A stretch of DNA of 64,000 nucleotides, from contig NZ_CP066356.1 in the NCBI RefSeq assembly GCF_023278185.1, forward strand, positions 9,051,475-9,115,474. Direction: 5' to 3'. The stretch is from Bradyrhizobium elkanii USDA 76 (GTDB taxonomy: Bacteria > Pseudomonadota > Alphaproteobacteria > Rhizobiales > Xanthobacteraceae). Both the position numbers and the translations under genes were made by a program. The notes below the pieces were generated by a model, which was not told where the DNA came from, searched no databases, and saw only the letters and a list, made by a program, of their open reading frames with translations. Below, in pieces: positions 1 to 64,000 of this stretch (position 1 is the first letter of the stretch; each line of letters opens with the position of its first letter).

Positions 1-1469
1 CCAAGGCGATCGCGGCGGCCGGGCTGAAGGTCAGGGACGTCTCCGAGCTCACCGGCTTCCCCGAGATGATGGATGGCCGGGTCAAGACGCTGCACCCGAA
101 GGTCCATGGCGGCCTGCTCGCGATCCGCGACAACAAGGAACACGCCGCGGCGATGGCCTCGCACGGCATCGCGCCGATCGACCTTCTGGTCGTCAACCTC
201 TATCCGTTCGAGGCCACCGTCGACAAAGGCGCCGGCTTCGAGGAGTGCATCGAGAACATCGACATCGGCGGCCCCGCGATGATCCGCGCCGCGGCCAAGA
301 ACCATGACGACGTCGCCGTGGTGGTCGAGGCGAACGACTATTCCGCCGTGCTCGACGAGCTCGCCGCACACAAGGGCGCGACCTCGCTTCAGTTGCGCCG
401 GCGGCTCGCCGCCAAGGCCTATGCGCGCACCGCGGCCTATGACGCCGCGATCTCGAACTGGTTCGCCGTGCAGCTCGACACCAAGGCGCCGGATTTCCGC
501 GCCTTCGGCGGCAAGCTGATCCAGTCGTTGCGCTATGGCGAGAACCCGCACCAGACCGCGGCGTTCTATGCCACGCCGGAGAAGCGGCCGGGCGTTGCGA
601 CCGCGCGCCAGCTGCAGGGCAAGGAACTGTCCTACAACAACATCAACGACACCGACGCGGCCTATGAATGCGTCGGCGAGTTCGATCCGCAGCGCACCGC
701 GGCCTGCGTGATCGTCAAGCACGCCAATCCTTGCGGCGTCGCCGAGGGCCCCGATCTCGCGACCGCCTATGCCCGCGCGCTGGCCTGCGACTCCACCTCG
801 GCCTATGGCGGCATCATCGCGGTCAACCGCACGCTCGATGCGGACGCGGCGCGCGCCATCATCGGCATCTTCACCGAAGTGATCATCGCGCCCGATGCGA
901 CCGAGGAGGCGATCTCGATCATCGCCGGCCGGCGCAATCTGCGCCTGCTGCTCGCCGGCGGCCTGCCGAACGCGCGTGCGACAGGCCTCACCGCCAAGAC
1001 CGTCGCCGGCGGCCTCTTGGTGCAGAGCCGCGACAATGCGGTGGTCGAGGACATGAACCTGAAGGTCGCGACCAAGCGCGCGCCGACCGACGCCGAGCTG
1101 CGCGATCTCAAATTCGCGTTCCGCGTCGCCAAGCACGTCAAGTCGAACACCATCATCTACGCCAAGGATCTCGCCACCGTCGGCATCGGCGCCGGCCAGA
1201 TGAGCCGGGTGGATTCCGCACGCATCGCCGCGCGCAAGGCGCTGGACGCGGCGGCCGAGCTGAAGCTCGCCGAGCCGCTGACCAAGGGTTCGGTGGTCGC
1301 CTCCGACGCCTTCTTCCCGTTCGCCGACGGCATGCTGGCCTGCATCGAAGCCGGCGCCACCGCGGTGATCCAGCCCGGCGGCTCGATGCGCGACGACGAG
1401 GTGATCAAGGCCGCCGACGAACACGGCATCGCCATGGTGTTCACGGGCGTGCGGCATTTCAGGCATTGA
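1..1469 (+). CDS. purH: Bifunctional AICAR formyltransferase / IMP cyclohydrolase, 5' end outside window
   Basis: Catalyses the last two steps of de novo IMP synthesis in the cytoplasm. The reading frame is open from position 3 to the left edge, and the first in-frame residues continue the MGS-like IMP cyclohydrolase domain, so the true start lies before the window. Visible motifs are [15 protein letters not shown] near the start, [11 protein letters not shown] at the beginning of the transformylase domain, VKHANPCG, and [10 protein letters not shown] near the C-terminus. About 489 residues are present, so only a short N-terminal piece is missing. The gene is convergent with the MFS gene that follows, and a perfect hairpin lies between them. 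Identity is very secure. Confidence 0.97.
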
Positions 1470-1480
1470 TCCATCCGTTG

Positions 1481-1506
1481 TCGTCCCGGCGAAGGCCGGG
1501 ACGACG
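1481..1506. terminator. Hairpin between convergent genes
   Basis: An 11-bp perfect inverted repeat (GTCGTCCCGGC / GCCGGGACGAC) with a 4-base loop. It lies 12 bases after the purH stop and 8 bases before the end of the opposing MFS gene. The same sequence type recurs as arms of longer intergenic palindromes at 12560 and 54860. It has no T-tract, so it may act as a bidirectional transcript-end structure or simply be a dispersed repeat. Confidence 0.55.
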
Positions 1507-1513
1507 GCGGTGG

Positions 1514-2905
1514 TTACTCCCGCACCTTTGCCAATAGCGCCAGTCCCGCCACGAAGAACGCCACCAGCACCGCCATGCCGGCCTTCTGGCTCGCGGTCGC
1601 CGCGGTGATCGCGCCGATCAGGAGCGGGCCGATGAACGACGTCACCTTGCCGGTGAGCGCGAACAAGCCAAAATACTGCGCGATGCGGTCCTTCGGCGCG
1701 AGGCGGATGAGGAGCGAGCGCGAGGCGGCCTGCAGCGGCGCGCCGGTGGCGCCGATCAGGCAGCCCAGCACGATGTAGGCGCGCTCGGCGGCGCCCGCGA
1801 ACAACGCACCGCCAGGCACCGGCGGCGCGACCGGGATGAACAGGATGGAATCCTTGTTCACGGTGAGGATCACGACGATCGCAAACAGCAGGATCACGAG
1901 GCTGCCGGTGATCACGCGCTTCGGTCCGAATGCATCATCGAGCTTGCCGCCGATCCAGCCGCCGAACGTGCCGGCGACCGCGAGGATGATGCCGAAGGTG
2001 CCGATCCGGATCGTGTCCCAGCCGAACGTGCCGGCGGCATAGATGCCGCCGAACGCAAACAGCGAGACCAGCCCGTCGGTGTAGATCATGTTCGCGAGCA
2101 GAAACCGCGCCAGCGACTTCTGCCTCGGCAGGCTCGACAACGATTCCCTGAGCTCGCGCAAACCTTCGCCGAGCGCTTCGCGCAGCGGGCGCTTCGCCGG
2201 ATAGTCCGGCGTGAACAGGAACATCGGCGTCACGAAGATGATGAACCAGAGCCCGGTCAGCGGCCCGGTGATGCGGTCGCCTTCATGCATGACCGGATCG
2301 AGACCGAACAGCGGCGTGAAGCCGAACAGCGTGCGGCCGGTCTCGGCATTGGCGGCGAGGAATCCAAGCACCAGCACGAGACTCAGGATGCCCCCGACAT
2401 AACCGGTGGCCCAGCCGGTGCCCGAGAGCCGCCCGATCCGGTCGGGCGGCACCAGGGTCGGCATCATCGCATTGTTGAAGACGGTCGCGAACTCGACGCC
2501 GACGCTTGCGATCGCATAGGCGAGCAGCAGCATAGGGATGATGTCGGGATTGCCGGGCTTGCCGATCCACATCGCGCTCGAGCCGATCACGAGCAGCGCG
2601 CCGAAGCCGGCAATCCATGGCTTGCGCCTGCCGCTGGCATCGGCGATTGCCCCGAGCACCGGCGACAGCAGCGCGATCGCAAGTCCGGCAGCCGCGGTGG
2701 CAAACCCCCACAGCGCCTGGCCGCTGGCGGCATCAGGCGCGACAAAGCTCGCGAAATAAGGCGCGAACACGAAGGTCGTGATCAGCGTGAAATAAGGCTG
2801 CGCGGCCCAGTCGAAGAAGATCCAGCTGATGACGGCGGCGCGGCCCGGATAATCCTTGGTGGTGGCCTTCGCGTCACCGGCGCCCGTCTGCATTGTTGCC
2901 GTCAT
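1514..2905 (-). CDS. MFS transporter, UMF1/Atg22-like family
   Basis: Integral inner-membrane carrier of about 463 residues with roughly twelve hydrophobic segments. The order of motifs (WIFFDWAAQPYFTLI near the N-terminus, an internal GAIADASGRRKPW loop 2-3 signature, then an AASRSLLIRLAP segment in the C-terminal half) is that of the UMF1 / Atg22-like branch of the major facilitator superfamily. The substrate is unknown; relatives are annotated as permeases of unknown specificity. The open frame extends further upstream to 2974, but the start at 2905 (MTATMQTG) is preferred because the extra N-terminal 23 residues look non-coding. The gene diverges from ggt, about 114 bases away. Confidence 0.82.
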   Translation of the reverse strand: MTATMQTGAGDAKATTKDYPGRAAVISWIFFDWAAQPYFTLITTFVFAPYFASFVAPDAASGQALWGFATAAAGLAIALLSPVLGAIADASGRRKPWIAGFGALLVIGSSAMWIGKPGNPDIIPMLLLAYAIASVGVEFATVFNNAMMPTLVPPDRIGRLSGTGWATGYVGGILSLVLVLGFLAANAETGRTLFGFTPLFGLDPVMHEGDRITGPLTGLWFIIFVTPMFLFTPDYPAKRPLREALGEGLRELRESLSSLPRQKSLARFLLANMIYTDGLVSLFAFGGIYAAGTFGWDTIRIGTFGIILAVAGTFGGWIGGKLDDAFGPKRVITGSLVILLFAIVVILTVNKDSILFIPVAPPVPGGALFAGAAERAYIVLGCLIGATGAPLQAASRSLLIRLAPKDRIAQYFGLFALTGKVTSFIGPLLIGAITAATASQKAGMAVLVAFFVAGLALLAKVRE

Positions 2906-3019
2906 CGCGAAAGATATTCCCCAACTCGAACCACAGGCAGGCTTTTGCCGTTCCAATCCGCTCCCATATAGCATGAGCCGGTTTGACCGATACGGCGATG
3001 AACAGGGCAGGACATTTCG

Positions 3020-4765
3020 ATGGCGCTGACGGCAACGATGTCGCGACGGCTGTTTGCCGCTCTCCTGGTGATTGGTATCGCGACGCCTGCCCTCGGCCAG
3101 GTCCAGCGCCGCTTCTATGAACCGTCAGCCGCGGACACGATTCGCAGCATTCGCGCCGAAAACGGCATGGTGGTGGCGCAGGAGAAGCTGGCTGCGCAAA
3201 TTGGCGCCGACATCCTGCGACAGGGCGGCAATGCGGTCGACGCCGCGGTCGCCACCGGCTTTGCGATGGCCGTGACCTATCCGCGCGCCGGCAATATCGG
3301 CGGCGGCGGCTTCATGGTGGTCCATCTTGCCGGACGCAATGAGGATGTCGCGATCGACTATCGCGAGACCGCGCCGCAGGCTGCGACCCGCGACATGTTC
3401 CTGAACGCCGACGGCAAGCCCGATCCCGACAAGTCGCGCAACTCCGCGCTTGCGATCGGCGTGCCCGGCACGGTCGCGGGCCTTTCGCTGGCGCTGGAGA
3501 AATATGGCTCCGGCAAGTTCACGCTGGCGCAGATCCTCAAGCCCGCGATCGACCTCGCGCGCGACGGCTTCATCCTCACCGACGACACATCGGACACGCT
3601 GAACGACATGTATCGCCGCATGTCGCGCTGGCCGAATTCGGCCAGGACGTTCTCGCACGCCGATGGTACGCCGCTGCGCGAGGGCGACCGCCTGATCCAG
3701 GGCGATCTCGCCGGCGTACTGACTGATATTGCCGAACAAGGCCCGCGCGGCTTCTACCAGGGCGCCGTCGCCGAGAAGCTCGTCAGCGGCATCAGGAATG
3801 CCGGCGGCATCTTCACCCTCGAGGATCTGAAATCCTACCAGCCGGTGATCCGCACGCCGATCCGCGGCAGCTATCGCGGCTACGACATCGTCTCGATGCC
3901 GCAGCCCTCCTCCGGCGGCGTCGTGCTGCTTGAGATTCTCAACATCCTCGAAGGCTTTCCGATGTCCGACATGAGGCAGGGCTCGGCCGCCTCGCTGCAT
4001 GTGATGATCGAGGCGATGAAGCGGGCCTATGCCGATCGCGCGCGCTATCTCGGCGATCCCGCCTTCGTCGACGCGCCGACGCAATTGCTGATCGACAAGG
4101 ACTATGCCGCCAAGCAGCGCGCCACCATCGATCTTGCCCGCGCCACGCCATGGACCGATGTGCGCAACGCGAAGCAACCGCGCGAGGGCGACAACACAAC
4201 GCATTATTCGGTCGTCGACGCCGGCGGCAACGCCGTCAGCAACACCTACACGCTGAACTTCCCCTACGGCGTCGGCCTCGTCGCCGACGGCACAGGCGTG
4301 CTGCTGAACAACGAGCTCGACGATTTCACCGCCGCGCCCGGCGCCTCCAATGCCTTCGGCCTGGTCGGCTTCGAGGCCAATCTGCCGGGACCCGGCAAGC
4401 GACCGCTGTCGTCGATGTCGCCGACCATCGTGCTGAAGGACGGCAAGCCAGTGCTGGTGACGGGCTCGCCCGGCGGCAGCCGCATCATCTCCGCGGTGAC
4501 GCAGATCATCGTCGACGTGATCGACTACAAGATGGACGTTGCGGCCGCGGTCGCCGCGCCCCGCATGCACCATCAATGGCTGCCCGACGAGGTCCGGATC
4601 GAGCGCGGCTTTCCCGACGCGGTGCTGGGCGATCTGCGCGCCAAGGGCCACAAACTGGTCGAGCCGCTCGGCTACTCCTCCGCGAACTCGATCCTCGTCA
4701 CGACCAACGGTCTGCTCGGCGCACCGGATCCGCGCACGCGCGGCTCGGAGGCTGCGGGATACTAA
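3020..4765 (+). CDS. ggt: Gamma-glutamyltransferase precursor
   Basis: Periplasmic N-terminal-nucleophile enzyme that removes or transfers the gamma-glutamyl group of glutathione and related compounds. The 581-residue product starts with a Sec signal peptide (LLVIGIATPALGQ, cleavage about residue 26). The autoprocessing site is visible as NTTHYSVVD, where the first Thr (residue 393) would become the catalytic N-terminus of the small subunit. GNIGGGGFMVVH in the large subunit and GSPGGSRII in the small subunit match the family's conserved binding loops. Length is normal for the family. It stands alone, followed by a 133-bp palindromic element, so it is probably monocistronic. Confidence 0.95.
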   Translation: MALTATMSRRLFAALLVIGIATPALGQVQRRFYEPSAADTIRSIRAENGMVVAQEKLAAQIGADILRQGGNAVDAAVATGFAMAVTYPRAGNIGGGGFMVVHLAGRNEDVAIDYRETAPQAATRDMFLNADGKPDPDKSRNSALAIGVPGTVAGLSLALEKYGSGKFTLAQILKPAIDLARDGFILTDDTSDTLNDMYRRMSRWPNSARTFSHADGTPLREGDRLIQGDLAGVLTDIAEQGPRGFYQGAVAEKLVSGIRNAGGIFTLEDLKSYQPVIRTPIRGSYRGYDIVSMPQPSSGGVVLLEILNILEGFPMSDMRQGSAASLHVMIEAMKRAYADRARYLGDPAFVDAPTQLLIDKDYAAKQRATIDLARATPWTDVRNAKQPREGDNTTHYSVVDAGGNAVSNTYTLNFPYGVGLVADGTGVLLNNELDDFTAAPGASNAFGLVGFEANLPGPGKRPLSSMSPTIVLKDGKPVLVTGSPGGSRIISAVTQIIVDVIDYKMDVAAAVAAPRMHHQWLPDEVRIERGFPDAVLGDLRAKGHKLVEPLGYSSANSILVTTNGLLGAPDPRTRGSEAAGY

Positions 4766-4801
4766 CGTGATCGGATCGGGTTGAGCTGGAGCGGCATCGG
4801 A

Positions 4802-4934
4802 GGTTCACCTCTCCGTTGGGAGAGGTCGATTTGCGTAGCAAATCGGGTGAGGGGTTACGGTCTATCGAGAAAGCAAAAGCCCTCACCCGGATTGCTTCGC
4901 AATCCGACCTCTCCCCGTCGGGGAGAGGTGAACC
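4802..4934. repeat. Intergenic inverted repeat (GGTTCACCTCTCC family)
   Basis: The 316-base gap between ggt and the next MFS gene is largely occupied by a long imperfect palindrome. Its outer arms are GGTTCACCTCTCC and GGAGAGGTGAACC, with internal complementary blocks around GATTTGCGTAGCAAATC and GATTGCTTCGCAATC that can form smaller hairpins. It has no coding content. Similar purine/pyrimidine-rich palindromes occur at 6421 and 9248. It is probably a dispersed non-autonomous element that also ends the ggt transcript. The remaining gap, 4935-5081, shows nothing besides the leader of the next gene. Confidence 0.8.
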
Positions 4935-5081
4935 AAAACCGCCGTGAGCCGATTCAGCCAAATCTCATCCCGCTCTAAACGCGGCTTTGCCCGGCCTGCG
5001 ACATCGCGATAGATTGGCGGTCCGCGCACCTCCGGCCGCGGATCGCAAACAGCCGGTGAACGATTTCTCCGGGGAACGCGC

Positions 5082-6380
5082 ATGAGCACGGCCGAAACCA
5101 AATCGATGGAAGTTGCAGAGATCGAGGACACCAGCCTCCTCGCCTTCTATCGCGACATGAACCTGCAGGAGCGGCGCACGTTCTGGGCCTGCGCGTCGGG
5201 CTGGACGCTCGACGGCATGGATTTCATGATCTATCCGCTGGTGATCGGCACCATCATCACGCTCTGGAAGGTCGACCCCGGCACCGCGGGTCTCGCGGGC
5301 ACCGTGACATTGCTGGCCTCCGCCGTGGGCGGCTGGCTCGGCGGCTATCTGTCCGACCGCATCGGGCGGGTTAAGACGCTGCAGCTCACCATCATCTGGT
5401 TCTCATTCTTCTCGCTGGTCTGCGCAGTGGTGCAGAATTTCGATCAGCTTCTGGTCGCCCGCGCACTGCTCGGCCTCGGCTTCGGCGGCGAATGGGCGGC
5501 CGGCGCCGTGCTGATCGGCGAGGCGATCCGGCCGCAATATCGCGGACGCGCGGTCGGCTCGGTGCAGTCGGGCTGGGCGGTCGGCTGGGGCCTCGCGGTG
5601 CTGGCGCAGGCGATCCTGTTCTCGGTGCTGCCGGCGGAGAACGCCTGGCGCTGGATGTTCGTGATCGGCGCGCTGCCGGCGCTGCTGGTGTTCTATCTGC
5701 GCCGCTATGTCACCGAGCCGGAAATCTCCGCCGCGACCATGGCGCAGGCGCAGGCCTCCGGCAGCGGACCCGCCGCGTTGTGGGAGATCTTCCACGGACC
5801 GATCCTGAAGACCACGCTGCTGGCGTCGCTGGTCGGCACCGGCATGCAGGGCGGCTACTACGCCATCACCTTCTGGGTGCCGCGCTTCCTCACCACCGAG
5901 CGCAAGCTGTCGGTGGTCGGCTCGACCGGCTATCTCGCGACGCTGATCATCGGCTCGTTCATCGGCTATCTGGTCGGTGCCTGGCTCGCCGACCGGATCG
6001 GCCGGCGCAATCTGTTCCTGATCTTCTCGATCGGCGCGATCGCGGTGGTGCTGCTCTACACCCAATTGCCGCTGTCCAACGAGGTGCTGTGGGTGCTGGG
6101 CTTTCCGCTCGGCTTCTTTGCCTCGGGCTATTTCTCCGGCATGGGCGCGTTCCTGACCGAACTGTATCCGACCCGGCTGCGTGGCTCCGGCCAGGGCTTC
6201 TGCTACAATTTCGGCCGCGGCATCGGCGCGCTGTTCCCGTTCCTGGTCGGCGCGCTGTCGACCACGACCACGCTCGCCAACGCGATCGCGATCTTCGCGG
6301 TGGCGGCCTATGGCGTGTTCTTCCTCGCCGCCTACGCGCTGCCGGAAACGCGCGGGCGTGTGCTGCATGCGGATGGATAG
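5082..6380 (+). CDS. MFS transporter, metabolite:H+ symporter type
   Basis: Inner-membrane secondary carrier of 432 residues with twelve predicted membrane spans. Family signatures are GWTLDGMDFMIYPL in the first helix, GGYLSDRIGRVKTL in loop 2-3, and ADRIGRRNLF in the symmetrical loop 8-9. The Asp in the first helix and the overall pattern place it near the aromatic-acid/sialate symporter branch, which imports organic acids with protons. The actual substrate cannot be read from sequence. The ATG at 5082 follows a GGGGAA ribosome-binding site. There is no obvious catabolic operon beside it, so it is probably a stand-alone importer. Confidence 0.85.
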   Translation: MSTAETKSMEVAEIEDTSLLAFYRDMNLQERRTFWACASGWTLDGMDFMIYPLVIGTIITLWKVDPGTAGLAGTVTLLASAVGGWLGGYLSDRIGRVKTLQLTIIWFSFFSLVCAVVQNFDQLLVARALLGLGFGGEWAAGAVLIGEAIRPQYRGRAVGSVQSGWAVGWGLAVLAQAILFSVLPAENAWRWMFVIGALPALLVFYLRRYVTEPEISAATMAQAQASGSGPAALWEIFHGPILKTTLLASLVGTGMQGGYYAITFWVPRFLTTERKLSVVGSTGYLATLIIGSFIGYLVGAWLADRIGRRNLFLIFSIGAIAVVLLYTQLPLSNEVLWVLGFPLGFFASGYFSGMGAFLTELYPTRLRGSGQGFCYNFGRGIGALFPFLVGALSTTTTLANAIAIFAVAAYGVFFLAAYALPETRGRVLHADG

Positions 6381-6420
6381 GACGTGAGGTAGGGCTGTGG
6401 CTGCGCCGCTTGCTCGGTCG

Positions 6421-6523
6421 TCCCCTCCCCCCTTGCGGGGGAGGGCTAGGGAGAGGGGTAGCCGCGAAGGCGGTGTGTGTGGCTTACCCCTCTCCCCAAC
6501 CCTCCCCCGCAAGGGGGGAGGGA
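6421..6523. repeat. Intergenic inverted repeat (C/G-rich, TCCCCTCC family)
   Basis: Two roughly 42-base arms (starting TCCCCTCCCCC and ending GGGGGGAGGGA) are nearly perfect reverse complements, separated by about 18 bases. Each arm contains its own CTTGCGGGGG mini-hairpin. It sits between the MFS and SDR genes, which read the same way. It resembles the element at 9248. Confidence 0.8.
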
Positions 6524-6557
6524 GCCTGATAGTGTGCGTCCCTAACAGGAGGCTGCC

Positions 6558-7454
6558 ATGACATCGCTCAAGGGCAAGACGCTGTTCATCTCGGGCGCGA
6601 GCCGCGGCATCGGGCTGGCGATCGCGCTGCGCGCCGCGCGTGACGGCGCCAATGTCGCGATCGCGGCGAAGACCGCCGAGCCGCATCCGAAGCTGAAGGG
6701 CACGATCTACACCGCCGCCGACGAGGTCCGCGCCGCCGGCGGCAAGGCGCTGCCGGTGCTCTGCGACATCAGGGACGAGGCGCAGGTGATGGCGGCGATC
6801 GAGCAGACCGTCGCCGAGTTCGGCGGCATCGACGTCTGCGTCAACAATGCCAGCGCCATCAGCCTGACCAATTCGCAGGCAACCGACATGAAGCGGTTCG
6901 ACCTGATGATGGGAATCAACACCCGCGGCACCTTCATGGTGTCGAAATACTGCATCCCGCACCTGAAGAAGGCGGAGAACCCGCACATCCTGATGCTGTC
7001 GCCGCCGCTCGACATGAAGACGAAATGGTTCGAGCACTCGACCGCCTACACGATGGCGAAGTTCGGCATGAGCATGTGCGTGCTCGGGCTGGCGGGCGAA
7101 TTGAAATCGGCCGGAGTTGCCGTCAACGCGCTGTGGCCGCGCACCACGATCGCGACCGCGGCGGTCGGCAACCTGCTCGGCGGCGACGCCATGATGCGCG
7201 CGAGCCGCACGCCCGAGATCATGGGCGATGCGGCCTACGCGATCATCACCCGGCCGTCGCGCGAATTCACCGGGCATTTCTGCATCGACGACAAGGTGCT
7301 CTATGCCAATGGCGTACGCGACTTCGAGCGCTACCGCGTCGATCCCTCGGTGGCGTTGATGTCGGACTTCTTCGTGCCCGACGACGACGTGCCGCCGCCC
7401 GGCGTCACCGTGCAGCCGCTGCCGTCGGTCGGCGGCGCCCAGACGTCTCGCTAG
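6558..7454 (+). CDS. SDR family oxidoreductase, HSDL2-like
   Basis: NAD(P)-dependent short-chain dehydrogenase/reductase of 298 residues. The Rossmann signature GASRGIG lies at about residues 12-18, NNAS at about 97-100, and the catalytic pair appears as YTMAK. The overall layout, including KTAEPHPKLKGTIYTAADE after the second strand and the ALWPRTTIATAA segment after the active site, matches the hydroxysteroid-dehydrogenase-like protein 2 / citronellal-dehydrogenase-like group. The substrate is unknown. AGGAGG stands six bases before the ATG, which fixes the start. It is convergent with the next gene, with the two stop codons almost touching. Confidence 0.88.
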   Translation: MTSLKGKTLFISGASRGIGLAIALRAARDGANVAIAAKTAEPHPKLKGTIYTAADEVRAAGGKALPVLCDIRDEAQVMAAIEQTVAEFGGIDVCVNNASAISLTNSQATDMKRFDLMMGINTRGTFMVSKYCIPHLKKAENPHILMLSPPLDMKTKWFEHSTAYTMAKFGMSMCVLGLAGELKSAGVAVNALWPRTTIATAAVGNLLGGDAMMRASRTPEIMGDAAYAIITRPSREFTGHFCIDDKVLYANGVRDFERYRVDPSVALMSDFFVPDDDVPPPGVTVQPLPSVGGAQTSR

Positions 7455-7455
7455 G

Positions 7456-7791
7456 CTAGACCACAGACGCGTTCAGCTCTGCGCGCCAATGCTGCACGCG
7501 CTCCTTCAGCAGCGTGTCGCGCACATAGCCGAGCTCCTCGTCCTCGATCCGCTCCAATGTTTCGAGCGAGAGATGATCCGCGCCGTGGGCCGTCCAGGCG
7601 CGCTGCAGCTGCGCGTTGCGATGGCTGCCCATCCGCAGCGTGAACCAGATGCGGTTCTCGATCTTGTCGAGATCGAGCGCCTGCCCCACCCAGACCTCGC
7701 CGGTCGCGCGGCAGCGAATCGCGAACACGCCGGCAACGCTCGCGCGTTTCTTGTAGTCGGCGATGGCTTGCTTGCGGTCCTCGGTCTTCAT
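7456..7791 (-). CDS. GIY-YIG nuclease family protein
   Basis: Small 111-residue protein. The segment GVFAIRCRATGEVWVGQA is a diverged GIY...YIG pair (here GVF...WVG), and R/E residues follow in the order expected for the fold. Members of this short family in Rhizobiales are annotated as GIY-YIG nuclease family proteins of unknown role. Because the canonical first Tyr is Phe and the second is Trp, nuclease activity is uncertain. GGAGCTGCC before the ATG gives a good ribosome-binding site. It has its own well-formed promoter (7819-7847, - strand) with two palindromic sites, suggesting single-gene regulation by a repressor encoded elsewhere. Confidence 0.75.
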   Translation of the reverse strand: MKTEDRKQAIADYKKRASVAGVFAIRCRATGEVWVGQALDLDKIENRIWFTLRMGSHRNAQLQRAWTAHGADHLSLETLERIEDEELGYVRDTLLKERVQHWRAELNASVV

Positions 7792-7818
7792 GGCAGCTCC
7801 GATGTTCCAGGCACGCTA

Positions 7819-7847
7819 TTTATACCCGGGCATTATTGACAAGGCAA
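7819..7847 (-). promoter_or_regulatory. Predicted sigma-70-type promoter of the GIY-YIG gene
   Basis: Read on the - strand, TTGCCT (7847-7842) and TATAAA (7824-7819) are separated by exactly 17 bases. The -10 lies 28 bases before the start codon. The local sequence is markedly AT-rich compared with its surroundings. Confidence 0.6.
7822..7833. promoter_or_regulatory. Palindromic operator-like site, copy 2
   Basis: TACCCGGGCA (7823-7832) fits the palindromic consensus TAYCCGGRYA shared with the neighbouring site at 7850. It abuts the predicted -10 hexamer, where a bound repressor would block RNA polymerase. Confidence 0.5.
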
Positions 7848-7849
7848 TA

Positions 7850-7861
7850 TTACCCGGATAA
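7850..7861. promoter_or_regulatory. Palindromic operator-like site, copy 1
   Basis: TTACCCGGATAA is a near-perfect 12-bp palindrome (consensus TTAYCCGGRTAA). It lies just upstream of the predicted -35, and its centre is 28 bp from the centre of the second site. Confidence 0.5.
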
Positions 7862-7905
7862 AAAATAGCGGCATCGAAACCCGAGCCGCTGTTATGACCG
7901 CGAAC

Positions 7906-8571
7906 TCACCGGCCGACCTGGTACGGCCCGCCCTTCTCCAGTGCCCGCGCATAGGCCGGGCGGGCGTGGATGCGCTCAAGGAACGCGACACATTTGGGAT
8001 GGCCGTCCTCGAGCCCACCGCGCGCCGCGGCAGCCTCGAGCGGAAAGCTCATCTGGATGTCGGCGCCGGAAAACGCGCTGCCGGCGAACCATTCGCTCTT
8101 GCCGAGCTCGCCTTCCCAATAGGCCATGTGCTGCTTGAGCTGCGGATTGACCAGCGTCGACAGCGCCGTGTTGGACACCTTGCGCACCAGGGGCCGCAGC
8201 AGCGCCGGCGCGCGCTTCGGCATCAGCGTGAACAGGAGCTTCAGCAGCAGCGGCGTCATCGCCGAACCCTCGGCGTAGTGCAGCCAGTAGGTGTAGCGCA
8301 GCCGCTCCGGCGTATCGGCCGGCGGGATCAGGCGCCCGTTGCCGTAGGTCGCGATGATGTATTCGAGGATCGCGCCGGATTCCGCGATCGTGTGGCCGTT
8401 GTCGGTGACGACGGGCGACTTGCCGAGCGGATGGATCGCGCGCAGCTCCTTCGGCGCCCGCATGTCGGGCTGCCGCTGATAGCGCACGATCTCGTAAGGC
8501 ACACCCAATTCCTCGAGCAGCCACAGCACGCGCTGCGAGCGGGAATTGTTGAGGTGATGAACCGTCAGCAT
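7906..8571 (-). CDS. Glutathione S-transferase family protein
   Basis: Cytosolic GST-fold protein of 221 residues. The N-terminal thioredoxin-like domain runs to about residue 80 and includes NNSRSQRVLWLLEELG and the cis-Pro/glutathione-binding LGKSPVV...IAESGAILEYI pattern. An all-helical C-terminal domain follows, with the SGADIQMSF N-capping/hydrophobic staple motif. The likely catalytic residue is Ser10 in the NNSRS segment. The exact substrate is unknown. AGAGGAC precedes the ATG at 8571. It diverges from the DUF2239 gene with 41 bases between start codons. Confidence 0.9.
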   Translation of the reverse strand: MLTVHHLNNSRSQRVLWLLEELGVPYEIVRYQRQPDMRAPKELRAIHPLGKSPVVTDNGHTIAESGAILEYIIATYGNGRLIPPADTPERLRYTYWLHYAEGSAMTPLLLKLLFTLMPKRAPALLRPLVRKVSNTALSTLVNPQLKQHMAYWEGELGKSEWFAGSAFSGADIQMSFPLEAAAARGGLEDGHPKCVAFLERIHARPAYARALEKGGPYQVGR

Positions 8572-8612
8572 GGGCGTCCTCTGGGGTGTCAGCGCAATCG
8601 GAAAGGTCTACC

Positions 8613-9200
8613 ATGAATCCTGCCTATGTCGCCTTCGAAGGCGAGCATCGCATCGGCGCCGGTGACCTTCCGGAGGTTGCACGCGCCGCCAAGCAACTGC
8701 TTGACCGGCGCAAGGACGCCGCGATCCTGGTGTTCAACGGCCGCACCTCGGCGCTGGTCGATATCGATTTCCGCGGCTCGGTCGACGACGTGCTGGCGCG
8801 GCTGCCGAGGCTCGCGCCGGCGCCCGGCGAGGAGCCGGCGGCGCCGACCGCGCCGCGCGGGCCCGGTCGGCCAAAGCTTGGCGTCGTCGCGCGCGAGATC
8901 ACGCTGCTGCCGCGGCATTGGGACTGGCTCGCGCAGCAGAAGGGCGGCGCATCGGTCGCGATCCGCAAGCTGATCGACGAGGCACGGCGCTCCAGCGGCG
9001 ACAAGGACCGCACCCGCAGCGCGCAGGATGCCGCCTATCGCTTCATGACTGTCATGGCCGGCAACCGGCCGAACTATGAGGATGCGATCCGCGCCCTGTT
9101 CGCCCACGACCGGCGCCGCTTTGCGACGCTGATCGCGGACTGGCCGGCCGATATTCGCGATCACGCGATCCGGCTCGCCTATAGCGATCAAGCGGACTGA
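8613..9200 (+). CDS. DUF2239 family protein
   Basis: A 195-residue protein of unknown function. The N-terminal half (VFNGRTSALVDIDFRGS) is followed by a Pro/Ala linker with GRPKLGVVARE, and then the conserved LLPRHWDWLAQQ...GGASVAIRKLIDEARR block and AYRFMTVMAGNRP, which together define DUF2239. The GRPKLG stretch resembles an AT-hook, which hints at DNA association but proves nothing. The start at 8613 follows GGAAAGG; an upstream in-frame ATG at 8586 is less likely. No operon partner. Confidence 0.82.
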   Translation: MNPAYVAFEGEHRIGAGDLPEVARAAKQLLDRRKDAAILVFNGRTSALVDIDFRGSVDDVLARLPRLAPAPGEEPAAPTAPRGPGRPKLGVVAREITLLPRHWDWLAQQKGGASVAIRKLIDEARRSSGDKDRTRSAQDAAYRFMTVMAGNRPNYEDAIRALFAHDRRRFATLIADWPADIRDHAIRLAYSDQAD

Positions 9201-9247
9201 TGCCCGATGAACTAATGTCGACGGGCAACCGCGAGCGAGATGCGCCC

Positions 9248-9374
9248 CCTCTCCCGCTTGCGGGGGAGGGCTGGGGTGGGGGTTTTGCCACGCAGAGATT
9301 CTTTCCGGTGGAGAGAGCCCCCACCCGGATCGCATCTGTCGATGCGATCCGACCTCCCCCGCAAGCGGGAGAGG
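9248..9374. repeat. Intergenic inverted repeat (CCTCTCCCGCTTGC family)
   Basis: The arms CCTCTCCCGCTTGCGGGGG and CCCGCAAGCGGGAGAGG surround an inner GATCGCATC...GATGCGATC hairpin. Together they fill most of the 242 bases between DUF2239 and the MATE gene. It is related in sequence to the elements at 4802 and 6421. Confidence 0.8.
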
Positions 9375-9442
9375 TGCAGCGAGTGTGCCGCCTGATCTAG
9401 GACGTACCAGCCAGGTGCCTGGTCAATTTTTGGAAGTTGAAC

Positions 9443-10792
9443 GTGTCCAACCCACCCTCCCTGCGCAAAGCCTTCCTCGCCTTCCTCGCGCCGATGCTGC
9501 TCAGCAACGTGCTGCAGTCGCTGTTCGGCACCATCAACGGCGTCTATCTCGGCCAGATGATCGGCGTCGACGCGCTCGCGGCCGTCTCGGTGTTCTTTCC
9601 GGTGATGTTCTTCTTCATTTCCTTCGTGATCGGCCTGAGCGCCGGCGCCTCGGTCATGATCGGCCAGGCCTGGGGCGCGGGCGAGCCCGACCGGGTGAAA
9701 GCGGTCGCCGGCACCACCATGACCGTGACGCTGCTGCTCGCGCTGGCGATCGCGGTCCTCGGCGGCCTGTTCGCCCGCCCGCTCTTGATCGCGCTCGCGA
9801 CACCATCCGACGTCCTCGACGCCGCGGTGGCCTATGCGCGGATCATGATGATCACGATGCCCATAACCTTCGCATTCCTGCTGCTGACGGCGATGATGCG
9901 CGGCGTCGGCGACACCGTGACGCCGCTGGTTGCGCTGACGGTCTCGACCACCGTCGGCCTGGTAGTGACGCCGGCGCTGATCCGCGGCTGGCTCGGCCTG
10001 CCGATGCTCGGCGTCGCCAGCGCTGCCATCGCCTCCGCGGTCTCGGGCGTGGTCACGCTGCTGTGGCTGCATGTTCATATGCTGCGGCACCGCCATGCAC
10101 TGGCCTTCGACGCCGCATTCCTGCGCGCGATGCGGCCGAACGGCGCCCTGCTGCGCATCGTGCTGCGGCTCGGCATTCCGACCGCGATTGGCATGGTGGT
10201 GGTCTCGCTCGCCGAGCTGGTGCTGCTCGGCCTCGTCAACGGTTTCGGCTCGGACGCGACCGCGGCCTATGGCGCAGTCAACCAGGTGATCGGCTATGTG
10301 CAGTTTCCGGCGATCTCGATCGCAATATCGGTGTCGATCTTCGGCGCGCAGGCGATCGGCCGCGGCGATTCCGCCCGGGTCGGCGCCATCGTCAGGACCG
10401 GGATCGAGATGAATCTCGCGCTGACCGGCGGGCTGGTCGTGCTCGGCTATCTCTTCGCGCGGCCGCTGATGGGCTTCTTCATCGTCGACAATGCCGTGCT
10501 CGCGCTGGCGCAGCAGCTCTTGTACATCGTGCTGTGGAGCATGGTGCTATTCGGCATGGCGACGGTGTTTTCGGGCGCGATGCGCGCCGGCGGCACGGTG
10601 TGGATGCCGCTGTTGCTCTCGACCCTGGCGATCGCGGTGGTCGAGGTGCCGGTCGCGATCCTGCTCAGCCGCGCCAGCGGCGTCAGCGGCATCTGGATCG
10701 CCTATCCCGTCACCTTCGCAACCATGTTCGTGCTGCAGATGGCCTATTACGCCCTGGTATGGCGCAAGCAGACCATCAAGCGGCTGATTTGA
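9443..10792 (+). CDS. MATE family efflux transporter
   Basis: Twelve-span inner-membrane Na+ or H+ antiporter that exports cationic or hydrophobic compounds, about 449 residues long. Family features include PMLLSNVLQSLFGTINGVYLGQMIG in the first helices, the DTVTPL motif, and AYGAVNQVIGYVQFP at the start of the second half (the order of two six-helix bundles is clear). The GTG at 9443 is preferred because GGAAG ends six bases before it; a TTG two codons upstream (9437) is the alternative. The substrate cannot be read from sequence. Confidence 0.88.
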   Translation: MSNPPSLRKAFLAFLAPMLLSNVLQSLFGTINGVYLGQMIGVDALAAVSVFFPVMFFFISFVIGLSAGASVMIGQAWGAGEPDRVKAVAGTTMTVTLLLALAIAVLGGLFARPLLIALATPSDVLDAAVAYARIMMITMPITFAFLLLTAMMRGVGDTVTPLVALTVSTTVGLVVTPALIRGWLGLPMLGVASAAIASAVSGVVTLLWLHVHMLRHRHALAFDAAFLRAMRPNGALLRIVLRLGIPTAIGMVVVSLAELVLLGLVNGFGSDATAAYGAVNQVIGYVQFPAISIAISVSIFGAQAIGRGDSARVGAIVRTGIEMNLALTGGLVVLGYLFARPLMGFFIVDNAVLALAQQLLYIVLWSMVLFGMATVFSGAMRAGGTVWMPLLLSTLAIAVVEVPVAILLSRASGVSGIWIAYPVTFATMFVLQMAYYALVWRKQTIKRLI

Positions 10793-10859
10793 CATCGCGC
10801 GCCGCGGCTCACATGATGATTATCATATTCTACTGATGGCGCCTGCGACAGCAGGTCCA

Positions 10860-10901
10860 TGCTAGACAAGCCGTGCTAAACAAGTCCAAACGAGACAAGC
10901 C
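10860..10901. repeat. Three short imperfect direct repeats before the kappa-GST-like gene
   Basis: TGCTAGACAAGCC, GTGCTAAACAAGTCC and AAACGAGACAAGCC follow one another with a period of 13-15 bases just upstream of the gene at 10917. Farther up, ATGAT-GATT-ATCAT (10813-10826) forms a small inverted repeat that could be an operator. Function unknown. Confidence 0.5.
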
Positions 10902-10916
10902 GAGGGAGAGACCGTC

Positions 10917-11522
10917 GTGAGCCAAAATCCGCAATTCCTGTTCGATTTCGGCAGCCCCAACGCCTTCCTCAGCCATGAAGCGATCCCGGCAATCGAAAAG
11001 CGCACCGGCGTCAAGTTCGAATATGTCCCGATCCTGCTCGGCGGCATCTTCAAGGCCACCAACAACAAGTCGCCAGCCGAGACGCTGGCGGGCGTCAAGA
11101 ACAAGCCCGAGTTCATGAAGATCGAGACGGAACGCTTTCTCAAGCGCTTCAACGTCAAGCCCTACACCTGGAACCCGTTTTTCCCGGTCAATACGCTGAA
11201 CCTGATGCGCGCGGCGGTCGCCGCCCAGTTCGAGGGCGTGTTCGAGAAATATATCGAGGCCGCCTTCCACCACATGTGGGTCGAGCCGAAGAAGATGGAC
11301 GATCCTGAGGTCGCCGGCAAAGCCATCGCCTCCTCCGGCCTTGACGCCGCAAAACTGTTCGCCCGCGCGCAAGACGCGGATGTGAAGGCCAAGCTGATCG
11401 AATATACCTCATCCGCCGTCGAGCGCGGCGCGTTCGGCTCGCCGACCTTTTTCGTCGGCAACGAGATCTTCTTCGGCAAGGAGCAGCTGCGCGAAGTCGA
11501 GGAAATGGTATCGGGAAAGTGA
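10917..11522 (+). CDS. 2-hydroxychromene-2-carboxylate isomerase family (DsbA-fold, GST-kappa-like)
   Basis: Cytoplasmic DsbA-fold protein of 201 residues. FLFDFGSPNAFLSHEAIP at the N-terminus replaces the CxxC of DsbA with a Ser-containing motif, as in kappa-class GSTs and NahD. The C-terminal AFGSPTFFVGNEIFFGKEQL is the conserved end of the family. Typical members isomerise aromatic-ring-cleavage intermediates in a glutathione-dependent way, or have no assigned substrate. The start is GTG after GGGAGAG. No aromatic catabolic genes are adjacent, so a general glutathione role is as likely. Confidence 0.85.
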   Translation: MSQNPQFLFDFGSPNAFLSHEAIPAIEKRTGVKFEYVPILLGGIFKATNNKSPAETLAGVKNKPEFMKIETERFLKRFNVKPYTWNPFFPVNTLNLMRAAVAAQFEGVFEKYIEAAFHHMWVEPKKMDDPEVAGKAIASSGLDAAKLFARAQDADVKAKLIEYTSSAVERGAFGSPTFFVGNEIFFGKEQLREVEEMVSGK

Positions 11523-11525
11523 GAT

Positions 11526-11594
11526 GAGCGAACGGCGAGTAGCGAATAGTCGAACAGCATCCCTATCTATTCGCCACTCCCATTCGCCATTCGC
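11526..11594. repeat. Inverted repeat (GCGAATAG family)
   Basis: GAGTAGCGAATAG and CTATTCGCCACTC, with flanking CGAACGG / CCATTCG blocks, form an imperfect stem-loop in the 108-base gap before the ketopantoate reductase-like gene. Confidence 0.6.
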
Positions 11595-11630
11595 CCGCGG
11601 GCGGCGAACAACAAAGAAGGACAAATTCCC

Positions 11631-12548
11631 ATGCGCGTTCTCGTGGTCGGCGCCGGTGCGATCGGCGGTTATTTCGGTGGCCGGATGCTTCAGGCCGGCC
11701 GCGACGTCACCTTCCTGGTGCGCCCGCGCCGCGCCTCCGAGCTCGCCTCCGCCGGGCTCGTGATCAAGAGCCCGAACGGCGATGTCACGCTGAACAACCC
11801 GCCGACCGTGCAGGCCGACAAGCTGTCGGACAAGTTCGACGTCGTGCTGTTGAGCTGCAAGGCGTTCGATCTCGAGGATGCGATCAAGTCCTTTGCGCCC
11901 GCCGTCGGCGACAAGACCGCGATCATCCCGCTGCTCAACGGCATGCTGCATCTCGATGCGCTCGACAAGACGTTCGGAGCTCAGCATGTGCTCGGCGGTC
12001 TGTGCGCGATCGCGGCGACGCTGAACGAGAAGCGCGAGGTAGTGCAGCTGCAGCCGATGCAGTCGCTCGGCTTCGGCGAGCGCGCCGGCGGGTTGTCGGA
12101 CCGGGTGCGCGCGATCGCCGAGACCTTCTCGGCGATCAACGGCGCCAACGCCAGCGAGCATGTGATGCAGGACATGTGGGAGAAATGGGTGTTCCTGGCG
12201 TCGCTCGCCGCCTCCACCAGCCTGATGCGGACCTCGGTCGGCAACATCCTGGCCGCGCCCGGCGGCAAGGATTTCCTGCTCGGCATCCTCGACGAATGCA
12301 GCGCGATCGCCGCCGACGCCGGCCATGCCCCGGGCGGCCCGTTCTTCCAGCGGACCCGCGGCCTCCTGACCACCGAGGGCTCGCCGATGACCGCATCGAT
12401 GTTCCGCGACATCAAGGCGGGGCTGCCGGTCGAGGCCGATCACGTGATCGGCGACCTGGTCGTGCGCGCCGACGCCGCCAAGATCCCGGTGCCGAAGCTG
12501 CGCACGGCCTACACGCACCTCAAGGCGTATGAGAAGCAGCGGGGATGA
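11631..12548 (+). CDS. Ketopantoate reductase family protein (PanE/ApbA-like)
   Basis: NADPH-dependent 2-oxo-acid reductase fold of 305 residues. It begins with the dinucleotide-binding signature VVGAGAIGGYFGG (residues 5-17). The family's LSCKAFD and LLNGMLHLD motifs follow, and KWVFLASLAASTSLMR lies in the helical C-terminal domain with the catalytic Lys. The classic role is 2-dehydropantoate to pantoate in coenzyme A synthesis. Bacteria of this group carry several paralogues, and no other pantothenate genes are nearby, so the specific substrate is uncertain. Confidence 0.85.
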   Translation: MRVLVVGAGAIGGYFGGRMLQAGRDVTFLVRPRRASELASAGLVIKSPNGDVTLNNPPTVQADKLSDKFDVVLLSCKAFDLEDAIKSFAPAVGDKTAIIPLLNGMLHLDALDKTFGAQHVLGGLCAIAATLNEKREVVQLQPMQSLGFGERAGGLSDRVRAIAETFSAINGANASEHVMQDMWEKWVFLASLAASTSLMRTSVGNILAAPGGKDFLLGILDECSAIAADAGHAPGGPFFQRTRGLLTTEGSPMTASMFRDIKAGLPVEADHVIGDLVVRADAAKIPVPKLRTAYTHLKAYEKQRG

Positions 12549-12559
12549 ATCTATTCCCG

Positions 12560-12681
12560 TCGTCCCGGCGAAGGCCGGGACCCACACGCCGCGGCCTCTC
12601 GATTCGAGGCGGTGCAGGTTGATATCCGTTCAAGACAATTGAAGCCGGTGGTTCTGGGTCCCGGCCTTCGCCGGGACGACC
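12560..12681. repeat. Intergenic inverted repeat (GTCGTCCCGGCGAAGG family)
   Basis: The arms CGTCCCGGCGAAGGCCGGGAC and GTCCCGGCCTTCGCCGGGACG are almost perfect reverse complements about 70 bases apart. The element lies between convergent genes (ketopantoate reductase and cytochrome c) and may end both transcripts. It is the same family as 1481 and 54860. Confidence 0.8.
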
Positions 12682-12694
12682 ACATGATTTGCGG

Positions 12695-13276
12695 CTACAG
12701 ATGCGCCAGATAATGCGCGAGCGCGGTGATCTCCTCGTCGCTCAGCGGATAGGCGACATCGGCCATCGCGGCCTGTGCCCCACCGGAGCGCAGGCCCGAC
12801 TTGTAATCGTGCAGCGCCTTGACGAGATAATCCTCGCGCTGGCCGGCGATGCGGGCGACCGCCTTGGTACCGGCAAACGTATCGCCATGGCATGAGGCGC
12901 AGCGGCGGCCGGCGGCGGCCTGCTTGCCCTTTTCGGACAAGTCCGGATTGTCGTCCTTGCCGCCCTTGAACGGGGTCAGCGACGCGAAATAGGCGCCAAG
13001 ATTTCGGATGTCGTCGTTGTTGAGCTGCTCGACGATCGGCTGCATCTGCTCGTTCTTGCGCGCGCCGGCGCGGAAGAACACCAGCTGCCATTGAACGTAC
13101 TGGTCGAGCTGGCCGGCGAGCGAGGGAATGTTCTCGGTCTGCGAGATGCCGTTCTCGCCGTGACAAGCGGCACAGATTTCGGCCTTCGCCTTGCCGGCGA
13201 CGACATCGGCGGCATTGGCAAAAGGAACCATCGCGATGGCCGAGGCGAGCAGAATTCCGAGGGTCACAAGGCGCAT
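12695..13276 (-). CDS. Diheme class I cytochrome c (c4-like)
   Basis: Periplasmic electron carrier of 193 residues with a signal peptide (LLASAIAMVPFANA, cleavage about residue 22). Two haem-binding motifs are visible, CAACH and CASCH, each with a downstream Met region, giving the two-domain layout of cytochrome c4. The start at 13276 is chosen because GGAGA precedes it and the signal peptide begins there; a longer open frame to 13480 runs through repeat sequence. It lies downstream of the sorbosone-dehydrogenase-like gene on the same strand and is the obvious electron acceptor for that quinoprotein. Confidence 0.9.
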   Translation of the reverse strand: MRLVTLGILLASAIAMVPFANAADVVAGKAKAEICAACHGENGISQTENIPSLAGQLDQYVQWQLVFFRAGARKNEQMQPIVEQLNNDDIRNLGAYFASLTPFKGGKDDNPDLSEKGKQAAAGRRCASCHGDTFAGTKAVARIAGQREDYLVKALHDYKSGLRSGGAQAAMADVAYPLSDEEITALAHYLAHL

Positions 13277-13294
13277 TGCCAGGTTTCTCCGTGT

Positions 13295-13444
13295 GTCATT
13301 GCCGGGCTCGACCCGGCAATCCATCTGGCTTGAAGACGGTTTCTTGGTTTGGATGGATGCCCGGATCCCGTCTTCGCCAAGGCTTCGACGAGGCTCCGGT
13401 CTCAGGCACGCCGTAGCCTTGGCGAAGGCGGCAGGTCCGGGCAT
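13295..13444. repeat. Compound intergenic repeat inside the cytochrome/dehydrogenase unit
   Basis: Two palindromes lie side by side. One is a GCCGGG-CTCGA-CCCGGC hairpin within 13295-13320. The other, larger one (13357-13444) has arms ATGCCCGGATCCCGTCTTCGCC and GGCGAAGGCGGCAGGTCCGGGCAT. They separate the dehydrogenase gene from its cytochrome and are dispersed repeat sequence of the kind common in Bradyrhizobium. Confidence 0.7.
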
Positions 13445-13485
13445 GACGAGTGCGTTCCTTTGCGGGCGTGCCCGAACCACGCGAA

Positions 13486-13521
13486 TGAGGCTGCGGTCAC
13501 CTCACGGCCACCGCAGCCTCA
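13486..13521 (-). terminator. Strong hairpin after the sorbosone-dehydrogenase-like gene
   Basis: A perfect 12-bp stem (TGAGGCTGCGGT / ACCGCAGCCTCA) with a 12-base loop starts 14 bases past the stop codon. There is only a weak T-run behind it on the - strand, so it is either an intrinsic terminator of modest strength or an mRNA-stabilising hairpin. Confidence 0.55.
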
Positions 13522-13535
13522 CATTGTTTCAACCG

Positions 13536-14813
13536 TTACTTCTTGCTGTAGCTGATGCGATAGATCGCACCGGCCCAGTCGTCGGCGACGAGGATCGAGC
13601 CATCCTTGTCGAGCAGGATGTCGGCGGGACGGCCGAGATAACCCTGGTCACCCTGGATCCAGCCGTCGGCGAAGATTTCCTGCTTCGCATTCTTGCCGTC
13701 GGGGCTCGCGGTGATCTTCACGATGCGGCCGCCCTGGTACTTGTGCCGGTTCCAGGAGCCGTGCTCGGCGATCAGGATGCTGTTCTTGTACTCGGCCGGG
13801 AATTGGCTGCCGGTATAGAACTTCATGCCGAGCGGAGCCACGTGCGCGCCGAGCTTGTACGCCGGCGGGGTGAACTCCGAGCATTTGTGTCCCATCGCGA
13901 ACTTGGCATCGGGCAGATCGCCCTGGTGGCAATAGGGATAGCCGAAATGCTCACCGATCTTGTTGATCACGTTGAGCTTGTCGCTCGGCAGATCGTCGCT
14001 GACCCAGTCGCGGGCGTTTTCGGTGAACCAGTACTTGCCGGTGCGCGGGTCGACGTCGCCGCCGACCGAGTTACGCACGCCGAGCGCATAGATTTCCGCG
14101 TTGCCGGTCTTGGGATCGACACGGCGGATCTGCGACACCGAGGTCGGCGGGATGCCGATGTTGAAGGGAGGTCCGAACGGAATGTAGAACCAGCCGTCCT
14201 TGTCGACGGCGATGTATTTCCAGCCATGCGCCGCGTAGGACGGCATGTCGTCATACACCACCTTGCCGCTGCCGAGATTGTCGAGATTGGCTTCGGCATT
14301 GTCGTACCGGATCAACTTGTCGACCGCGATGACATAGAGCGCGCCGTCGCGGAACGCGAGGCCGGTCGGCATGTTGAGGCCCTTGAGGATGGTCTTGACC
14401 TCTTTCTTGCCGTTGTTGTCCTTGATCGCATAGACGTTGCCGAGGCCGAACGAGCCGACGAACAGCGTGCCCTTGTCGCCCCAGGCCATCTGCCGCGCCG
14501 CGAGTACGTTCGAGGCATAGACCTCAATCTTGAAGCCCGGCGGCAGCTTGATCTTCTTCATCATCGCCGCGAGCTCGGAATCGGACGCGCCGGTCGGCGG
14601 ACCGGACGGCGGGGCAAGGCCCTTCTGCGCTTCGGTCTCGTCGCCGAGGAACCAGTCATCCGGCGGATGGGTCCAGAATTCCTTGGTGCCGGACTCGTAC
14701 TTCTTCAGCGCACGATTCTTGTCTGTTTGTTGCTGTGCATTGGCGAAGGTCGTCCCCGCCAGCAGCGCAATCGCCGCGAACGCAAGTATTGATCGATTGA
14801 AAGCCGATTTCAT
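13536..14813 (-). CDS. Sorbosone-dehydrogenase-like PQQ/beta-propeller oxidoreductase
   Basis: Periplasmic six-bladed beta-propeller of 425 residues with a signal peptide (AFAAIALLAGTTFANA). The blade signatures GLNMPTGLAFRDGALYV, ALGVRNSVGGDVDPRTGKYWFTEN and IAEHGSWNRHKYQGGRI are those of the soluble glucose/L-sorbosone dehydrogenase family, which uses pyrroloquinoline quinone. The GHKCSEF and YPYCHQGD cysteines lie in surface loops. The downstream diheme cytochrome c on the same strand is a natural electron acceptor. The physiological sugar or aldehyde is unknown, and no PQQ biosynthesis genes are in the window. Confidence 0.85.
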   Translation of the reverse strand: MKSAFNRSILAFAAIALLAGTTFANAQQQTDKNRALKKYESGTKEFWTHPPDDWFLGDETEAQKGLAPPSGPPTGASDSELAAMMKKIKLPPGFKIEVYASNVLAARQMAWGDKGTLFVGSFGLGNVYAIKDNNGKKEVKTILKGLNMPTGLAFRDGALYVIAVDKLIRYDNAEANLDNLGSGKVVYDDMPSYAAHGWKYIAVDKDGWFYIPFGPPFNIGIPPTSVSQIRRVDPKTGNAEIYALGVRNSVGGDVDPRTGKYWFTENARDWVSDDLPSDKLNVINKIGEHFGYPYCHQGDLPDAKFAMGHKCSEFTPPAYKLGAHVAPLGMKFYTGSQFPAEYKNSILIAEHGSWNRHKYQGGRIVKITASPDGKNAKQEIFADGWIQGDQGYLGRPADILLDKDGSILVADDWAGAIYRISYSKK

Positions 14814-15080
14814 CGCGTCACTCCCCTATGCAAGCCGTTGCAGCTTGCCTGTTATTGATTTTGAACGCCCTGAGAGATGATGGTGGCGGTCTGTAAGGTA
14901 GGTCAGACGGCAAAATGGTAGCACATCCAACGACGCTGAAAAGCGCAGCGCCGGTGTGCGCTGCGTCAAAACTAGTTGAGACGATATTTGAGACGAAATT
15001 TTCCTGAGCAGCCTGCCCGATAACAAGGCATTCTGCACCGCAGCGTGATATTCGAATGAAGCTAACGCTCGTGGTCGCCG

Positions 15081-15755
15081 CTATCGCGACGACAGGCGCG
15101 CCAGACCGAGCGCCTGCGCCTTGGCCTTCGACAGCGGCCTGAACAACACGCTGCGCCGCTGCCCGCTCGTGATCGCAGCGATCTTGAAGCCGTCATCGGC
15201 GGCGATGATGTCGCCGGTCCGAAGCGTCATGTCGTCCTCGATCGCAATCGGCGACAGGCCGGTGGACGCGCCGGCGCTGCACGAGCATTGCGGCACCATC
15301 TCGCGCTGAAAGCGGAATGCATTTGCAAGCGTCTTGTAGGTCTCGCCCGCTTCGGTTCTGGCGCTGTCGATATCGGAGCCGGAGTACAGCTTCACCTCGG
15401 CGGCGGGACAGGCCGCCTCGCATGCCTTGACGTCCGCCGTCTCGCCCACGCGCGGCAGCGGAAAGAAGCGGCCGTCGCAGGTCCTGACGCAGAAGTTTTG
15501 CTGGCCGCCCCGGTGCGACCGCGTCGTGATGTAGACCCGCGCTCGCGGCCGTTCGGCCGCCTCGAAGTCAGGCGCCGGCCCAAAGCCAGGCATGGGAGAG
15601 AAGCTGGGCGTCGGGGCATACGCCGAGTCGCTCGGCAATTGCTGCGCCGATGCGCCCGAACATGTCCAGGCGCCGACGAGCACGACCAGCGCGGCGACGT
15701 TTGCGCGCACCGAGCGGCGATCTAACCCAGGAGCTGGCTTCCAACTGATCGACAT
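15081..15755 (-). CDS. DUF2865 domain-containing exported protein
   Basis: Protein of 224 residues with a signal peptide (VVLVGAWTCSGASA). The conserved core NFCVRTCDGRFFPLPRVG and the paired cysteines CEAACPAAEVKLYSGSDID define DUF2865, a family largely restricted to Rhizobiales with no known function. Four to six cysteines suggest disulfides in the periplasm. The 267 bases upstream of the neighbouring dehydrogenase gene (14814-15080) hold its promoter region and a GCGCAGC/GCTGCG hairpin around 14942-14965, with no gene. Confidence 0.8.
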   Translation of the reverse strand: MSISWKPAPGLDRRSVRANVAALVVLVGAWTCSGASAQQLPSDSAYAPTPSFSPMPGFGPAPDFEAAERPRARVYITTRSHRGGQQNFCVRTCDGRFFPLPRVGETADVKACEAACPAAEVKLYSGSDIDSARTEAGETYKTLANAFRFQREMVPQCSCSAGASTGLSPIAIEDDMTLRTGDIIAADDGFKIAAITSGQRRSVLFRPLSKAKAQALGLARLSSR

Positions 15756-15941
15756 CGTTCACGCGCTTGCCGCGCCGGCAAAACCGGCCGCAACCATTGC
15801 AACGCCTACACAACCACAGATTTCTATCAGTTTTGAGAATGCATCGTTTGCCGGTTAACAAAAGCCGGAAACCGCCGCGGCGGGCCGCGACATCTTGACC
15901 TCGCAATCGCGGCTTGGAGATGCGGCCTCGGACCGGACAGC

Positions 15942-15966
15942 AAAAAGCCCGCGCCGATGGGCGGGC
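15942..15966 (-). terminator. Rho-independent terminator of tRNA-Gly
   Basis: On the - strand, GCCCGC and GCGGGC form a 6-bp stem around an 8-base loop, followed at once by five T residues. It lies 36 bases downstream of the tRNA 3' end. Confidence 0.8.
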
Positions 15967-16002
15967 CTTCATCAGACTGTCAACTCGGTCAGCGAGAAGT
16001 TT

Positions 16003-16077
<75 letters not shown>

Positions 16078-16237
16078 ATCCGAAATGGCGGCGATCGCTC
16101 GCCGGCAACGGCAGACCTATGCCAAAAGCTGTCTGTGAATGCAACACAAGAGCGTGGTCCGAACCTCACGAAATCACCCGGTTTCCCTAAAAATTGACCT
16201 CGAATCGGCCGAAACCGGCCGCGCCGCCGATTTCTTT

Positions 16238-16693
16238 TTAGATTTCCGCCGGAACCTGCCTCAAGGCCATCTCGTCCCGGAGCGATTCGAGCCAGGTCTC
16301 GAACCAGCCGGTCAGCGTCTGCGTCAGCTCGAGGCGGCGGGTCGGGTCGCAATCGAACACGGCCCACCATTCGATAAAGGCCCGGTCGCCGTCGATCACC
16401 GGGGTTACCCGCAGGGTCGCACTGAAATCCGTCACCGGCAGGGTCGGGGTGTCGACAAATTCGTAGATCTGGAAGCGCTCGACGTCGGACTGCGCGAGCA
16501 GCCGCTGCCGGATCCGCCGCTCCCGGTACAGCACATTGCGCACGGCCCCGACGGTATCGCCGGATTTGCCGTCCTCGATCTCGCTCGTCCCCGCGCCATG
16601 GACCCAGACCGGGTAATCGTTGAAATCGCGGATGATTTTCCAGACCTCGCCGGCCGGCTGCTCGAACACCGTGCTGTAATAGGCCTTTGCCAC
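16238..16693 (-). CDS. SRPBCC (START/Bet v1-like) family protein
   Basis: About 151 residues forming a polyketide-cyclase/dehydratase-type helix-grip fold. KAYYSTVFEQPAGEVWKIIRDFNDYPVW is the typical first strand and helix, and WWAVFDCDP with the C-terminal helix TLTGWFETWLESLRDEM completes the cavity. Such proteins bind small hydrophobic ligands. No ligand can be assigned. The GTG at 16693 is preferred over the ATG at 16729 because AGGGGAG stands six bases in front of it. Confidence 0.8.
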   Translation of the reverse strand: MAKAYYSTVFEQPAGEVWKIIRDFNDYPVWVHGAGTSEIEDGKSGDTVGAVRNVLYRERRIRQRLLAQSDVERFQIYEFVDTPTLPVTDFSATLRVTPVIDGDRAFIEWWAVFDCDPTRRLELTQTLTGWFETWLESLRDEMALRQVPAEI

Positions 16694-16819
16694 GGGCGCT
16701 CCCCTGCTGCCATGAAGGATCGCCATCATCGGCCGTTCCGCGGCCCCAACCCACCCGATCTCCGATGGAGGACAGGCGGCCAGGCGATTGAATTTTGCTG
16801 GCTGACTGCCATTTACCGA

Positions 16820-16861
16820 GCATGATCCCGGAAACCGGTTCCCACTTTTCCGGGATCATGC
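16820..16861. repeat. Palindromic element (GCATGATCCCGGAAA family)
   Basis: GCATGATCCCGGAAA and TTTTCCGGGATCATGC flank an ACCGG core. This is the same dispersed family as 18574 and, in a diverged form, 27281. Confidence 0.8.
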
Positions 16862-16947
16862 TCTAGCTGACAGAACGGCTGAACGTGCCGTTCCGGGCGT
16901 GCTAGAACGCCCCCGGATTTCCGACCTCAGAAGCAGGCGAGGACAAC

Positions 16948-17868
16948 GTGACGATAATGGAGCAGGGCGGCCCCACGCCCGAGGCAGCGCCCGATCTGAT
17001 CAAGGAGACGACGACCCAGACCTTCGTCAAGGACGTCATCGAGGAATCGCGCCGTCAGCCGGTCATGATCGACTTCTGGGCGCCGTGGTGCGGTCCCTGC
17101 CGCCAGCTCACGCCGATCCTGGAAAAGGCGGTTCGCAACGCCAAGGGCCGGGTCAAGCTGGTCAAGATGAATATCGACGAGCATCCGCAGATCCCCGGCC
17201 AGATGGGCATCCAGTCGATCCCGGCCGTGATCGCCTTCGTGGGCGGCCAGCCCGCCGACGGCTTCATGGGCGCGGTGCCGGAGAGCCAGGTCAACGCCTT
17301 CATCGAGAAGATCACCAAGGGCGTGCCGGCCGCCGGCGAGCCCAATCTCACCGAGATCTTGGCCGAGGCCGACGCCGTGCTTGCCGAGGGCGACGCCGCC
17401 CAGGCCGCGCAGATCTATGCCGAGGTGCTGGCGCACGACGCCACCAACATCGCGGCGCTCGCCGGCCTCGCCAAATGCTACGTCACGTCGGGTGCGATGG
17501 AGCAGGCCAAGCAGACGCTGGCGATGGTTCCGGAATCCAAGCGCAACGACGCCGCGGTGAAGGCGGTGCAGGCGGCGATCGATCTCGCCGAACAGGCGGA
17601 AGCGGTCGGCCCGGTCGCGGAGCTGGAACAGAAAGTCGCCGCAAACCCGCTCGATCATCAGGCCCGATTCGATCTCGCCACCGCGCTCAATGCGATGGGC
17701 AAGCGCACGGAGGCGACCGAGCAATTGCTCGCCATCGTCAGGCGTGACCGCAAGTGGAACGACGACGGCGCGCGCAAGCAGCTGGTGCAGTTCTTCGAGG
17801 CGTGGGGCGGCACCGATGAGGCAACCGTCGAGGGGCGCAAGCGGTTGTCGACCATCCTGTTCTCGTAA
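16948..17868 (+). CDS. Thioredoxin-TPR protein, chaperedoxin CnoX/YbbN-like
   Basis: Cytoplasmic protein of 306 residues. The N-terminal thioredoxin domain has WCGPC at residues 47-51 with a complete CxxC, unlike the E. coli homologue, where the motif is altered. A C-terminal TPR-like region (about 130-300) has repeated helical hairpins (AQAAQIYAEVLAHDATNIAALAGLAKCY and relatives). CnoX proteins protect substrates from oxidative aggregation and hand them to GroEL. The start is GTG at 16948, with a second candidate ATG at 16957. The LON-domain gene follows 30 bases later and is probably cotranscribed. Confidence 0.88.
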   Translation: MTIMEQGGPTPEAAPDLIKETTTQTFVKDVIEESRRQPVMIDFWAPWCGPCRQLTPILEKAVRNAKGRVKLVKMNIDEHPQIPGQMGIQSIPAVIAFVGGQPADGFMGAVPESQVNAFIEKITKGVPAAGEPNLTEILAEADAVLAEGDAAQAAQIYAEVLAHDATNIAALAGLAKCYVTSGAMEQAKQTLAMVPESKRNDAAVKAVQAAIDLAEQAEAVGPVAELEQKVAANPLDHQARFDLATALNAMGKRTEATEQLLAIVRRDRKWNDDGARKQLVQFFEAWGGTDEATVEGRKRLSTILFS

Positions 17869-17898
17869 AGCACGCCCGTCACAGCAGCGGGACCGCAG

Positions 17899-18573
17899 AT
17901 GCCGATCAATGCCGAATATCGCGGACCCGGCGAGCTCCCGGAGGTGATCCCGGTGTTCCCGCTGCCCGGCGCGTTGCTGCTGCCGCGCGGCCAGATGCCG
18001 CTCAACATCTTCGAGCCGCGATATCTCGCGATGATCGACGACGCACTGCGCGACGGCCATCGCCTGATCGGCATGATCCAGCCCGACGTGGCGCACTCGC
18101 AGAAAGAGGCGAAGCCGGCCCTGTTCCGGATCGGCTGCGTCGGCCGCATCACCCAGCTCGCAGAATCCGGCGACGGCCGCTACATCCTCGAGCTGACCGG
18201 CGTCGCGCGCTTCAAGGTGGTCGAGGAGCTCACCGTGCAGACGCCGTACCGGCAGTGCAAGGTCGACTTCTTCTCCTTCGCCGGCGACTTCACCGCGCGC
18301 AAGGGTGAGGAGGCCGTCGACCGCAAGGCGCTGCTCGAAGTGCTGGCCGATTTCCTGGAAGCCAACAATCTGAAGGTCGACTGGGAAGGGATCGAGTCCG
18401 CGCCCAACGAGGCGCTGGTCAATGCGCTGGCGATGATGTCGCCCTATGGCCCGGCCGAAAAGCAGGCGATGCTCGAGGCGCCGGACCTGAAGACCCGCGC
18501 CGAGATCCTGATCGCGGTCACCGAGATGGACCTCGCCAAGAAGCGCACCTCGGGCGACCCGCCGGTGCAGTAA
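17899..18573 (+). CDS. LON peptidase substrate-binding (N-terminal) domain protein
   Basis: Stand-alone 224-residue protein made only of the LON N-domain: VIPVFPLPGALLLPRGQMPLNIFEPRYLAMIDDAL at the N-terminus, IGCVGRITQ in the beta-barrel, then a helical bundle. There is no AAA+ or Ser-Lys protease domain. Such proteins are frequent in alphaproteobacteria directly after the CnoX-like thioredoxin. The pairing suggests a shared role in handling damaged proteins, but the biochemical function is unknown. Confidence 0.88.
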   Translation: MPINAEYRGPGELPEVIPVFPLPGALLLPRGQMPLNIFEPRYLAMIDDALRDGHRLIGMIQPDVAHSQKEAKPALFRIGCVGRITQLAESGDGRYILELTGVARFKVVEELTVQTPYRQCKVDFFSFAGDFTARKGEEAVDRKALLEVLADFLEANNLKVDWEGIESAPNEALVNALAMMSPYGPAEKQAMLEAPDLKTRAEILIAVTEMDLAKKRTSGDPPVQ

Positions 18574-18618
18574 GCATGATCCGGAAAAGTGCGAAGCGGT
18601 TTTCCGAAAAGATCATGC
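18574..18618. repeat. Palindromic element (GCATGATCCGGAAAA family)
   Basis: GCATGATCCGGAAAA and TTTTCCGAAAAGATCATGC form a stem-loop that begins directly after the stop codon of the LON-domain gene. It may serve as that gene's transcript end. Confidence 0.8.
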
Positions 18619-18658
18619 TCAAACAACGATCCCGCTTTAGGCTCGGCACCCTCCCCCA

Positions 18659-19213
18659 TCAGCGATTGCGCAGTTGCTTGCGGCCGGTGAACATCGCGCG
18701 CACCAGGTTCTGACGCTGCAGCAAGCCGACCACGATGACCCCGAGCACGTGCAGGGCGACCAGGATGATGACCGCATCCGAGGCATAGGCGTGGGTGTCC
18801 TCGACCCACCAGACACCGAAGAAGGTCACGGTGACCTCCATCGCGCCCGTGATTGTCGAGATCGCAAGCAGGAACAGCAACGCCACCAGCATCACGGTGC
18901 CCGCGGGATTGAGCCCGATATAGCGCCCGGTGATGCCGCGGCGGAGATTCCAGATGTAGCGCGGCGCGGCGCGCAGGCGAACGCCGAGCCTGCCGAAACG
19001 CGCGTAGCGCGTGCCGGCAAAGCCCCAGATCAGCCGGAACGCCAGCAGCCCGATCACCGAATAACCCGCCAGCCGGTGCAGCCGGTCATAGGTGCCGGGC
19101 GTCACCCAGGCGACCAGGACGAGGATGGCGAGCGCCCAGTGCCACAGCCGCAGCGGCAGGTCCCAGACCTGCACGCTGGTCGCGCCGCGGGCGCCCGGCG
19201 CCGCCTTCGTCAT
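18659..19213 (-). CDS. Cytochrome b/b6 (b561-type) membrane protein
   Basis: Inner-membrane dihaem b-type cytochrome of 184 residues with four hydrophobic helices. Candidate haem ligands are the His in PLRLWHWALA (helix 1), YDRLHRLAGY (helix 2) and ALHVLGV (helix 4), as in the prokaryotic cytochrome b561 / Ni-Fe-hydrogenase b subunit family. It starts 10 bases after the stop of the PepSY gene, so the two form an operon. Likely partners are periplasmic electron donors or quinone. The exact pathway is not known. Confidence 0.87.
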   Translation of the reverse strand: MTKAAPGARGATSVQVWDLPLRLWHWALAILVLVAWVTPGTYDRLHRLAGYSVIGLLAFRLIWGFAGTRYARFGRLGVRLRAAPRYIWNLRRGITGRYIGLNPAGTVMLVALLFLLAISTITGAMEVTVTFFGVWWVEDTHAYASDAVIILVALHVLGVIVVGLLQRQNLVRAMFTGRKQLRNR

Positions 19214-19223
19214 CGCGCCTGCT

Positions 19224-19520
19224 TCACTTCGCGATGGTGTGCTTCAGGCTGAGGTCTTCCGGGCTGTAGAACAGCTCGTAGAGCTTGCCTTCCTTGACGC
19301 CGTACACCTCGTAGCAGGAGCCCTCGACCTTCGACCGGCGCACCTCGTAGCCGAGGGCCTTGGCCTTGGCTTCGGCTTCGCTTGCCGGCTTCCACGACGC
19401 CTTGTCGAGCTTGGTGCAATTCTTGTAGCCGTCGGCGAACGCCGCCGATCCGGTCAGCCCAAGAACGCTCCCAAGGACGCATGCTGCAAGCGCAGCGCTC
19501 AAAATCACTCTCACGCGCAT
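19224..19520 (-). CDS. Small exported PepSY-domain protein
   Basis: 98-residue protein with a signal peptide (LSAALAACVLGSVLGLTGSAAFA). The remainder (ASEAEAKAKALGYEVRRSKVEGSCYEVYGV) fits the PepSY fold, with two cysteines that could pair. The start at 19520 follows GGAGGGGAA immediately. It is cotranscribed with the cytochrome b561 gene, an association common in proteobacteria, where the PepSY protein may assist haem or electron transfer at the periplasmic face. Confidence 0.8.
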   Translation of the reverse strand: MRVRVILSAALAACVLGSVLGLTGSAAFADGYKNCTKLDKASWKPASEAEAKAKALGYEVRRSKVEGSCYEVYGVKEGKLYELFYSPEDLSLKHTIAK

Positions 19521-19742
19521 TTCCCCTCCGTCGACAATCATGCCCACAACGCCTTCGCGCAGGGCACATGCGTGAAGAATGCTGAGGCGATTGCCAAGTC
19601 AAGGAAGCGCCGCAGAGGCTGGCTTTAGAGGAATTCTAACGGTCGCGAAAACCGCTTTGCGCTCCACGCGCAGTTTGGCTTTGACGGCGTGCTGCGGCCT
19701 TACGCCTCATGCGTATCGGGGCCGCCCGGCGCAGCCCGTCGA

Positions 19743-22289
19743 TCAGGATGCGGCACCCGCCATGGCGAGACGAACCGCAGGCCGTTCGACCGCAGCCGGG
19801 GTTCGCCCGCCGATCATCTGTGCGACCTTCTCGCTCTGCACCGGCGGGCTGAAATGGAAGCCCTGCACTTCCACGCAGGCGTCGGCGCGGAGGATGTCGA
19901 GCTGCTCCCTGGTTTCGACGCCTTCGGCCGTCGTGGTCTTGCCGAGGCTGACGGCAAAGCGAACGATCGCGCGCGCGATCCGGCGCGACTCGTCGGATGC
20001 GCCGGAGAGCTCGGAGACGAAGCTGCGGTCGATCTTGACCTTGTCGAACGGAAACTTCTGCAGAAAGCTCAGCGACGAGTAGCCGGTGCCGAAATCGTCG
20101 AGCGCGATCCGCACCCCGAGATCGTGCAGCTGGCTGAGCGCGGTAAACACCGCTTCGCTGTCCTGAATGATGGCCGTTTCGGTGACCTCGAGCTCGAGGC
20201 GCTCCGGCGAAATTCCGGCACTCGCCAGCGCGTGCACGATCACCGGGACCAGCTCCGGACTCCTGAACTGCACAGGCGACAGGTTGATCGCGATCTTGAG
20301 GTCGTCGGGCCATTTGGCGGCTTCCGCACACGCGGTGCGCAGCACCCATTCCCCGAGCGGCACGATCAGGCCGGTCTCTTCCGCCAGCGGAATGAACTGC
20401 GCCGGGGATACCATGCCGCGTTGCGGATGGTGCCAGCGGAGCAGCGCCTCGAAGCCGCAGGTCTTCCCGCTCGCGACATGGATGAACGGCTGATAGTGCA
20501 GCTCGAACTCGCCATTGGCGAGCGCACTGCGCATGTCGCGCTCGAGGCCGCGCCGGGCCTGCAACAGCCGATCGAGCTCCGGCTCGAAGAAGCGGAACGA
20601 GCCCCGGCCACAGCTCTTGGCCGAGTAAAGCGCGAGATCGGCGCTGCGCAGCACCTCGTCCGAATCGGTGCCGTCGCGCGGTGCGATCGCAATGCCGATG
20701 CTGGTCGTGGTGGTCACCCGATGATCGCCGAGATCGATCGGCTCGCTGAGCGCCTTCCTGATCTTCTCGGCGAGCAGGCCCGCTTCCGTGACCGGATCGC
20801 CGACATGGTCGATCACCGCGAACTCGTCGCCGCCGAGCCGCGCGACCAGCGTCGTATCGCTGACGCACCTGCGCAAGCGGGCGGCCACCGACTTCAGCAA
20901 CGCATCGCCCGCCGGATGCCCGAGCGTGTCGTTGACGTCCTTGAAGCGGTCGAGATCGAGCATCAGCACCGCAAGGCTCGGTCCGCCACACCGAGCACCG
21001 GAGAGCGCGCGCTCCATCCATTCCTTGAGCAGCACGCGATTCGGCAGATCGGTCAGCGCGTCGTGCTGCGCCATATAGGTGATCTTGGCCTCCGAGCGTC
21101 GCTGCTCGGTGACGTCGCGATGCGTCGCCACCCAGCCGCCGCCGGGCATCGGCTGCCGCGTCACGCAGATCAAGCGGCCGTCGGCGAGCTCGTCGACCCG
21201 GCTGCTGATCTCGCCGGCCGGGAGCGCGTTCAATGTCGCGAGCACCTGCATCGCGGCGCTGTCGCTGGTCTCGCCCTTGAGAATGCCGTTGGCTATGCGA
21301 TGCCTGATGATCTCGCGATGGGCCGTGCCGGGCAGCAGCAATTCCGGCGGCAGCCGGTACATCTTGGCGTAGCGATCATTGCAAACGACGAGGCGCTTCT
21401 CCGCATTGAACATGCAGAGGCCCTCGCCCATGTGGTTGATCGCGGTATCCAGCCGGAACCTCTGCTCCTCCAGCGCCTTCTGCGACGCCTCGACCTGCTG
21501 TCGCGCCGACGAAAGCTGGCTGATGATCTCCTCGAAGCGACGGGTGCGAAGCGCCAGCCGGCGATCCGCGAGCACGCCGACCAGACTCATCCCGAGCACC
21601 GACAGCGCCACCCCGGCGATCACGATGGCGAGGAAGGCAGGCGAGAGCGACAGGGCCGCCGGAGCCTGCAACGGATCCGGAACGATCTCGACCGCGCCCA
21701 TCGCGGTGAAATGATGCGACACGATCGCAAGCGTCAGCAGCAGCGCCGCGACGAGCGACATCCAGCGGTCCTGACGGCGGACCGCGATCGCCAGCGCGGC
21801 GTAGCCGAACAGCATACCGAGCACGACGGAGGCCGCCACGAGATCGAGCGACCAGACCACGCGGCCCGGCACCTCCAGCGCCCACATCCCGAGATAGTGC
21901 ATGCTGGCGATACCGGCTCCGATCACGGCGCCGCCGACCGGCGCGCGCCAGCGGCTGGAGTCGCCGGCGGCAAGGCCGAGGCCGCCGGATGTCAGCATCA
22001 TCGCCGCGGCGAGCGACAGCGCGGTGAGGACAATGCCGTAGCCGGTCGGGATTCCCGGCTCATAGGCCAGCATGGCGATGAAATGCGTTGCCCAGATGCC
22101 GTAGCCGATCGCGGCTCCCGCGATCGCAATCCAGATCAGCCGCGTCCTCGCCTGCGACGCAATTGCACGATGAAAAATATTGACGGCCACAATACTGGCA
22201 ACGAAGCAGACCAGTCCGGCGAGCAGAACGAGCCGCCAGTCATGCTCACCTGAAAGGCACGTAAGAACACGAAACATGCGTCGGTCCAT
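19743..22289 (-). CDS. MHYT-PAS-GGDEF-EAL bifunctional c-di-GMP protein
   Basis: 848-residue inner-membrane signalling protein. Residues 1 to about 240 form the seven-span MHYT sensor with the motifs ATHFIAML, ASMHYLGMW and SHHFTAMG, thought to bind a metal or diatomic gas. A coiled segment and a PAS domain follow (about 270-400). Then come a diguanylate cyclase domain with intact GGDEF (about residue 483) and a phosphodiesterase domain with EALLRW (about residue 612) and a DDFGTGYSSL loop. Both catalytic signatures are complete, so it may make or degrade cyclic di-GMP depending on input. An internal ATG at 22277 is an alternative start. Monocistronic. Confidence 0.93.
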   Translation of the reverse strand: MDRRMFRVLTCLSGEHDWRLVLLAGLVCFVASIVAVNIFHRAIASQARTRLIWIAIAGAAIGYGIWATHFIAMLAYEPGIPTGYGIVLTALSLAAAMMLTSGGLGLAAGDSSRWRAPVGGAVIGAGIASMHYLGMWALEVPGRVVWSLDLVAASVVLGMLFGYAALAIAVRRQDRWMSLVAALLLTLAIVSHHFTAMGAVEIVPDPLQAPAALSLSPAFLAIVIAGVALSVLGMSLVGVLADRRLALRTRRFEEIISQLSSARQQVEASQKALEEQRFRLDTAINHMGEGLCMFNAEKRLVVCNDRYAKMYRLPPELLLPGTAHREIIRHRIANGILKGETSDSAAMQVLATLNALPAGEISSRVDELADGRLICVTRQPMPGGGWVATHRDVTEQRRSEAKITYMAQHDALTDLPNRVLLKEWMERALSGARCGGPSLAVLMLDLDRFKDVNDTLGHPAGDALLKSVAARLRRCVSDTTLVARLGGDEFAVIDHVGDPVTEAGLLAEKIRKALSEPIDLGDHRVTTTTSIGIAIAPRDGTDSDEVLRSADLALYSAKSCGRGSFRFFEPELDRLLQARRGLERDMRSALANGEFELHYQPFIHVASGKTCGFEALLRWHHPQRGMVSPAQFIPLAEETGLIVPLGEWVLRTACAEAAKWPDDLKIAINLSPVQFRSPELVPVIVHALASAGISPERLELEVTETAIIQDSEAVFTALSQLHDLGVRIALDDFGTGYSSLSFLQKFPFDKVKIDRSFVSELSGASDESRRIARAIVRFAVSLGKTTTAEGVETREQLDILRADACVEVQGFHFSPPVQSEKVAQMIGGRTPAAVERPAVRLAMAGAAS

Positions 22290-22438
22290 GGTTGTCCGTA
22301 CGCACAGGCTAGGCTGATTGAATTGTCTTCTCGATAATATTCTGCAACTTTCAGTGGCATGGTTATCCGCGCGTAAGCCGATTCCGCACCGAAATTGATG
22401 GCTCCATAAATTTCACGGCCATACGCGATCCGCGCGAC

Positions 22439-22861
22439 TCAGCCTGCCAGCGGAACGAGCACGGTTTCACCGGTTGCAACCAGCGAGGTCTCACCCTGCT
22501 CGTTCTCCGCAAAAAGTTCCGCGCGCGCGAAGACCTGCCTGCGTCCGGCACGCAATGTGGTGCCTTTGGCGATGAAGCAGCGGCCCAGCGCGGGCTTCAG
22601 GCAATTCATCGAGAAATGCGATGCGGTGACGGAACCCGCGATCGACGCCGCAGCAAAGCCGCAGGCGGTGTCGAGCAGCGCCGCGATCATTCCGGCGTGC
22701 AGATGTCCCGCGTATTGGGTGAGATCGTCGCGCCAAGGCATCCGTAGTTCCACTGTGCCGGTGCCGGCGGCGACGACCTCGAAGCCGGCAAGCCGGTTGA
22801 AGGCCGCCGACGCATTGGTCGCAACGAGACGTTCGAGATCGAAGCCCGGGCCAGTCGTCAT
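22439..22861 (-). CDS. PaaI-type hotdog thioesterase
   Basis: About 140 residues of hotdog fold. The signature YAGHLHAGMIAALLDTACGFAA holds the catalytic HAGMI...D pattern of PaaI/YbgC-like thioesterases, which hydrolyse acyl- or phenylacetyl-CoA. The start is placed at 22861, because its ATG overlaps the stop of the upstream crotonase gene as ATGA, a sign of translational coupling; an upstream in-frame ATG at 22873 is possible. It is the last gene of a TetR-controlled three-gene operon. Confidence 0.87.
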   Translation of the reverse strand: MTTGPGFDLERLVATNASAAFNRLAGFEVVAAGTGTVELRMPWRDDLTQYAGHLHAGMIAALLDTACGFAAASIAGSVTASHFSMNCLKPALGRCFIAKGTTLRAGRRQVFARAELFAENEQGETSLVATGETVLVPLAG

Positions 22862-23664
22862 GTAAAACTCCATTGCGGGGGCCGCCGCTCGAGATTCGCC
22901 CTGACGGCCTCGATGTGATTGGGCGAGCCGAGCAGAAGCGCCTGTTCGGCTGTTTCGGCTGCAAGTCCGGTCGCCGCATCGCGATCGGCTGCAAGATTGA
23001 GCAGCCGCTTGGCGGCGCGGATCGCATCCGGGCTGCGGTCCGCGATCGCGCGCGCCGTCTCCAGCGCCGCCTCGCGCGGCTGTTCGACGATCCGGGTGGC
23101 GAAGCCATACCCGAGCGCGTCGTCCGCGAAGAAGACGCGCGCGGTGTAGGTGAGTTCACGGACCACATCCTCGCGCGCGAGATGGCGCATCAGCTGCGTG
23201 CCGGCCATGTCGGGCACCAACCCCCATTTGGCCTCGGTGATCGCAAGGCGCGTGCCGGGTGCGAGATATCTGATGTCGGCACCGAGCATCAGCTGAAAGC
23301 CGCCGCCGAAGGCGATGCCGTGGACGGCGGCGATGACCGGCACCGGCAGCTCGCGCCAGAGCCACACCAGATGCTGCGCAAAGTTGGCAATCCCGTGGGT
23401 CCGCTGACCTAGATCGGCGAAGGGCAGGATGGATTCGCCCTCCGTCGTTGCGACCAGACGCTCCATGTCGAGGCCTGCGCAGAAGGCCTGCCCTTCGCCC
23501 GAGAGCACCACGGCGCGGAGCGTGCGGTTGTCCGCGAGCTGCGCGCCGATTTCGGCGATCGCGGCGAACATCGCCGGATCGAGCGCATTGAGCTTGTCCG
23601 GGCGGTTGAGCCTGACGTCCGCGACGCCATCGGCGATACTGAGGCTTATGCGATCGGTCGTCAT
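22858..23664 (-). CDS. Enoyl-CoA hydratase/isomerase (crotonase) family protein
   Basis: 268-residue crotonase fold, acting on CoA thioesters in the cytoplasm. The first oxyanion-hole segment GQAFCAGLDM and the second, HGIAFGGGFQLMLGAD, are present. The position of the first catalytic Glu of true hydratases (GGGxE) is Gln here, whereas an acidic residue remains in ITEAKWG, so the reaction may be isomerisation, or hydration may be poor. It sits in an operon with a membrane protein upstream (11-base gap) and the thioesterase downstream (ATGA overlap). Confidence 0.87.
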   Translation of the reverse strand: MTTDRISLSIADGVADVRLNRPDKLNALDPAMFAAIAEIGAQLADNRTLRAVVLSGEGQAFCAGLDMERLVATTEGESILPFADLGQRTHGIANFAQHLVWLWRELPVPVIAAVHGIAFGGGFQLMLGADIRYLAPGTRLAITEAKWGLVPDMAGTQLMRHLAREDVVRELTYTARVFFADDALGYGFATRIVEQPREAALETARAIADRSPDAIRAAKRLLNLAADRDAATGLAAETAEQALLLGSPNHIEAVRANLERRPPQWSFT

Positions 23665-23675
23665 GATCGGCCTCG

Positions 23676-24026
23676 CTAGTAGCCGGCGGCGGCGAGCGCC
23701 ACCACGGCGCTCATCGCCATCCAGCCGAAGTGACGGAAGCGGGTCGCCACCGCGTTGGCGAGCGCCGCGACGCCGAACACGACACCGAGCGTCGCCACGA
23801 TCCAGTGCCGCGCGGCATCGGAGGCCATCGCGGGTGCAGCGAGCAGCAGCACGCCGCCGCCGATCCAGGCGACGGTGCCGGCCTGATAGACCAGGCGAAG
23901 CAAGAGCCGCAGCCGCGGCGGCTCGACGGTGGCGCGGGCGAATATCCTGGTCTCGCCGAGCACGCCATGGATCAGGCTGACCAGAATGGCGACGACGCCG
24001 GCGCCCTGCAGCAGAAGATCACGCAT
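23676..24026 (-). CDS. Small four-helix membrane protein, first gene of TetR-controlled operon
   Basis: 116-residue hydrophobic protein with about four membrane helices (LLLQGAGVVAILVSLIHGVLGE, VAWIGGGVLLLAAP and two more). I do not recognise a family with a known function. The start at 24026 is the first Met after the regulatory region; the longer open frame to 24143 runs back over the operators and the divergent gene. Downstream are crotonase and thioesterase genes, so a role in membrane handling of acyl compounds is possible but unproven. Confidence 0.75.
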   Translation of the reverse strand: MRDLLLQGAGVVAILVSLIHGVLGETRIFARATVEPPRLRLLLRLVYQAGTVAWIGGGVLLLAAPAMASDAARHWIVATLGVVFGVAALANAVATRFRHFGWMAMSAVVALAAAGY

Positions 24027-24036
24027 CGCGATGCCT

Positions 24037-24054
24037 CCATACACTACTGTATGG
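24037..24054. promoter_or_regulatory. TetR operator candidate 1
   Basis: CCATACACTACTGTATGG is an almost perfect 18-bp palindrome (7-bp arms CCATACA/TGTATGG) just upstream of the - strand operon start codon. Confidence 0.65.
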
Positions 24055-24080
24055 ATATGATACCGACTGCTGGCGCCTGT

Positions 24081-24098
24081 CAATACACTTGTGTATGG
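24081..24098. promoter_or_regulatory. TetR operator candidate 2
   Basis: CAATACACTTGTGTATGG shares the ATACAC/GTGTAT palindrome with the site at 24037. The centres are 44 bp apart, about four helical turns, within the divergent promoter region of the TetR gene. Confidence 0.65.
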
Positions 24099-24120
24099 TG
24101 AACGGCGCGGACGGGGAACC

Positions 24121-24657
24121 ATGACGGAACAGCTCTCGGTCAAGGACTGGCTCGATCAGGGCCTGAAGACGCTGGCGCGACGCGGCTTCACGGCGCTCAA
24201 GGCCGAGCCGCTGGCCAAGGCCATGGGCGTCTCGCGCGGCAGCTTTTACTGGCATTTCGCCGACATCGGCGCCTACCGCGCGGCGATCCTCACCCATTGG
24301 CGCGAGGTCGCGGCCGAGCAGGTGATCGCCGAGCTCGAGACCATTCCGGAAGGCGGCGACGCGCTGGCGCTGTTGCTGCGCCGCGCCTTCTCGGCGCGGC
24401 TGGCGCTGGAACGCGCCGTGCGCAGCTGGGCCACCGCCGATGCCGCGGCGCGCGCCGCCGTGCTCGAGGTCGACCAGCGCCGGATCGGCTATATCGAATC
24501 CCTGCTCCGGCAGGCCGGTTTCCCACACGACGTGGCGCGCGGCCGCGCGCAGATATTCTACTGGGCGTTCATCGGCTACGCGCTGTCCGAGCAGGCGCTG
24601 CCGAAGCCGCGTCAGCAGGCCGCGATCGACGAACTGCTGCGGATGGCCAGGCGCTGA
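24121..24657 (+). CDS. TetR/AcrR family transcriptional regulator
   Basis: 178-residue repressor. The helix-turn-helix is at about residues 25-55 ([29 protein letters not shown], ending in the typical GSFYWHF). A ligand-binding helical C-terminal domain follows. The start at 24121 is used because the region before it carries the two palindromic operators. It diverges from the membrane protein-crotonase-thioesterase operon, which it very likely represses together with itself. The inducing ligand is probably an acyl-CoA or a related hydrophobic compound, by inference from the operon. Confidence 0.9.
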
Positions 24658-24703
24658 CAGCGCTTATTTGGATGTGCTACATCACCGGCCAGTTTGTTCT
24701 GAC

Positions 24704-24747
24704 GCGTTTTCTTCACGCGAACCGGTGCCCACTTCGCTCGAAAACGC
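24704..24747. repeat. Palindromic element (GCGTTTTC...GAAAACGC)
   Basis: GCGTTTTC and GAAAACGC arms enclose CACGCGAACCGGTGCCCACTTCG-type sequence, a short element of the sort scattered in Bradyrhizobium. It lies between the TetR and Trm112 genes. Confidence 0.7.
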
Positions 24748-24764
24748 TCCAGTCGGAGACTCCC

Positions 24765-24962
24765 ATGAATTCCACGACCGATCATCTCGAAAGCACCGCC
24801 GACCCAAAACTGCTGGAAATCCTGGTATGCCCGATCACCAAGGGACCGCTGGAATTCGACGCCGCGCGGCAGGAACTGATCTCGCGCTCCGCCAAACTCG
24901 CCTATCCGATCCGCGACGGAATCCCGATCATGCTGCCGGAAGAGGCGAGGAAGATCGATTGA
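24765..24962 (+). CDS. Trm112 family protein
   Basis: 65-residue protein. [18 protein letters not shown] at the N-terminus and [17 protein letters not shown] at the C-terminus are the conserved Trm112/YcaR signature. Only one Cys of the usual zinc knuckle is present (VCPITKG). Eukaryotic and archaeal Trm112 activate RNA and protein methyltransferases; the bacterial short forms have no firmly established partner. The start was located from the conserved N-terminus, not from any longer frame. Confidence 0.9.
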
Positions 24963-24969
24963 TGTAGGC

Positions 24970-25055
24970 GTAGCCCGGATGAAGCGCAGCGCAATCCGGG
25001 AAAGTCTCACCGCGGATAGTCTGCCCCGGATTTCGCTTCGCTTCATCCGGGCTAC
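24970..25055. repeat. Inverted repeat (GTAGCCCGGATGAAGCG family)
   Basis: The arms GTAGCCCGGATGAAGCGCAGC and CGCTTCGCTTCATCCGGGCTAC lie between the convergent Trm112 and UbiH-type genes. A closely similar copy is at 42763. Confidence 0.85.
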
Positions 25056-25070
25056 GGCACCAGGCAAGCG

Positions 25071-26291
25071 CTACAGCGCCTCGCCCTTCAGCAGCCGCGG
25101 TACCTCGCCTGACAGTCCCGCCGCCTGGCGGATGAACGTCTCCTTCAGCGGCGGCGCGCGATCGACGAGACCGAGGCCGATGTCGCGCACGGTGCGCAGC
25201 AGCGTCGATTCGTTGGAGAACAGGAAGTTCAGCGAGTTGGTGGCGACCCCCATCGCCATCGTGTCGAAGCGCCGCCAGCGCTGGTAGCGCTCGAGCACGT
25301 CGGCTTGGCCGAGGTCCATGCCGAGCCGCGCCGCATCGACCACGACCTCGGCGAGCGCAGCGACGTCCTTCAGGCCCATGTTGAGCCCCTGCCCCGCGAT
25401 CGGATGGATCACATGCGCGGCATCGCCGATCAGCGCCAGCCGTTCGGCGATGAACGAGCGCGCGACGAAATAGCCGAGCGGGAAGGCGCGCGGCCTGTCG
25501 AGCGGCCTGATTTCGCCGAGATGCAGGCCGAAGCGCTGCTCGAGCTCGGCGTGGAATTGCTCTTCGTTCAAGGCGACAATGCGCGCGGCATCCTTGCGCG
25601 TCTCGGTCCACACCAGCGACGAGCGATTGCCGGTCAGCGGCAGGATCGCGAACGGCCCTGCGGGCAGGAAATGCTCCTCGGCGCGGCCGTGATGTTCGCG
25701 CTCGTGCCCGACCGTGACCACGATGCCGGACTGGTCGTAGTCCCAGCCATGGGTCGCAATCCCGGCGCGCTCGCGCAGCTTCGAGCGCGCGCCGTCGGCG
25801 GCAACCAGCAGGCTCGCATCGATCACGGTGCCGTCGGCCAGCGTGATGCTGACGCCGTCGGGGCGCGACGCGAAGCTCGACACCGCGGTGGCGCGCAGCT
25901 CGACGCCCTCGGCTTCGGCACGGCTCGCGAGCGCATCGATCAAATAGCGGTTCTCGACCATATGGGCGAACGGCTCGCCGGGCTCGACATTGCCGGCGAA
26001 GGTCAGGAACACCGGGCGCGTCGCGTCCTCCAGCCTGGAGTCGGTCACGACCATATCGGTGATCGGCTGCGCGGTCGGCGCCACCTGGCCCCAGACGCCG
26101 AGGGTCTCGAACAGCCGCCGGCAGGCCGCCACGATCGCGGTCGCGCGCGGATCGCGGCTCGGGCGCTGGCTCAGCGCCGGATCGGCCACGATGACCGGGA
26201 TGTCCGGCCCAAGCCCCTGGCGCAGCGCCACGGCGAGCGCCAACCCTGCAAATGCGCCCCCGCAGATGACAATACTTCGCTGTGCCGGCAT
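25071..26291 (-). CDS. UbiH/UbiF/COQ6-family FAD hydroxylase
   Basis: 406-residue flavoprotein monooxygenase for ubiquinone ring hydroxylation. The FAD dinucleotide motif GGAFAG lies near residue 11, the DG motif in LLVAADGARSKLRE, and the second FAD motif in LALIGDAAHVIHPIAGQGLNMGLKD, all in normal order and spacing. Which ring position (C5, C6 or C1) is hydroxylated cannot be told from the sequence, as alphaproteobacteria often use one or two broad-range enzymes. It diverges from tesB with 116 bases between start codons. Confidence 0.92.
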   Translation of the reverse strand: MPAQRSIVICGGAFAGLALAVALRQGLGPDIPVIVADPALSQRPSRDPRATAIVAACRRLFETLGVWGQVAPTAQPITDMVVTDSRLEDATRPVFLTFAGNVEPGEPFAHMVENRYLIDALASRAEAEGVELRATAVSSFASRPDGVSITLADGTVIDASLLVAADGARSKLRERAGIATHGWDYDQSGIVVTVGHEREHHGRAEEHFLPAGPFAILPLTGNRSSLVWTETRKDAARIVALNEEQFHAELEQRFGLHLGEIRPLDRPRAFPLGYFVARSFIAERLALIGDAAHVIHPIAGQGLNMGLKDVAALAEVVVDAARLGMDLGQADVLERYQRWRRFDTMAMGVATNSLNFLFSNESTLLRTVRDIGLGLVDRAPPLKETFIRQAAGLSGEVPRLLKGEAL

Positions 26292-26407
26292 GCGATCCTT
26301 ACTCGATTACGCCATCAAAGGAGACTTGCTACCTGATATTAGCTGGGCGAAACAGAGTTTAGAAACAAGGGCGGCTAACAGCCCCAATCGTCATTCCGGG
26401 GCCATCC

Positions 26408-27271
26408 ATGTCCAAGAGCCTGATCGACCTGCTGTCCATCCTCGATCTCGAGCAGCTCGAGGTGAATTTGTTCCGCGGCAACAGCCCGAAGACGAGCTGG
26501 CAGCGGGTGTTCGGCGGCCAGGTGATCGGCCAGGCGATGGTGGCGGCCTGCCGCACCGTCGAGGGCCGGCTGCCGCACTCGATCCATTGCTACTTCATCC
26601 TGCCCGGCGATCCGCAGATCCCGATCATCTACCAGGTCGAGCGGCTGCGCGACGGCAAGAGCTACACCACCCGCCGCGTCACCGCGATCCAGCACGGCAA
26701 CGCGATCTTCTCCATCATGGTGTCGTTCCATGCCGAGGAAGAGAGCAACTTCAATCATCAGGAGAAGATGCCCGACGTGCCGCCGCCGGAGAAGCTGACC
26801 GCGGAGGAGGTGTCGAAGCAGCCGATGTTCAAGGAGATGCCGGAGTTCATCCGCCGCTATTACGAGAGCGACCGGCCGATCGAGCTGCGCCCGGTCGAGC
26901 TCGGCCGCTATTTCGGCCAGAAGATCGACGACGGCCGCATCCATGTCTGGATCCGCACCGCCGCCAAGCTGCCCGACGATCCGGCGCTGCATCTGTGCGC
27001 GCTCGCCTATGCGTCGGATTTCTCACTGCTCGATGCCGTGATGGCGCGCTACGGCCGCACGCTGTTCGACAAGCGCATGATGCCGGCGAGCCTCGATCAC
27101 GCGATGTGGTTTCACCGCCCGTTCCGCGCCGACGAATGGCTGCTCTACGCGCAGGACTCGCCGAGCGCGCAGTCAGGCCGCGGCCTGACGCGCGGCCTGA
27201 TCTTCAAGCCCGACGGCACGCTGGTGGCGTCCGTCGCGCAAGAAGGTTCGGTGCGCGAGCGAAAGGCATAG
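26408..27271 (+). CDS. tesB: Acyl-CoA thioesterase II
   Basis: 287-residue double-hotdog thioesterase that hydrolyses medium and long acyl-CoAs. The first domain contains FGGQVIGQAMVAACRTV and YFILPGD; the second contains the DHAMWFHRP segment with the catalytic Asp and SPSAQSGRGL with the Ser/Thr-Gln element. Length and motif order are those of E. coli TesB. The ATG at 26408 has only a modest GGGGCC leader. Monocistronic; a palindromic element follows it. Confidence 0.94.
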   Translation: MSKSLIDLLSILDLEQLEVNLFRGNSPKTSWQRVFGGQVIGQAMVAACRTVEGRLPHSIHCYFILPGDPQIPIIYQVERLRDGKSYTTRRVTAIQHGNAIFSIMVSFHAEEESNFNHQEKMPDVPPPEKLTAEEVSKQPMFKEMPEFIRRYYESDRPIELRPVELGRYFGQKIDDGRIHVWIRTAAKLPDDPALHLCALAYASDFSLLDAVMARYGRTLFDKRMMPASLDHAMWFHRPFRADEWLLYAQDSPSAQSGRGLTRGLIFKPDGTLVASVAQEGSVRERKA

Positions 27272-27280
27272 GGCGCAGAA

Positions 27281-27320
27281 CGCGATCCGGAAAAGCGCGG
27301 AGCGGTTTTCCGGAGAGCTC
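27281..27320. repeat. Diverged palindromic element after tesB
   Basis: GATCCGGAAAAGCG and CGGTTTTCCGGAGAGCTC pair imperfectly. It is a decayed member of the family at 16820 and 18574. Confidence 0.55.
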
Positions 27321-27358
27321 ACGCTCGAACAGAGCCGGTCGGCACGATGAGATCGCGC

Positions 27359-28249
27359 TCACTGGCCGGCGTAGGCACCGCGCTCGGTCAGCGCGAATTG
27401 CGAAACGAACCAGTTGCCGTACCAGCGCAGCACCCACGGAATCGGGATCAGGAAGCCGCAGGCGATCGTGAACACGATGGTTCGCCACAGCACCTCGATG
27501 CCGGACGCGTTGAAGCTGACCTCGCGGCGCGTGCCGTCGATGTTGCGGCAGATCCAGCGCATCCAGGCGGTCAGCACCCAGGCCCAGCCGATGATGGTGA
27601 TGGCCGAGACCACCATCGCCACGTACCAGCCGACATAGGCGACCGGGCTGCCCTTGAACGAGATCGGCAGGTCCTGGCCGCTCGAGCTGAGATGGCCGAT
27701 GATCCAGCGCACGATCATCCAGCTCAGGAAGCCCTGCAGCAGCAGCGAGAGCAGCGTCACGATGTTGCTGTTGGCCGCGCCGGCATAGGTCAGAAGACCG
27801 AGCACGATGAAGACCCACCAGATGTCGAGCGGCTGCCCGGTGAAGGCGAAATGCGGGCGGCCCGGCACGCGGATATAGGGGATCGCAAAGCGGTACAGGC
27901 CGGTCGCGGTCCACGGCGCCGGGATGACGAGGATCTGGCCGATAAACATCAAGAGGCTGCGGCCGAACAGGCCCCAGATCGGGAAGTCGGCCGACAGTGC
28001 GCCGCCGCTATAGCTTCCGGACGCCACCACGGGCGGCGGTCCGCCGGCCTGCGGAAATGCCGGCGGCGCGCCGGCACTCGGGACGAGGCCCGGAATTTCC
28101 CCGGCCTTCTGCCAGCCGGCCATGCCCTCGGTCCACACCAAGGTGTCGGCCCCCACCATGCCCCGGGTGATCAGGTCGCGGAGCTGGGTTTCAGGCAGGG
28201 GGCCCTTTTGCTGGCCTTCGGATGCATAAAACCAGTTTCGGTTCGACAT
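27359..28249 (-). CDS. GYF_2 (DUF4339) domain membrane protein
   Basis: 296-residue protein. Residues 1-55 form a GYF_2 domain (NWFYASEGQQKGPLPETQLRDLI...LVWTEGMAGW), a small module that in other proteins binds proline-rich peptides. A Pro/Ala/Gly linker and a C-terminal membrane region with five or six hydrophobic helices (DUF898-like in appearance) follow. Function unknown. AGGAAACAAGAA before the ATG at 28249 fixes the start. It diverges from glnK; the 329 bases between them carry the repeats and promoter elements described below. Confidence 0.8.
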   Translation of the reverse strand: MSNRNWFYASEGQQKGPLPETQLRDLITRGMVGADTLVWTEGMAGWQKAGEIPGLVPSAGAPPAFPQAGGPPPVVASGSYSGGALSADFPIWGLFGRSLLMFIGQILVIPAPWTATGLYRFAIPYIRVPGRPHFAFTGQPLDIWWVFIVLGLLTYAGAANSNIVTLLSLLLQGFLSWMIVRWIIGHLSSSGQDLPISFKGSPVAYVGWYVAMVVSAITIIGWAWVLTAWMRWICRNIDGTRREVSFNASGIEVLWRTIVFTIACGFLIPIPWVLRWYGNWFVSQFALTERGAYAGQ

Positions 28250-28361
28250 TTCTTGTTTCCTCGGGGCGCGCACAGGGACACGCGATAGGCGAAACGAACC
28301 AGCAGGACCGCTGGCCGGGGCGGGAAAGCCACATTGTGGCGGAGCGTTTCCAATCCGTACA

Positions 28362-28375
28362 GTGAGGGACCTCAC
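28362..28375. promoter_or_regulatory. Perfect palindrome upstream of first glnK
   Basis: GTGAGG-GA-CCTCAC, a 6-2-6 inverted repeat in the divergent GYF_2/glnK promoter region. It could be a dimeric regulator site; no known consensus was matched. Confidence 0.4.
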
Positions 28376-28453
28376 GCGCTGCGCATGTTTTCCGCTTCAA
28401 TCTGCAAGTTTTTTATGCCATTTGCCCAGAAAGCTGCCAGATTTGGCGGACGC

Positions 28454-28539
28454 GAAATGCCGCTCGGGGATGGCAAATTGCCGCTCCGGGAGGCAGCAGG
28501 TGCCGGCTCGCGGGACGGCAAGTTCCGCTCCGGGGATGG
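28454..28539. repeat. Four imperfect tandem repeats in the first glnK leader
   Basis: Units of 20-24 bases follow one another: GAAATGCCGCTCGGGGATG, GCAAATTGCCGCTCCGGGAG, then a diverged CAGCAGGTGCCGGCTCGCGG copy, then GCAAGTTCCGCTCCGGGGAT. The second unit boundary contains a sigma-54-like GG-N10-GC arrangement. Confidence 0.65.
28468..28481 (+). promoter_or_regulatory. Possible sigma-54 promoter of first glnK-amtB operon
   Basis: GG at 28468-28469 and GC at 28480-28481 are exactly 10 bases apart, with TTGC at the -12 position. The -24 half (GGATGG) is a poor match to TGGCAC, so this is only a candidate. Confidence 0.3.
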
Positions 28540-28575
28540 GCGCACACGGAAAACCTCAAGGGAATGAAGGCCTGA

Positions 28576-28917
<342 letters not shown>

Positions 28918-28994
28918 GCTTTATCGAGATCATCGCCGGCAACGACGCCGGCGCTCGCCACAACCACACGCCAAGAAACGACGACCGCCGGGGA

Positions 28995-30320
28995 ATGATG
29001 ATGGGGGCACGAGCTCTTCGTGCAGCGATATCAGCTGCGCCGATCACTGCTGCAATCCTGCTCGCGCAGGCCACGCCAGCCTTCGCGCAAGACTCGGCAT
29101 CCAGTTCCGGCGTCAACGCCGCCGACACCGCCTGGATGATCGTCGCCACCGCGCTGGTGCTGATGATGACGATCCCGGGACTGGCGCTGTTCTACTCCGG
29201 CATGGTGCGCAAGAAGAACGTGCTGGCGACGATGGCGCAGAGCCTCACCGCCGTTGCGCTCGTCTCGATCCTCTGGGTCACCTTCGGCTATTCGCTAAGC
29301 TTCGTCGGCGACGGTCCCTGGCTGGGCTCGCTCGATCGCTGGTTCCTGGCCGGCATCACCATGGACAGCATCAATCCGGCGGCGAAGACCATCCCCGAAG
29401 CGCTGTTCATGCTGTACCAGATGACGTTCGCGATCATCACGGTGGCGCTGGTCGCAGGCTCGGTCGCCGACCGCATGCGGTTCTCCGCCTATGTGCTGTT
29501 CTCGATCGGCTGGTTCATCTTCGCCTATGTGCCGCTGGCGCATTGGGTGTGGGGCGGCGGCTTCCTCGCATCGGCGGGCGTGCTGGATTTCGCCGGCGGT
29601 CTCGTGGTGCATCTCTCCGCCGGCATCAGCGGCCTGGTCGCGGCCAAGGTGATGGGCAACCGCCACGGCTATGGCCATGATAATCTTTCGCCGTTCGATC
29701 TGTCGCTCGCGGTGGTCGGCACCGGCCTGCTTTGGGTCGGCTGGTTCGGCTTCAACGGCGGTTCCGCGCTCGCGGCCAATTCGCGCGCGGTGATGGCGAT
29801 CACTGCCACCCATCTTGCGGCCTGCGCCGGCGCGCTGACCTGGGGCGCGATCGAATGGGCGACGCGCCGCAAGCCGTCGGTGCTCGGCATGATCTCGGGT
29901 GCGGTTGCGGGGCTCGGCACCATCACCCCGGCATCCGGCTTCGTCGCGCCGTGGCACGGCGTCATCATCGGCATCATTGCCGGCCTGGTCTGCTTCTGGG
30001 CCTGCACCTGGCTGAAGCATCGCTTCAAATATGACGACTCGCTCGACGTGTTCGGCGTGCACGGCATCGGCGGCCTGACCGGCACGCTGCTTGCCGGCGT
30101 GTTCGCGGCATCGGCGATCGGCGGCACGTCCGGCCTGCTCGAGGGCAATCCGAAGCAGCTGCTGATCCAGCTCTACGGCGTCGCGGCCACCTTTGTCTGG
30201 TGCGGCGGCGTCACCTTCGTGCTGCTCAAGCTGGTCAGCGCCTTCGTCCCGCTGCGCGTCTCGATGCAGCAGGAGCTCGAAGGTCTCGACATCTCGCAGC
30301 ATGGCGAGGCGCTGCAGTAG
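28995..30320 (+). CDS. amtB: Ammonium transporter AmtB, first copy
   Basis: 441-residue Amt/Rh channel with a cleaved signal sequence (ITAAILLAQATPAFAQ) and eleven membrane helices. Conserved features: ADTAWMIVATALVLMMTIPGLALFYSGMVR at helix 1, the pore His in GGLVVHLSAG, and the second twin His in FGVHGIGGL. It moves ammonia/ammonium and is gated by GlnK encoded just upstream. The periplasmic loop after helix 4 is short (WGGGFLASAGV), as in E. coli and unlike the second copy. Three ATGs in a row open the gene; the first is used. Confidence 0.96.
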   Translation: MMMGARALRAAISAAPITAAILLAQATPAFAQDSASSSGVNAADTAWMIVATALVLMMTIPGLALFYSGMVRKKNVLATMAQSLTAVALVSILWVTFGYSLSFVGDGPWLGSLDRWFLAGITMDSINPAAKTIPEALFMLYQMTFAIITVALVAGSVADRMRFSAYVLFSIGWFIFAYVPLAHWVWGGGFLASAGVLDFAGGLVVHLSAGISGLVAAKVMGNRHGYGHDNLSPFDLSLAVVGTGLLWVGWFGFNGGSALAANSRAVMAITATHLAACAGALTWGAIEWATRRKPSVLGMISGAVAGLGTITPASGFVAPWHGVIIGIIAGLVCFWACTWLKHRFKYDDSLDVFGVHGIGGLTGTLLAGVFAASAIGGTSGLLEGNPKQLLIQLYGVAATFVWCGGVTFVLLKLVSAFVPLRVSMQQELEGLDISQHGEALQ

Positions 30321-30447
30321 CAGCCGAGCTCGTTTCGCCTGGACACGATGGGCGCCGCGAGCGCGAATTCGCAAAACAACCCCATGCAAAGTATCCGAGC
30401 GCCGCGACGTCACGGCGCACGGCACGTGGATAATTCAGGCTTGCGCA

Positions 30448-30471
30448 ACACATAAGTGCGTGCTTATGTGT
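30448..30471. promoter_or_regulatory. Perfect operator-like inverted repeat before the arsR gene
   Basis: ACACATAAG and CTTATGTGT are perfect 9-bp arms around TGCGTG, ending four bases before the ATG. The 12-2-12 style and position are typical of ArsR autoregulatory operators, where binding blocks the promoter or the ribosome site. Confidence 0.75.
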
Positions 30472-30475
30472 AGCC

Positions 30476-30790
30476 ATGGTCGACACCGACATCTTCAAGG
30501 CGCTGGCCGATCCGACCCGCCGCAAGGTCTTTGAGAAGCTGGCCGGCGGCAGCCTGAACGCCAGCGCCTTGCGCGACGGACTTGAGATCAGCCAGCCGGC
30601 GATGTCGCAGCATCTGGCGGTGCTGCGCGCGGCAGGGCTGGTGCGCGAGCAGCGCCAGGGCCGTTTCGTGAATTATGAGGTCGACCCGGACGGCATCGCC
30701 AGCATCGGGACCTGGCTCGCCCGCTACCGCGCCTATTGGCCGAAGCGCATCGAAGCGCTCTCCGATCTGCTGAAGGACATGGATCAATGA
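30476..30790 (+). CDS. ArsR family winged-helix regulator
   Basis: 104-residue dimeric repressor. It begins with IFKALADPTRRKVFEKLAGG and has the recognition helix in ISQPAMSQHLAVLRAAGLV, followed by the wing REQRQGRFVNYEV. No metal-binding CxC motif is present, so it belongs to the non-metal branch that often regulates a neighbouring SRPBCC gene. The SRPBCC gene overlaps its stop codon (ATGA), and a clpP paralogue follows, so all three are probably cotranscribed and repressed from the 30448 operator. Confidence 0.92.
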   Translation: MVDTDIFKALADPTRRKVFEKLAGGSLNASALRDGLEISQPAMSQHLAVLRAAGLVREQRQGRFVNYEVDPDGIASIGTWLARYRAYWPKRIEALSDLLKDMDQ

Positions 30791-31143
30791 GCGACACAAT
30801 TGAACCTGATCATGCCGACGCCGGCCTGGTGCTCGAATACGAGCTCGATGCACCGCCTGAAAAAGTCTGGCGTGCGGTGACCATTCCGGCCCTGCGCGAA
30901 CGCTGGCTGCCGGATTGCGACCTCGCGGACGCTGAACCCCTCTCATCGATCGCCGGCGAAGAGGTGCGCTTCCGGCTGCGCGAGTCCGAGCCGCCGTTTC
31001 GGGAAAGCCATGTCACCTTCCGGATCGAGCCGAACGAGGCCGGCGGCACCCGCTTTCGCATCATCCAGCAAGCCTGCGACATCAGGGGAAAGCAGCCGCA
31101 ACCGGCCAACAGCAACAACCGCGCAATGATGCGCGCGGCCTGA
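30787..31143 (+). CDS. SRPBCC (AHSA1-like) domain protein
   Basis: 118-residue ligand-binding domain. [29 protein letters not shown] is the standard N-terminal strand-helix of AHSA1-like SRPBCC proteins, and [17 protein letters not shown] makes the central sheet. The C-terminal helix is short and ends in a Gln/Asn/Ala-rich tail instead of the usual long helix, so the cavity may be open or the gene trimmed. The start overlaps the arsR stop as ATGA. Ligand unknown. Confidence 0.85.
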
Positions 31144-31195
31144 TCCCCAACCTCACCTACCGAGACTTCATCACCTGCAGCAATGGAGGTCGCCG

Positions 31196-31822
31196 ATGCG
31201 CGACATGATGCAACTCGTCCCTATGGTCATCGAACAGTCGAGCCGCGGCGAACGTTCCTTCGACATCTATTCCAGGCTCCTGCGCGAGCGCATCATCTTC
31301 CTGAACGGCGAGGTCAATGATGCGATGTCCGGACTGGTCTGCGCGCAGCTGCTGTTCCTCGAGGCCGAGAATCCACACAAGCCGATCAACCTCTACATCA
31401 ACTCCTATGGCGGCGTGATCACCAGCGGGCTTGCGATGTACGACACCATGCAGTTCATCAAGGCGCCGGTGCACACGCTGTGCATGGGCACGGCGCGCTC
31501 GATGGGATCGTTTCTGCTGATGGCCGGCGAGCCCGGTCACCGCGCCGCGCTTCCGAATGCGAGCCTCCACGTGCATCAGCCGCTCGGCGGCTTCCAGGGC
31601 CAGGCGTCCGATATCCTGATCCATGCCACCGAAATGCAGGAGACCAAGCGGCGCATCATCCGGCTCTATGCGCAGCACTGCGGGCGGACCGAGGCCGACG
31701 TGGAACGGACCCTGGATCGCGATCACTTCATGTCCGCGCAGCAGGCGCTCGAATGGGGACTGATCGACAAGGTCTTCGCCGAACGCGACGCCGCCGAAAA
31801 ACATGATCCGGTGCCGCGCTGA
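31196..31822 (+). CDS. ClpP-family serine protease paralogue
   Basis: 208-residue ClpP-type peptidase. The catalytic triad is intact: Ser102 in [10 protein letters not shown], His127 in LHVHQPLGG, Asp176 in DRDHFMSA. It differs from the housekeeping ClpP around the active site: Arg precedes the Ser (canonical AASMGA) and SYGGVITSG replaces SPGGVVTAG. No clpX or tig is adjacent, so this is an accessory ClpP. Its place behind ArsR and SRPBCC genes suggests induction by a small ligand or stress. The start has GGAGGT nine bases upstream. Confidence 0.88.
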
Positions 31823-31850
31823 TCTTCGTCGCTGGAGCGGCCAAACCGTT

Positions 31851-33656
31851 TCATGACAGCGCCATCGATTCAGGCTTCACCTCGGCATGCTGCACCGTGA
31901 CCCGCACGGCATCGGGACGGCTCGATCCTCCGCGCCTGCCGCCGCCGCGGTGGTCGATCAGGCGCGCGACGACAGCGCGCCGCGCATGACGAGGCGTCAG
32001 CGAATGGTCGGCGTTCGGCAGCGTCAACCGCGTCACTCCAGGGATGCTTGTGAGCCGTTTGCCGTCCTGACCGAAATGCCGTGCGATCTCCTGCAGGCTG
32101 AGATCGCCGTCCGAGGTGACCATGAGGACGCGCACGCCGCGGCTGCAAAGCTCGCGCATCCAGCGCTCGACGCGGTTACGACCAAGCAAGGCGGACGGAT
32201 GCATCGCCGACAGCGTCGACTTGACGGCTTCCAATCCGCGCCGCACCAGCCGCCTGGCGCTATCTGACACTGACAGCTTCCAGGCGGACCTGGTCGTCAT
32301 CGCAGGCCCGTCCGCCGGACCGATCTGCTGCTGGCTTCCGCGATTCGCCTTGGAGGTTTCGTATGCTTTCCAGGCCGTAAGCTCCAGCGCGTAGGAACTG
32401 TTCCAGGCAAAGCAGAGCGGGTTGATCATGGTCAGGGCGCGGACGCGGCGGTCCGCGCGCGCAGTGTGAAAGGCCTGGAAGGCGCCCGAGCATGTGCCCA
32501 CAAGCTCGACTTTGGCAAAGCCCGCCCGCTGCATCCAGTCAATCGCCGCGCTGACGTCGAAGCGGGTGCTGGAATCATAGAGGAACAGACGATTGCTCCC
32601 GGCATCGTCGCTCAGGCCGAGGCCCGGCAGGTCAATGCGTAGCGACGCCACGCCGGCGGCGGCAAGCTCGCGCGCCGCCTCGACCGTGCCGCGCGCCCAA
32701 CCGACATGCGGCACGCCGCCAGAGTTGAGGAAGATGACCGGATCGGCCGCAGCATGGCCGTCACGCGGCCGGGTCAGCACGCCACAGATCAATGGCGCCT
32801 GCCTGATCACAACCGGCTCTTCCGTGTAGTGCGATCCCTCCAATAGCTCGCGGCCGGTCAGGGAATCGACGCCCTGAGCTACGCCGGCGACGGCCCGGTC
32901 GGACAACCAATCCGCCCAGCAACCGACAACGTCGGCCGGGATCCGGTTCGCGGTCGGGTCGCACATGAGCAGGTGATAGTCCTTGAACTCGGCGATTGTC
33001 GCGCCTTCGAAAGAAGATCGACCGTCGCGGATTTCAGAGCCTGCCAACGGCTTTCCGTTCGCGAGCAAAAGCATCGGCAGGGGCGGAAGGGCCGCGACGG
33101 CCTGCCGCCAATCCAGCCTCGACAGATCGGCGAGCGTCTCATGCGAAAGCCGGAAGCCGACGGCCTCGCGTCCCTCGGCGAGAGTCGCCTCGCTCGCAGC
33201 GCTCTTGGCGAGCGTCCCATCGATCACGCGCGACATCGCGGTGATTTCGCGCACATAGGTTTTGCCGGAACCCGGTGGCGCCAGCAAAGCAAGGCCCGCC
33301 ACGTCATCGCGTCCCACCGCGGCGAGCGGGGCCAGCAGCGCACCGAGCCGGAAGCCGGCGAGGATGACATCCTCCACGCCGCAATCTCGCTTCAACCGGT
33401 CGATCGCCGCGCCGATGCTTGCAGTCCAGGCCATCACCTGGCCCGGCGCCGCGTGGTCGCCGGCCGCGTTGCCGCAGCCGGGATAGTCAAACAACAGGAC
33501 AGGCAGGCCCGCCGCGGCCGCCTTGTCGGACAACAGCTTCAGGAACCGGCGACTGCACAGATCCTCATGACCGTGCGCGCCGGCAATGACGACACCCCGC
33601 CTTCCTTTCGCTTCGTTCAGCCAGCCGATGGTATCGGCAAAGACAACTGGTTTCAT
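31851..33656 (-). CDS. Tandem alpha/beta-hydrolase protein, last gene of the carrier-protein operon
   Basis: 601 residues with two alpha/beta-hydrolase domains. In domain 1 (about 1-260) the nucleophile elbow reads GFRLG at 101-105, with Arg103 where Ser should be, so it is probably inactive or structural. In domain 2 (about 285-575) the elbow is GTCSG at 387-391, making Cys389 the nucleophile, with acid candidates Asp516/Asp518 and His551 in ADHSLT completing a Cys-Asp-His triad. This resembles the exosortase-associated hydrolase pairs that have an R in the elbow, here fused. A Cys nucleophile on a thioester pathway suggests acyl transfer rather than hydrolysis. Its start overlaps the GH2 stop (ATGA). 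Confidence 0.75.
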
Positions 33657-36202
33657 GTCATGCTCCCGGCGGACTCATTTGTCCGCCCGACTTCCAATTC
33701 TTCCGCTCTGGGCGCCGCGTAGCTCATGTCGCGATCGGCATTGAGCGCCGTCACTGTGCCGCCAGGCGTCGCCACATGCGGACCGTCAAGGCCGACCTCC
33801 CGCTCGGTGCCCGGCATCAGGTGAAAATTGTTCTCTCCTGGAACGAACAGATCGTCCTGGATGGAGACGTGATAGGCCGCGCGTTTGCAGGCGAGCCGCA
33901 GCCGCCACGCGTCCTTCCGACGCACCAAACTCACAGTCAGGCCCACGTCGCGCCGCGCGGTCATGACATCCGGCAGCACATGGAAGGCCTCGGCAAGGAC
34001 CTTCCCGTCATCGTCCTCCAGCCTTGCCACGGTGACTTCATGTCCGGGCGGCCCGAACCGATAGGCGTAGGAGATATCGAAGAAAGCGCCGAGCACCGAG
34101 AAGGCCGAAAGCGACAGGCCACCGTGCGCCGGCACGCTGATCGGCCGGCGCGCCGACACCACCGCCGTGACGCCGTCCCGCAGACAGGTCAGCGACAACG
34201 TCGCCTGGACGGTCTTCGCGGTATCGTTGACGGCATGGACGGTCAGCCCGTTGACGCCCTCATCGCTCAGGATCAGCCGCAGCGGGGCAAATGCGCGCCT
34301 CAGCCCGTGCCAGACGGGCTTAGGCCGGCCGGTCGAATCGACCACGCCCCAGCCCGCGCCTGGCCGCAAGTCCTTCCAGAAGAACAGCAGCGCTCCGGCC
34401 GTCGGCGAACAGGGTCTGCGCCATTCGTCGATGGTGCGCTCCACCACCTCGGTCGTCACCGCACGGGAAAGCTCGAGATAGCGACTGGTATTCTCGGTGC
34501 GCAGCCGGCGCGCGTCGACGGAAAAATGCGTCTCCAGATAATGCTCGCGCACATCCTCGAAGTCCCAGGAGGCGCCGACGTCGCGCGGCACACCCGCCTT
34601 CCAGCGCGGATCGTGCACCGGCGGCACAGGCAGTTGCGCATCCAGCGTTGCCTTGTCAGGCACATTGGCAAAGGCAAGGCATTCGCTCGCGAAGCGCACC
34701 TCGGCCCGGCGCGCGTCATCCAGCGGACGGCAATAGGCACCGACCCCGTAATAATGCGTCGGCCCGCCATCGGTCGTGAACGGCAGGTTGCCGCCGGATG
34801 GCGATGACGTCACAAGCACCACGTCGGGACGCTGCGCTTCGGCGATGGGGCGCACCACCTTGTCGAACCAGGGCGTCGGATCCATCGACATCGGCAAGCC
34901 CATCATCGCCGCCTGCTGCGCCACCTCGCTGCCGCCGCACAGAACGGCGAGTGACGGCGAATGCCTGAGCCGCCCGAGCAGATTCCCGACCTCGCGCGAG
35001 AGCGACGCCTGCCAGGCTTCGTCCTTCGCCGGATAGTCGAAATTGGCGAGCATCAGGTCCTGCCAGACCAGGATGCCCATCTCGTCGCAAAGCTCGTGAA
35101 ATGCGTCGCTCTCATAGACGAACGTGCCGCCGACCCTGAGCATGTTGACCCCGGCCCGCCGCGCAAGATCGAGGTCACGCGCGACTTCCGCGCGCGAGGA
35201 CGGCAGCCGCACCGGATCGGACGGCGTCCACACCGCGCCACGGCAAAAGACGGATACGCCATTGACAACCAGCCGAAAGCCGCGGCCGTCGGCGCCACGA
35301 TCGATCTCGATATGCCGGAAGCCGACGCGGCCGAGTGCAATTCGCATCGGGCCGAGCGTCAGGACGACCTCGTGCAACGCCGGTTCGCCATGGCTGTTCG
35401 GCCACCATGGCGCAACGTTCGCGATATCCAGCCTTGCCGTCAGCTGCGTGTCTGTCTCGGCCGTCAACGCGGCGACAGCGCCCGCACAGGCGATCATGGC
35501 CGGCGTGCCGTCTAACGGCTCGACCAGCGTGACCGTGACCGAAAGATGCCCTGTCGTGCCGGCGAGGTCGGCCCGCATCTGCACATCGCGCACGGCTTGA
35601 CGATCGGTATCGCGGATCAGCTTGATCGGCCGCCACGGTCCGACGATGTCGAAGCCCGGGGACCAACCCGGCATATGGCCGATCAGCGTGGTCCGCACGA
35701 GCCTCAGCCGCTGATCGTCGATCATGCGCGGCCTCCAGCGCGCACGCGGACCGGTCAAGGTTTCCAGATGGCGCTTGAGGCTGCGGAATGCGATGACCAG
35801 TTGCTCGCCGCCGGCAAGCGTCAGGGCCACATCATGGCGCTCGAACATCGAGGTCGAGGACAGCACGAGGCGATCGTCGAGCCAGACCTCCGCGACCGTC
35901 GCCAAGCCGTCAAATACAAGACGGACGGGTCCTGCGGCATCGAGCCGGCGACGATACCAGACGTCCTGGTCGTGCAGCGGAGCGGGATGGTTGCGGTCCC
36001 AGCGGCCAAGCGCTTCCAGCGCAGCTGCGGCCGTGCCGGGGCACGCCGCCTCCAGCCATTCGGCACCGCCGTCGACCGCCGCCGGAGACGCCCACGCGCC
36101 GGCCGGCGAGACGGCCATGCGCCAGCCGCTGTCCAGGAGCTCGGCCGTCTCGGTCGTCGACACAAAAGTGTCCGTGCACACACGCATTCCCATGACCGGC
36201 AA
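33653..36202 (-). CDS. Glycoside hydrolase family 2, beta-mannosidase-like, cytosolic
   Basis: 849 residues with the GH2 architecture: sugar-binding jelly roll (about 20-200, [10 protein letters not shown]), immunoglobulin-like domain (about 205-310), TIM barrel (about 315-640) and C-terminal beta domains. The barrel has [16 protein letters not shown], and the putative acid/base Glu426 lies in CGGSEV, where GNNE is usual. The putative nucleophile is Glu507 in FASEC. Both glutamates are retained, so it may be an active exo-glycosidase, most like beta-mannosidases. There is no signal peptide, so its substrate must be inside the cell. Starts at 36193 or 36187 are alternatives. Only 7 bases separate it from the DUF1839 gene. 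Confidence 0.85.
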
Positions 36203-36209
36203 GCCAGTC

Positions 36210-37208
36210 CTATGCTGCCTTACTGGCGAGATCCGTCATACGACCGTCCAGCGCGTCCATCACCGTTTGCCAGGCCTTGGCCATCGGCCCGATGCCGTCC
36301 GCTAGCCCATCGAACCGATGCCGGGCCATGGCGCGGGCGAGCTTGAATTGCATGACCTTGGCGCCCTCGGCGATCGACGCGGCGGCTTCGATCGCCTCAG
36401 CGAGACTGGTTTCGCCGTGCCGGCCCAGCCATTCCAGATGACTGGAGAGAAGTTCGAAATTGGCGCCCACCTGCCGCAACGTGTTGAAGGCGTAGACGTG
36501 AAAATACTCCGATGACCGGCCGGCCAGCACCTCGGCATGGCGGCCGAACACGGCCGCGTAAGCGTCGAGCGGATTGCGCTTCGGCCTGCGCCGCAGATGC
36601 TGCGCGAGGATCTCGGTAGCCGCACCGACCGAATCGCGCGAAGGGCGCGTGGCGTCGAATTTGACGAACTCGGCATAAGGAAACAGCGGCAGGCCGCCGG
36701 CCGGCGCGCCGTCGCGCTGTCCGAAAATGCCGTCGTAGTCGTCGCCGTCCAGCGCAAAGTAGCCGTCGTTGTGGAAGTAGGCCATGTGGCGGCGCCCGGG
36801 AACGAGCACGTTGATGCCGACCGTCGTCTTGGAATGGCCGGTGCGATAGGTGATGCCCTTGGTGTCGGGCAGATGGAAGGCATCGACCTCGACCAGCGGC
36901 AGCCGCCCGCGCTCGATCTGATTAAGAACATGCGTCTCCAGGCGATCGAACACGGACAGTTCCTGGATATCCAGGCCGGCCAATCGCTGCAGGTCGGCCG
37001 TCGGGAATTTGAAGAACGTGAACTGGTCGCCTTCGAAATCCTGCGCGACGGTGAAGCCGAGCGCCGCGACCGGGTCATTCCCGGTCGCATGCATCACCTC
37101 GATCAGCAGATCGACATAGCAGTTGGTCTGTGGCCATCGCCGCTCCGGATCGTGCAACCAGTGCGGCTTGTGGGCGGCCGGATCGAGCCCGGCGATGGCG
37201 CTCTTCAT
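36210..37208 (-). CDS. DUF1839 protein, putative aminoacyl transferase
   Basis: 332-residue protein of a family often found with amino acid:carrier-protein ligases; function not established. What can be seen: an N-terminal [14 protein letters not shown] with Cys30, then [13 protein letters not shown], and [14 protein letters not shown] with His125 followed by MAYFHNDGY. This Cys ... DAF/LP ... His order looks like the papain-like fold of BtrH_N proteins, whose prototype moves an acyl chain from a carrier protein to an aminoglycoside. I infer that DUF1839 takes the aminoacyl group from the carrier protein encoded in this operon. The C-terminal 150 residues are helical and unassigned. Confidence 0.8.
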
Positions 37209-37223
37209 TTCAGTTGCCCCAAA

Positions 37224-38147
37224 TCAGTTGCTCCAAAGCGTCTCGCGCACGGAAGCCGGCCAGGCCTCGACGTCAGGGCCGTGATGGCGGAACAGCGCGA
37301 GCGCCACGCGCTCCAGCCCGAAGCCGACGCAGGCCGAGTGGCACAGGCTGCCATCCGCGAACTTCAGGCCCCAGGTCTGGCCGAAATGGTCGCGATGGTA
37401 GTTGAAGGACAAGCAGGCCGTCGGTTTCTCGATACTGGTCACCGGGATCAGCAGCTCGAACTTGAGTCCTTCGTCGCGCTGGTTGTTGGCCATCATCCTG
37501 CCGCCGCGGCCGAAGAACGGATCGTTGGCGAGGTCAACTTCGCACGGCAGGTCGAGTGATTCGATCATCGCCTTGCCGCGCTCCAGCCAGCTTTCGCGGA
37601 AGGCGCACACCTGCTCAGCCGTCCCGATGCGGACGAATTCGCGCATGCGGAAGAGCTGCATGCGCGCCGGATCCTTGGAAGGCTCATGACGGAAGCAGTA
37701 AGAGGAAAGCTCGAACAGCACACCGTCATCGGGCACCGGACCGCGCGCGGCAACGGTCGGATAGAGCGGATAGCAGGCGGCCGGCGTCAGCACCACGTTC
37801 GTCGCCCGCTGCAGTTCGGTCCAGTCCTCTCCCGCGGCCATCATGCCGAGAAGCTGCGCATGCTCGCGCTCGCCGCCCATGAAGGAATGCACGCAGCCCG
37901 CAAGCTGCGGGAAACTCTTCATGTAACCGCTGCCTTCAAGCGTGGCGCGACTCATGCCCGGCGGGAAGTGGATGCGGGTTGCCTTGTCCGGCGCTCCGAT
38001 GCTGGTCACGAGCCGCTCAAAGCGCTCGATCACGTCTTCGAAAACGCCGGAGCGGCCATAAAGCCCGTCTACTCCGGTCCTGAACAGGATGCTCTTGTCG
38101 AACAGAGTGTCGAGCAGGCTCGTGGCATCGAACGTCTTGGCGTCCAT
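37224..38147 (-). CDS. Amino acid:[carrier protein] ligase (class II aaRS homologue)
   Basis: 307 residues resembling only the catalytic core of an atypical seryl-tRNA synthetase; no tRNA-binding arm is present. Motif 2 is seen in [20 protein letters not shown] and motif 3 in [12 protein letters not shown]. The zinc ligands expected for this family, Cys-Glu-Cys, are at Cys125, Glu170 and Cys273. Characterised Bradyrhizobium homologues activate glycine (an Agrobacterium one alanine) and attach it to the phosphopantetheine of a small carrier protein. The amino acid used here cannot be read directly. The gene lies one base from the flavoprotein gene and 15 from the DUF1839 gene, in the middle of the six-gene operon. 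Confidence 0.92.
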
Positions 38148-38148
38148 C

Positions 38149-39351
38149 TCAACCTCTCAGGCTGGTGTCAAAGCGGCTCATCAGCAGGAGCGTCGCGGTG
38201 TTGGAAAGAATGCGGTCGTTCGAAATCATCACCGGCGCTGAGCTCACATCGCGCAGATGCCTGCCGACGCTGAACGGCGTGCCGTTCTTGTAGCCGACGA
38301 TGCCGTTGATCTGCATGGCGAGCCGCACGATCGCCCCCGCCTTCTCGCTCGCGGCGACCTTCAGCGCGTTGATCTCAGCGGTGAAGCCGATCGAGGAGAG
38401 CGCGTCGTCATTGCCCTTGGCCGCATCGAAGCGGTGAATGGCCGCCGCGAGATGACCCTTCATCTCCTGAAGCAGGGCGGCCGCTTCGGCGAGCCGTAGC
38501 GCACCCGGCGGGAGACTTCCATCCGCCTGCTTGCGCGCCGCAGCCTTGACGAACGCTTGCGCACGATTGAAGGCGTCGGTGGCGATACCGAACCAGGTCG
38601 CGCCCCAGAAGATATGCGAGCTCGCCAGCATCGACTGCGCCGCGATCTCCGAGAACGGCTTGGGGAAGATCTGCGCCGCGTCACCGTGCGCGACAAGATG
38701 GAAACCGTCCGAACAGGTGCCGCGCATTCCGAGGGTGTCCCATACGGAGGTGCGCTCCAGCGTGCGGTTCAGGTCTGCGGGAATGACAACCATCACCTGA
38801 TCGGAGCTTGCGGCGTCCGGAGCGCGCCGCGCCGTGGCGAGAATTGCGTCGGCATGGCGGCCGTAGGAAATGACGGTCGCTTCCTTGGTCAGCGAGAAAC
38901 GGCCGTCCGCCACTTCAACCGCACAGATCGAATTGCGCAAATTGCCGCCGATGCCGGCTTCCGTGGTCGCGGAGGCCATCAGCAACTGCTCGGCCGCAAT
39001 GCGACGCATATAGGCCAGATGCCAGTCGCTGGCGCCGCCGTGGCTGACGAAGCTCGACGTCTTGATCTGATGCATGGCGTAGATCATGGCGCTCGAGCCG
39101 CACGCCTGGGCGAGCTGGACGATGAGATCCGCGATCTCCATCGTGCCCAATCCCTCCCCGCCATGCTCGACGGGGATCGCGACGCCGAGCAGGCGCTCGC
39201 GCTTCAATACTTCGATGGTGTCGGCCGGAAAACGGCCCTCGCGGTCAACCGCGTCGACCTGCTGTGCGGCGATCTTGGCGACCCGACGCATGCGCTCGGC
39301 CGGCGTGTCGGCAGAGGCCGGCACCGGCTCTATCATTCTCACCACGCTCAT
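38149..39351 (-). CDS. Acyl-CoA-dehydrogenase-like flavoprotein acting on the carrier protein
   Basis: 400 residues with the acyl-CoA dehydrogenase fold: N-terminal helices ([14 protein letters not shown]), middle beta domain ([19 protein letters not shown], with the FAD-binding T/S pattern), C-terminal four-helix bundle. The C-terminal segment that usually carries the catalytic base (YEGT) reads MISNDRI, so the canonical Glu is absent and the chemistry or base differs. Four bases separate its ATG from the carrier-protein stop codon, which fixes the start. It probably oxidises, or otherwise modifies with flavin, the aminoacyl group bound to the carrier protein. Confidence 0.85.
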
Positions 39352-39355
39352 GGTG

Positions 39356-39601
39356 TTACGCCGCCTGCTGTGTAAGCCGTGAAACGGCGTCCGCGACGTT
39401 GGAGAGCGACGAGAAGGTCCGTCGCGTGAGCATCGCTTCGGGAAATTCGATGTTGAACTCTTCCTCAAGCGCCAGCATCACCTGCACCGTGGCGAAGGAT
39501 GTCAGCCCTGCGTCATAGAGATTCGTGTCGTCGGTGATCGTGCTGAAATCCAGCGAAATCATCGGCTGCTGCTCGAGCAGCGCGCGGATACGATCAATCA
39601 T
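39356..39601 (-). CDS. Acyl carrier protein-like aminoacyl carrier
   Basis: 81-residue four-helix carrier protein. The phosphopantetheine attachment site is Ser35 in DAGLTSFATVQVML, which has the LTSF form typical of carrier proteins served by stand-alone amino acid ligases in place of the fatty-acid DSLD form. The acidic helix II (ALEEEFNIEFPE) would contact partner enzymes. It is the first gene of the operon. GGTGGG lies upstream of the ATG. It requires a phosphopantetheinyl transferase, not encoded in the window. Confidence 0.92.
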   Translation of the reverse strand: MIDRIRALLEQQPMISLDFSTITDDTNLYDAGLTSFATVQVMLALEEEFNIEFPEAMLTRRTFSSLSNVADAVSRLTQQAA

Positions 39602-39662
39602 GATGGCCCACCTGTCACTGAAGTACGTATAAAGACGGCCAATAGCGCACCGACAGCATCGG

Positions 39663-39676
39663 CAGCGTTAACGCTG
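39663..39676. promoter_or_regulatory. Perfect 14-bp palindrome upstream of the carrier-protein operon
   Basis: CAGCGTTAACGCTG, about 62 bases before the carrier-protein ATG. A likely dimer-binding site; a related GTTCG-GTAA-CGAAC inverted repeat is 27 bases further out. Confidence 0.5.
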
Positions 39677-39702
39677 GAAATGCAACGTGGCAGACGGCTA
39701 AC

Positions 39703-39716
39703 GTTCGGTAACGAAC
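39703..39716. promoter_or_regulatory. Inverted repeat GTTCG-GTAA-CGAAC
   Basis: Five-base perfect arms, sharing the TAACG core with the palindrome at 39663. About 102 bases before the carrier-protein start codon. Confidence 0.45.
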
Positions 39717-39736
39717 ACTGCCGAAAGTGCGGGACT

Positions 39737-39753
39737 TGTACCGTCTTGGTGCG
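39737..39753. promoter_or_regulatory. NtrC-like site
   Basis: TGTACC-N5-GGTGCG matches the NtrC enhancer consensus TGCACY-N5-GGTGCA at 10 of 12 positions. It lies about 410 bases before the sigma-54-like promoter of glnK but only about 140 from the opposing operon. Confidence 0.4.
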
Positions 39754-40002
39754 CTTGCCGCATACGGCCCTGGTCCGCCTCGCGCAGAACGGCGCGGCGA
39801 TGATGCCCGCTACTGGCTTCGCTTGTCTTCGCGGATCTCGGCGCAGGTCACGTCCCGGGGGCGGGAATTCAGGCAAGCCGATGAAGCCCAACGGCAAATT
39901 CCCTCGGCGCAATCCGTCCGGCAGGCTCGCGAATCGACGTCCCGATCGACGGTGGTCGCAGGCTGCGGAACGGCCTGGCAGCTGTGTCTGGATACCGTCC
40001 CC

Positions 40003-40019
40003 TGCACTGTGGCTGAGCA
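40003..40019. promoter_or_regulatory. Weak NtrC-like site
   Basis: TGCACT-N5-TGAGCA has one perfect half-site and one degenerate half. It lies about 145 bases upstream of the sigma-54-like promoter, the usual enhancer distance. Confidence 0.3.
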
Positions 40020-40162
40020 GAATTGTGTTCGGAGTTGGCCGTGCCTGCGTTCTAGACAGGCCTGACCATATTTTAGGCGCGGCGGAATAGCGCAGGGGCA
40101 CCTCCCTCCCGCAAAGCGGGAAAAGGTCCGGATTCATAATCCATTAGCGAACTCCGGCCGTT

Positions 40163-40178
40163 TGGCACGGCATTTGAT
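40163..40178 (+). promoter_or_regulatory. Sigma-54 promoter of second glnK-amtB operon
   Basis: TGGCACG-N4-TTGAT matches the consensus TGGCACG-N4-TTGCW at every position except C to A in the -12 GC. It lies 107 bases before the glnK ATG. Nitrogen-controlled glnK-amtB operons are classically driven from such promoters with NtrC. Confidence 0.65.
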
Positions 40179-40227
40179 TCTAAGGGTCCAGGCTGTGCCC
40201 GCGTAGTGGATGTCCTCCGCGTGGTGA

Positions 40228-40623
<396 letters not shown>

Positions 40624-40662
40624 TTTCGCGCTCAAACCTTAAGACCTCAGGAGTGAAATAAC

Positions 40663-42111
40663 ATGACGTTCAAGCGTCCCTACGGCGCGGGACTTGCGGC
40701 CCTTGCAGTCGGCCTGTTCGCCGCGACCGCCGCCTACGCCGAGCCGACCGTCAACAAGGGCGACAACGCCTGGATGTTGACCTCGACGGTGCTGGTGCTG
40801 CTGATGACCATCCCCGGCCTCGCGCTGTTCTATGGCGGCCTGGTCCGCTCCAAGAACATGCTCTCGGTGCTGGCGCAGGTGTTCTACACGGTCTGCCTCG
40901 TCACCGTGCTCTGGGCCCTCTACGGCTACAGCCTCGCCTTCACCGGCGGCTCCGACTTCATCGGCGGCTTCTCCAAGGCCTTCCTGATGGGCGTCACGCC
41001 GGACTCGAAGGCGGCGACCTTCTCGGTCGACGCCAACATCTCGGAGCTCGTCTATATGTGCTTCCAGATGACCTTCGCGGCGATCACGCCGGCCCTCATC
41101 GTCGGCGCCTTCGCCGAACGCATGAAGTTCGCGGCGATCGCGCTGTTCATCCCGCTCTGGGTCACCCTGATCTACTTCCCGATCGCGCACATGGTCTGGT
41201 ACTGGCCGGGCCCGGACGCGATCCAGGATGCCGCCAAGGCGCTCGCCGCCGCGGCTGACGGCGCGGCCAAGACCGCGGCGCAGGCCAAGCTCGACGAGAT
41301 CAACGCCGATGCCGGCTGGATCTTCAAGAAGGGTGCGATCGACTTCGCGGGCGGCACCGTCGTGCACATCAACGCGGGTATCGCCGGCCTGGTCGGCGCG
41401 CTGCTGATCGGCAAGCGGACCGGTTACGGCAAGGAGCTGATGGCTCCGCACTCGCTGACCATGACCATGATCGGCGCCTCGCTGCTCTGGGTCGGCTGGT
41501 TCGGCTTCAACGCCGGCTCCAACCTCGAAGCCAATGGCGGCGCTGCGCTCGCCATGACCAACTCCTTCGTGGCCACGGCCGCGGCGGCGTTGTCCTGGAT
41601 GTTCGCGGAATGGATCATCAAGGGCCATCCCTCGCTGCTCGGCGCGCTGTCGGGCGCGGTCGCGGGCCTCGTCGCGGTGACCCCGGCGGCCGGCTTCGCC
41701 GGTCCGATGGGTGCCATCGTGCTCGGCCTCGTGGTCGGCGTGGTCTGCCTGTTCTTCTGCACGGTCGTGAAGAACGCGCTCGGCTATGACGACTCGCTCG
41801 ACGTGTTCGGCGTCCACTGCGTCGGCGGCATCGTCGGCGCGCTCGGCACCGGCATCCTGGTCAACCCGGCGCTCGGCGGCGCAGGGATCATCGACTACAC
41901 CGCGATCCCGCCGAAGGTCGCCGACTACGACTTCGCGGCGCAGATGATCTCGCAGGTTTGGGGTGTCGGCACCACGCTGGTGTGGTCGGGCATCGGTTCG
42001 GCGATCCTCTACAAGATCGTCGACGTGATCGTCGGCCTGCGCGCCAACGTCGAGACCGAGCGTGAAGGCCTCGACATCACCGAGCACACGGAGCGCGCCT
42101 ACAACATGTAA
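40663..42111 (+). CDS. amtB: Ammonium transporter AmtB, second copy
   Basis: 482-residue ammonium channel with a signal peptide (LAVGLFAATAAYA), the helix-1 block DNAWMLTSTVLVLLMTIPGLALFYGG, the pore His in GGTVVHINAG and the second His in FGVHCVGGI. Compared with the first copy it has an insert of nearly 40 residues in the periplasmic loop after helix 4, rich in Ala, Lys and Asp (from PGPDAIQDAAKAL to INADAGWIFKKGA). Such loops occur in other proteobacterial AmtB proteins. GlnK from the preceding gene should gate it. A strong hairpin and a T-tract terminator follow. Confidence 0.96.
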   Translation: MTFKRPYGAGLAALAVGLFAATAAYAEPTVNKGDNAWMLTSTVLVLLMTIPGLALFYGGLVRSKNMLSVLAQVFYTVCLVTVLWALYGYSLAFTGGSDFIGGFSKAFLMGVTPDSKAATFSVDANISELVYMCFQMTFAAITPALIVGAFAERMKFAAIALFIPLWVTLIYFPIAHMVWYWPGPDAIQDAAKALAAAADGAAKTAAQAKLDEINADAGWIFKKGAIDFAGGTVVHINAGIAGLVGALLIGKRTGYGKELMAPHSLTMTMIGASLLWVGWFGFNAGSNLEANGGAALAMTNSFVATAAAALSWMFAEWIIKGHPSLLGALSGAVAGLVAVTPAAGFAGPMGAIVLGLVVGVVCLFFCTVVKNALGYDDSLDVFGVHCVGGIVGALGTGILVNPALGGAGIIDYTAIPPKVADYDFAAQMISQVWGVGTTLVWSGIGSAILYKIVDVIVGLRANVETEREGLDITEHTERAYNM

Positions 42112-42139
42112 AATTAACGGCCCTTGAGGCCGTTAATTT
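42111..42139. terminator. Hairpin directly after amtB
   Basis: AAATTAACGGCC and GGCCGTTAATTT are perfect 12-bp arms around CTTGA, beginning on the last base of the stop codon. The AT-rich outer stem gives a T-containing 3' arm, so it may act as a first terminator or protect the mRNA end. Confidence 0.7.
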
Positions 42140-42224
42140 GAGTTCTCCCGGGGCGCGACCTCCCCAAGCGGTCGTTCCCAGAACTACGGTCCGGACACAT
42201 ACCCGGCAATGTCCGGGCCGTTGA

Positions 42225-42260
42225 GGGGCTCCAGCGCAAGCTGGGGCCCCTTTCTTTTTT
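42225..42260 (+). terminator. Rho-independent terminator of glnK-amtB
   Basis: GGGGCTCCAGC and GCTGGGGCCCC form an 11-bp stem with one mismatch around GCAA, followed by TTTCTTTTTT. Another stem, GGTCCGGACA...TGTCCGGGCC (42189-42220), stands in front. Confidence 0.85.
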
Positions 42261-42340
42261 CCGCGGCTTGAGAAAATATTGTCGGAATTGCCTGCCATTG
42301 TGGAATGACAGGCTACCAACAACGAAAACGGGAGGATGTC

Positions 42341-42745
42341 ATGAAGGTGCAGGGCAGGTGCTATTGCGGCAACGTGCGCTATGAGGCCGAGGGCGAGCCG
42401 ATGATGGCGGCGCAGTGCCTGTGCCGGGAATGCCAGTACATCACGGGCGGCGGACCGAACATGTTCATGGCGATGCCGACCACCGGCTTCAAATACACCG
42501 CCAGCGAACCCAAGCAGTTCACCCGCAAGGACCTCGACCGCGCCGTGACGCGCGAGTTCTGCCCGGAATGCGGCACGCATCTCGTGACCAAGGTGCCGGG
42601 CCTGCCCGCCACCATCCTGAAGGTCGGCACCTTCGACGACCCCTCGGTGTTCACCCCGCAGATGACGATCTACACCTGCGACAAGCAGACCTTCCACCAC
42701 CTGCCCGAGGGCAAGCCGTCGTTCGAGAAGCTGCCGGCGCGGTAG
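42341..42745 (+). CDS. GFA (glutathione-dependent formaldehyde-activating-like) zinc protein
   Basis: 134-residue protein of the GFA/CENP-V family. Zinc-binding cysteines appear in CYCGN, CLCRECQ and CPECGTH, the standard arrangement for two zinc sites. Despite the family name, most members have no shown role in formaldehyde metabolism. The start at 42341 is preceded by GGGAGGA; a longer frame from 42305 is less likely. Monocistronic after the strong amtB terminator. Confidence 0.88.
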   Translation: MKVQGRCYCGNVRYEAEGEPMMAAQCLCRECQYITGGGPNMFMAMPTTGFKYTASEPKQFTRKDLDRAVTREFCPECGTHLVTKVPGLPATILKVGTFDDPSVFTPQMTIYTCDKQTFHHLPEGKPSFEKLPAR

Positions 42746-42762
42746 TCGCCCCGCATCGGTGC

Positions 42763-42851
42763 GTAGCCCGGATGGAGCGCAGCGCAATCCGGGTCTGGCC
42801 TATCCGCGGACGAAGCGGCCCCCGGATTTCGCTTCGCTTCATCCGGGCTAC
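42763..42851. repeat. Inverted repeat (GTAGCCCGGATGGAGCG family)
   Basis: The arms GTAGCCCGGATGGAGCGCAGC and CGCTTCGCTTCATCCGGGCTAC separate the convergent GFA and Nudix genes. It is clearly the same element as 24970, which is also between convergent genes. Confidence 0.85.
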
Positions 42852-42866
42852 GATGCTCGAGCCCTG

Positions 42867-43352
42867 TCAGTCGATCAGGACCTCCTCGGCGGGCAATTCG
42901 GCCGGCGCGCCGTTGCGCAAATAGCGTTCGAGGATATCGGCAAGCGAGAGCGGCGTCAGGCGCTCCTGCGCGCGCGATAGATCGGCGATCGGCCACCAGC
43001 GGAAGCAATCGAGCACCTTTGCCTCGGCCTCGTCGGCCATCACGGGCGCGAAGCGATCCGCGTGAACGATCCGGTACTCTTCCTTTTGAGAGATCCGCCG
43101 GCCGTCCCAATTGAAGGTGTGGTGACGCCGCCAGACGACGGGGCCGTGGGCGAAATCGATCAGCCCCAATTCCTCGGCCAGTTCCCGCTGCAGCGTCGCT
43201 TCTGCCGTCTCGTCGCCCTCGGCGCCGCCGCCCGGCGCGATCCAGAAGCAGTCGCCGCCGTGCGGCGGGCGAATCCGCATCAGCAGCACTTCGCGCTCGC
43301 CGGTGATGATGAGCGCCCTGACGGCGCGGCGGTGGATCATGTCTCGGAGCAA
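42867..43352 (-). CDS. NUDIX hydrolase
   Basis: 161 residues. The Nudix box is complete: GGGAEGDETAEATLQRELAEELGL fits G-x5-E-x7-REUxEExGU. The N-terminal RRAVRALIITGEREVLLMR strand leads into it, and WWPIADL follows in the C-terminal part. It hydrolyses a nucleoside diphosphate linked to another moiety; the substrate is not predictable. The start at 43352 or the Met four codons later are both possible. It diverges from the aminotransferase gene. Confidence 0.9.
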   Translation of the reverse strand: MLRDMIHRRAVRALIITGEREVLLMRIRPPHGGDCFWIAPGGGAEGDETAEATLQRELAEELGLIDFAHGPVVWRRHHTFNWDGRRISQKEEYRIVHADRFAPVMADEAEAKVLDCFRWWPIADLSRAQERLTPLSLADILERYLRNGAPAELPAEEVLID

Positions 43353-43519
43353 TTTCGATACGGTTTTCTAGGGTCAGCGCTGATATCACGCGCCGGCCGA
43401 TCGTGCCGCGCCACCGATGGTTAATCGCGTCTTAACCTCGCCCTATCTATGGTGACTTGATCGGTTTACGGTCGGCGCCCCTACCCTCCGACCGCAGTGA
43501 AAGTGCTGGCATTTCAATC

Positions 43520-44746
43520 ATGGCAATGACCGCCTCATCCGGCTTGGCGCAGGGCGCCGGCGATGTCGCATCCGCCGGCCAGGCCGAGCGTTCCCCTTTC
43601 CTGCGCACGACCGAGCTACTGGCGCCGTATCAACCTGCCAAGCCCTTGATTACGCTGTCATTGGGCGAGCCGCAGCACCCGGTGCCCGATTTCGTCGGAC
43701 CGGTGCTGGCAAAACATACCGCCGAATTCGGCCGCTACCCGATCGCCAAGGGCATCGAACCATTCCGCCGCGCCGTCGCGACCTGGCTGGGAAGCCGGTT
43801 CCAATTGCCGCGGCCGGTCGATCCCGAGAGCGAGGTGATGGTGCTGAACGGCAGCCGCGAGGGGCTGTTCTTTGCCGCGATATCAGCCTCGCGCTATGTC
43901 GCGCCCCGCAAGGGCCGGCCGGCGATCCTGATGCCGAACCCGTTCTATCCGGCCTATGGCGCCGGCGCCCGCGCGGCCGGCTGCGAGCAGATCTACCTGC
44001 CGACAACGCTCGGCAACGGTTTCCTGCCCGATCTTGATTCGATCGACGAGGCGACGCTGGCGCGCACCGTGGCGTTCTTCATCGCCTCGCCCGCCAATCC
44101 GCAGGGCTCGGTCGCCTCGCGCGCCTATTTCACGCGGCTGAAAGAGCTCGCCGATCGCTTCGGCTTCATCATCCTGAGCGACGAGTGCTACTCGGAAATC
44201 TACACCCGCGAGGCGCCGGGCAGCATTCTCGAATGCGCCGGTCCCGACTTCAGCAATGTCGTGGCGTTCCAGTCGCTGTCGAAGCGCTCGAACCTGCCGG
44301 GCATGCGCGTCGGCTTCGCCGCGGGCGACAGAAAGTTTCTGGCCGCGTTCCACGAGCTGCGCAATGTCGCCGCGCCGCAGGTGCCGGTGCCGCTGCAGCA
44401 TGTCGCGGTCGCCGCCTATAGCGACGAGGCCCATGTCGAGGAGAATCGCAGGCTCTATCGCATCAAGTTCGATTTCGCCGACCAGATCCTCGGCAACCGC
44501 TACGGCTACAAGCGCCCCGCCGGCGGCTTCTGCGTCTGGCTCGACGTCTCCGAGCGCGGCGGCGACGAGGCGGCGGCGGTCAGGCTCTATCGCGACGCCG
44601 GCGTGCGCGTGATTCCCGGCAGCTACCTGGCACGCCAGCAGAACGACGGTTCCAATCCGGGTGCGGGCTATATCCGCCTTGCGCTCGTCTCCGACAGTGA
44701 ATCGACGGCCGAGGCGATGCATCGCCTGGTCGAAACTCTGGGTTAA
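43520..44746 (+). CDS. PLP-dependent class I/II aminotransferase (DapC-like)
   Basis: About 408 residues, fold type I. The PLP lysine is in [18 protein letters not shown], the cofactor-stacking region in PNPFYPAYG, and the Asp that contacts the pyridine N in [11 protein letters not shown]. The placement directly before ftsK is common in Rhizobiales, where the gene is often annotated as N-succinyldiaminopimelate aminotransferase for lysine and peptidoglycan precursors. That specific role is inference. The start at 43520 follows the likely leader; an open frame from 43457 exists but is less convincing. Confidence 0.86.
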
Positions 44747-44768
44747 TCGCGAAGCGCGAAGATTGAGT

Positions 44769-47243
44769 ATGCCAGCGATCGAACGTGTCATCCCCCTGGT
44801 CGGCCATCTGCCGCTCTCGCTCCGCGAGGCGCTGGCGCGACGGCTGCGCGAACTCACCGGGCTCGGCCTGATCGCGCTGTCCGGCGCCATCACGGCGGCG
44901 CTGATGACATGGTCGGTGCAGGATCCGTCGCTGAGCCACGCCACCTCGCGCGCGATTCGCAACGTGCTCGGCTATCCCGGCGCGATCGGCGCCGACCTTC
45001 TGATGCAGATCCTCGGCCTCGGCGCCATCATGCTGGTGCTGCCGGTCGCGGTGTGGGGCTGGCGGATGCTGACACATCGTCCGTTCGACCGCGAGGCGCT
45101 GCGGCTCGGCTGCTGGATCCTGTGCACGGTGATCGCGGCGGGCTTCGCCAGCTGCTGGCCGCACAACACCGCATGGCCGCTGCCGACCGGGCTCGGCGGC
45201 GTGGTCGGCGACGCGCTGCTGCGTGCGCCGGCGGTCGTGTTCGGCCCGCCCGGCTTCATCTATCGCGTCGTGCTCGGCTCGATCCTGGTCGTCGCGATGG
45301 CGGCAAGCTTCCTGTTCGCCTGCGGCTGGGGCGCCAAGGAGCAGGACGACGAGCTGACGCCGATCTCTGACGATGACGAGCCGTTCGTCGAGGAAGAAGA
45401 CAACGACCGCAGCTCGGTCTCGCTGGGCTGGCTGTTCCATGCGCTGATGAGCGCCAAAGCGCGGCTCGGCTGGCTGCTGACCACCGCCTACAAATCGCTG
45501 GTCTCGAGCGGAGCGCAGGGCCGCAGCGCCGCATTCGAGCGCCAGGAGCCCAATATCGGCGGCGGCCGCTCGGCGCCCTCGATCGCGCCCGCGCATGAAG
45601 ACCATGATGAGGACGAAGCTGAAGCATTCGACGACGACGAGGAAGAGGAGGACGAGGAGGAAGAAGCTCCTGCCGCCCGCGCCCCGCGCAAGAAGGCCGA
45701 GCCGAAGCCGAAGAAGAAGAATTCCGACAAGTTCGAGCTGCCCTCGGTCTCCATGCTCAGTGCGCCGAAAGCCAGCGATCGCCAGCCGCTGAGCAAGGCC
45801 GAGCTCGAAACCAATTCGCGCTCGCTCGAAGGCGTGCTGCAGGACTTCGGCGTGCGCGGCGAGATCGTCAAGGCCAATCCCGGCCCGGTGGTCACGCTGT
45901 ATGAGCTCGAGCCGGCGCCCGGCATCAAGTCGTCGCGCGTGATCGGGTTGTCCGACGACATCGCGCGTTCGATGAGCGCGCTGTCGGCCCGCGTCGCCGT
46001 GGTCGCCGGCCGCAACGCGATCGGCATCGAGCTGCCGAACGCGCATCGCGAGAAGGTCTATCTGCGCGAGCTTCTGGTCGCCAAGGAAAGCGTCGATTCG
46101 GTTGCGAAGCTGCCGCTGTGCCTCGGCAAGACGATCGGCGGCGACCCCGTCATCATCGATCTGGCGCGCACGCCGCACATGCTGATCGCCGGCACCACCG
46201 GCTCCGGCAAATCGGTCGCGATCAACACCATGATCCTGAGCCTGGTCTACCGGCTGCGGCCGGATCAGTGCCGCCTGATCATGGTGGATCCGAAGATGCT
46301 CGAACTCTCCGTCTATGACGGCATCCCGCACTTGCTGACGCCCGTCGTCACCGATCCGAAGAAGGCGGTGGTGGCGCTGAAATGGGCCGTGCGCGAGATG
46401 GAAGAGCGCTACAAGCGGATGGCCAAGCTCGGCGTGCGCAACATCGACGGCTACAATGCGCGCCTCGTCGAAGCCAAGGCCAAGGGCGAGGAGCTGACGC
46501 GCACCGTCCACACCGGCTTCGACAAGGAGACCGGCAAGGCGATCTACGAGGAAGAGAAGCTCGACCTTGAGCCGCTGCCCTACATCGTCATCATCGTCGA
46601 CGAGATGGCCGACCTGATGATGGTCGCCGGCAAGGATATCGAAGGCGCGGTGCAGCGCCTCGCGCAGATGGCGCGCGCCGCCGGCCTGCATGTCATCCTC
46701 GCCACGCAGCGTCCGTCGGTCGACGTCATCACCGGCACGATCAAGGCGAACTTCCCGACCCGCATCGCCTTCCAGGTGACGTCGAAGATCGACAGCCGCA
46801 CCATTCTTGGCGAGATGGGCGCCGAGCAGCTGCTCGGCCAGGGCGACATGCTCTACATGGCGGGCGGCGGCCGCATCAGCCGCGTACACGGACCCTTCGC
46901 CTCCGACGAGGAAGTCGAGAAGGTGGTGCGTCACCTCAAGACGCAAGGCGCCCCGGAATATCTCGAAGCCGTCACCGCGGAAGAGCCGACCGACGAGGAC
47001 GGCGCCGTGTTCGATGCCACCGGCATGGGCGGCGACGGCGGCGGCGATCTGTTCACGCAGGCGGTTGCGATCGTCAAGCGCGACCGCAAGGCGTCGACCT
47101 CCTACATCCAGCGCCGGCTGCAGATCGGCTATAACCGCGCCGCCTCGCTAATGGAGCGGATGGAACTTGAGGGCATCGTCGGCCCGGCGAATCACGCCGG
47201 AAAGCGCGAAATCCTGGTCGGGGAGGAAGAAGGCCAGTTCTGA
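44769..47243 (+). CDS. ftsK: DNA translocase FtsK
   Basis: 824-residue septal DNA pump that resolves chromosome dimers and clears DNA at division. The N-terminal membrane domain has about four helices (residues 20-195), followed by a very acidic linker ([12 protein letters not shown] around residue 290) and an Ala/Lys/Pro segment. The motor domain has Walker A GTTGSGKS at about 475 and Walker [13 protein letters not shown] gamma winged-helix domain ends the protein ([22 protein letters not shown]), which reads KOPS-type sequences. The start at 44769 lies 22 bases after the aminotransferase stop; longer frames overlap that gene. Confidence 0.96.
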
Positions 47244-47343
47244 TCGGGGGCGATCATCACGGAAAAACCATATCTCCCTCGGAAGAGGCGGGATAAAATC
47301 CGGCGCAGCGGGACGAGCGTCGAACAGAGACCTGACATATCTG

Positions 47344-48150
47344 ATGGCAAAACACCTCATTGACCGCGGCACGCGCACCGCGCTGGCTCTTCTCGTCACC
47401 GCCGCGATCGCCGGCGCTGCGACTGCGCAGAATGCGCCGCCGCCGAAGCCCGCACCCAAGGCCGCGCCAAAGAAGGACGCCGGCGCGCAAACCAATGCGG
47501 ACAAGGGCCCGACGACGACGGGAGCCACCCAGGCACCGCCGAACCCGGTGATTCCCGATCCGCGCCGCAACGTGCCCGCCAACATCTTCCAGACCTTCGA
47601 CGCCAACCAGAAGGCGCAGGCGGCCAAGGTCTCGGCCTATCTCTCGTCGCTGCAAACCCTGGTCGGAAATTTCGTCCAGGTCGGCCCCGACGGCACCAAG
47701 ACCAAGGGCGATTTCTACATCCAGAAGCCCGGCAAGCTGCGCTTCGAATATGACGATCCGAGCCCGATCGAGGTGATCGCGGACGGCTCCTCGGTCGCGG
47801 TGCGCGACCGCAGGCTCGCCACCCAGGACGTCTATCCGCTGTCGCAGACCCCGCTGCGCTATTTACTGTCGGATCGCATCGACCTGATGAAGGACACCAA
47901 CGTCATCAGCGTCACCGCCGACGACGTGTTCGTCAGCATCACGATCGAGGAGAAGCAGGCGCTGGTCGGCACCAGCCGCTTCCTGCTGATGATCGGCGCC
48001 AAGGACGGCAAGCTCAAGCAGTGGACCGTCACCGACCCGCAGGGCTACGACACGACCGTTGCGGTCTACAATCTCGACGCGACGCAGAAGCCCGATCCGG
48101 CGCTGTTCAAGATCGACTTCACGACCTATCCCGGCACCTCGCCGGGCTAG
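47344..48150 (+). CDS. lolA: LolA-like outer-membrane lipoprotein carrier
   Basis: 268-residue periplasmic chaperone that would move lipoproteins from LolCDE towards the outer membrane. It has a signal peptide (ALALLVTAAIAGAATAQ), an extended Pro/Ala/Lys linker (about 30-75), then the LolA beta-barrel half (LVGNFVQVGPDGTKTKGDFYIQKPGKLRFEYDDPSP is the canonical start). The long proline-rich linker is typical of rhizobial versions. It follows ftsK and precedes xthA, the usual alphaproteobacterial order. Confidence 0.9.
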   Translation: MAKHLIDRGTRTALALLVTAAIAGAATAQNAPPPKPAPKAAPKKDAGAQTNADKGPTTTGATQAPPNPVIPDPRRNVPANIFQTFDANQKAQAAKVSAYLSSLQTLVGNFVQVGPDGTKTKGDFYIQKPGKLRFEYDDPSPIEVIADGSSVAVRDRRLATQDVYPLSQTPLRYLLSDRIDLMKDTNVISVTADDVFVSITIEEKQALVGTSRFLLMIGAKDGKLKQWTVTDPQGYDTTVAVYNLDATQKPDPALFKIDFTTYPGTSPG

Positions 48151-48248
48151 CCATTCTGCTCCCTCGCCCCGCTCTTGCGGGGAGCGGCAGGAGTCCCCCT
48201 GTGGACAATTGAAATTCGCTGCGAGAACCGTGCTAAGACGCACCTCTC

Positions 48249-49064
48249 ATGCGGTTCTCCGTCACCACCTGGAACATCAATTCGGTGCGCCTGCGCATCG
48301 ACACCGTCGCCAAGTTCCTCAAGGGCGCGCGGCCGGATGTGCTGTGCCTGCAGGAGACCAAATGCATCGACGATGCGTTTCCGCTGAAACGTTTCAAGCG
48401 GCTTGGCTATGAGCACGTCGCGCTGAACGGACAGAAGGGCTATCACGGCGTCGCCATCGTCTCGCGCCTGCCGTTCGAGACGACCGACATCAGGACGTTC
48501 TGCGACAAGATCGATTCGCGGCACATCTCGGTGTCCTTCGGCGAGAAGGCGCAGCTGTCAAAGCCGCTGGTGCTGCATAATTTCTACGTGCCGGCCGGCG
48601 GCGACATTCCCGATCCCGCGCTCAACCCGAAATTCGAGCACAAGCTGCAATTCCTCGACGAGATGAAGGCCTGCGAGCCGCTGCATCCGCGCGGCGACGA
48701 CCGCCACATCCTGGTCGGCGACCTCAACGTCGCCCCGCATGAGAACGACGTCTGGTCGCACAAGCAGCTGCTCAAGGTGGTCTCGCACACCCCGGTCGAG
48801 ACCGAGAAGCTGCTGGCCGCGCAGGCGCATGGCGAATGGTTCGACATCGCGCGCGAGCGAATCCCGATGTCGGAAAAGGTCTACACCTGGTGGAGCTACC
48901 GCGCGGCGGACTGGACTGTCGGCGATCGCGGCCGACGGCTCGATCACATCTGGGTCTCGCGCGCGCTCAAGGATCAGGTCAGCGATTTCAAGATCACCCG
49001 CGACGCCCGCAGCTGGGAACGCCCGTCGGACCACGTGCCGGTGACGGCGGTGATGGAGGTTTAG
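48249..49064 (+). CDS. xthA: Exodeoxyribonuclease III
   Basis: 271-residue AP endonuclease / 3'-5' exonuclease for base-excision repair. Catalytic motifs are complete: TWNINSVR, LQETK (metal-binding Glu), GDLNVAPHENDVW, RLDHIWVS and the final SDHVPV with the catalytic His. Length matches the family. It is probably read with or shortly after lolA, 98 bases upstream. Confidence 0.95.
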   Translation: MRFSVTTWNINSVRLRIDTVAKFLKGARPDVLCLQETKCIDDAFPLKRFKRLGYEHVALNGQKGYHGVAIVSRLPFETTDIRTFCDKIDSRHISVSFGEKAQLSKPLVLHNFYVPAGGDIPDPALNPKFEHKLQFLDEMKACEPLHPRGDDRHILVGDLNVAPHENDVWSHKQLLKVVSHTPVETEKLLAAQAHGEWFDIARERIPMSEKVYTWWSYRAADWTVGDRGRRLDHIWVSRALKDQVSDFKITRDARSWERPSDHVPVTAVMEV

Positions 49065-49091
49065 TTCTCGCTGCCAGAGCAGCAACGTGAT

Positions 49092-49193
49092 CCGTCACCC
49101 TGAGGAGCGCGAAGCGCGTCTCGAAGGGTCGACGGCCACCAGCGGGGCCGTGCATCCTTCGAGGCTCGCTTCGCTCGCACCTCAGGATGACGG
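49092..49193. repeat. Inverted repeat (CCGTCACCCTGAGG family)
   Basis: CCGTCACCCTGAGGAGCGCGAAG and CGCTTCGCTCGCACCTCAGGATGACGG arms, with inner TCGAAGG/CCTTCGA. It separates the convergent xthA and cNMP-binding genes. Confidence 0.85.
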
Positions 49194-49224
49194 AATCAAT
49201 TAAATCTCGCCGGAACGACAGCGG

Positions 49225-49665
49225 CTACGTGCTCAACTTCCCGCCCGCCATCAAGATATCGCTTGCGAGCTGGCTGGTGCGCAGCGCCAGTTCGTCGCGC
49301 AGCCGGCGGGCCGCGGCCGGATCGCTTTCCAGCACGCGCTGGAACAGGCTGCGCGCGACGCGGATCACCGAGCCGCGCTCCAGCGCGGTGGCAGTCGACG
49401 GCCGCTTCATCGCGACGATCAATGCGAGCTCGCCGATCAGCGCACCGGGACCGGCGATGATCTCGGCGCCGCCTTCCTCGACGCGGAAGGTGCCGCGCTG
49501 CACGACATAGCCGGCATCTGCGGCGTCGCCGGCCTTGAACAGCACGTCGCCTGCGTTGAAATCACGTTGCTCGGAGCCGATCGCCAGCATGCGCAAGGAG
49601 CTCTCGCCCAACAGACGCATTGTCGGGACCCGCTCGAGCAGGGCTACATCATCATCGATCGACAT
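49225..49665 (-). CDS. Cyclic nucleotide-binding (Crp-type) domain protein
   Basis: 146 residues forming a single cNMP-binding beta-roll. GALIGELALIVAMKRPSTATAL is the phosphate-binding cassette (GELAL...RPSTA, with Arg for the cyclic phosphate), and a short C-terminal helix follows. There is no helix-turn-helix, so it is not a transcription factor by itself. It may sense cAMP/cGMP for another protein. It lies 57 bases downstream of the response-regulator gene on the same strand, so cotranscription is possible. Confidence 0.85.
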   Translation of the reverse strand: MSIDDDVALLERVPTMRLLGESSLRMLAIGSEQRDFNAGDVLFKAGDAADAGYVVQRGTFRVEEGGAEIIAGPGALIGELALIVAMKRPSTATALERGSVIRVARSLFQRVLESDPAAARRLRDELALRTSQLASDILMAGGKLST

Positions 49666-49722
49666 TCAGGTCCGGTAACCGCGGCGCGCCTCGATTTCAC
49701 GAATCGTTGAGCGCAAAGCGTA

Positions 49723-50409
49723 TCACGGCACCAGCTTGTAGCCACCGGCTTCCGTCACCAGGATTTCCGGGTTGGCGGCGTCCTTCTCGATCTTCTGGCG
49801 GAGGCGGTAGATGTGGGTTTCCAGCGTGTGGGTGGTGACACCGGAATTGTAGCCCCAGACTTCCTGGAGCAGGGTCTCGCGCGACACCGGCATCTGGCCG
49901 GCGCGGTAGAGGAAGCGGAGGATCGCGGTTTCCTTCTCGGTCAGCCGAACCTTCCTGGCATTGGCGCCGGTCAGCATCTTCGAGCCGGGCCGGAACGAAT
50001 AGGGGCCGACCGAGAACACCGCGTCCTCGCTGGCCTCGTGCTGGCGGAGCTGCGCCCGGATCCGGGCCAGCAGCACCGCGAACCGAAATGGCTTCGCCAC
50101 ATAGTCGTTGGCGCCGGATTCGAGCCCCAGGATCGTATCGGAATCGGTGTCGTGGCCGGTCAGCATGATGATCGGAGCCTTGAAGCCGCCCTTGCGGAGC
50201 GAGCGGACCACTTCGCGGCCGTCGGTGTCGGGCAGGCCGACGTCCATCAGGACCAGATCGGGGGAATTGGCTTTGGCGGCAGTGGCGCCCTTGGCGCCGG
50301 TGTCGACTGCGGAGGCTTCGAATTCCTCGTGCAGCGACAGCTGCTCGACCAGCGTATCGCGCAGATCGGTATCGTCATCCACGATCAAGATCTTGCGGGC
50401 ATTGGCCAT
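49723..50409 (-). CDS. OmpR/PhoB-type response regulator
   Basis: 228 residues. The receiver domain has the acidic pair in IVDDDTD, phosphoacceptor Asp56 in LVLMDVGLP, Thr in MLTGHD and Lys in YVAKPF. The C-terminal winged helix (KVRLTEKETAILRFLYRAG ... VTTHTLETHIYRLRQKIE) binds DNA. The wording of the DNA-binding helix resembles alphaproteobacterial envelope regulators of the CenR type, but I cannot confirm this. No histidine kinase is adjacent, so it is an orphan in this window. The 241 bases upstream show no gene. Confidence 0.92.
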   Translation of the reverse strand: MANARKILIVDDDTDLRDTLVEQLSLHEEFEASAVDTGAKGATAAKANSPDLVLMDVGLPDTDGREVVRSLRKGGFKAPIIMLTGHDTDSDTILGLESGANDYVAKPFRFAVLLARIRAQLRQHEASEDAVFSVGPYSFRPGSKMLTGANARKVRLTEKETAILRFLYRAGQMPVSRETLLQEVWGYNSGVTTHTLETHIYRLRQKIEKDAANPEILVTEAGGYKLVP

Positions 50410-50650
50410 AGGTACAATCCTTCGGGGCGGGGCGGTCAGAAGCGGAGGGCGCTTATGGCCGTAACATCGGCTAGATATGTGCTCAGGTAGGCGATTGTTA
50501 CCGATTCACAAGGCAACGCAGTCTACCTCAAATCCGGCGGGGCAGGACGTGAATGTCCTGTAATGCCGGGAGATAGGATGTTCTGAACCTCCAAGGCAAG
50601 CTCAGTTTGGAACGATTCTTAAGGGAAGGTCAGCTATTTCAATCACTTAT

Positions 50651-51190
50651 ATGACAGTCAAACGTGATCGCCCGCTCTCCATCATCGAGGTCCGAGCAGC
50701 CGCCGGCGACCCGCGCCGGGGCTGGCTGTCGGCCGACGGCTGGACCGTGCCGGTGGCGCTCGGGCGCGGCGGAATCCTCGCCAACAAGCGCGAGGGCGAC
50801 GGCGGCACGCCGCGCGGCGTCTTCCATCCGCGCAAGCTCTGGTGGCGTGCCGACCGGCACCAGCGTCCGACGACTTTCCTGCCGACCCGGCCGATCCGCC
50901 GCGAGGATGCCTGGTGCGAGGACCCCGCCGACCGTCACTACAACCAGCCGATCCGCCTCGACCGCGAGCAGGGCGGCGACCGCCTGACTCGCGAGGACCA
51001 TCTCTACGATTTCATCATCGAGATCGACCACAACGCCGCGCCGCGCGTCGCCGGTCGCGGCAGCGCCGTCTTCCTGCATCTGGCGCGGCCGAATTTCTCG
51101 CCGACCGCCGGCTGTGTTTCGATGACGAAGACTTCGATGCTGCGGCTGTTGCGGCGGATGTCGCCGCAGACCCGGATCGTTATTGGGTAG
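50651..51190 (+). CDS. L,D-transpeptidase (YkuD) family protein without signal peptide
   Basis: 179 residues. The catalytic block is FLHLARPNFSPTAGCVSM, giving the His and Cys of the YkuD active site (SxGC form). LGRGGILANKREGDGGTPRGVFHP is the family's first conserved segment. Members form 3-3 peptidoglycan crosslinks or anchor outer-membrane proteins. No N-terminal signal or membrane helix is visible, though the enzyme would be expected in the periplasm, so export may use another route or the protein may act on cytosolic precursors. Confidence 0.87.
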   Translation: MTVKRDRPLSIIEVRAAAGDPRRGWLSADGWTVPVALGRGGILANKREGDGGTPRGVFHPRKLWWRADRHQRPTTFLPTRPIRREDAWCEDPADRHYNQPIRLDREQGGDRLTREDHLYDFIIEIDHNAAPRVAGRGSAVFLHLARPNFSPTAGCVSMTKTSMLRLLRRMSPQTRIVIG

Positions 51191-51293
51191 GGTGGTGGAA
51201 TAGCTCAGCATCGGTTTTCCCACGCGACAGGCGCGACGCGTTTGTGCTGAGATCGAACACAACAGAAAATAATTCCCGCGGGAGTGAAAAAGC

Positions 51294-52079
51294 ATGCTCG
51301 ACAACAACCAGATCGCCGCCGCCTCGAAGGTCCTGCACGATCACTGGCACGCCGGGACAAAACTCGACGCGCTCGATGGCGCAATTCGGCCGCGCGATCG
51401 CGCCGCGGGCTATGCGGTGCAGGCTGCGCTGGAGAAAGCGTCGCGCGAAAAACTATTCGGCTGGAAGATCGCGGCGACCAGCGCGGCCGGCCAGAAGCAC
51501 ATCAACGTCGCGGGACCGCTGGCCGGGCGTATCCTCGCCGAGACGGTGATACCGGATGGCGGCACCGCGTCGATGCAGGGCAACGAGATGCGCGTCGGCG
51601 AGCCGGAATACGCCTTCCGCATGGCGCGCGATCTCGCGCCTCGCACGACACCTTACAGCGTGCAGGAGGTGCTGGATGCCGTCGGCACGCTGCATCCGGC
51701 GATCGAAATTCCGGATTCGCGTTTCGCCGATTTCGTCGCCGCCGGCGAAGCCCAGCTGATCGCCGACAATGCCTGCGCGCATCTGTTCGTGCTCGGACCC
51801 GCAACGACAGCGGACTGGCGCGCGATCGATCTGGTCGAGGACCGCCCGACCATCACGCTGCGCGGCGAGCGCTACATCGGCCACGGCAAGAACGTGCTCG
51901 GCGATCCGCGGATAGCGCTGGCCTGGTGCGCCAACGAGCTGCGCACGCTCGGGCTGACGCTGCGGGCAGGGGAAGTCGTCACCACAGGCACCTGCCATCC
52001 CCCGCTGCCGATCTCAGCCGGCGATGAATTCGCGGCCGATTTCGGCGCGATCGGAAAAGTGTCGGTGAAGTTCGCGTAG
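51294..52079 (+). CDS. 2-keto-4-pentenoate hydratase family protein
   Basis: 261-residue fumarylacetoacetase-fold protein. GWKIAATSAAGQKHI, EPEYAFRMARDL and HPAIEIPDSRF are the family's metal-binding and active-site segments (E-x-E type). It adds water to a dienoate or acts on a related 2-oxo acid in ring-cleavage pathways. GGGAG is placed before the ATG. No other meta-cleavage genes are adjacent, so the pathway is uncertain. Confidence 0.88.
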   Translation: MLDNNQIAAASKVLHDHWHAGTKLDALDGAIRPRDRAAGYAVQAALEKASREKLFGWKIAATSAAGQKHINVAGPLAGRILAETVIPDGGTASMQGNEMRVGEPEYAFRMARDLAPRTTPYSVQEVLDAVGTLHPAIEIPDSRFADFVAAGEAQLIADNACAHLFVLGPATTADWRAIDLVEDRPTITLRGERYIGHGKNVLGDPRIALAWCANELRTLGLTLRAGEVVTTGTCHPPLPISAGDEFAADFGAIGKVSVKFA

Positions 52080-52180
52080 GCTGCGCGCTCACCACACACA
52101 CCGCTGTCGTCCTGGCGAAGGCCAGGACCCATACGCCGCGGCCTTAGAAAAGGGCGCGCGGCGAGACAACGCATCCAAAC

Positions 52181-52227
52181 ACCGTCATCCCCGCGCAAAG
52201 GCTTTGCCTTTGCGCGGGGATGACGGT
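52181..52227. repeat. Perfect 22-bp hairpin
   Basis: The two arms (52181-52202 beginning ACCGTCATCCCC, and 52206-52227 ending GGGGATGACGGT) are exact reverse complements around TTT. A single arm of the GTCGTCCTGGCGAAGGCC family lies before it at 52106-52132. Together they fill the space between the convergent hydratase and yggS genes and could terminate both. Confidence 0.85.
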
Positions 52228-52276
52228 TGTGATGACGGGCAAGCCTCCGTGTGATTCTGGCGGACACCAGGCGACA

Positions 52277-52993
52277 CTAGTTATGCGGCGCCGTCCGCGT
52301 CCCAAAGATCGCCGAGCCCACCCGCACATGGGTCGCGCCCATCTGGATCGCCACCGCGTAATCCGCGCTCATGCCCATCGAGAGATTCGTCAGGCCGTTG
52401 CGCGCGGCGATCTTGGCGCAGAGCGCGAAGTGCGGCGCCGGCGCCTGGTCGACCGGCGGGATGCACATCAGTCCCGAGATCGACAGGCCGTAGGTGTCGC
52501 GGCAGGCCGCGATGAAGGTATCCGCGTCCTGCGGCGCGACGCCGGCTTTCTGCGGCTCCTCGCCGGTATTGATCTGGACGAACAGTTGCGGGTGCTTCCC
52601 TTGATTTTTGATTTCCTTGGCTAACGCTTCGCAAATGCTGGTGCGATCGACCGAATGGATCGCATCGAACAGCGCGACCGCCTCCTTGGCCTTGTTCGAC
52701 TGCAACGGCCCGATCAGATGCAGCTGCAATCCCGGATTGGCCTGGATTAGCGCCGGCCACTTGCCTTTGGCCTCCTGCACGCGATTTTCGCCAAATACGC
52801 GCTGTCCGGCACCGATAATCGGCAAAATTGCGTCGGCCGCGAACGTCTTCGACACCGCGATCAAGGTCACCGACGCGCGGTCGCGCCGCGCTTCCTTGCA
52901 GGCATGGGCGATCTCGCGTTCGACGGCGGCGAGGCCAAAGGCAGGGTCATGTGGTGAACCAGGCGGTAACGGCGTGGTCGGGCTTTGCGTCAT
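52277..52993 (-). CDS. yggS: YggS/PLPBP pyridoxal-phosphate homeostasis protein
   Basis: 238-residue PLP-binding TIM barrel with no known enzymatic activity, which buffers free PLP. The lysine that holds PLP is in LIAVSKT, and FGENRVQEAKGKW, HLIGPLQSNK and LSMGMSADYAVAI...GATHVRVGSAIFG follow in order. It diverges from the diguanylate cyclase gene with about 108 bases between. Confidence 0.95.
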   Translation of the reverse strand: MTQSPTTPLPPGSPHDPAFGLAAVEREIAHACKEARRDRASVTLIAVSKTFAADAILPIIGAGQRVFGENRVQEAKGKWPALIQANPGLQLHLIGPLQSNKAKEAVALFDAIHSVDRTSICEALAKEIKNQGKHPQLFVQINTGEEPQKAGVAPQDADTFIAACRDTYGLSISGLMCIPPVDQAPAPHFALCAKIAARNGLTNLSMGMSADYAVAIQMGATHVRVGSAIFGTRTAPHN

Positions 52994-53101
52994 GCTTGTG
53001 CCGTTCTCTGACAGGTGCGGGGGTTGGCTCGAATTTTACCAAATTCGGGAAAGGCTTTTTGAAGCCCTGCATTCTACCTTGCGCACGGGCAAGGGAATAG
53101 A

Positions 53102-54793
53102 ATGTCGGGCGTCACTTTCAACCGCAACAGGGTCAGGCTCAAGAAGGTTCTGGGTATTCGTGCCCGGCTGGCCTTGCTTGCGCTGATGCTGGTCGCGCCC
53201 CTGATGCTCGACCGCGTCCGCACGCTGGAAGACTCCCGCAGCAAGCAGATCGCGCAGGCCGCCGCCGGCTATGCCAGCCTCACCGCGCATGCCGCGGAAA
53301 CCCAGCGCGAGGTGGTCTCCTCGGTCGAGACCATGCTGAAGTCTGCGGCCTATATCCGCGCTTCCGGCGGCATCGCGCAGAGCTGCGAGGTGCTGCGCGC
53401 CAGCCTGCCAACCGTGCTGCCCTGGATCCGCAGCATCATGTTCGTCTCGCGGGACGGGCTGGTGCAGTGCTCGACCCTCAACGCCCAGGTCGGCCTCAAT
53501 GTCGGCGACCGTGACTATTTCAAGAAAGCCCAGGACAACCGCGGCTTCGTGTTCAGCGACTATCTGCGCGGCAGAACCAATGGCCGCCCGATGATGATGG
53601 CCGCCTATCCGGTGGCCGCGATCAATCCGGAGCAGGATGCCGTGGTGGTCGCCGGCATCAATATCGACTGGCTGTCGCAGATCATGGCCAATCTCGGCGG
53701 CCAGCCCGGCATGTCGGCCGTTCTCGTCGACAGCACCGGCGTCGTGATCGCCGCGCCCGCGGATCACGCGAGCCTGATCGGCCGCTCGCTCGACACCATC
53801 CCGTTGATGGCCGCGATCGCCGAAAAGGCGCTGAGCTATGACGAACCATCCGGCTCGGTGTCGTTCACGGCGTCCGACGGCGCGCAGCGCACGCTGAGCT
53901 TCGCGCGCATCGCCGGCACGCAATCCCGGCTGATCGTGAGCATGGACGAAGCCAAGGTGACGGCGGCGATCAACCGCGAGATCCGCACCGCCTATCTGCA
54001 GCTCGGCTTCGTCTGCCTGTTCGTCTTGCTGGGTGCCCTGGTCGGCGCCGAGCGGCTCGTCATCCATCCGATCGAGCTGATGACCGGCATGGCGCGGCGG
54101 TTCGGCGAGGGCGACTGGTCGGCACGCGTCGCCAAGCACAAGCTGCCGGCGGAATTCGTGCCGCTGGCGCGCGCCTTCAACGCGATGGCGGCGCAGCTCA
54201 GCCAGCGCGAGCGCGAGCTCGTCGCCTCCAACGATCGTCTCACCGTGATGGCCTCGATCGACGCGCTGTCTGGCCTTGCCAACCGCCGCGGCTTCCAGAG
54301 CCGGCTCGACTTCGAGTGGATGCGGGCGCAGCAATATGAATGCGAGCTGTCGCTGATGATGATCGATGTCGATCACTTCAAGCTCTACAACGACACCTAT
54401 GGCCATCCCGAAGGCGATGCCTGCCTGACCCGGATCGGCGAAGTGCTGTCCGGGATCGCCGCCGACACCATGGGCTTCGCCGGCCGCTATGGCGGCGAGG
54501 AATTCTGCCTGTTGCTGCCGAACACCGACGCCGCGCATGCGCTCGCGATCGGCGAAACCGTGCGCACCGCCGTACTCGGCCTCGCCGTGCCGCATGCATC
54601 CTCGAGCCATTGCGTCGTCACCGTCAGCGTCGGCGTCGCGACGACCAAGCCGAACGAGACCCAGCGCCCCGGCGATCTGATCGAAGCCGCCGACGCCGCG
54701 CTCTACGCAGCCAAGCGCCGCGGCAGGAATGCCGTGATCGAGCACGGCTTCCTGCAGACGCTGGACGAAGCCGGCATGGCGCTGGCGAGCTGA
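53102..54793 (+). CDS. Membrane diguanylate cyclase (dCACHE-HAMP-GGDEF)
   Basis: 563 residues. A first membrane helix (about 20-37) is followed by a periplasmic double-CACHE sensor (about 40-295, including VSRDGLVQCST and GDRDYFKKAQ), a second helix (about 300-320), a HAMP linker and a GGDEF domain with GGEEF near residue 464. The signature is of an active cyclase; the inhibitory RxxD site is not evident upstream. It makes cyclic di-GMP in response to an extracytoplasmic small molecule. Monocistronic. Confidence 0.92.
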   Translation: MSGVTFNRNRVRLKKVLGIRARLALLALMLVAPLMLDRVRTLEDSRSKQIAQAAAGYASLTAHAAETQREVVSSVETMLKSAAYIRASGGIAQSCEVLRASLPTVLPWIRSIMFVSRDGLVQCSTLNAQVGLNVGDRDYFKKAQDNRGFVFSDYLRGRTNGRPMMMAAYPVAAINPEQDAVVVAGINIDWLSQIMANLGGQPGMSAVLVDSTGVVIAAPADHASLIGRSLDTIPLMAAIAEKALSYDEPSGSVSFTASDGAQRTLSFARIAGTQSRLIVSMDEAKVTAAINREIRTAYLQLGFVCLFVLLGALVGAERLVIHPIELMTGMARRFGEGDWSARVAKHKLPAEFVPLARAFNAMAAQLSQRERELVASNDRLTVMASIDALSGLANRRGFQSRLDFEWMRAQQYECELSLMMIDVDHFKLYNDTYGHPEGDACLTRIGEVLSGIAADTMGFAGRYGGEEFCLLLPNTDAAHALAIGETVRTAVLGLAVPHASSSHCVVTVSVGVATTKPNETQRPGDLIEAADAALYAAKRRGRNAVIEHGFLQTLDEAGMALAS

Positions 54794-54859
54794 GATCGTG
54801 CGTGGTCGAGCGGCGCGATGAGCGCGGAACCATGACCATCGGCGACGCCGCCTATTCAG

Positions 54860-54981
54860 CGTCGTCCTGGCGAAGGCCAGGACCCATTACCCCCACCGTT
54901 TATCATTGCGCGAAGCGGGGCCACGATCCCTTCCTCGACAAAGCCCTGTGGTTATGGGTCCTGGCCTTCGCCAGGACGACG
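54860..54981. repeat. Inverted repeat (GTCGTCCTGGCGAAGGCC family)
   Basis: CGTCGTCCTGGCGAAGGCCAGG and CCTGGCCTTCGCCAGGACGACG arms lie in the 356-base gap between the diguanylate cyclase and leuS. The rest of the gap (54982-55149) shows only the leuS leader, with no clear Shine-Dalgarno sequence and no T-box-like fold that I can make out. Confidence 0.8.
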
Positions 54982-55149
54982 AGGAGGCTGCAGACGGCGC
55001 CCCTGCGACAGCGGCAGGGCGGCTACGCGACGGGATGGGGCGTTTGCAGGCCCCAAGCCGTTGACCGCGCAGGCGCTTTTGTGGCCTAGTCCGCCGTCCC
55101 CGGATGGGACCCGAAAATCACCAAAGCCACCCAAAATCCTTGCGATTTC

Positions 55150-57801
55150 ATGACCGCCGAACGCTATAACGCCCGTGAATCCGAACCCCGCTGGCAGCGC
55201 CTGTGGGACGAAAAGGCGATCTTCGCCTCCAAGAACGACGATCCGCGGCCGAAATACTACGTGCTCGAGATGTTCCCCTACCCGTCGGGGCGCATCCATA
55301 TCGGTCATGTCCGCAACTACACGCTCGGCGACGTGCTGGCGCGCTTCATGCGCGCCAGGGGCTACAACGTGCTGCACCCGATGGGCTGGGACGCGTTCGG
55401 CCTGCCGGCGGAGAATGCCGCGATCGAGCGCAAGGTGGCGCCGAAGGCCTGGACCTACGACAACATCGCCGCGATGAAGAAGCAGCTGCGGTCGATCGGG
55501 CTGTCGCTCGACTGGAGCAGAGAATTCGCGACCTGCGACCCCAGCTACTACAAGCATCAGCAGAAGATGTTTCTGGACATGCTGCGCGCCGGCCTCGCCG
55601 AGCGCGAGAAGCGCAAGCTGAACTGGGATCCGGTCGACATGACCGTGCTCGCCAACGAGCAGGTGATCGACGGCCGCGGCTGGCGCTCGGGCGCCGTCGT
55701 CGAGCAGCGCGAAATGAGCCAGTGGGTCTTCAAGATCACGAAGTATTCGCAGGAGCTCCTGGAAGCGCTGGATGGTCTCGACCGCTGGCCCGACAAGGTG
55801 CGGCTGATGCAGCGCAACTGGATCGGCCGCTCCGAAGGCCTGTTGATCCGTTTCGCGCTGGATGCGGCGACCACGCCGGCCGGCGAGAGCGAGCTGAAGA
55901 TCTTCACCACGCGGCCGGACACGCTGTTCGGCGCCAAGTTCATGGCGATCTCGGCGGACCATCCGCTGGCGGTCGCCGCCGCCGCGAAGAACCCGAAGCT
56001 CGCGGAGTTCATCGCCGACATCAAGAAGATCGGCACCGCGCAGTCGATCATCGACACCGCCGAGAAGCAGGGTTTCGACACCGGCATCAAGGCGGTGCAT
56101 CCGTTCGATCCGAACTGGAAGCTGCCGGTCTATGTCGCGAACTTCGTGCTGATGGAATACGGCACCGGCGCGATCTTCGGCTGCCCGGCGCACGACCAGC
56201 GCGACCTCGACTTCGTCAACAAGTACAATCTCGGCAACACGCCGGTGGTCTGCCCCGAGGGCCAGGACCCGAAGACGTTCGTCATCACCGACGTCGCCTA
56301 TGACGGCGACGGCCGCATGATCAATTCGCGCTTCCTCGACGGCATGACGATCGAAGCAGCCAAGGAAGAGGTTGCCAAGCGGCTGGAAAGCGAAGTCCGC
56401 GGCAATGCGCCGGTCGGCGAGCGGCAGGTGAATTTCCGCCTGCGCGACTGGGGCATTTCGCGCCAGCGCTATTGGGGCTGCCCGATCCCGGTGATCCATT
56501 GTCCGACGTGCGACGTGGTGCCGGTGCCCGACGACCAGCTGCCGGTGACGCTGCCGGAGGATGTCAGCTTCGACAAGCCGGGCAACGCGCTCGACCATCA
56601 TCCGACCTGGAAGCATGTGACTTGCCCCAAGTGCGGCGGCAAGGCCGTGCGCGAGACCGACACGATGGACACCTTCGTGGACTCGTCCTGGTACTTCGCG
56701 CGCTTTACCGACCCGTGGAACGAGACCGCGCCGACCACACCCGCGGTCGCCAACCGGATGATGCCGGTCGACCAGTATATCGGCGGCGTCGAGCACGCGA
56801 TCCTGCATCTGCTCTACAGCCGCTTCTTCACCCGCGCGATGAAGGCCACCGGCCACATCGACATGAGCGAGCCGTTCGCCGGCATGTTCACCCAGGGCAT
56901 GGTGGTGCACGAGACCTACCAGACGGCCGATGGCAGCTGGGTCACGCCGGCCGAGGTGAAGATCGAGGTCGGCGGCAACGGCCGCCGCGCGGTGCTGATG
57001 GCGACCGGCGAGGACGTCGCGATCGGCCCGATCGAGAAGATGTCGAAGTCGAAGAAGAACACCGTCGACCCCGACGACATCATCGCGAGCTACGGTGCCG
57101 ACGTCGCGCGCTGGTTCATGCTGTCGGATTCGCCGCCGGACCGCGACGTGATCTGGAGCGACGAGCGCGTGCAGGGCGCCTCGCGCTTCGTGCAGCGGCT
57201 GTGGCGGCTGGTGAACGAATCGGCCGAGATCGCCAAGACTGCCGACACTAAGACGGCGCCGGCGGTTCGGCCGGCGACGTTCGGGCCCGACGCATTGGCG
57301 CTGCGCAAGGCGGCCCATGGCGCGCTCGACAAGGTGTCGTCCGGCATCGAGCGGCTGCACTTCAACGTGTGTCTCGCCCATATCCGCGAATTCGCCAATG
57401 CACTGTCCGAGGTGCTGGCGAAAGGCGACAAGCCGGCGTCGGACCTCGCTCCAGATGTTTCTTGGGCGGTCAAGGAGGCCGCGACCATCCTGGTGCAGCT
57501 GTTCTCGCCGATGATGCCGCATCTGGCCGAGGAGTGCTGGGTGGTTCTGGGCCAGACCGGGCTGGTTTCCGAGGCCGATTGGCCACAAATCGAGCGCGAT
57601 TTGCTGGTCGAGGACAGCGTGACCCTGGTCGTCCAGGTCAACGGTAAAAAACGAGGTGATGTTACCGTGCCACGGGCGGCGCAAAATGCGGATATAGAGG
57701 CTGCCGTTTTGGCGCTCGATGCGGTAAAAGCCGCCTTGGGCGGCAAACCCGTCCGCAAGGTGATCGTGGTGCCCATGAGGATCGTCAATGTTGTCGGCTA
57801 G
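55150..57801 (+). CDS. leuS: Leucyl-tRNA synthetase
   Basis: 883-residue class I synthetase that charges tRNA-Leu. HIGH is at residues 50-53 in [15 protein letters not shown], and KMSKS at 630-634. The CP1 editing domain lies between about 225 and 420 ([12 protein letters not shown]). A zinc-type insert is visible at CPTCDVVP and CPKCGGK. The C-terminal domain ends normally. The lptE gene begins 14 bases before its stop codon, showing translational linkage. Confidence 0.98.
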
Positions 57802-58345
57802 GATCAGGATCGCCGCCCGGCTCGTGGCCGTGGCCTCCTTGGCCGCGCTGACGGCCGGATGCTTCCAGCCGATGTATGCCGAGCGCACCCTCGACGGCCA
57901 GTCGTCCGCCCTGCGCGAGAAGCTGATGGGCGTCGAGGTTCCGCCGGTCGACAAGCCGAACGCCTCGCGCGAGGCCCGGGTCGGCGTCGAGGTCCGCAAC
58001 GCCCTCGCCTTCAAGCTCTACGGCACCGCCACCGGCGCACCGCCGACGCATCGGCTGGTGCTGCGGTTCACCACCAGCCGCTCCTCGCTGATGATCGACC
58101 AGGCCACCGCGCTGCCGACCAGCGAGAATTACGGCATCGACGCCCAGTTCAACCTGATCGAGATCGCGTCGAACAAGTCGGTGATGACCGGCACCACGTT
58201 CTCGCGCGTGTCCTACGACATGCCCGGCTCCTACCAGCGTTTCGCCCGCGCCCGCGCCTTCCGCGACGCCGAGGACCGCGCCGCGCAGGAGATCGCCGAC
58301 AACATCCAGACCCGGCTCGCCTCCTTCTTCTCCACCGGAACCTGA
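57788..58345 (+). CDS. lptE: LPS-assembly lipoprotein LptE
   Basis: 185-residue outer-membrane lipoprotein that plugs the LptD barrel for lipopolysaccharide export. The lipobox is LTAGC with Cys24, then [11 protein letters not shown], the usual start of the mature alphaproteobacterial LptE. The middle [13 protein letters not shown] and the C-terminal [17 protein letters not shown] fit the family. It overlaps leuS by 14 bases in another frame, with GAGGA as ribosome site, and holA follows, the conserved leuS-lptE-holA order. Confidence 0.92.
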
Positions 58346-58353
58346 TCGCCGCA

Positions 58354-59385
58354 TTGGTCGCGCTTCGCGGAAAAGAGATCGACAGCTTCCTCGCCCGGCC
58401 TGACGCGGGCCGTCCGATCATCCTGCTGTACGGCCCGGACTTAGGCCTGGTGCGCGAGCGCGCCGATGCGCTGATGGCCTCCGCGGTCGACGATCCCAAC
58501 GACCCATTCTCGCTGGTGCGGCTCGATGGCGACGAGCTCGCCGCCGAACCGTCGCGGCTGGTTGATGAAGCCATGACGGTGCCGCTGTTCGGCGGCCGCC
58601 GCGCCATCCGCGTCCGCGCCGGCTCGCGCAACTTCTCAAGCGGCGTCGAGACGCTGACCGAGACCACCGCGCTCAGGGATTGCCGCATCGTGATCGAGGC
58701 CGGCGAGCTCAGGCCGGAATCGCCGCTGCGCAAGATCTGCGAGCGCGCCAAGAATGCGGTGGCGATCGGCTGCTATCCCGACACCGAGCGCGACCTGACC
58801 AAGCTGATCGAGGACGAGCTGCGCGTATCGAATCTGCGGCTCGCGCAGGATGCGCGCGCGGTGCTGATGTCGCTGCTCGGCGGCGACCGCATGGCCTCGC
58901 GCAACGAGCTGCGCAAGCTTGCGCTGTTCGCGCACGGCAAGGGCGAGATCACGCTCGAGGACGTCATGACCGTGGTGTCCGACGCCTCCGAGCTGAAGCT
59001 CGACCCGATCGTCGACGGCGCTTTCGCCGGCAACGCCGCGCTGGTCGAGAGCGAGTTCACGAAAGCAATGGTCGCCGGCACCTATCCCGGCGTGATCATC
59101 TCGGCCGCGCAGCGCCAGGCGGCATGGCTGCACAAATCGGCGCTGGCGATCGCGGACGGCACGCCGGCGTCAGCCGTGCTCGACGGCGGATTTCCGCGGC
59201 TGCACTTCTCACGCAAACCCGCGGTCGAGATCGCGCTGCGCAATTTCACACCGCCTAGGCTGGTGAACGTGATCGATCAGCTCGCCACCGCGGCGCTGGA
59301 CATGCGCAAGCAGGCCTCGCTCGCCGCCGTGATCGCGCAGCGCGCGCTGCTCTCGATCGCGGCGAACGCAAAGCGGCGGGGGTGA
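58354..59385 (+). CDS. holA: DNA polymerase III subunit delta
   Basis: 343 residues forming the clamp-loader delta subunit. GRPIILLYGPDLGLVRERADAL is the N-terminal ATPase-like fold (no Walker A, as usual), and LRKLALFAHGKGEITLEDVMTVV and the C-terminal collar helices follow. The start is probably the TTG at 58354 (reading MVALRGKEIDSF), based on the usual N-terminus in this group. No ATG lies in the right place, and lptE ends nine bases before. Confidence 0.93.
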   Translation: MVALRGKEIDSFLARPDAGRPIILLYGPDLGLVRERADALMASAVDDPNDPFSLVRLDGDELAAEPSRLVDEAMTVPLFGGRRAIRVRAGSRNFSSGVETLTETTALRDCRIVIEAGELRPESPLRKICERAKNAVAIGCYPDTERDLTKLIEDELRVSNLRLAQDARAVLMSLLGGDRMASRNELRKLALFAHGKGEITLEDVMTVVSDASELKLDPIVDGAFAGNAALVESEFTKAMVAGTYPGVIISAAQRQAAWLHKSALAIADGTPASAVLDGGFPRLHFSRKPAVEIALRNFTPPRLVNVIDQLATAALDMRKQASLAAVIAQRALLSIAANAKRRG

Positions 59386-59400
59386 CCCCGGCCGAAACCG

Positions 59401-60291
59401 CTAACCACCCTCCAGCCGCCGCACCACCTCGTCGAGCTGCTCGAGGTTGCGGTAGCTGATCTGGACGGTGCCGCCGGGATCGCGATGGCTGACGGTGACG
59501 GCAAGGCCGAGCGCATCGCTGACGCGCTTCTCCAGCGCCAGGGTGTCGGCATCCTTGTCCACCTTGGCCGCGCTGCCACTGCGCGCCTTCTGCGGCTTGC
59601 GCTCCGGCACGCCCTCCTCATGCGCCAGCGCCTCGGCCTGGCGGACGTTGAGGCCTTCGGCGACGATCCGCTTCGCAGCAGTGAGCGGATCCGGCACGCC
59701 GATCAGCGCGCGAGCGTGGCCGGCGGAGAGATCGCCCTTCGAGATCAGCGCCTGCACCTCGGCCGGCAGCTTGGTCAGCCGCATCATGTTGGCGACATGG
59801 CTGCGGCTCTTGCCGACGATCTTGGCGATGTCTTCCTGGCTGCGTTTGAACTCGTCGGCGAGCGCGTGATAGCCCTGCGCCTCTTCCATCGCATTGAGGT
59901 CTTCGCGCTGGACATTCTCGATGATCATGATCTCGAGCGCGTCGGAATCGGAGACCTCGACCGGCACGATCGGCACTTCGTGCAGGCCGGCGAGTTGCGA
60001 GGCGCGCCAGCGGCGCTCGCCGGCGATGATCTCGTAGCGGTCCTGCGCGCCCTTGATCGCGCGCACCACGATCGGCTGGATCACGCCGCGCTGCCTGATC
60101 GAATCGGCGAGCTCGCCGAGCTCGGTATCGGCGAAGGTGCGCCGCGGGTTGCGCGGGTTGGCCTTGAGGAATTCGATCGGTACCTTGCGCTGGTTGCGCG
60201 GCCGCTCCACATGCGCGGCCGCCTCGCCGCCGACATCTCCGATCAGGCTTGCCAGCCCGCGCCCCAGTCGCGAACGCGCTTCATCGGCCAT
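59401..60291 (-). CDS. parB: Chromosome-partitioning protein ParB
   Basis: 296-residue CTP-dependent clamp that loads at parS and spreads on DNA. The N-terminal LGRGLASLIGD leads to the CTPase segment with GERRWRA (ERRWRA motif) and ENVQREDLNAMEEA. The helix-turn-helix is in DIAKIVGKSRSHVANMMRL. The C-terminal dimerisation domain ends the protein. The start at 60291 follows GGGAG; a frame reaching 60369 exists but begins with unlikely sequence. It is downstream of parA, and both face away from mnmG. Confidence 0.96.
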   Translation of the reverse strand: MADEARSRLGRGLASLIGDVGGEAAAHVERPRNQRKVPIEFLKANPRNPRRTFADTELGELADSIRQRGVIQPIVVRAIKGAQDRYEIIAGERRWRASQLAGLHEVPIVPVEVSDSDALEIMIIENVQREDLNAMEEAQGYHALADEFKRSQEDIAKIVGKSRSHVANMMRLTKLPAEVQALISKGDLSAGHARALIGVPDPLTAAKRIVAEGLNVRQAEALAHEEGVPERKPQKARSGSAAKVDKDADTLALEKRVSDALGLAVTVSHRDPGGTVQISYRNLEQLDEVVRRLEGG

Positions 60292-60432
60292 TGTTGCGAG
60301 CTCCCTTGAATTCACACGCAGTACTCCAGACTTGAATTTCAGAATCACAGGATGGGCCGCGCGCGGCAAAACCCATCGCTCTCGTTGCGTGCCAGGACGG
60401 AGTTCGCTTCGCGGCGCCCATCCTGCGCATCG

Positions 60433-61284
60433 TCAAAGGGTGCGCAGCTCGCGCTCGCGCTGGATCACTTCGGTGGCGAGCTTGAGATACGCATCGCTGC
60501 CGGCGCATTTGAGGTCGTAGACCAGGACCGGCTTGCCGTAGGACGGCGCCTCGGAGATGCGCACGTTGCGCGGGATCATGGTGTCGTAGACCTTGTCGCC
60601 CATGAACTGGCGCACGTCGGCAACCACCTGGTTGGAGAGGTTGTTGCGCGAGTCGAACATGGTCAGCACGATGCCGTGGATCGACAGGTTCGGATTGAGC
60701 GTCGAGCGCACCTGCTCCACGGTCTGCAGCAATTGCGACAGACCTTCGAGCGCGAAGAACTCGCATTGCAGCGGCACCAGGATCGCGTCCGACGCCGCCA
60801 TCGCGTTCACCGTGAGCAAATTGAGCGAGGGCGGGCAGTCGATCAATACATAGGTGTAGTCGGCTTCCGGCGAGACGTTGTTGTTCAATCCTGCGATCGC
60901 ATCGCGCAGCCGGAACGCGCGGCCCGGCGTGGTGCCGAGCTCGAGCTCGAGACCGGAGAGATCCATGGTGGAAGCGGCGATATGCAGCCGCGGCACTGCG
61001 GTCGCGACCACGGCATCGCGCAGCGGCGCCTCGCCGATCAGCACGTCATAGGTCGAGCAGCTGCGGTTGCGGCGATCGATGCCGAGGCCGGTCGAGGCGT
61101 TGCCCTGCGGATCGAGATCGACGATCAGGACGCGCTCGCCAATCGCAGCGAGTGCGGTGCCAAGATTGATCGCTGTGGTGGTCTTGCCGACACCGCCCTT
61201 CTGGTTGGCGAGCGACAGGATACGCGGATGGCCAGGCGGCTGGGACGCCTTATCCTCTTGATAAACCTCGTCCATCACAGTCAT
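60433..61284 (-). CDS. parA: Chromosome-partitioning ATPase ParA
   Basis: 283-residue deviant-Walker ATPase that makes the gradient along which ParB-parS moves. The deviant Walker A box KGGVGKTT lies at residues 29-36, with Walker A' IVDLDPQGNA and Walker B VLIDCPPS. A start at the second Met (61275) is possible. It lies 31 bases downstream of rsmG and 141 bases upstream of the parB start, in the classic mnmG-rsmG-parA-parB order. Confidence 0.97.
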   Translation of the reverse strand: MTVMDEVYQEDKASQPPGHPRILSLANQKGGVGKTTTAINLGTALAAIGERVLIVDLDPQGNASTGLGIDRRNRSCSTYDVLIGEAPLRDAVVATAVPRLHIAASTMDLSGLELELGTTPGRAFRLRDAIAGLNNNVSPEADYTYVLIDCPPSLNLLTVNAMAASDAILVPLQCEFFALEGLSQLLQTVEQVRSTLNPNLSIHGIVLTMFDSRNNLSNQVVADVRQFMGDKVYDTMIPRNVRISEAPSYGKPVLVYDLKCAGSDAYLKLATEVIQRERELRTL

Positions 61285-61315
61285 ACCAAAATACCATTTG
61301 CTCTCGCGGAGTCCC

Positions 61316-61981
61316 CTAGCGCCGCTCGATTGACCCGAGTTCGACGATCCAGCCCTGTCCGCCGGTCAGGCTGGCGTGTAGCTTTAGCTCAATAATCCAA
61401 TATTTAGTGGCCTCGGTCAATTCGGCCTCTACATCTTGACCCTTCAAAAACAGCGCCTTGGCGCCGTTTTTGACCCACGGCTCCGCAAAGCCGATGAGTT
61501 GATGTAACGGAGCCAGCGCCCGCGCGGTGACGCAATCGATTGGCCCCGGGATTCTATCCACAGTATCCCCGATATCAGCCAGATGCACCGTCCCCGGCGA
61601 CGCCGTCACCCGTATCGCCTCGCGCAAGAATGCCGCCTTCTTGGCGATTCGCTCAACCAAATGAATCGACGCCCCCGGGGTCTCGGCCAGCGCGCAGGCC
61701 AGCACGACGCCGGGAAAGCCGCCGCCGCTGCCGAGGTCGACCCAGGACTTCGCCGTCGGCGCCAGGCTCAGAAGCTGCAGCGAATCGGAGACGTGGCGGG
61801 TCCAGAGGGCGGGCAGCGTCGATGGCGCGACGAGATTGGTCTTGGCCTGCCACGCCAGGAGGAGGGCGATGTAGCGATCGAGCCGCGCCTCTGTTTCACG
61901 TGAAACAGGTGTCAGCGCGAGCGCCGCGGCCTTGTCCTTGGCGGAGACGCTGAGTTCGGCGGGTTGCGAATTGGAAGCCAT
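61316..61981 (-). CDS. rsmG: 16S rRNA (guanine-N7) methyltransferase RsmG
   Basis: 221-residue SAM-dependent enzyme for m7G527 of 16S rRNA. The SAM motif is SWVDLGSGGGFPGVVLA. The upstream SRETEARLDRYIALLLAWQAKTNLVA and the central VERIAKKAAFLREAIR are typical. The residues VSRET are encoded by a parS site, so the coding and partition signals overlap. The start at 61981 is chosen over the longer frame, which runs into repeat sequence. Confidence 0.95.
   Translation of the reverse strand: MASNSQPAELSVSAKDKAAALALTPVSRETEARLDRYIALLLAWQAKTNLVAPSTLPALWTRHVSDSLQLLSLAPTAKSWVDLGSGGGFPGVVLACALAETPGASIHLVERIAKKAAFLREAIRVTASPGTVHLADIGDTVDRIPGPIDCVTARALAPLHQLIGFAEPWVKNGAKALFLKGQDVEAELTEATKYWIIELKLHASLTGGQGWIVELGSIERR
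61892..61907. other. parS: parS centromere site within rsmG
   Basis: A perfect 16-bp palindrome, TGTTTCACGTGAAACA, identical to the consensus ParB-binding site. It lies inside the N-terminal part of rsmG, about 1.6 kb from parB. Confidence 0.95.
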
Positions 61982-62010
61982 TCTCTGGAATGCCGATCGA
62001 GCTCGCCGTT

Positions 62011-62082
62011 GCGAGCGAAGCGAAGCAATCCATGGTGCCACCTGAGGAAGCGATGGATTGCTTCGTCGCTTCCGCTGCTCGC
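62011..62082. repeat. Inverted repeat in the mnmG-rsmG gap
   Basis: GCGAAGCGAAGCAATCCAT and ATGGATTGCTTCGTCGC arms, a dispersed palindromic element between the two genes and next to the second parS. Confidence 0.75.
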
Positions 62083-62101
62083 TACGACCGAGCCGCCTCT
62101 C

Positions 62102-62115
62102 GTTTCACGTGAAAC
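62102..62115. other. parS: Second parS site, between mnmG and rsmG
   Basis: GTTTCACGTGAAAC, the 14-bp parS core, with the outermost T/A pair replaced by C/G (CGTTTCACGTGAAACG). It ends one base before the stop of mnmG, about 210 bases from the first site. Confidence 0.9.
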
Positions 62116-62116
62116 G

Positions 62117-64000
<1,884 letters not shown>

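What the first reader, a model, noticed from the sequence alone, without database searches (positions are those of the whole stretch)
31851..39601. Six-gene operon around an amino acid:[carrier protein] ligase with glycosidase and Cys-nucleophile hydrolase
Reading leftwards, carrier protein, flavoprotein, aaRS-like ligase, DUF1839, GH2 and tandem alpha/beta-hydrolase genes are packed with gaps of 4, 1, 15, 7 and -4 bases, so they form one transcript. The ligase keeps the family's Cys-Glu-Cys zinc set (125/170/273) and motifs 2 and 3 but has no tRNA-binding domain. The carrier has Ser35 in LTSF. Homologues of the ligase are known to glycylate or alanylate carrier proteins, but their end product is unknown. 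The GH2 and fused hydrolase genes point to a glycoside as acceptor or intermediate. Proposed logic: amino acid loaded on the carrier, flavin-dependent modification, transfer by DUF1839 to a sugar-bearing acceptor, trimming by GH2, and acyl transfer or release by the Cys hydrolase.
Basis: partly seen in the sequence, partly recalled or inferred. Interest (0 to 1): 0.92.

Follow-up and report, generated by a model that had tools for sequence, protein, structure and literature searches.

The report
Carrier-protein operon that likely decorates polysaccharides
A horizontally acquired six-gene cassette in a Bradyrhizobium-like genome appears to load an amino acid onto a small carrier protein, modify it and attach it to a sugar, perhaps of a surface polysaccharide, which would give a long-orphaned enzyme family a job.

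Summary
In detail: six minus-strand genes (31851-39601) with gaps 4, 1, 15, 7, -4: carrier protein, acyl-CoA-dehydrogenase-fold flavoprotein, aa:[CP] ligase, DUF1839, GH2, tandem alpha/beta-hydrolase (HYD). Four relatives lack the ~8.2 kb block that holds all six genes; the tree nests it among Mesorhizobium copies. DUF1839, modelled at pLDDT 92, is closest to CcbD, AziU3/U2 and CtaG; CcbD moves an amino acid from a carrier protein to an amino sugar. HYD keeps one Cys-His site, is fused in frame to a polysaccharide flippase in one genus, and lies near Wzz genes more often than chance. In the one genome with HYD but no DUF1839, an amino-acid adenylation enzyme and the same carrier family adjoin it in a polysaccharide locus. 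Best reading: aminoacyl-carrier-protein decoration of an exopolysaccharide sugar. Flavin chemistry, GH2 role and product are inferred; the window's genome and the seven plasmid loci opened show no linked polysaccharide cluster.

The parts
39356..39601 (-). Carrier protein (81 aa), Ppant attachment Ser35
   Evidence: PF00550; NF005480 95.7 bits, cut-off 72; Ser35 78/78 rows; one copy over the cut-off in each of 23 genomes searched
38149..39351 (-). FLAV: acyl-CoA-dehydrogenase-fold flavoprotein (400 aa)
   Evidence: PF02771, PF00441; AF2 pLDDT 86; nearest folds ACADs, KijD3, DszC/TdsC, ColB1, tied
37224..38147 (-). LIG: amino acid:[carrier protein] ligase (307 aa)
   Evidence: NF005479 492 bits; 'ligase 1'/Bll0957 entries are the best PDB match; C125/E170/C273 78/78
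36210..37208 (-). DUF1839 (332 aa), papain-like, likely nucleophile Cys30
33653..36202 (-). GH2, beta-mannosidase-like, predicted cytoplasmic (849 aa; TTG start)
   Evidence: PF22666; PDB beta-mannosidases, best E 3e-41; both acid residues E426 and E507 78/78; no strongly hydrophobic N-terminus
31851..33656 (-). HYD: tandem alpha/beta-hydrolase, pseudo-enzyme half plus Cys389-His551 half (601 aa)
   Evidence: TIGR03101 + TIGR03100 stretches below their cut-offs; C389 and H551 51/51
31799..39968 (.). Inserted block (~8.17 kb) holding all six genes; absent from 4 of 4 same-genus relatives compared
   Evidence: window 28190-31798 and 39969-42858 are adjacent (15429/15430) in L170; L171-L173 also lack the block; L002 (B. 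pachyrhizi) has it; no shared 8-mers between the two ends

Best explanation
The operon is a carrier-protein-based pathway that attaches an amino-acid-derived acyl group to a sugar, most likely an amino sugar of a Wzx/Wzy-type exopolysaccharide or its lipid-linked unit. Steps: (1) LIG adenylates a small amino acid (glycine or alanine by family precedent, recalled) and loads it on CP Ser35-phosphopantetheine [known for the family; residues shown here]. (2) FLAV oxidises the carrier-bound aminoacyl group, at the amine or at C-alpha [inferred]. (3) DUF1839 takes the acyl group onto Cys30 and hands it to a sugar amine, as CcbD does [inferred from fold, Cys and context]. (4) GH2, with both catalytic acids, breaks or remakes a beta-glycoside in the cytoplasm, for example releasing a glycosyl handle from the modified sugar [inferred; least certain]. 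(5) HYD, through Cys389-His551, makes the final acyl transfer to, or editing of, the polysaccharide unit near the flippase [inferred from the Wzx fusion, the Wzz neighbourhood and the CP-HYD pair in L174].
For: Co-inheritance: GH2 78/80, FLAV 78/80, LIG 77/80, CP 77/80 of the 80 best of 549 loci; 398 genomes: DUF1839 in 16; ligase over cut-off in all 16; full-length HYD in all 16 and in 1 of the other 382. Empty site. DUF1839 fold; CcbD mechanism. Polysaccharide link: Wzz within 20 kb of DUF1839 in 7/22 (6/22 with the operon's own copy in G446) and of HYD in 8/22 genomes, 0.59 expected; Wzx-HYD single ORFs in L152 and L117; glycosyltransferase, Wzx, Wzc/Wzz, ATP-grasp, acyltransferase, GH5, export and ManC genes beside it in chosen loci; L174 adenylation enzyme + same carrier family + HYD + Wzc + Gmd. 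Active sites kept.
Against: In the window's own genome the nearest Wzz is 362 kb away, and 15 of 22 genomes have no Wzz within 20 kb of DUF1839 on the same contig. None of the seven plasmid loci opened lists Wzx, Wzy or Wzz genes; only an exopolysaccharide production repressor (L124) and a GT9 plus sulfotransferase (L129) are annotated (that gene table is incomplete). DUF1839 has no sequence match to any solved structure at E<=1, so residue-level equivalence to CcbD is not shown. Two actinobacterial MAG contigs (L077, L080) have DUF1839+GH2 without CP/FLAV/LIG nearby, and L041 lacks LIG. 12 of 398 genomes have the ligase over its cut-off without DUF1839. No substrate or product was measured.
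Confidence: 0.46

Rival explanations
1. The operon makes a small diffusible amino-acid glycoside (a lincosamide- or aminoglycoside-like signal or antibiotic). The sugar is borrowed from the cell and GH2 removes a protecting or carrier sugar; the polysaccharide genes near it in some lineages are incidental.
For: DUF1839's nearest folds (CcbD, AziU3/U2, CtaG) come from small-molecule natural-product pathways (pathway names partly recalled). The cassette stands without a listed polysaccharide cluster in the window and in all seven plasmid loci opened.
Against: No dedicated exporter or sugar-biosynthesis gene in the cassette. Wzz proximity and the Wzx-HYD fusion point to a polysaccharide.
Confidence: 0.32
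2. It is a lipid A or LPS-core aminoacylation system, functionally like AlmEFG or Dlt, protecting against cationic peptides.
For: Same logic of amino acid ligase, carrier and transferase (Alm and Dlt recalled; a DltA-like adenylation enzyme takes the place of LIG in L174).
Against: The neighbours that were scanned are Wzx/Wzz/Wzc, glycosyltransferases and sugar-nucleotide genes; no lipid A or LPS-core gene was recognised among them. No membrane-bound acyltransferase in the cassette.
Confidence: 0.1
3. A catabolic cassette: GH2 and hydrolases degrade an acylated plant glycoside; CP, ligase and flavoprotein process the released acid.
For: GH2 and hydrolases are usually degradative; many hosts are root- or soil-associated genera (genus names; habits recalled).
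Against: A carrier protein with its own ATP-using ligase is normally biosynthetic. GH2 shows no secretion-type N-terminus and no uptake transporter is in the cassette. DUF1839's fold is that of condensing enzymes.
Confidence: 0.05
4. GH2 and HYD are hitch-hikers; only CP-FLAV-LIG(-DUF1839) form a pathway.
For: The ligase occurs over its cut-off without DUF1839 in 12 of 398 genomes; in six such loci read in full it stands with CP and FLAV and without GH2 or HYD.
Against: GH2 78/80 loci; HYD 16/16 against 1/382 genomes; active-site residues kept.
Confidence: 0.04

Closest known systems
Lincosamide synthetase (LmbC/CcbC adenylation, LmbN/CcbZ carrier, LmbD/CcbD condensing enzyme)
   Different: Activation by an aaRS-like ligase instead of an A domain; extra flavoprotein, GH2 and HYD; no sugar-biosynthesis genes in the cassette; no sequence similarity detected
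Aa:[CP] ligase clusters of the Bll0957 type
   Same: CP-FLAV-LIG core; LIG 52%, FLAV 47% and CP 34% identical to a same-genus copy, L142 (that L142 is of the Bll0957 type is by eye)
   Different: CP gene divergent and no DUF1839/GH2/HYD beside it in the six lists read in full (L142-L147); this genome has one ligase only
Exosortase A-associated hydrolases 1 and 2, carrier and AMP-ligase of polysaccharide loci
   Same: HYD is a fusion of hydrolase-2-like and hydrolase-1-like halves; L174's adenylation enzyme also scores with ligase_PEP_1
   Different: HYD scores 79 and 76 bits against cut-offs of 203 and 168; exosortase found in 1 of 23 genomes, not the window's
ColB1, flavoprotein dehydrogenating carrier-bound cysteine (7xp7)
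AlmEFG and DltABCD (recalled)
   Same: Works like: amino acid, ligase, carrier, transfer to a surface glycan
   Different: Ligase family, transferase family and accessory enzymes differ

Membership tests
Amino acid:[carrier protein] ligase | Curated family score (NF005479) | tested here: met
   492 bits, cut-off 357
Amino acid:[carrier protein] ligase | Zinc ligands kept, tRNA-binding domain absent | tested here: met
   C125/E170/C273 78/78 rows; 307 aa, matches only the catalytic part of SerRS models
Amino acid:[carrier protein] ligase | Acylates holo-carrier and not tRNA | not testable with these tools
   needs enzyme assay
CcbD/CtaG-type carrier-dependent condensing enzyme | Papain-like domain plus C-terminal helical domain, full-length fold | tested here: met
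CcbD/CtaG-type carrier-dependent condensing enzyme | Cys-His-acid catalytic triad | tested here: inconclusive
   C30, H125, T128, H146 all 81/81 and D157 0.99, but no residue alignment to CcbD was available; PMC10318531 proposes a C(T/S)H triad
CcbD/CtaG-type carrier-dependent condensing enzyme | Transfers carrier-bound acyl to an amine | not testable with these tools
   needs assay
Acyl-CoA dehydrogenase | C-terminal catalytic Glu (MCAD type) | tested here: not met
   I376, at least 90% conserved, aligns with the residue after the Tyr of IYTGTNQ in 7p98; that this is the MCAD Glu position is recalled, 7p98 itself lacks Glu there, and some ACADs carry the base elsewhere
Exosortase A-associated hydrolase 1/2 | Curated family score | tested here: not met
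   76 and 79 bits against 168 and 203
Exosortase A-associated hydrolase 1/2 | Exosortase in the same genome | tested here: not met
   PF09721 in 1 of 23 genomes, not the window's
GH2 beta-mannosidase-like | Both catalytic Glu residues present | tested here: met
   E426 and E507 78/78, aligned with Glu of beta-mannosidases; that these are the acid/base and nucleophile is recalled
Wzx/Wzy exopolysaccharide modification system | Linked to polysaccharide genes more than chance | tested here: met
   Wzz within 20 kb: 6-7/22 (DUF1839) and 8/22 (HYD) against 0.59 expected
Wzx/Wzy exopolysaccharide modification system | Linked to polysaccharide genes in the window's own genome | tested here: not met
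   nearest Wzz 362 kb away

The most novel reading that the evidence does not exclude
A horizontally mobile pathway in which an aminoacyl-tRNA-synthetase-derived ligase loads an amino acid on a dedicated carrier, a flavoprotein oxidises it in place (for example to an N-oxygenated, imino or glyoxylyl group), a CcbD-like cysteine enzyme amidates an amino sugar with it, and a Cys-His hydrolase coupled to the Wzx flippase installs the decorated unit in an exopolysaccharide. This would be the first function for bacterial aa:CP ligases and a new class of polysaccharide substituent.
Probability: 0.28. Interest if true: 0.88.

Novelty: new variant of a known kind. Interest (0 to 1): 0.72.

Why it matters
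[quoted passage not shown] The comparison here ties one branch of them to a specific transferase (DUF1839), a glycosidase and a cysteine hydrolase, and in part of the lineages to polysaccharide genes, so the end product can now be looked for in a defined place. It also offers function hypotheses for DUF1839 and for the tandem hydrolase, and suggests that a similar logic can run with a DltA-like adenylation enzyme instead of an aaRS-like one (L174).

Tried and rejected
GH2/HYD as hitch-hikers: rejected by co-occurrence. An exosortase A system: rejected, cut-offs not met and exosortase in 1 of 23 genomes. Transposon-borne cassette: no shared direct or inverted 8-mers between the two ends. Nitrogen-regulated promoter: simple sigma-54 and FixK patterns upstream of CP matched 1 and 0 of 78 upstream regions, none in the window (patterns recalled). 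FLAV reaction type from fold: not resolved, since ACADs, N-oxygenases (KijD3) and monooxygenases (DszC) tie. BtrH, the aminoglycoside acyltransferase that I had in mind, did not appear among the listed fold matches, which says nothing either way. Literature searches: DUF1839 (one paper, passages); aa:CP ligase terms (four papers, none on it by title; one review, passages); exosortase A hydrolases; glycine or glycyl with exopolysaccharide in rhizobia (only listings seen, except passages of PMC12419801, which do not treat the operon); AlmEFG (listing); Atu2571/Atu2573/Bll0957/aminoacyl carrier protein (four papers, two looked into by passages, gene list and table only); CcbD/LmbD (passages of PMC12945683 and PMC4351081). 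None showed an experimental study of the operon; the library lacks most subscription journals. The gene caller in my scripts was home-made (codon log-odds) and chose antisense frames for some genes (for example DUF1839 in L018, L052, L057, and in L077/L080), and neighbours are named only where a Pfam or NCBIfam scan was run or where I say so; the neighbours of the close Mesorhizobium copies (L003-L008) were not scanned.

The HYD profile held sequences of 7, not 6, of the 16 positive genomes.
Full report
What is there. Six minus-strand genes lie between a ClpP-like gene and a PII-ammonium-transporter pair, with gaps of 4, 1, 15, 7 and -4 bases. In order of transcription: carrier protein CP, flavoprotein FLAV, amino acid:[carrier protein] ligase LIG, DUF1839, a GH2 protein, and a 601-aa tandem alpha/beta-hydrolase HYD. 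The genome is 9.5 Mb; the closest named copy of this locus is in Bradyrhizobium pachyrhizi (L002, 94% over 12.3 kb). The genome holds one DUF1839 and one ligase and one carrier over the family cut-off.

One unit, acquired. In a draw of 40 same-genus genomes, the window's included, only this one had DUF1839. In the relative G587 (locus L170) window positions 28190-31798 and 39969-42858 abut (15429/15430), so an ~8.17 kb block with exactly these six genes is missing there; three further relatives also lack it. No repeats were seen at its ends. A DUF1839 tree of 28 rows puts the window with B. pachyrhizi (100/99) inside a set of 15 whose other members are Mesorhizobium plus one unnamed proteobacterium (100/99; forks just inside are weaker). 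The cassette also lies on plasmids: 59 of 72,556 plasmid records match DUF1839; in the 7 that I opened the five genes CP-FLAV-LIG-DUF1839-GH2 stand in the same order, with an alpha/beta-hydrolase listed next to GH2 in 4 of 7. On a Rhizobium gallicum plasmid it follows nifHDK...fdxB.

A scan of species genomes found 549 relatives of DUF1839, of which the best 80 were kept, so this set leans to close relatives. Among them GH2 was found in 78 (the contigs of the other two end within 2.2 kb of DUF1839), FLAV in 78, LIG in 77, CP in 77, HYD within the 9-kb flanks in 50. Two actinobacterial MAG contigs have DUF1839 and GH2 only. In a draw of 398 proteobacterial genomes (the listed handles agree between the calls), DUF1839 occurs in 16; the ligase is over its cut-off in all 16 and in 12 others, with 16 further genomes holding weaker matches; a full-length HYD match (495 bits or more; all other listed matches were 146 bits or less) occurs in all 16 and in one of the remaining 382 (Fisher P about 1e-27, about 1e-18 by genus). 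Limits: related genomes are not independent; the HYD search scored the three best candidates per genome; 7 of the 16 gave a sequence to the HYD profile, so only the other 9 are independent hits. In a set of 22 DUF1839 genomes HYD lies within 22 kb of a DUF1839 gene in 20 (19 if the operon's own copy is used in G446); in G302 and G384 it is on another contig about 4 kb from a Wzz gene.

The polysaccharide link. In those 22 genomes a Wzz chain-length gene lies within 20 kb of DUF1839 in 7 (6 with the operon's copy in G446) and of HYD in 8; 0.59 would be expected from the number of Wzz genes and genome sizes, P about 2e-5 for 6 and 5e-8 for 8 (positions assumed uniform; five of the 22 are one genus and add no hit). 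In L152 and L117 (same genus, perhaps one event) a single ORF of about 1100 codons reads Polysacc_synt_3 followed by the two hydrolase halves. Pfam scans of chosen neighbours in alpha- and betaproteobacterial loci gave glycosyltransferases, Wzx, Wzc/Wzz, a sugar-transfer ATP-grasp, an Acyl_transf_3, GH5, Poly_export and ManC. Against this, 15 of the 22 genomes have no Wzz that near, the window's genome none within 362 kb, and none of the seven plasmid loci lists Wzx, Wzy or Wzz (incomplete gene table).

The exception. G511 is the one genome with full-length HYD and no DUF1839. There HYD follows a carrier of the same curated family as this CP (110 bits, cut-off 72) and an amino acid adenylation enzyme (TIGR01733, 346 bits, cut-off 317), between Wzc and a GDP-mannose 4,6-dehydratase. 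LIG and DUF1839 were not found in that genome and FLAV and GH2 not in that locus. So HYD is tied to an amino-acid-loaded carrier and a polysaccharide locus even there. ManC beside HYD or DUF1839 in L108 and L156 and a beta-mannosidase-like GH2 hint at a mannose-derived acceptor; this is speculation.

FLAV, GH2, HYD. FLAV goes with CP and LIG also where DUF1839 is missing (six gene lists read in full, L142-L147), so it most likely acts on the aminoacyl-carrier. It lacks the C-terminal Glu of MCAD-type enzymes (the position is recalled). Its fold matches tie between dehydrogenases, KijD3 and DszC, with ColB1, which oxidises carrier-bound cysteine, among them. GH2 keeps both acids in 78/78 rows and has no strongly hydrophobic N-terminus, so it should act in the cytoplasm. 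HYD keeps C389 and H551 in 51/51 rows while its N-half has no Ser or Cys at the elbow. Rows shorter than a set length were left out of these alignments.

Mechanism and confidence. Loading of CP by LIG: about 0.9 (family knowledge). Transfer by DUF1839 from the carrier to an amine: about 0.65. Sugar acceptor: about 0.65. Polysaccharide as the destination: about 0.46. FLAV acting on the carrier-bound group: about 0.55. The GH2 role is open.

Novelty. Each enzyme type is known; the combination, its co-inheritance with HYD and the polysaccharide link were not found in my paper searches, apart from the remark on glycans for DUF1839. I rate it a new variant of a known kind, carrier-protein-dependent aminoacylation of sugars, with a route to answer an acknowledged open question.

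Noticed in passing
window 28578-30320 and 40285-42111: Two related ammonium-transporter units flank the operon: both amtB genes and the PII gene at 40285 are Pfam-confirmed, and window 28578-28917 is about 78% alike to the PII region of the second unit in L170, so the insertion lies inside a duplicated nitrogen-regulation locus.
   Followed up: partly
L022, L026, L028, L029, L031, L032 and others (families f6 and f7 in 30 loci each, f8 in 25, of the loci clustered): In Rhizobium-type loci three genes that read like an EpmA-like lysyl-tRNA-synthetase paralogue, an EpmB-like aminomutase and EF-P lie just upstream of CP (named by reading, not scanned). Probably synteny, but it places two aaRS-derived modification systems side by side.
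   Followed up: no
L077 and L080 (actinobacterial MAG contigs): DUF1839 and GH2 occur without CP, FLAV or LIG in the stretch held, beside what read like ribosomal protein and glmM genes; their acyl donor is unknown.
   Followed up: no
L107, L108: Two genomes of one betaproteobacterial-type family (f66: G446, G517) carry a second DUF1839 copy, next to ManC, Wzc and HYD in L108, possibly a diverged duplicate with its own acceptor.
   Followed up: partly
L174 (G511): A minimal version: amino acid adenylation enzyme + same-family carrier + HYD in a Wzc/Gmd polysaccharide locus.
   Followed up: yes
L146: DUF1839-free CP-FLAV-LIG cluster with an Abhydrolase_3, an AMP-binding enzyme and a Wzz gene within 10 kb: a second possible polysaccharide branch of the ligase family.
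   Followed up: partly
window 31196-31822: The ClpP-like gene next to the insertion ends differently from its homologue in L170, so the insertion seems to have replaced its last codons.
   Followed up: partly
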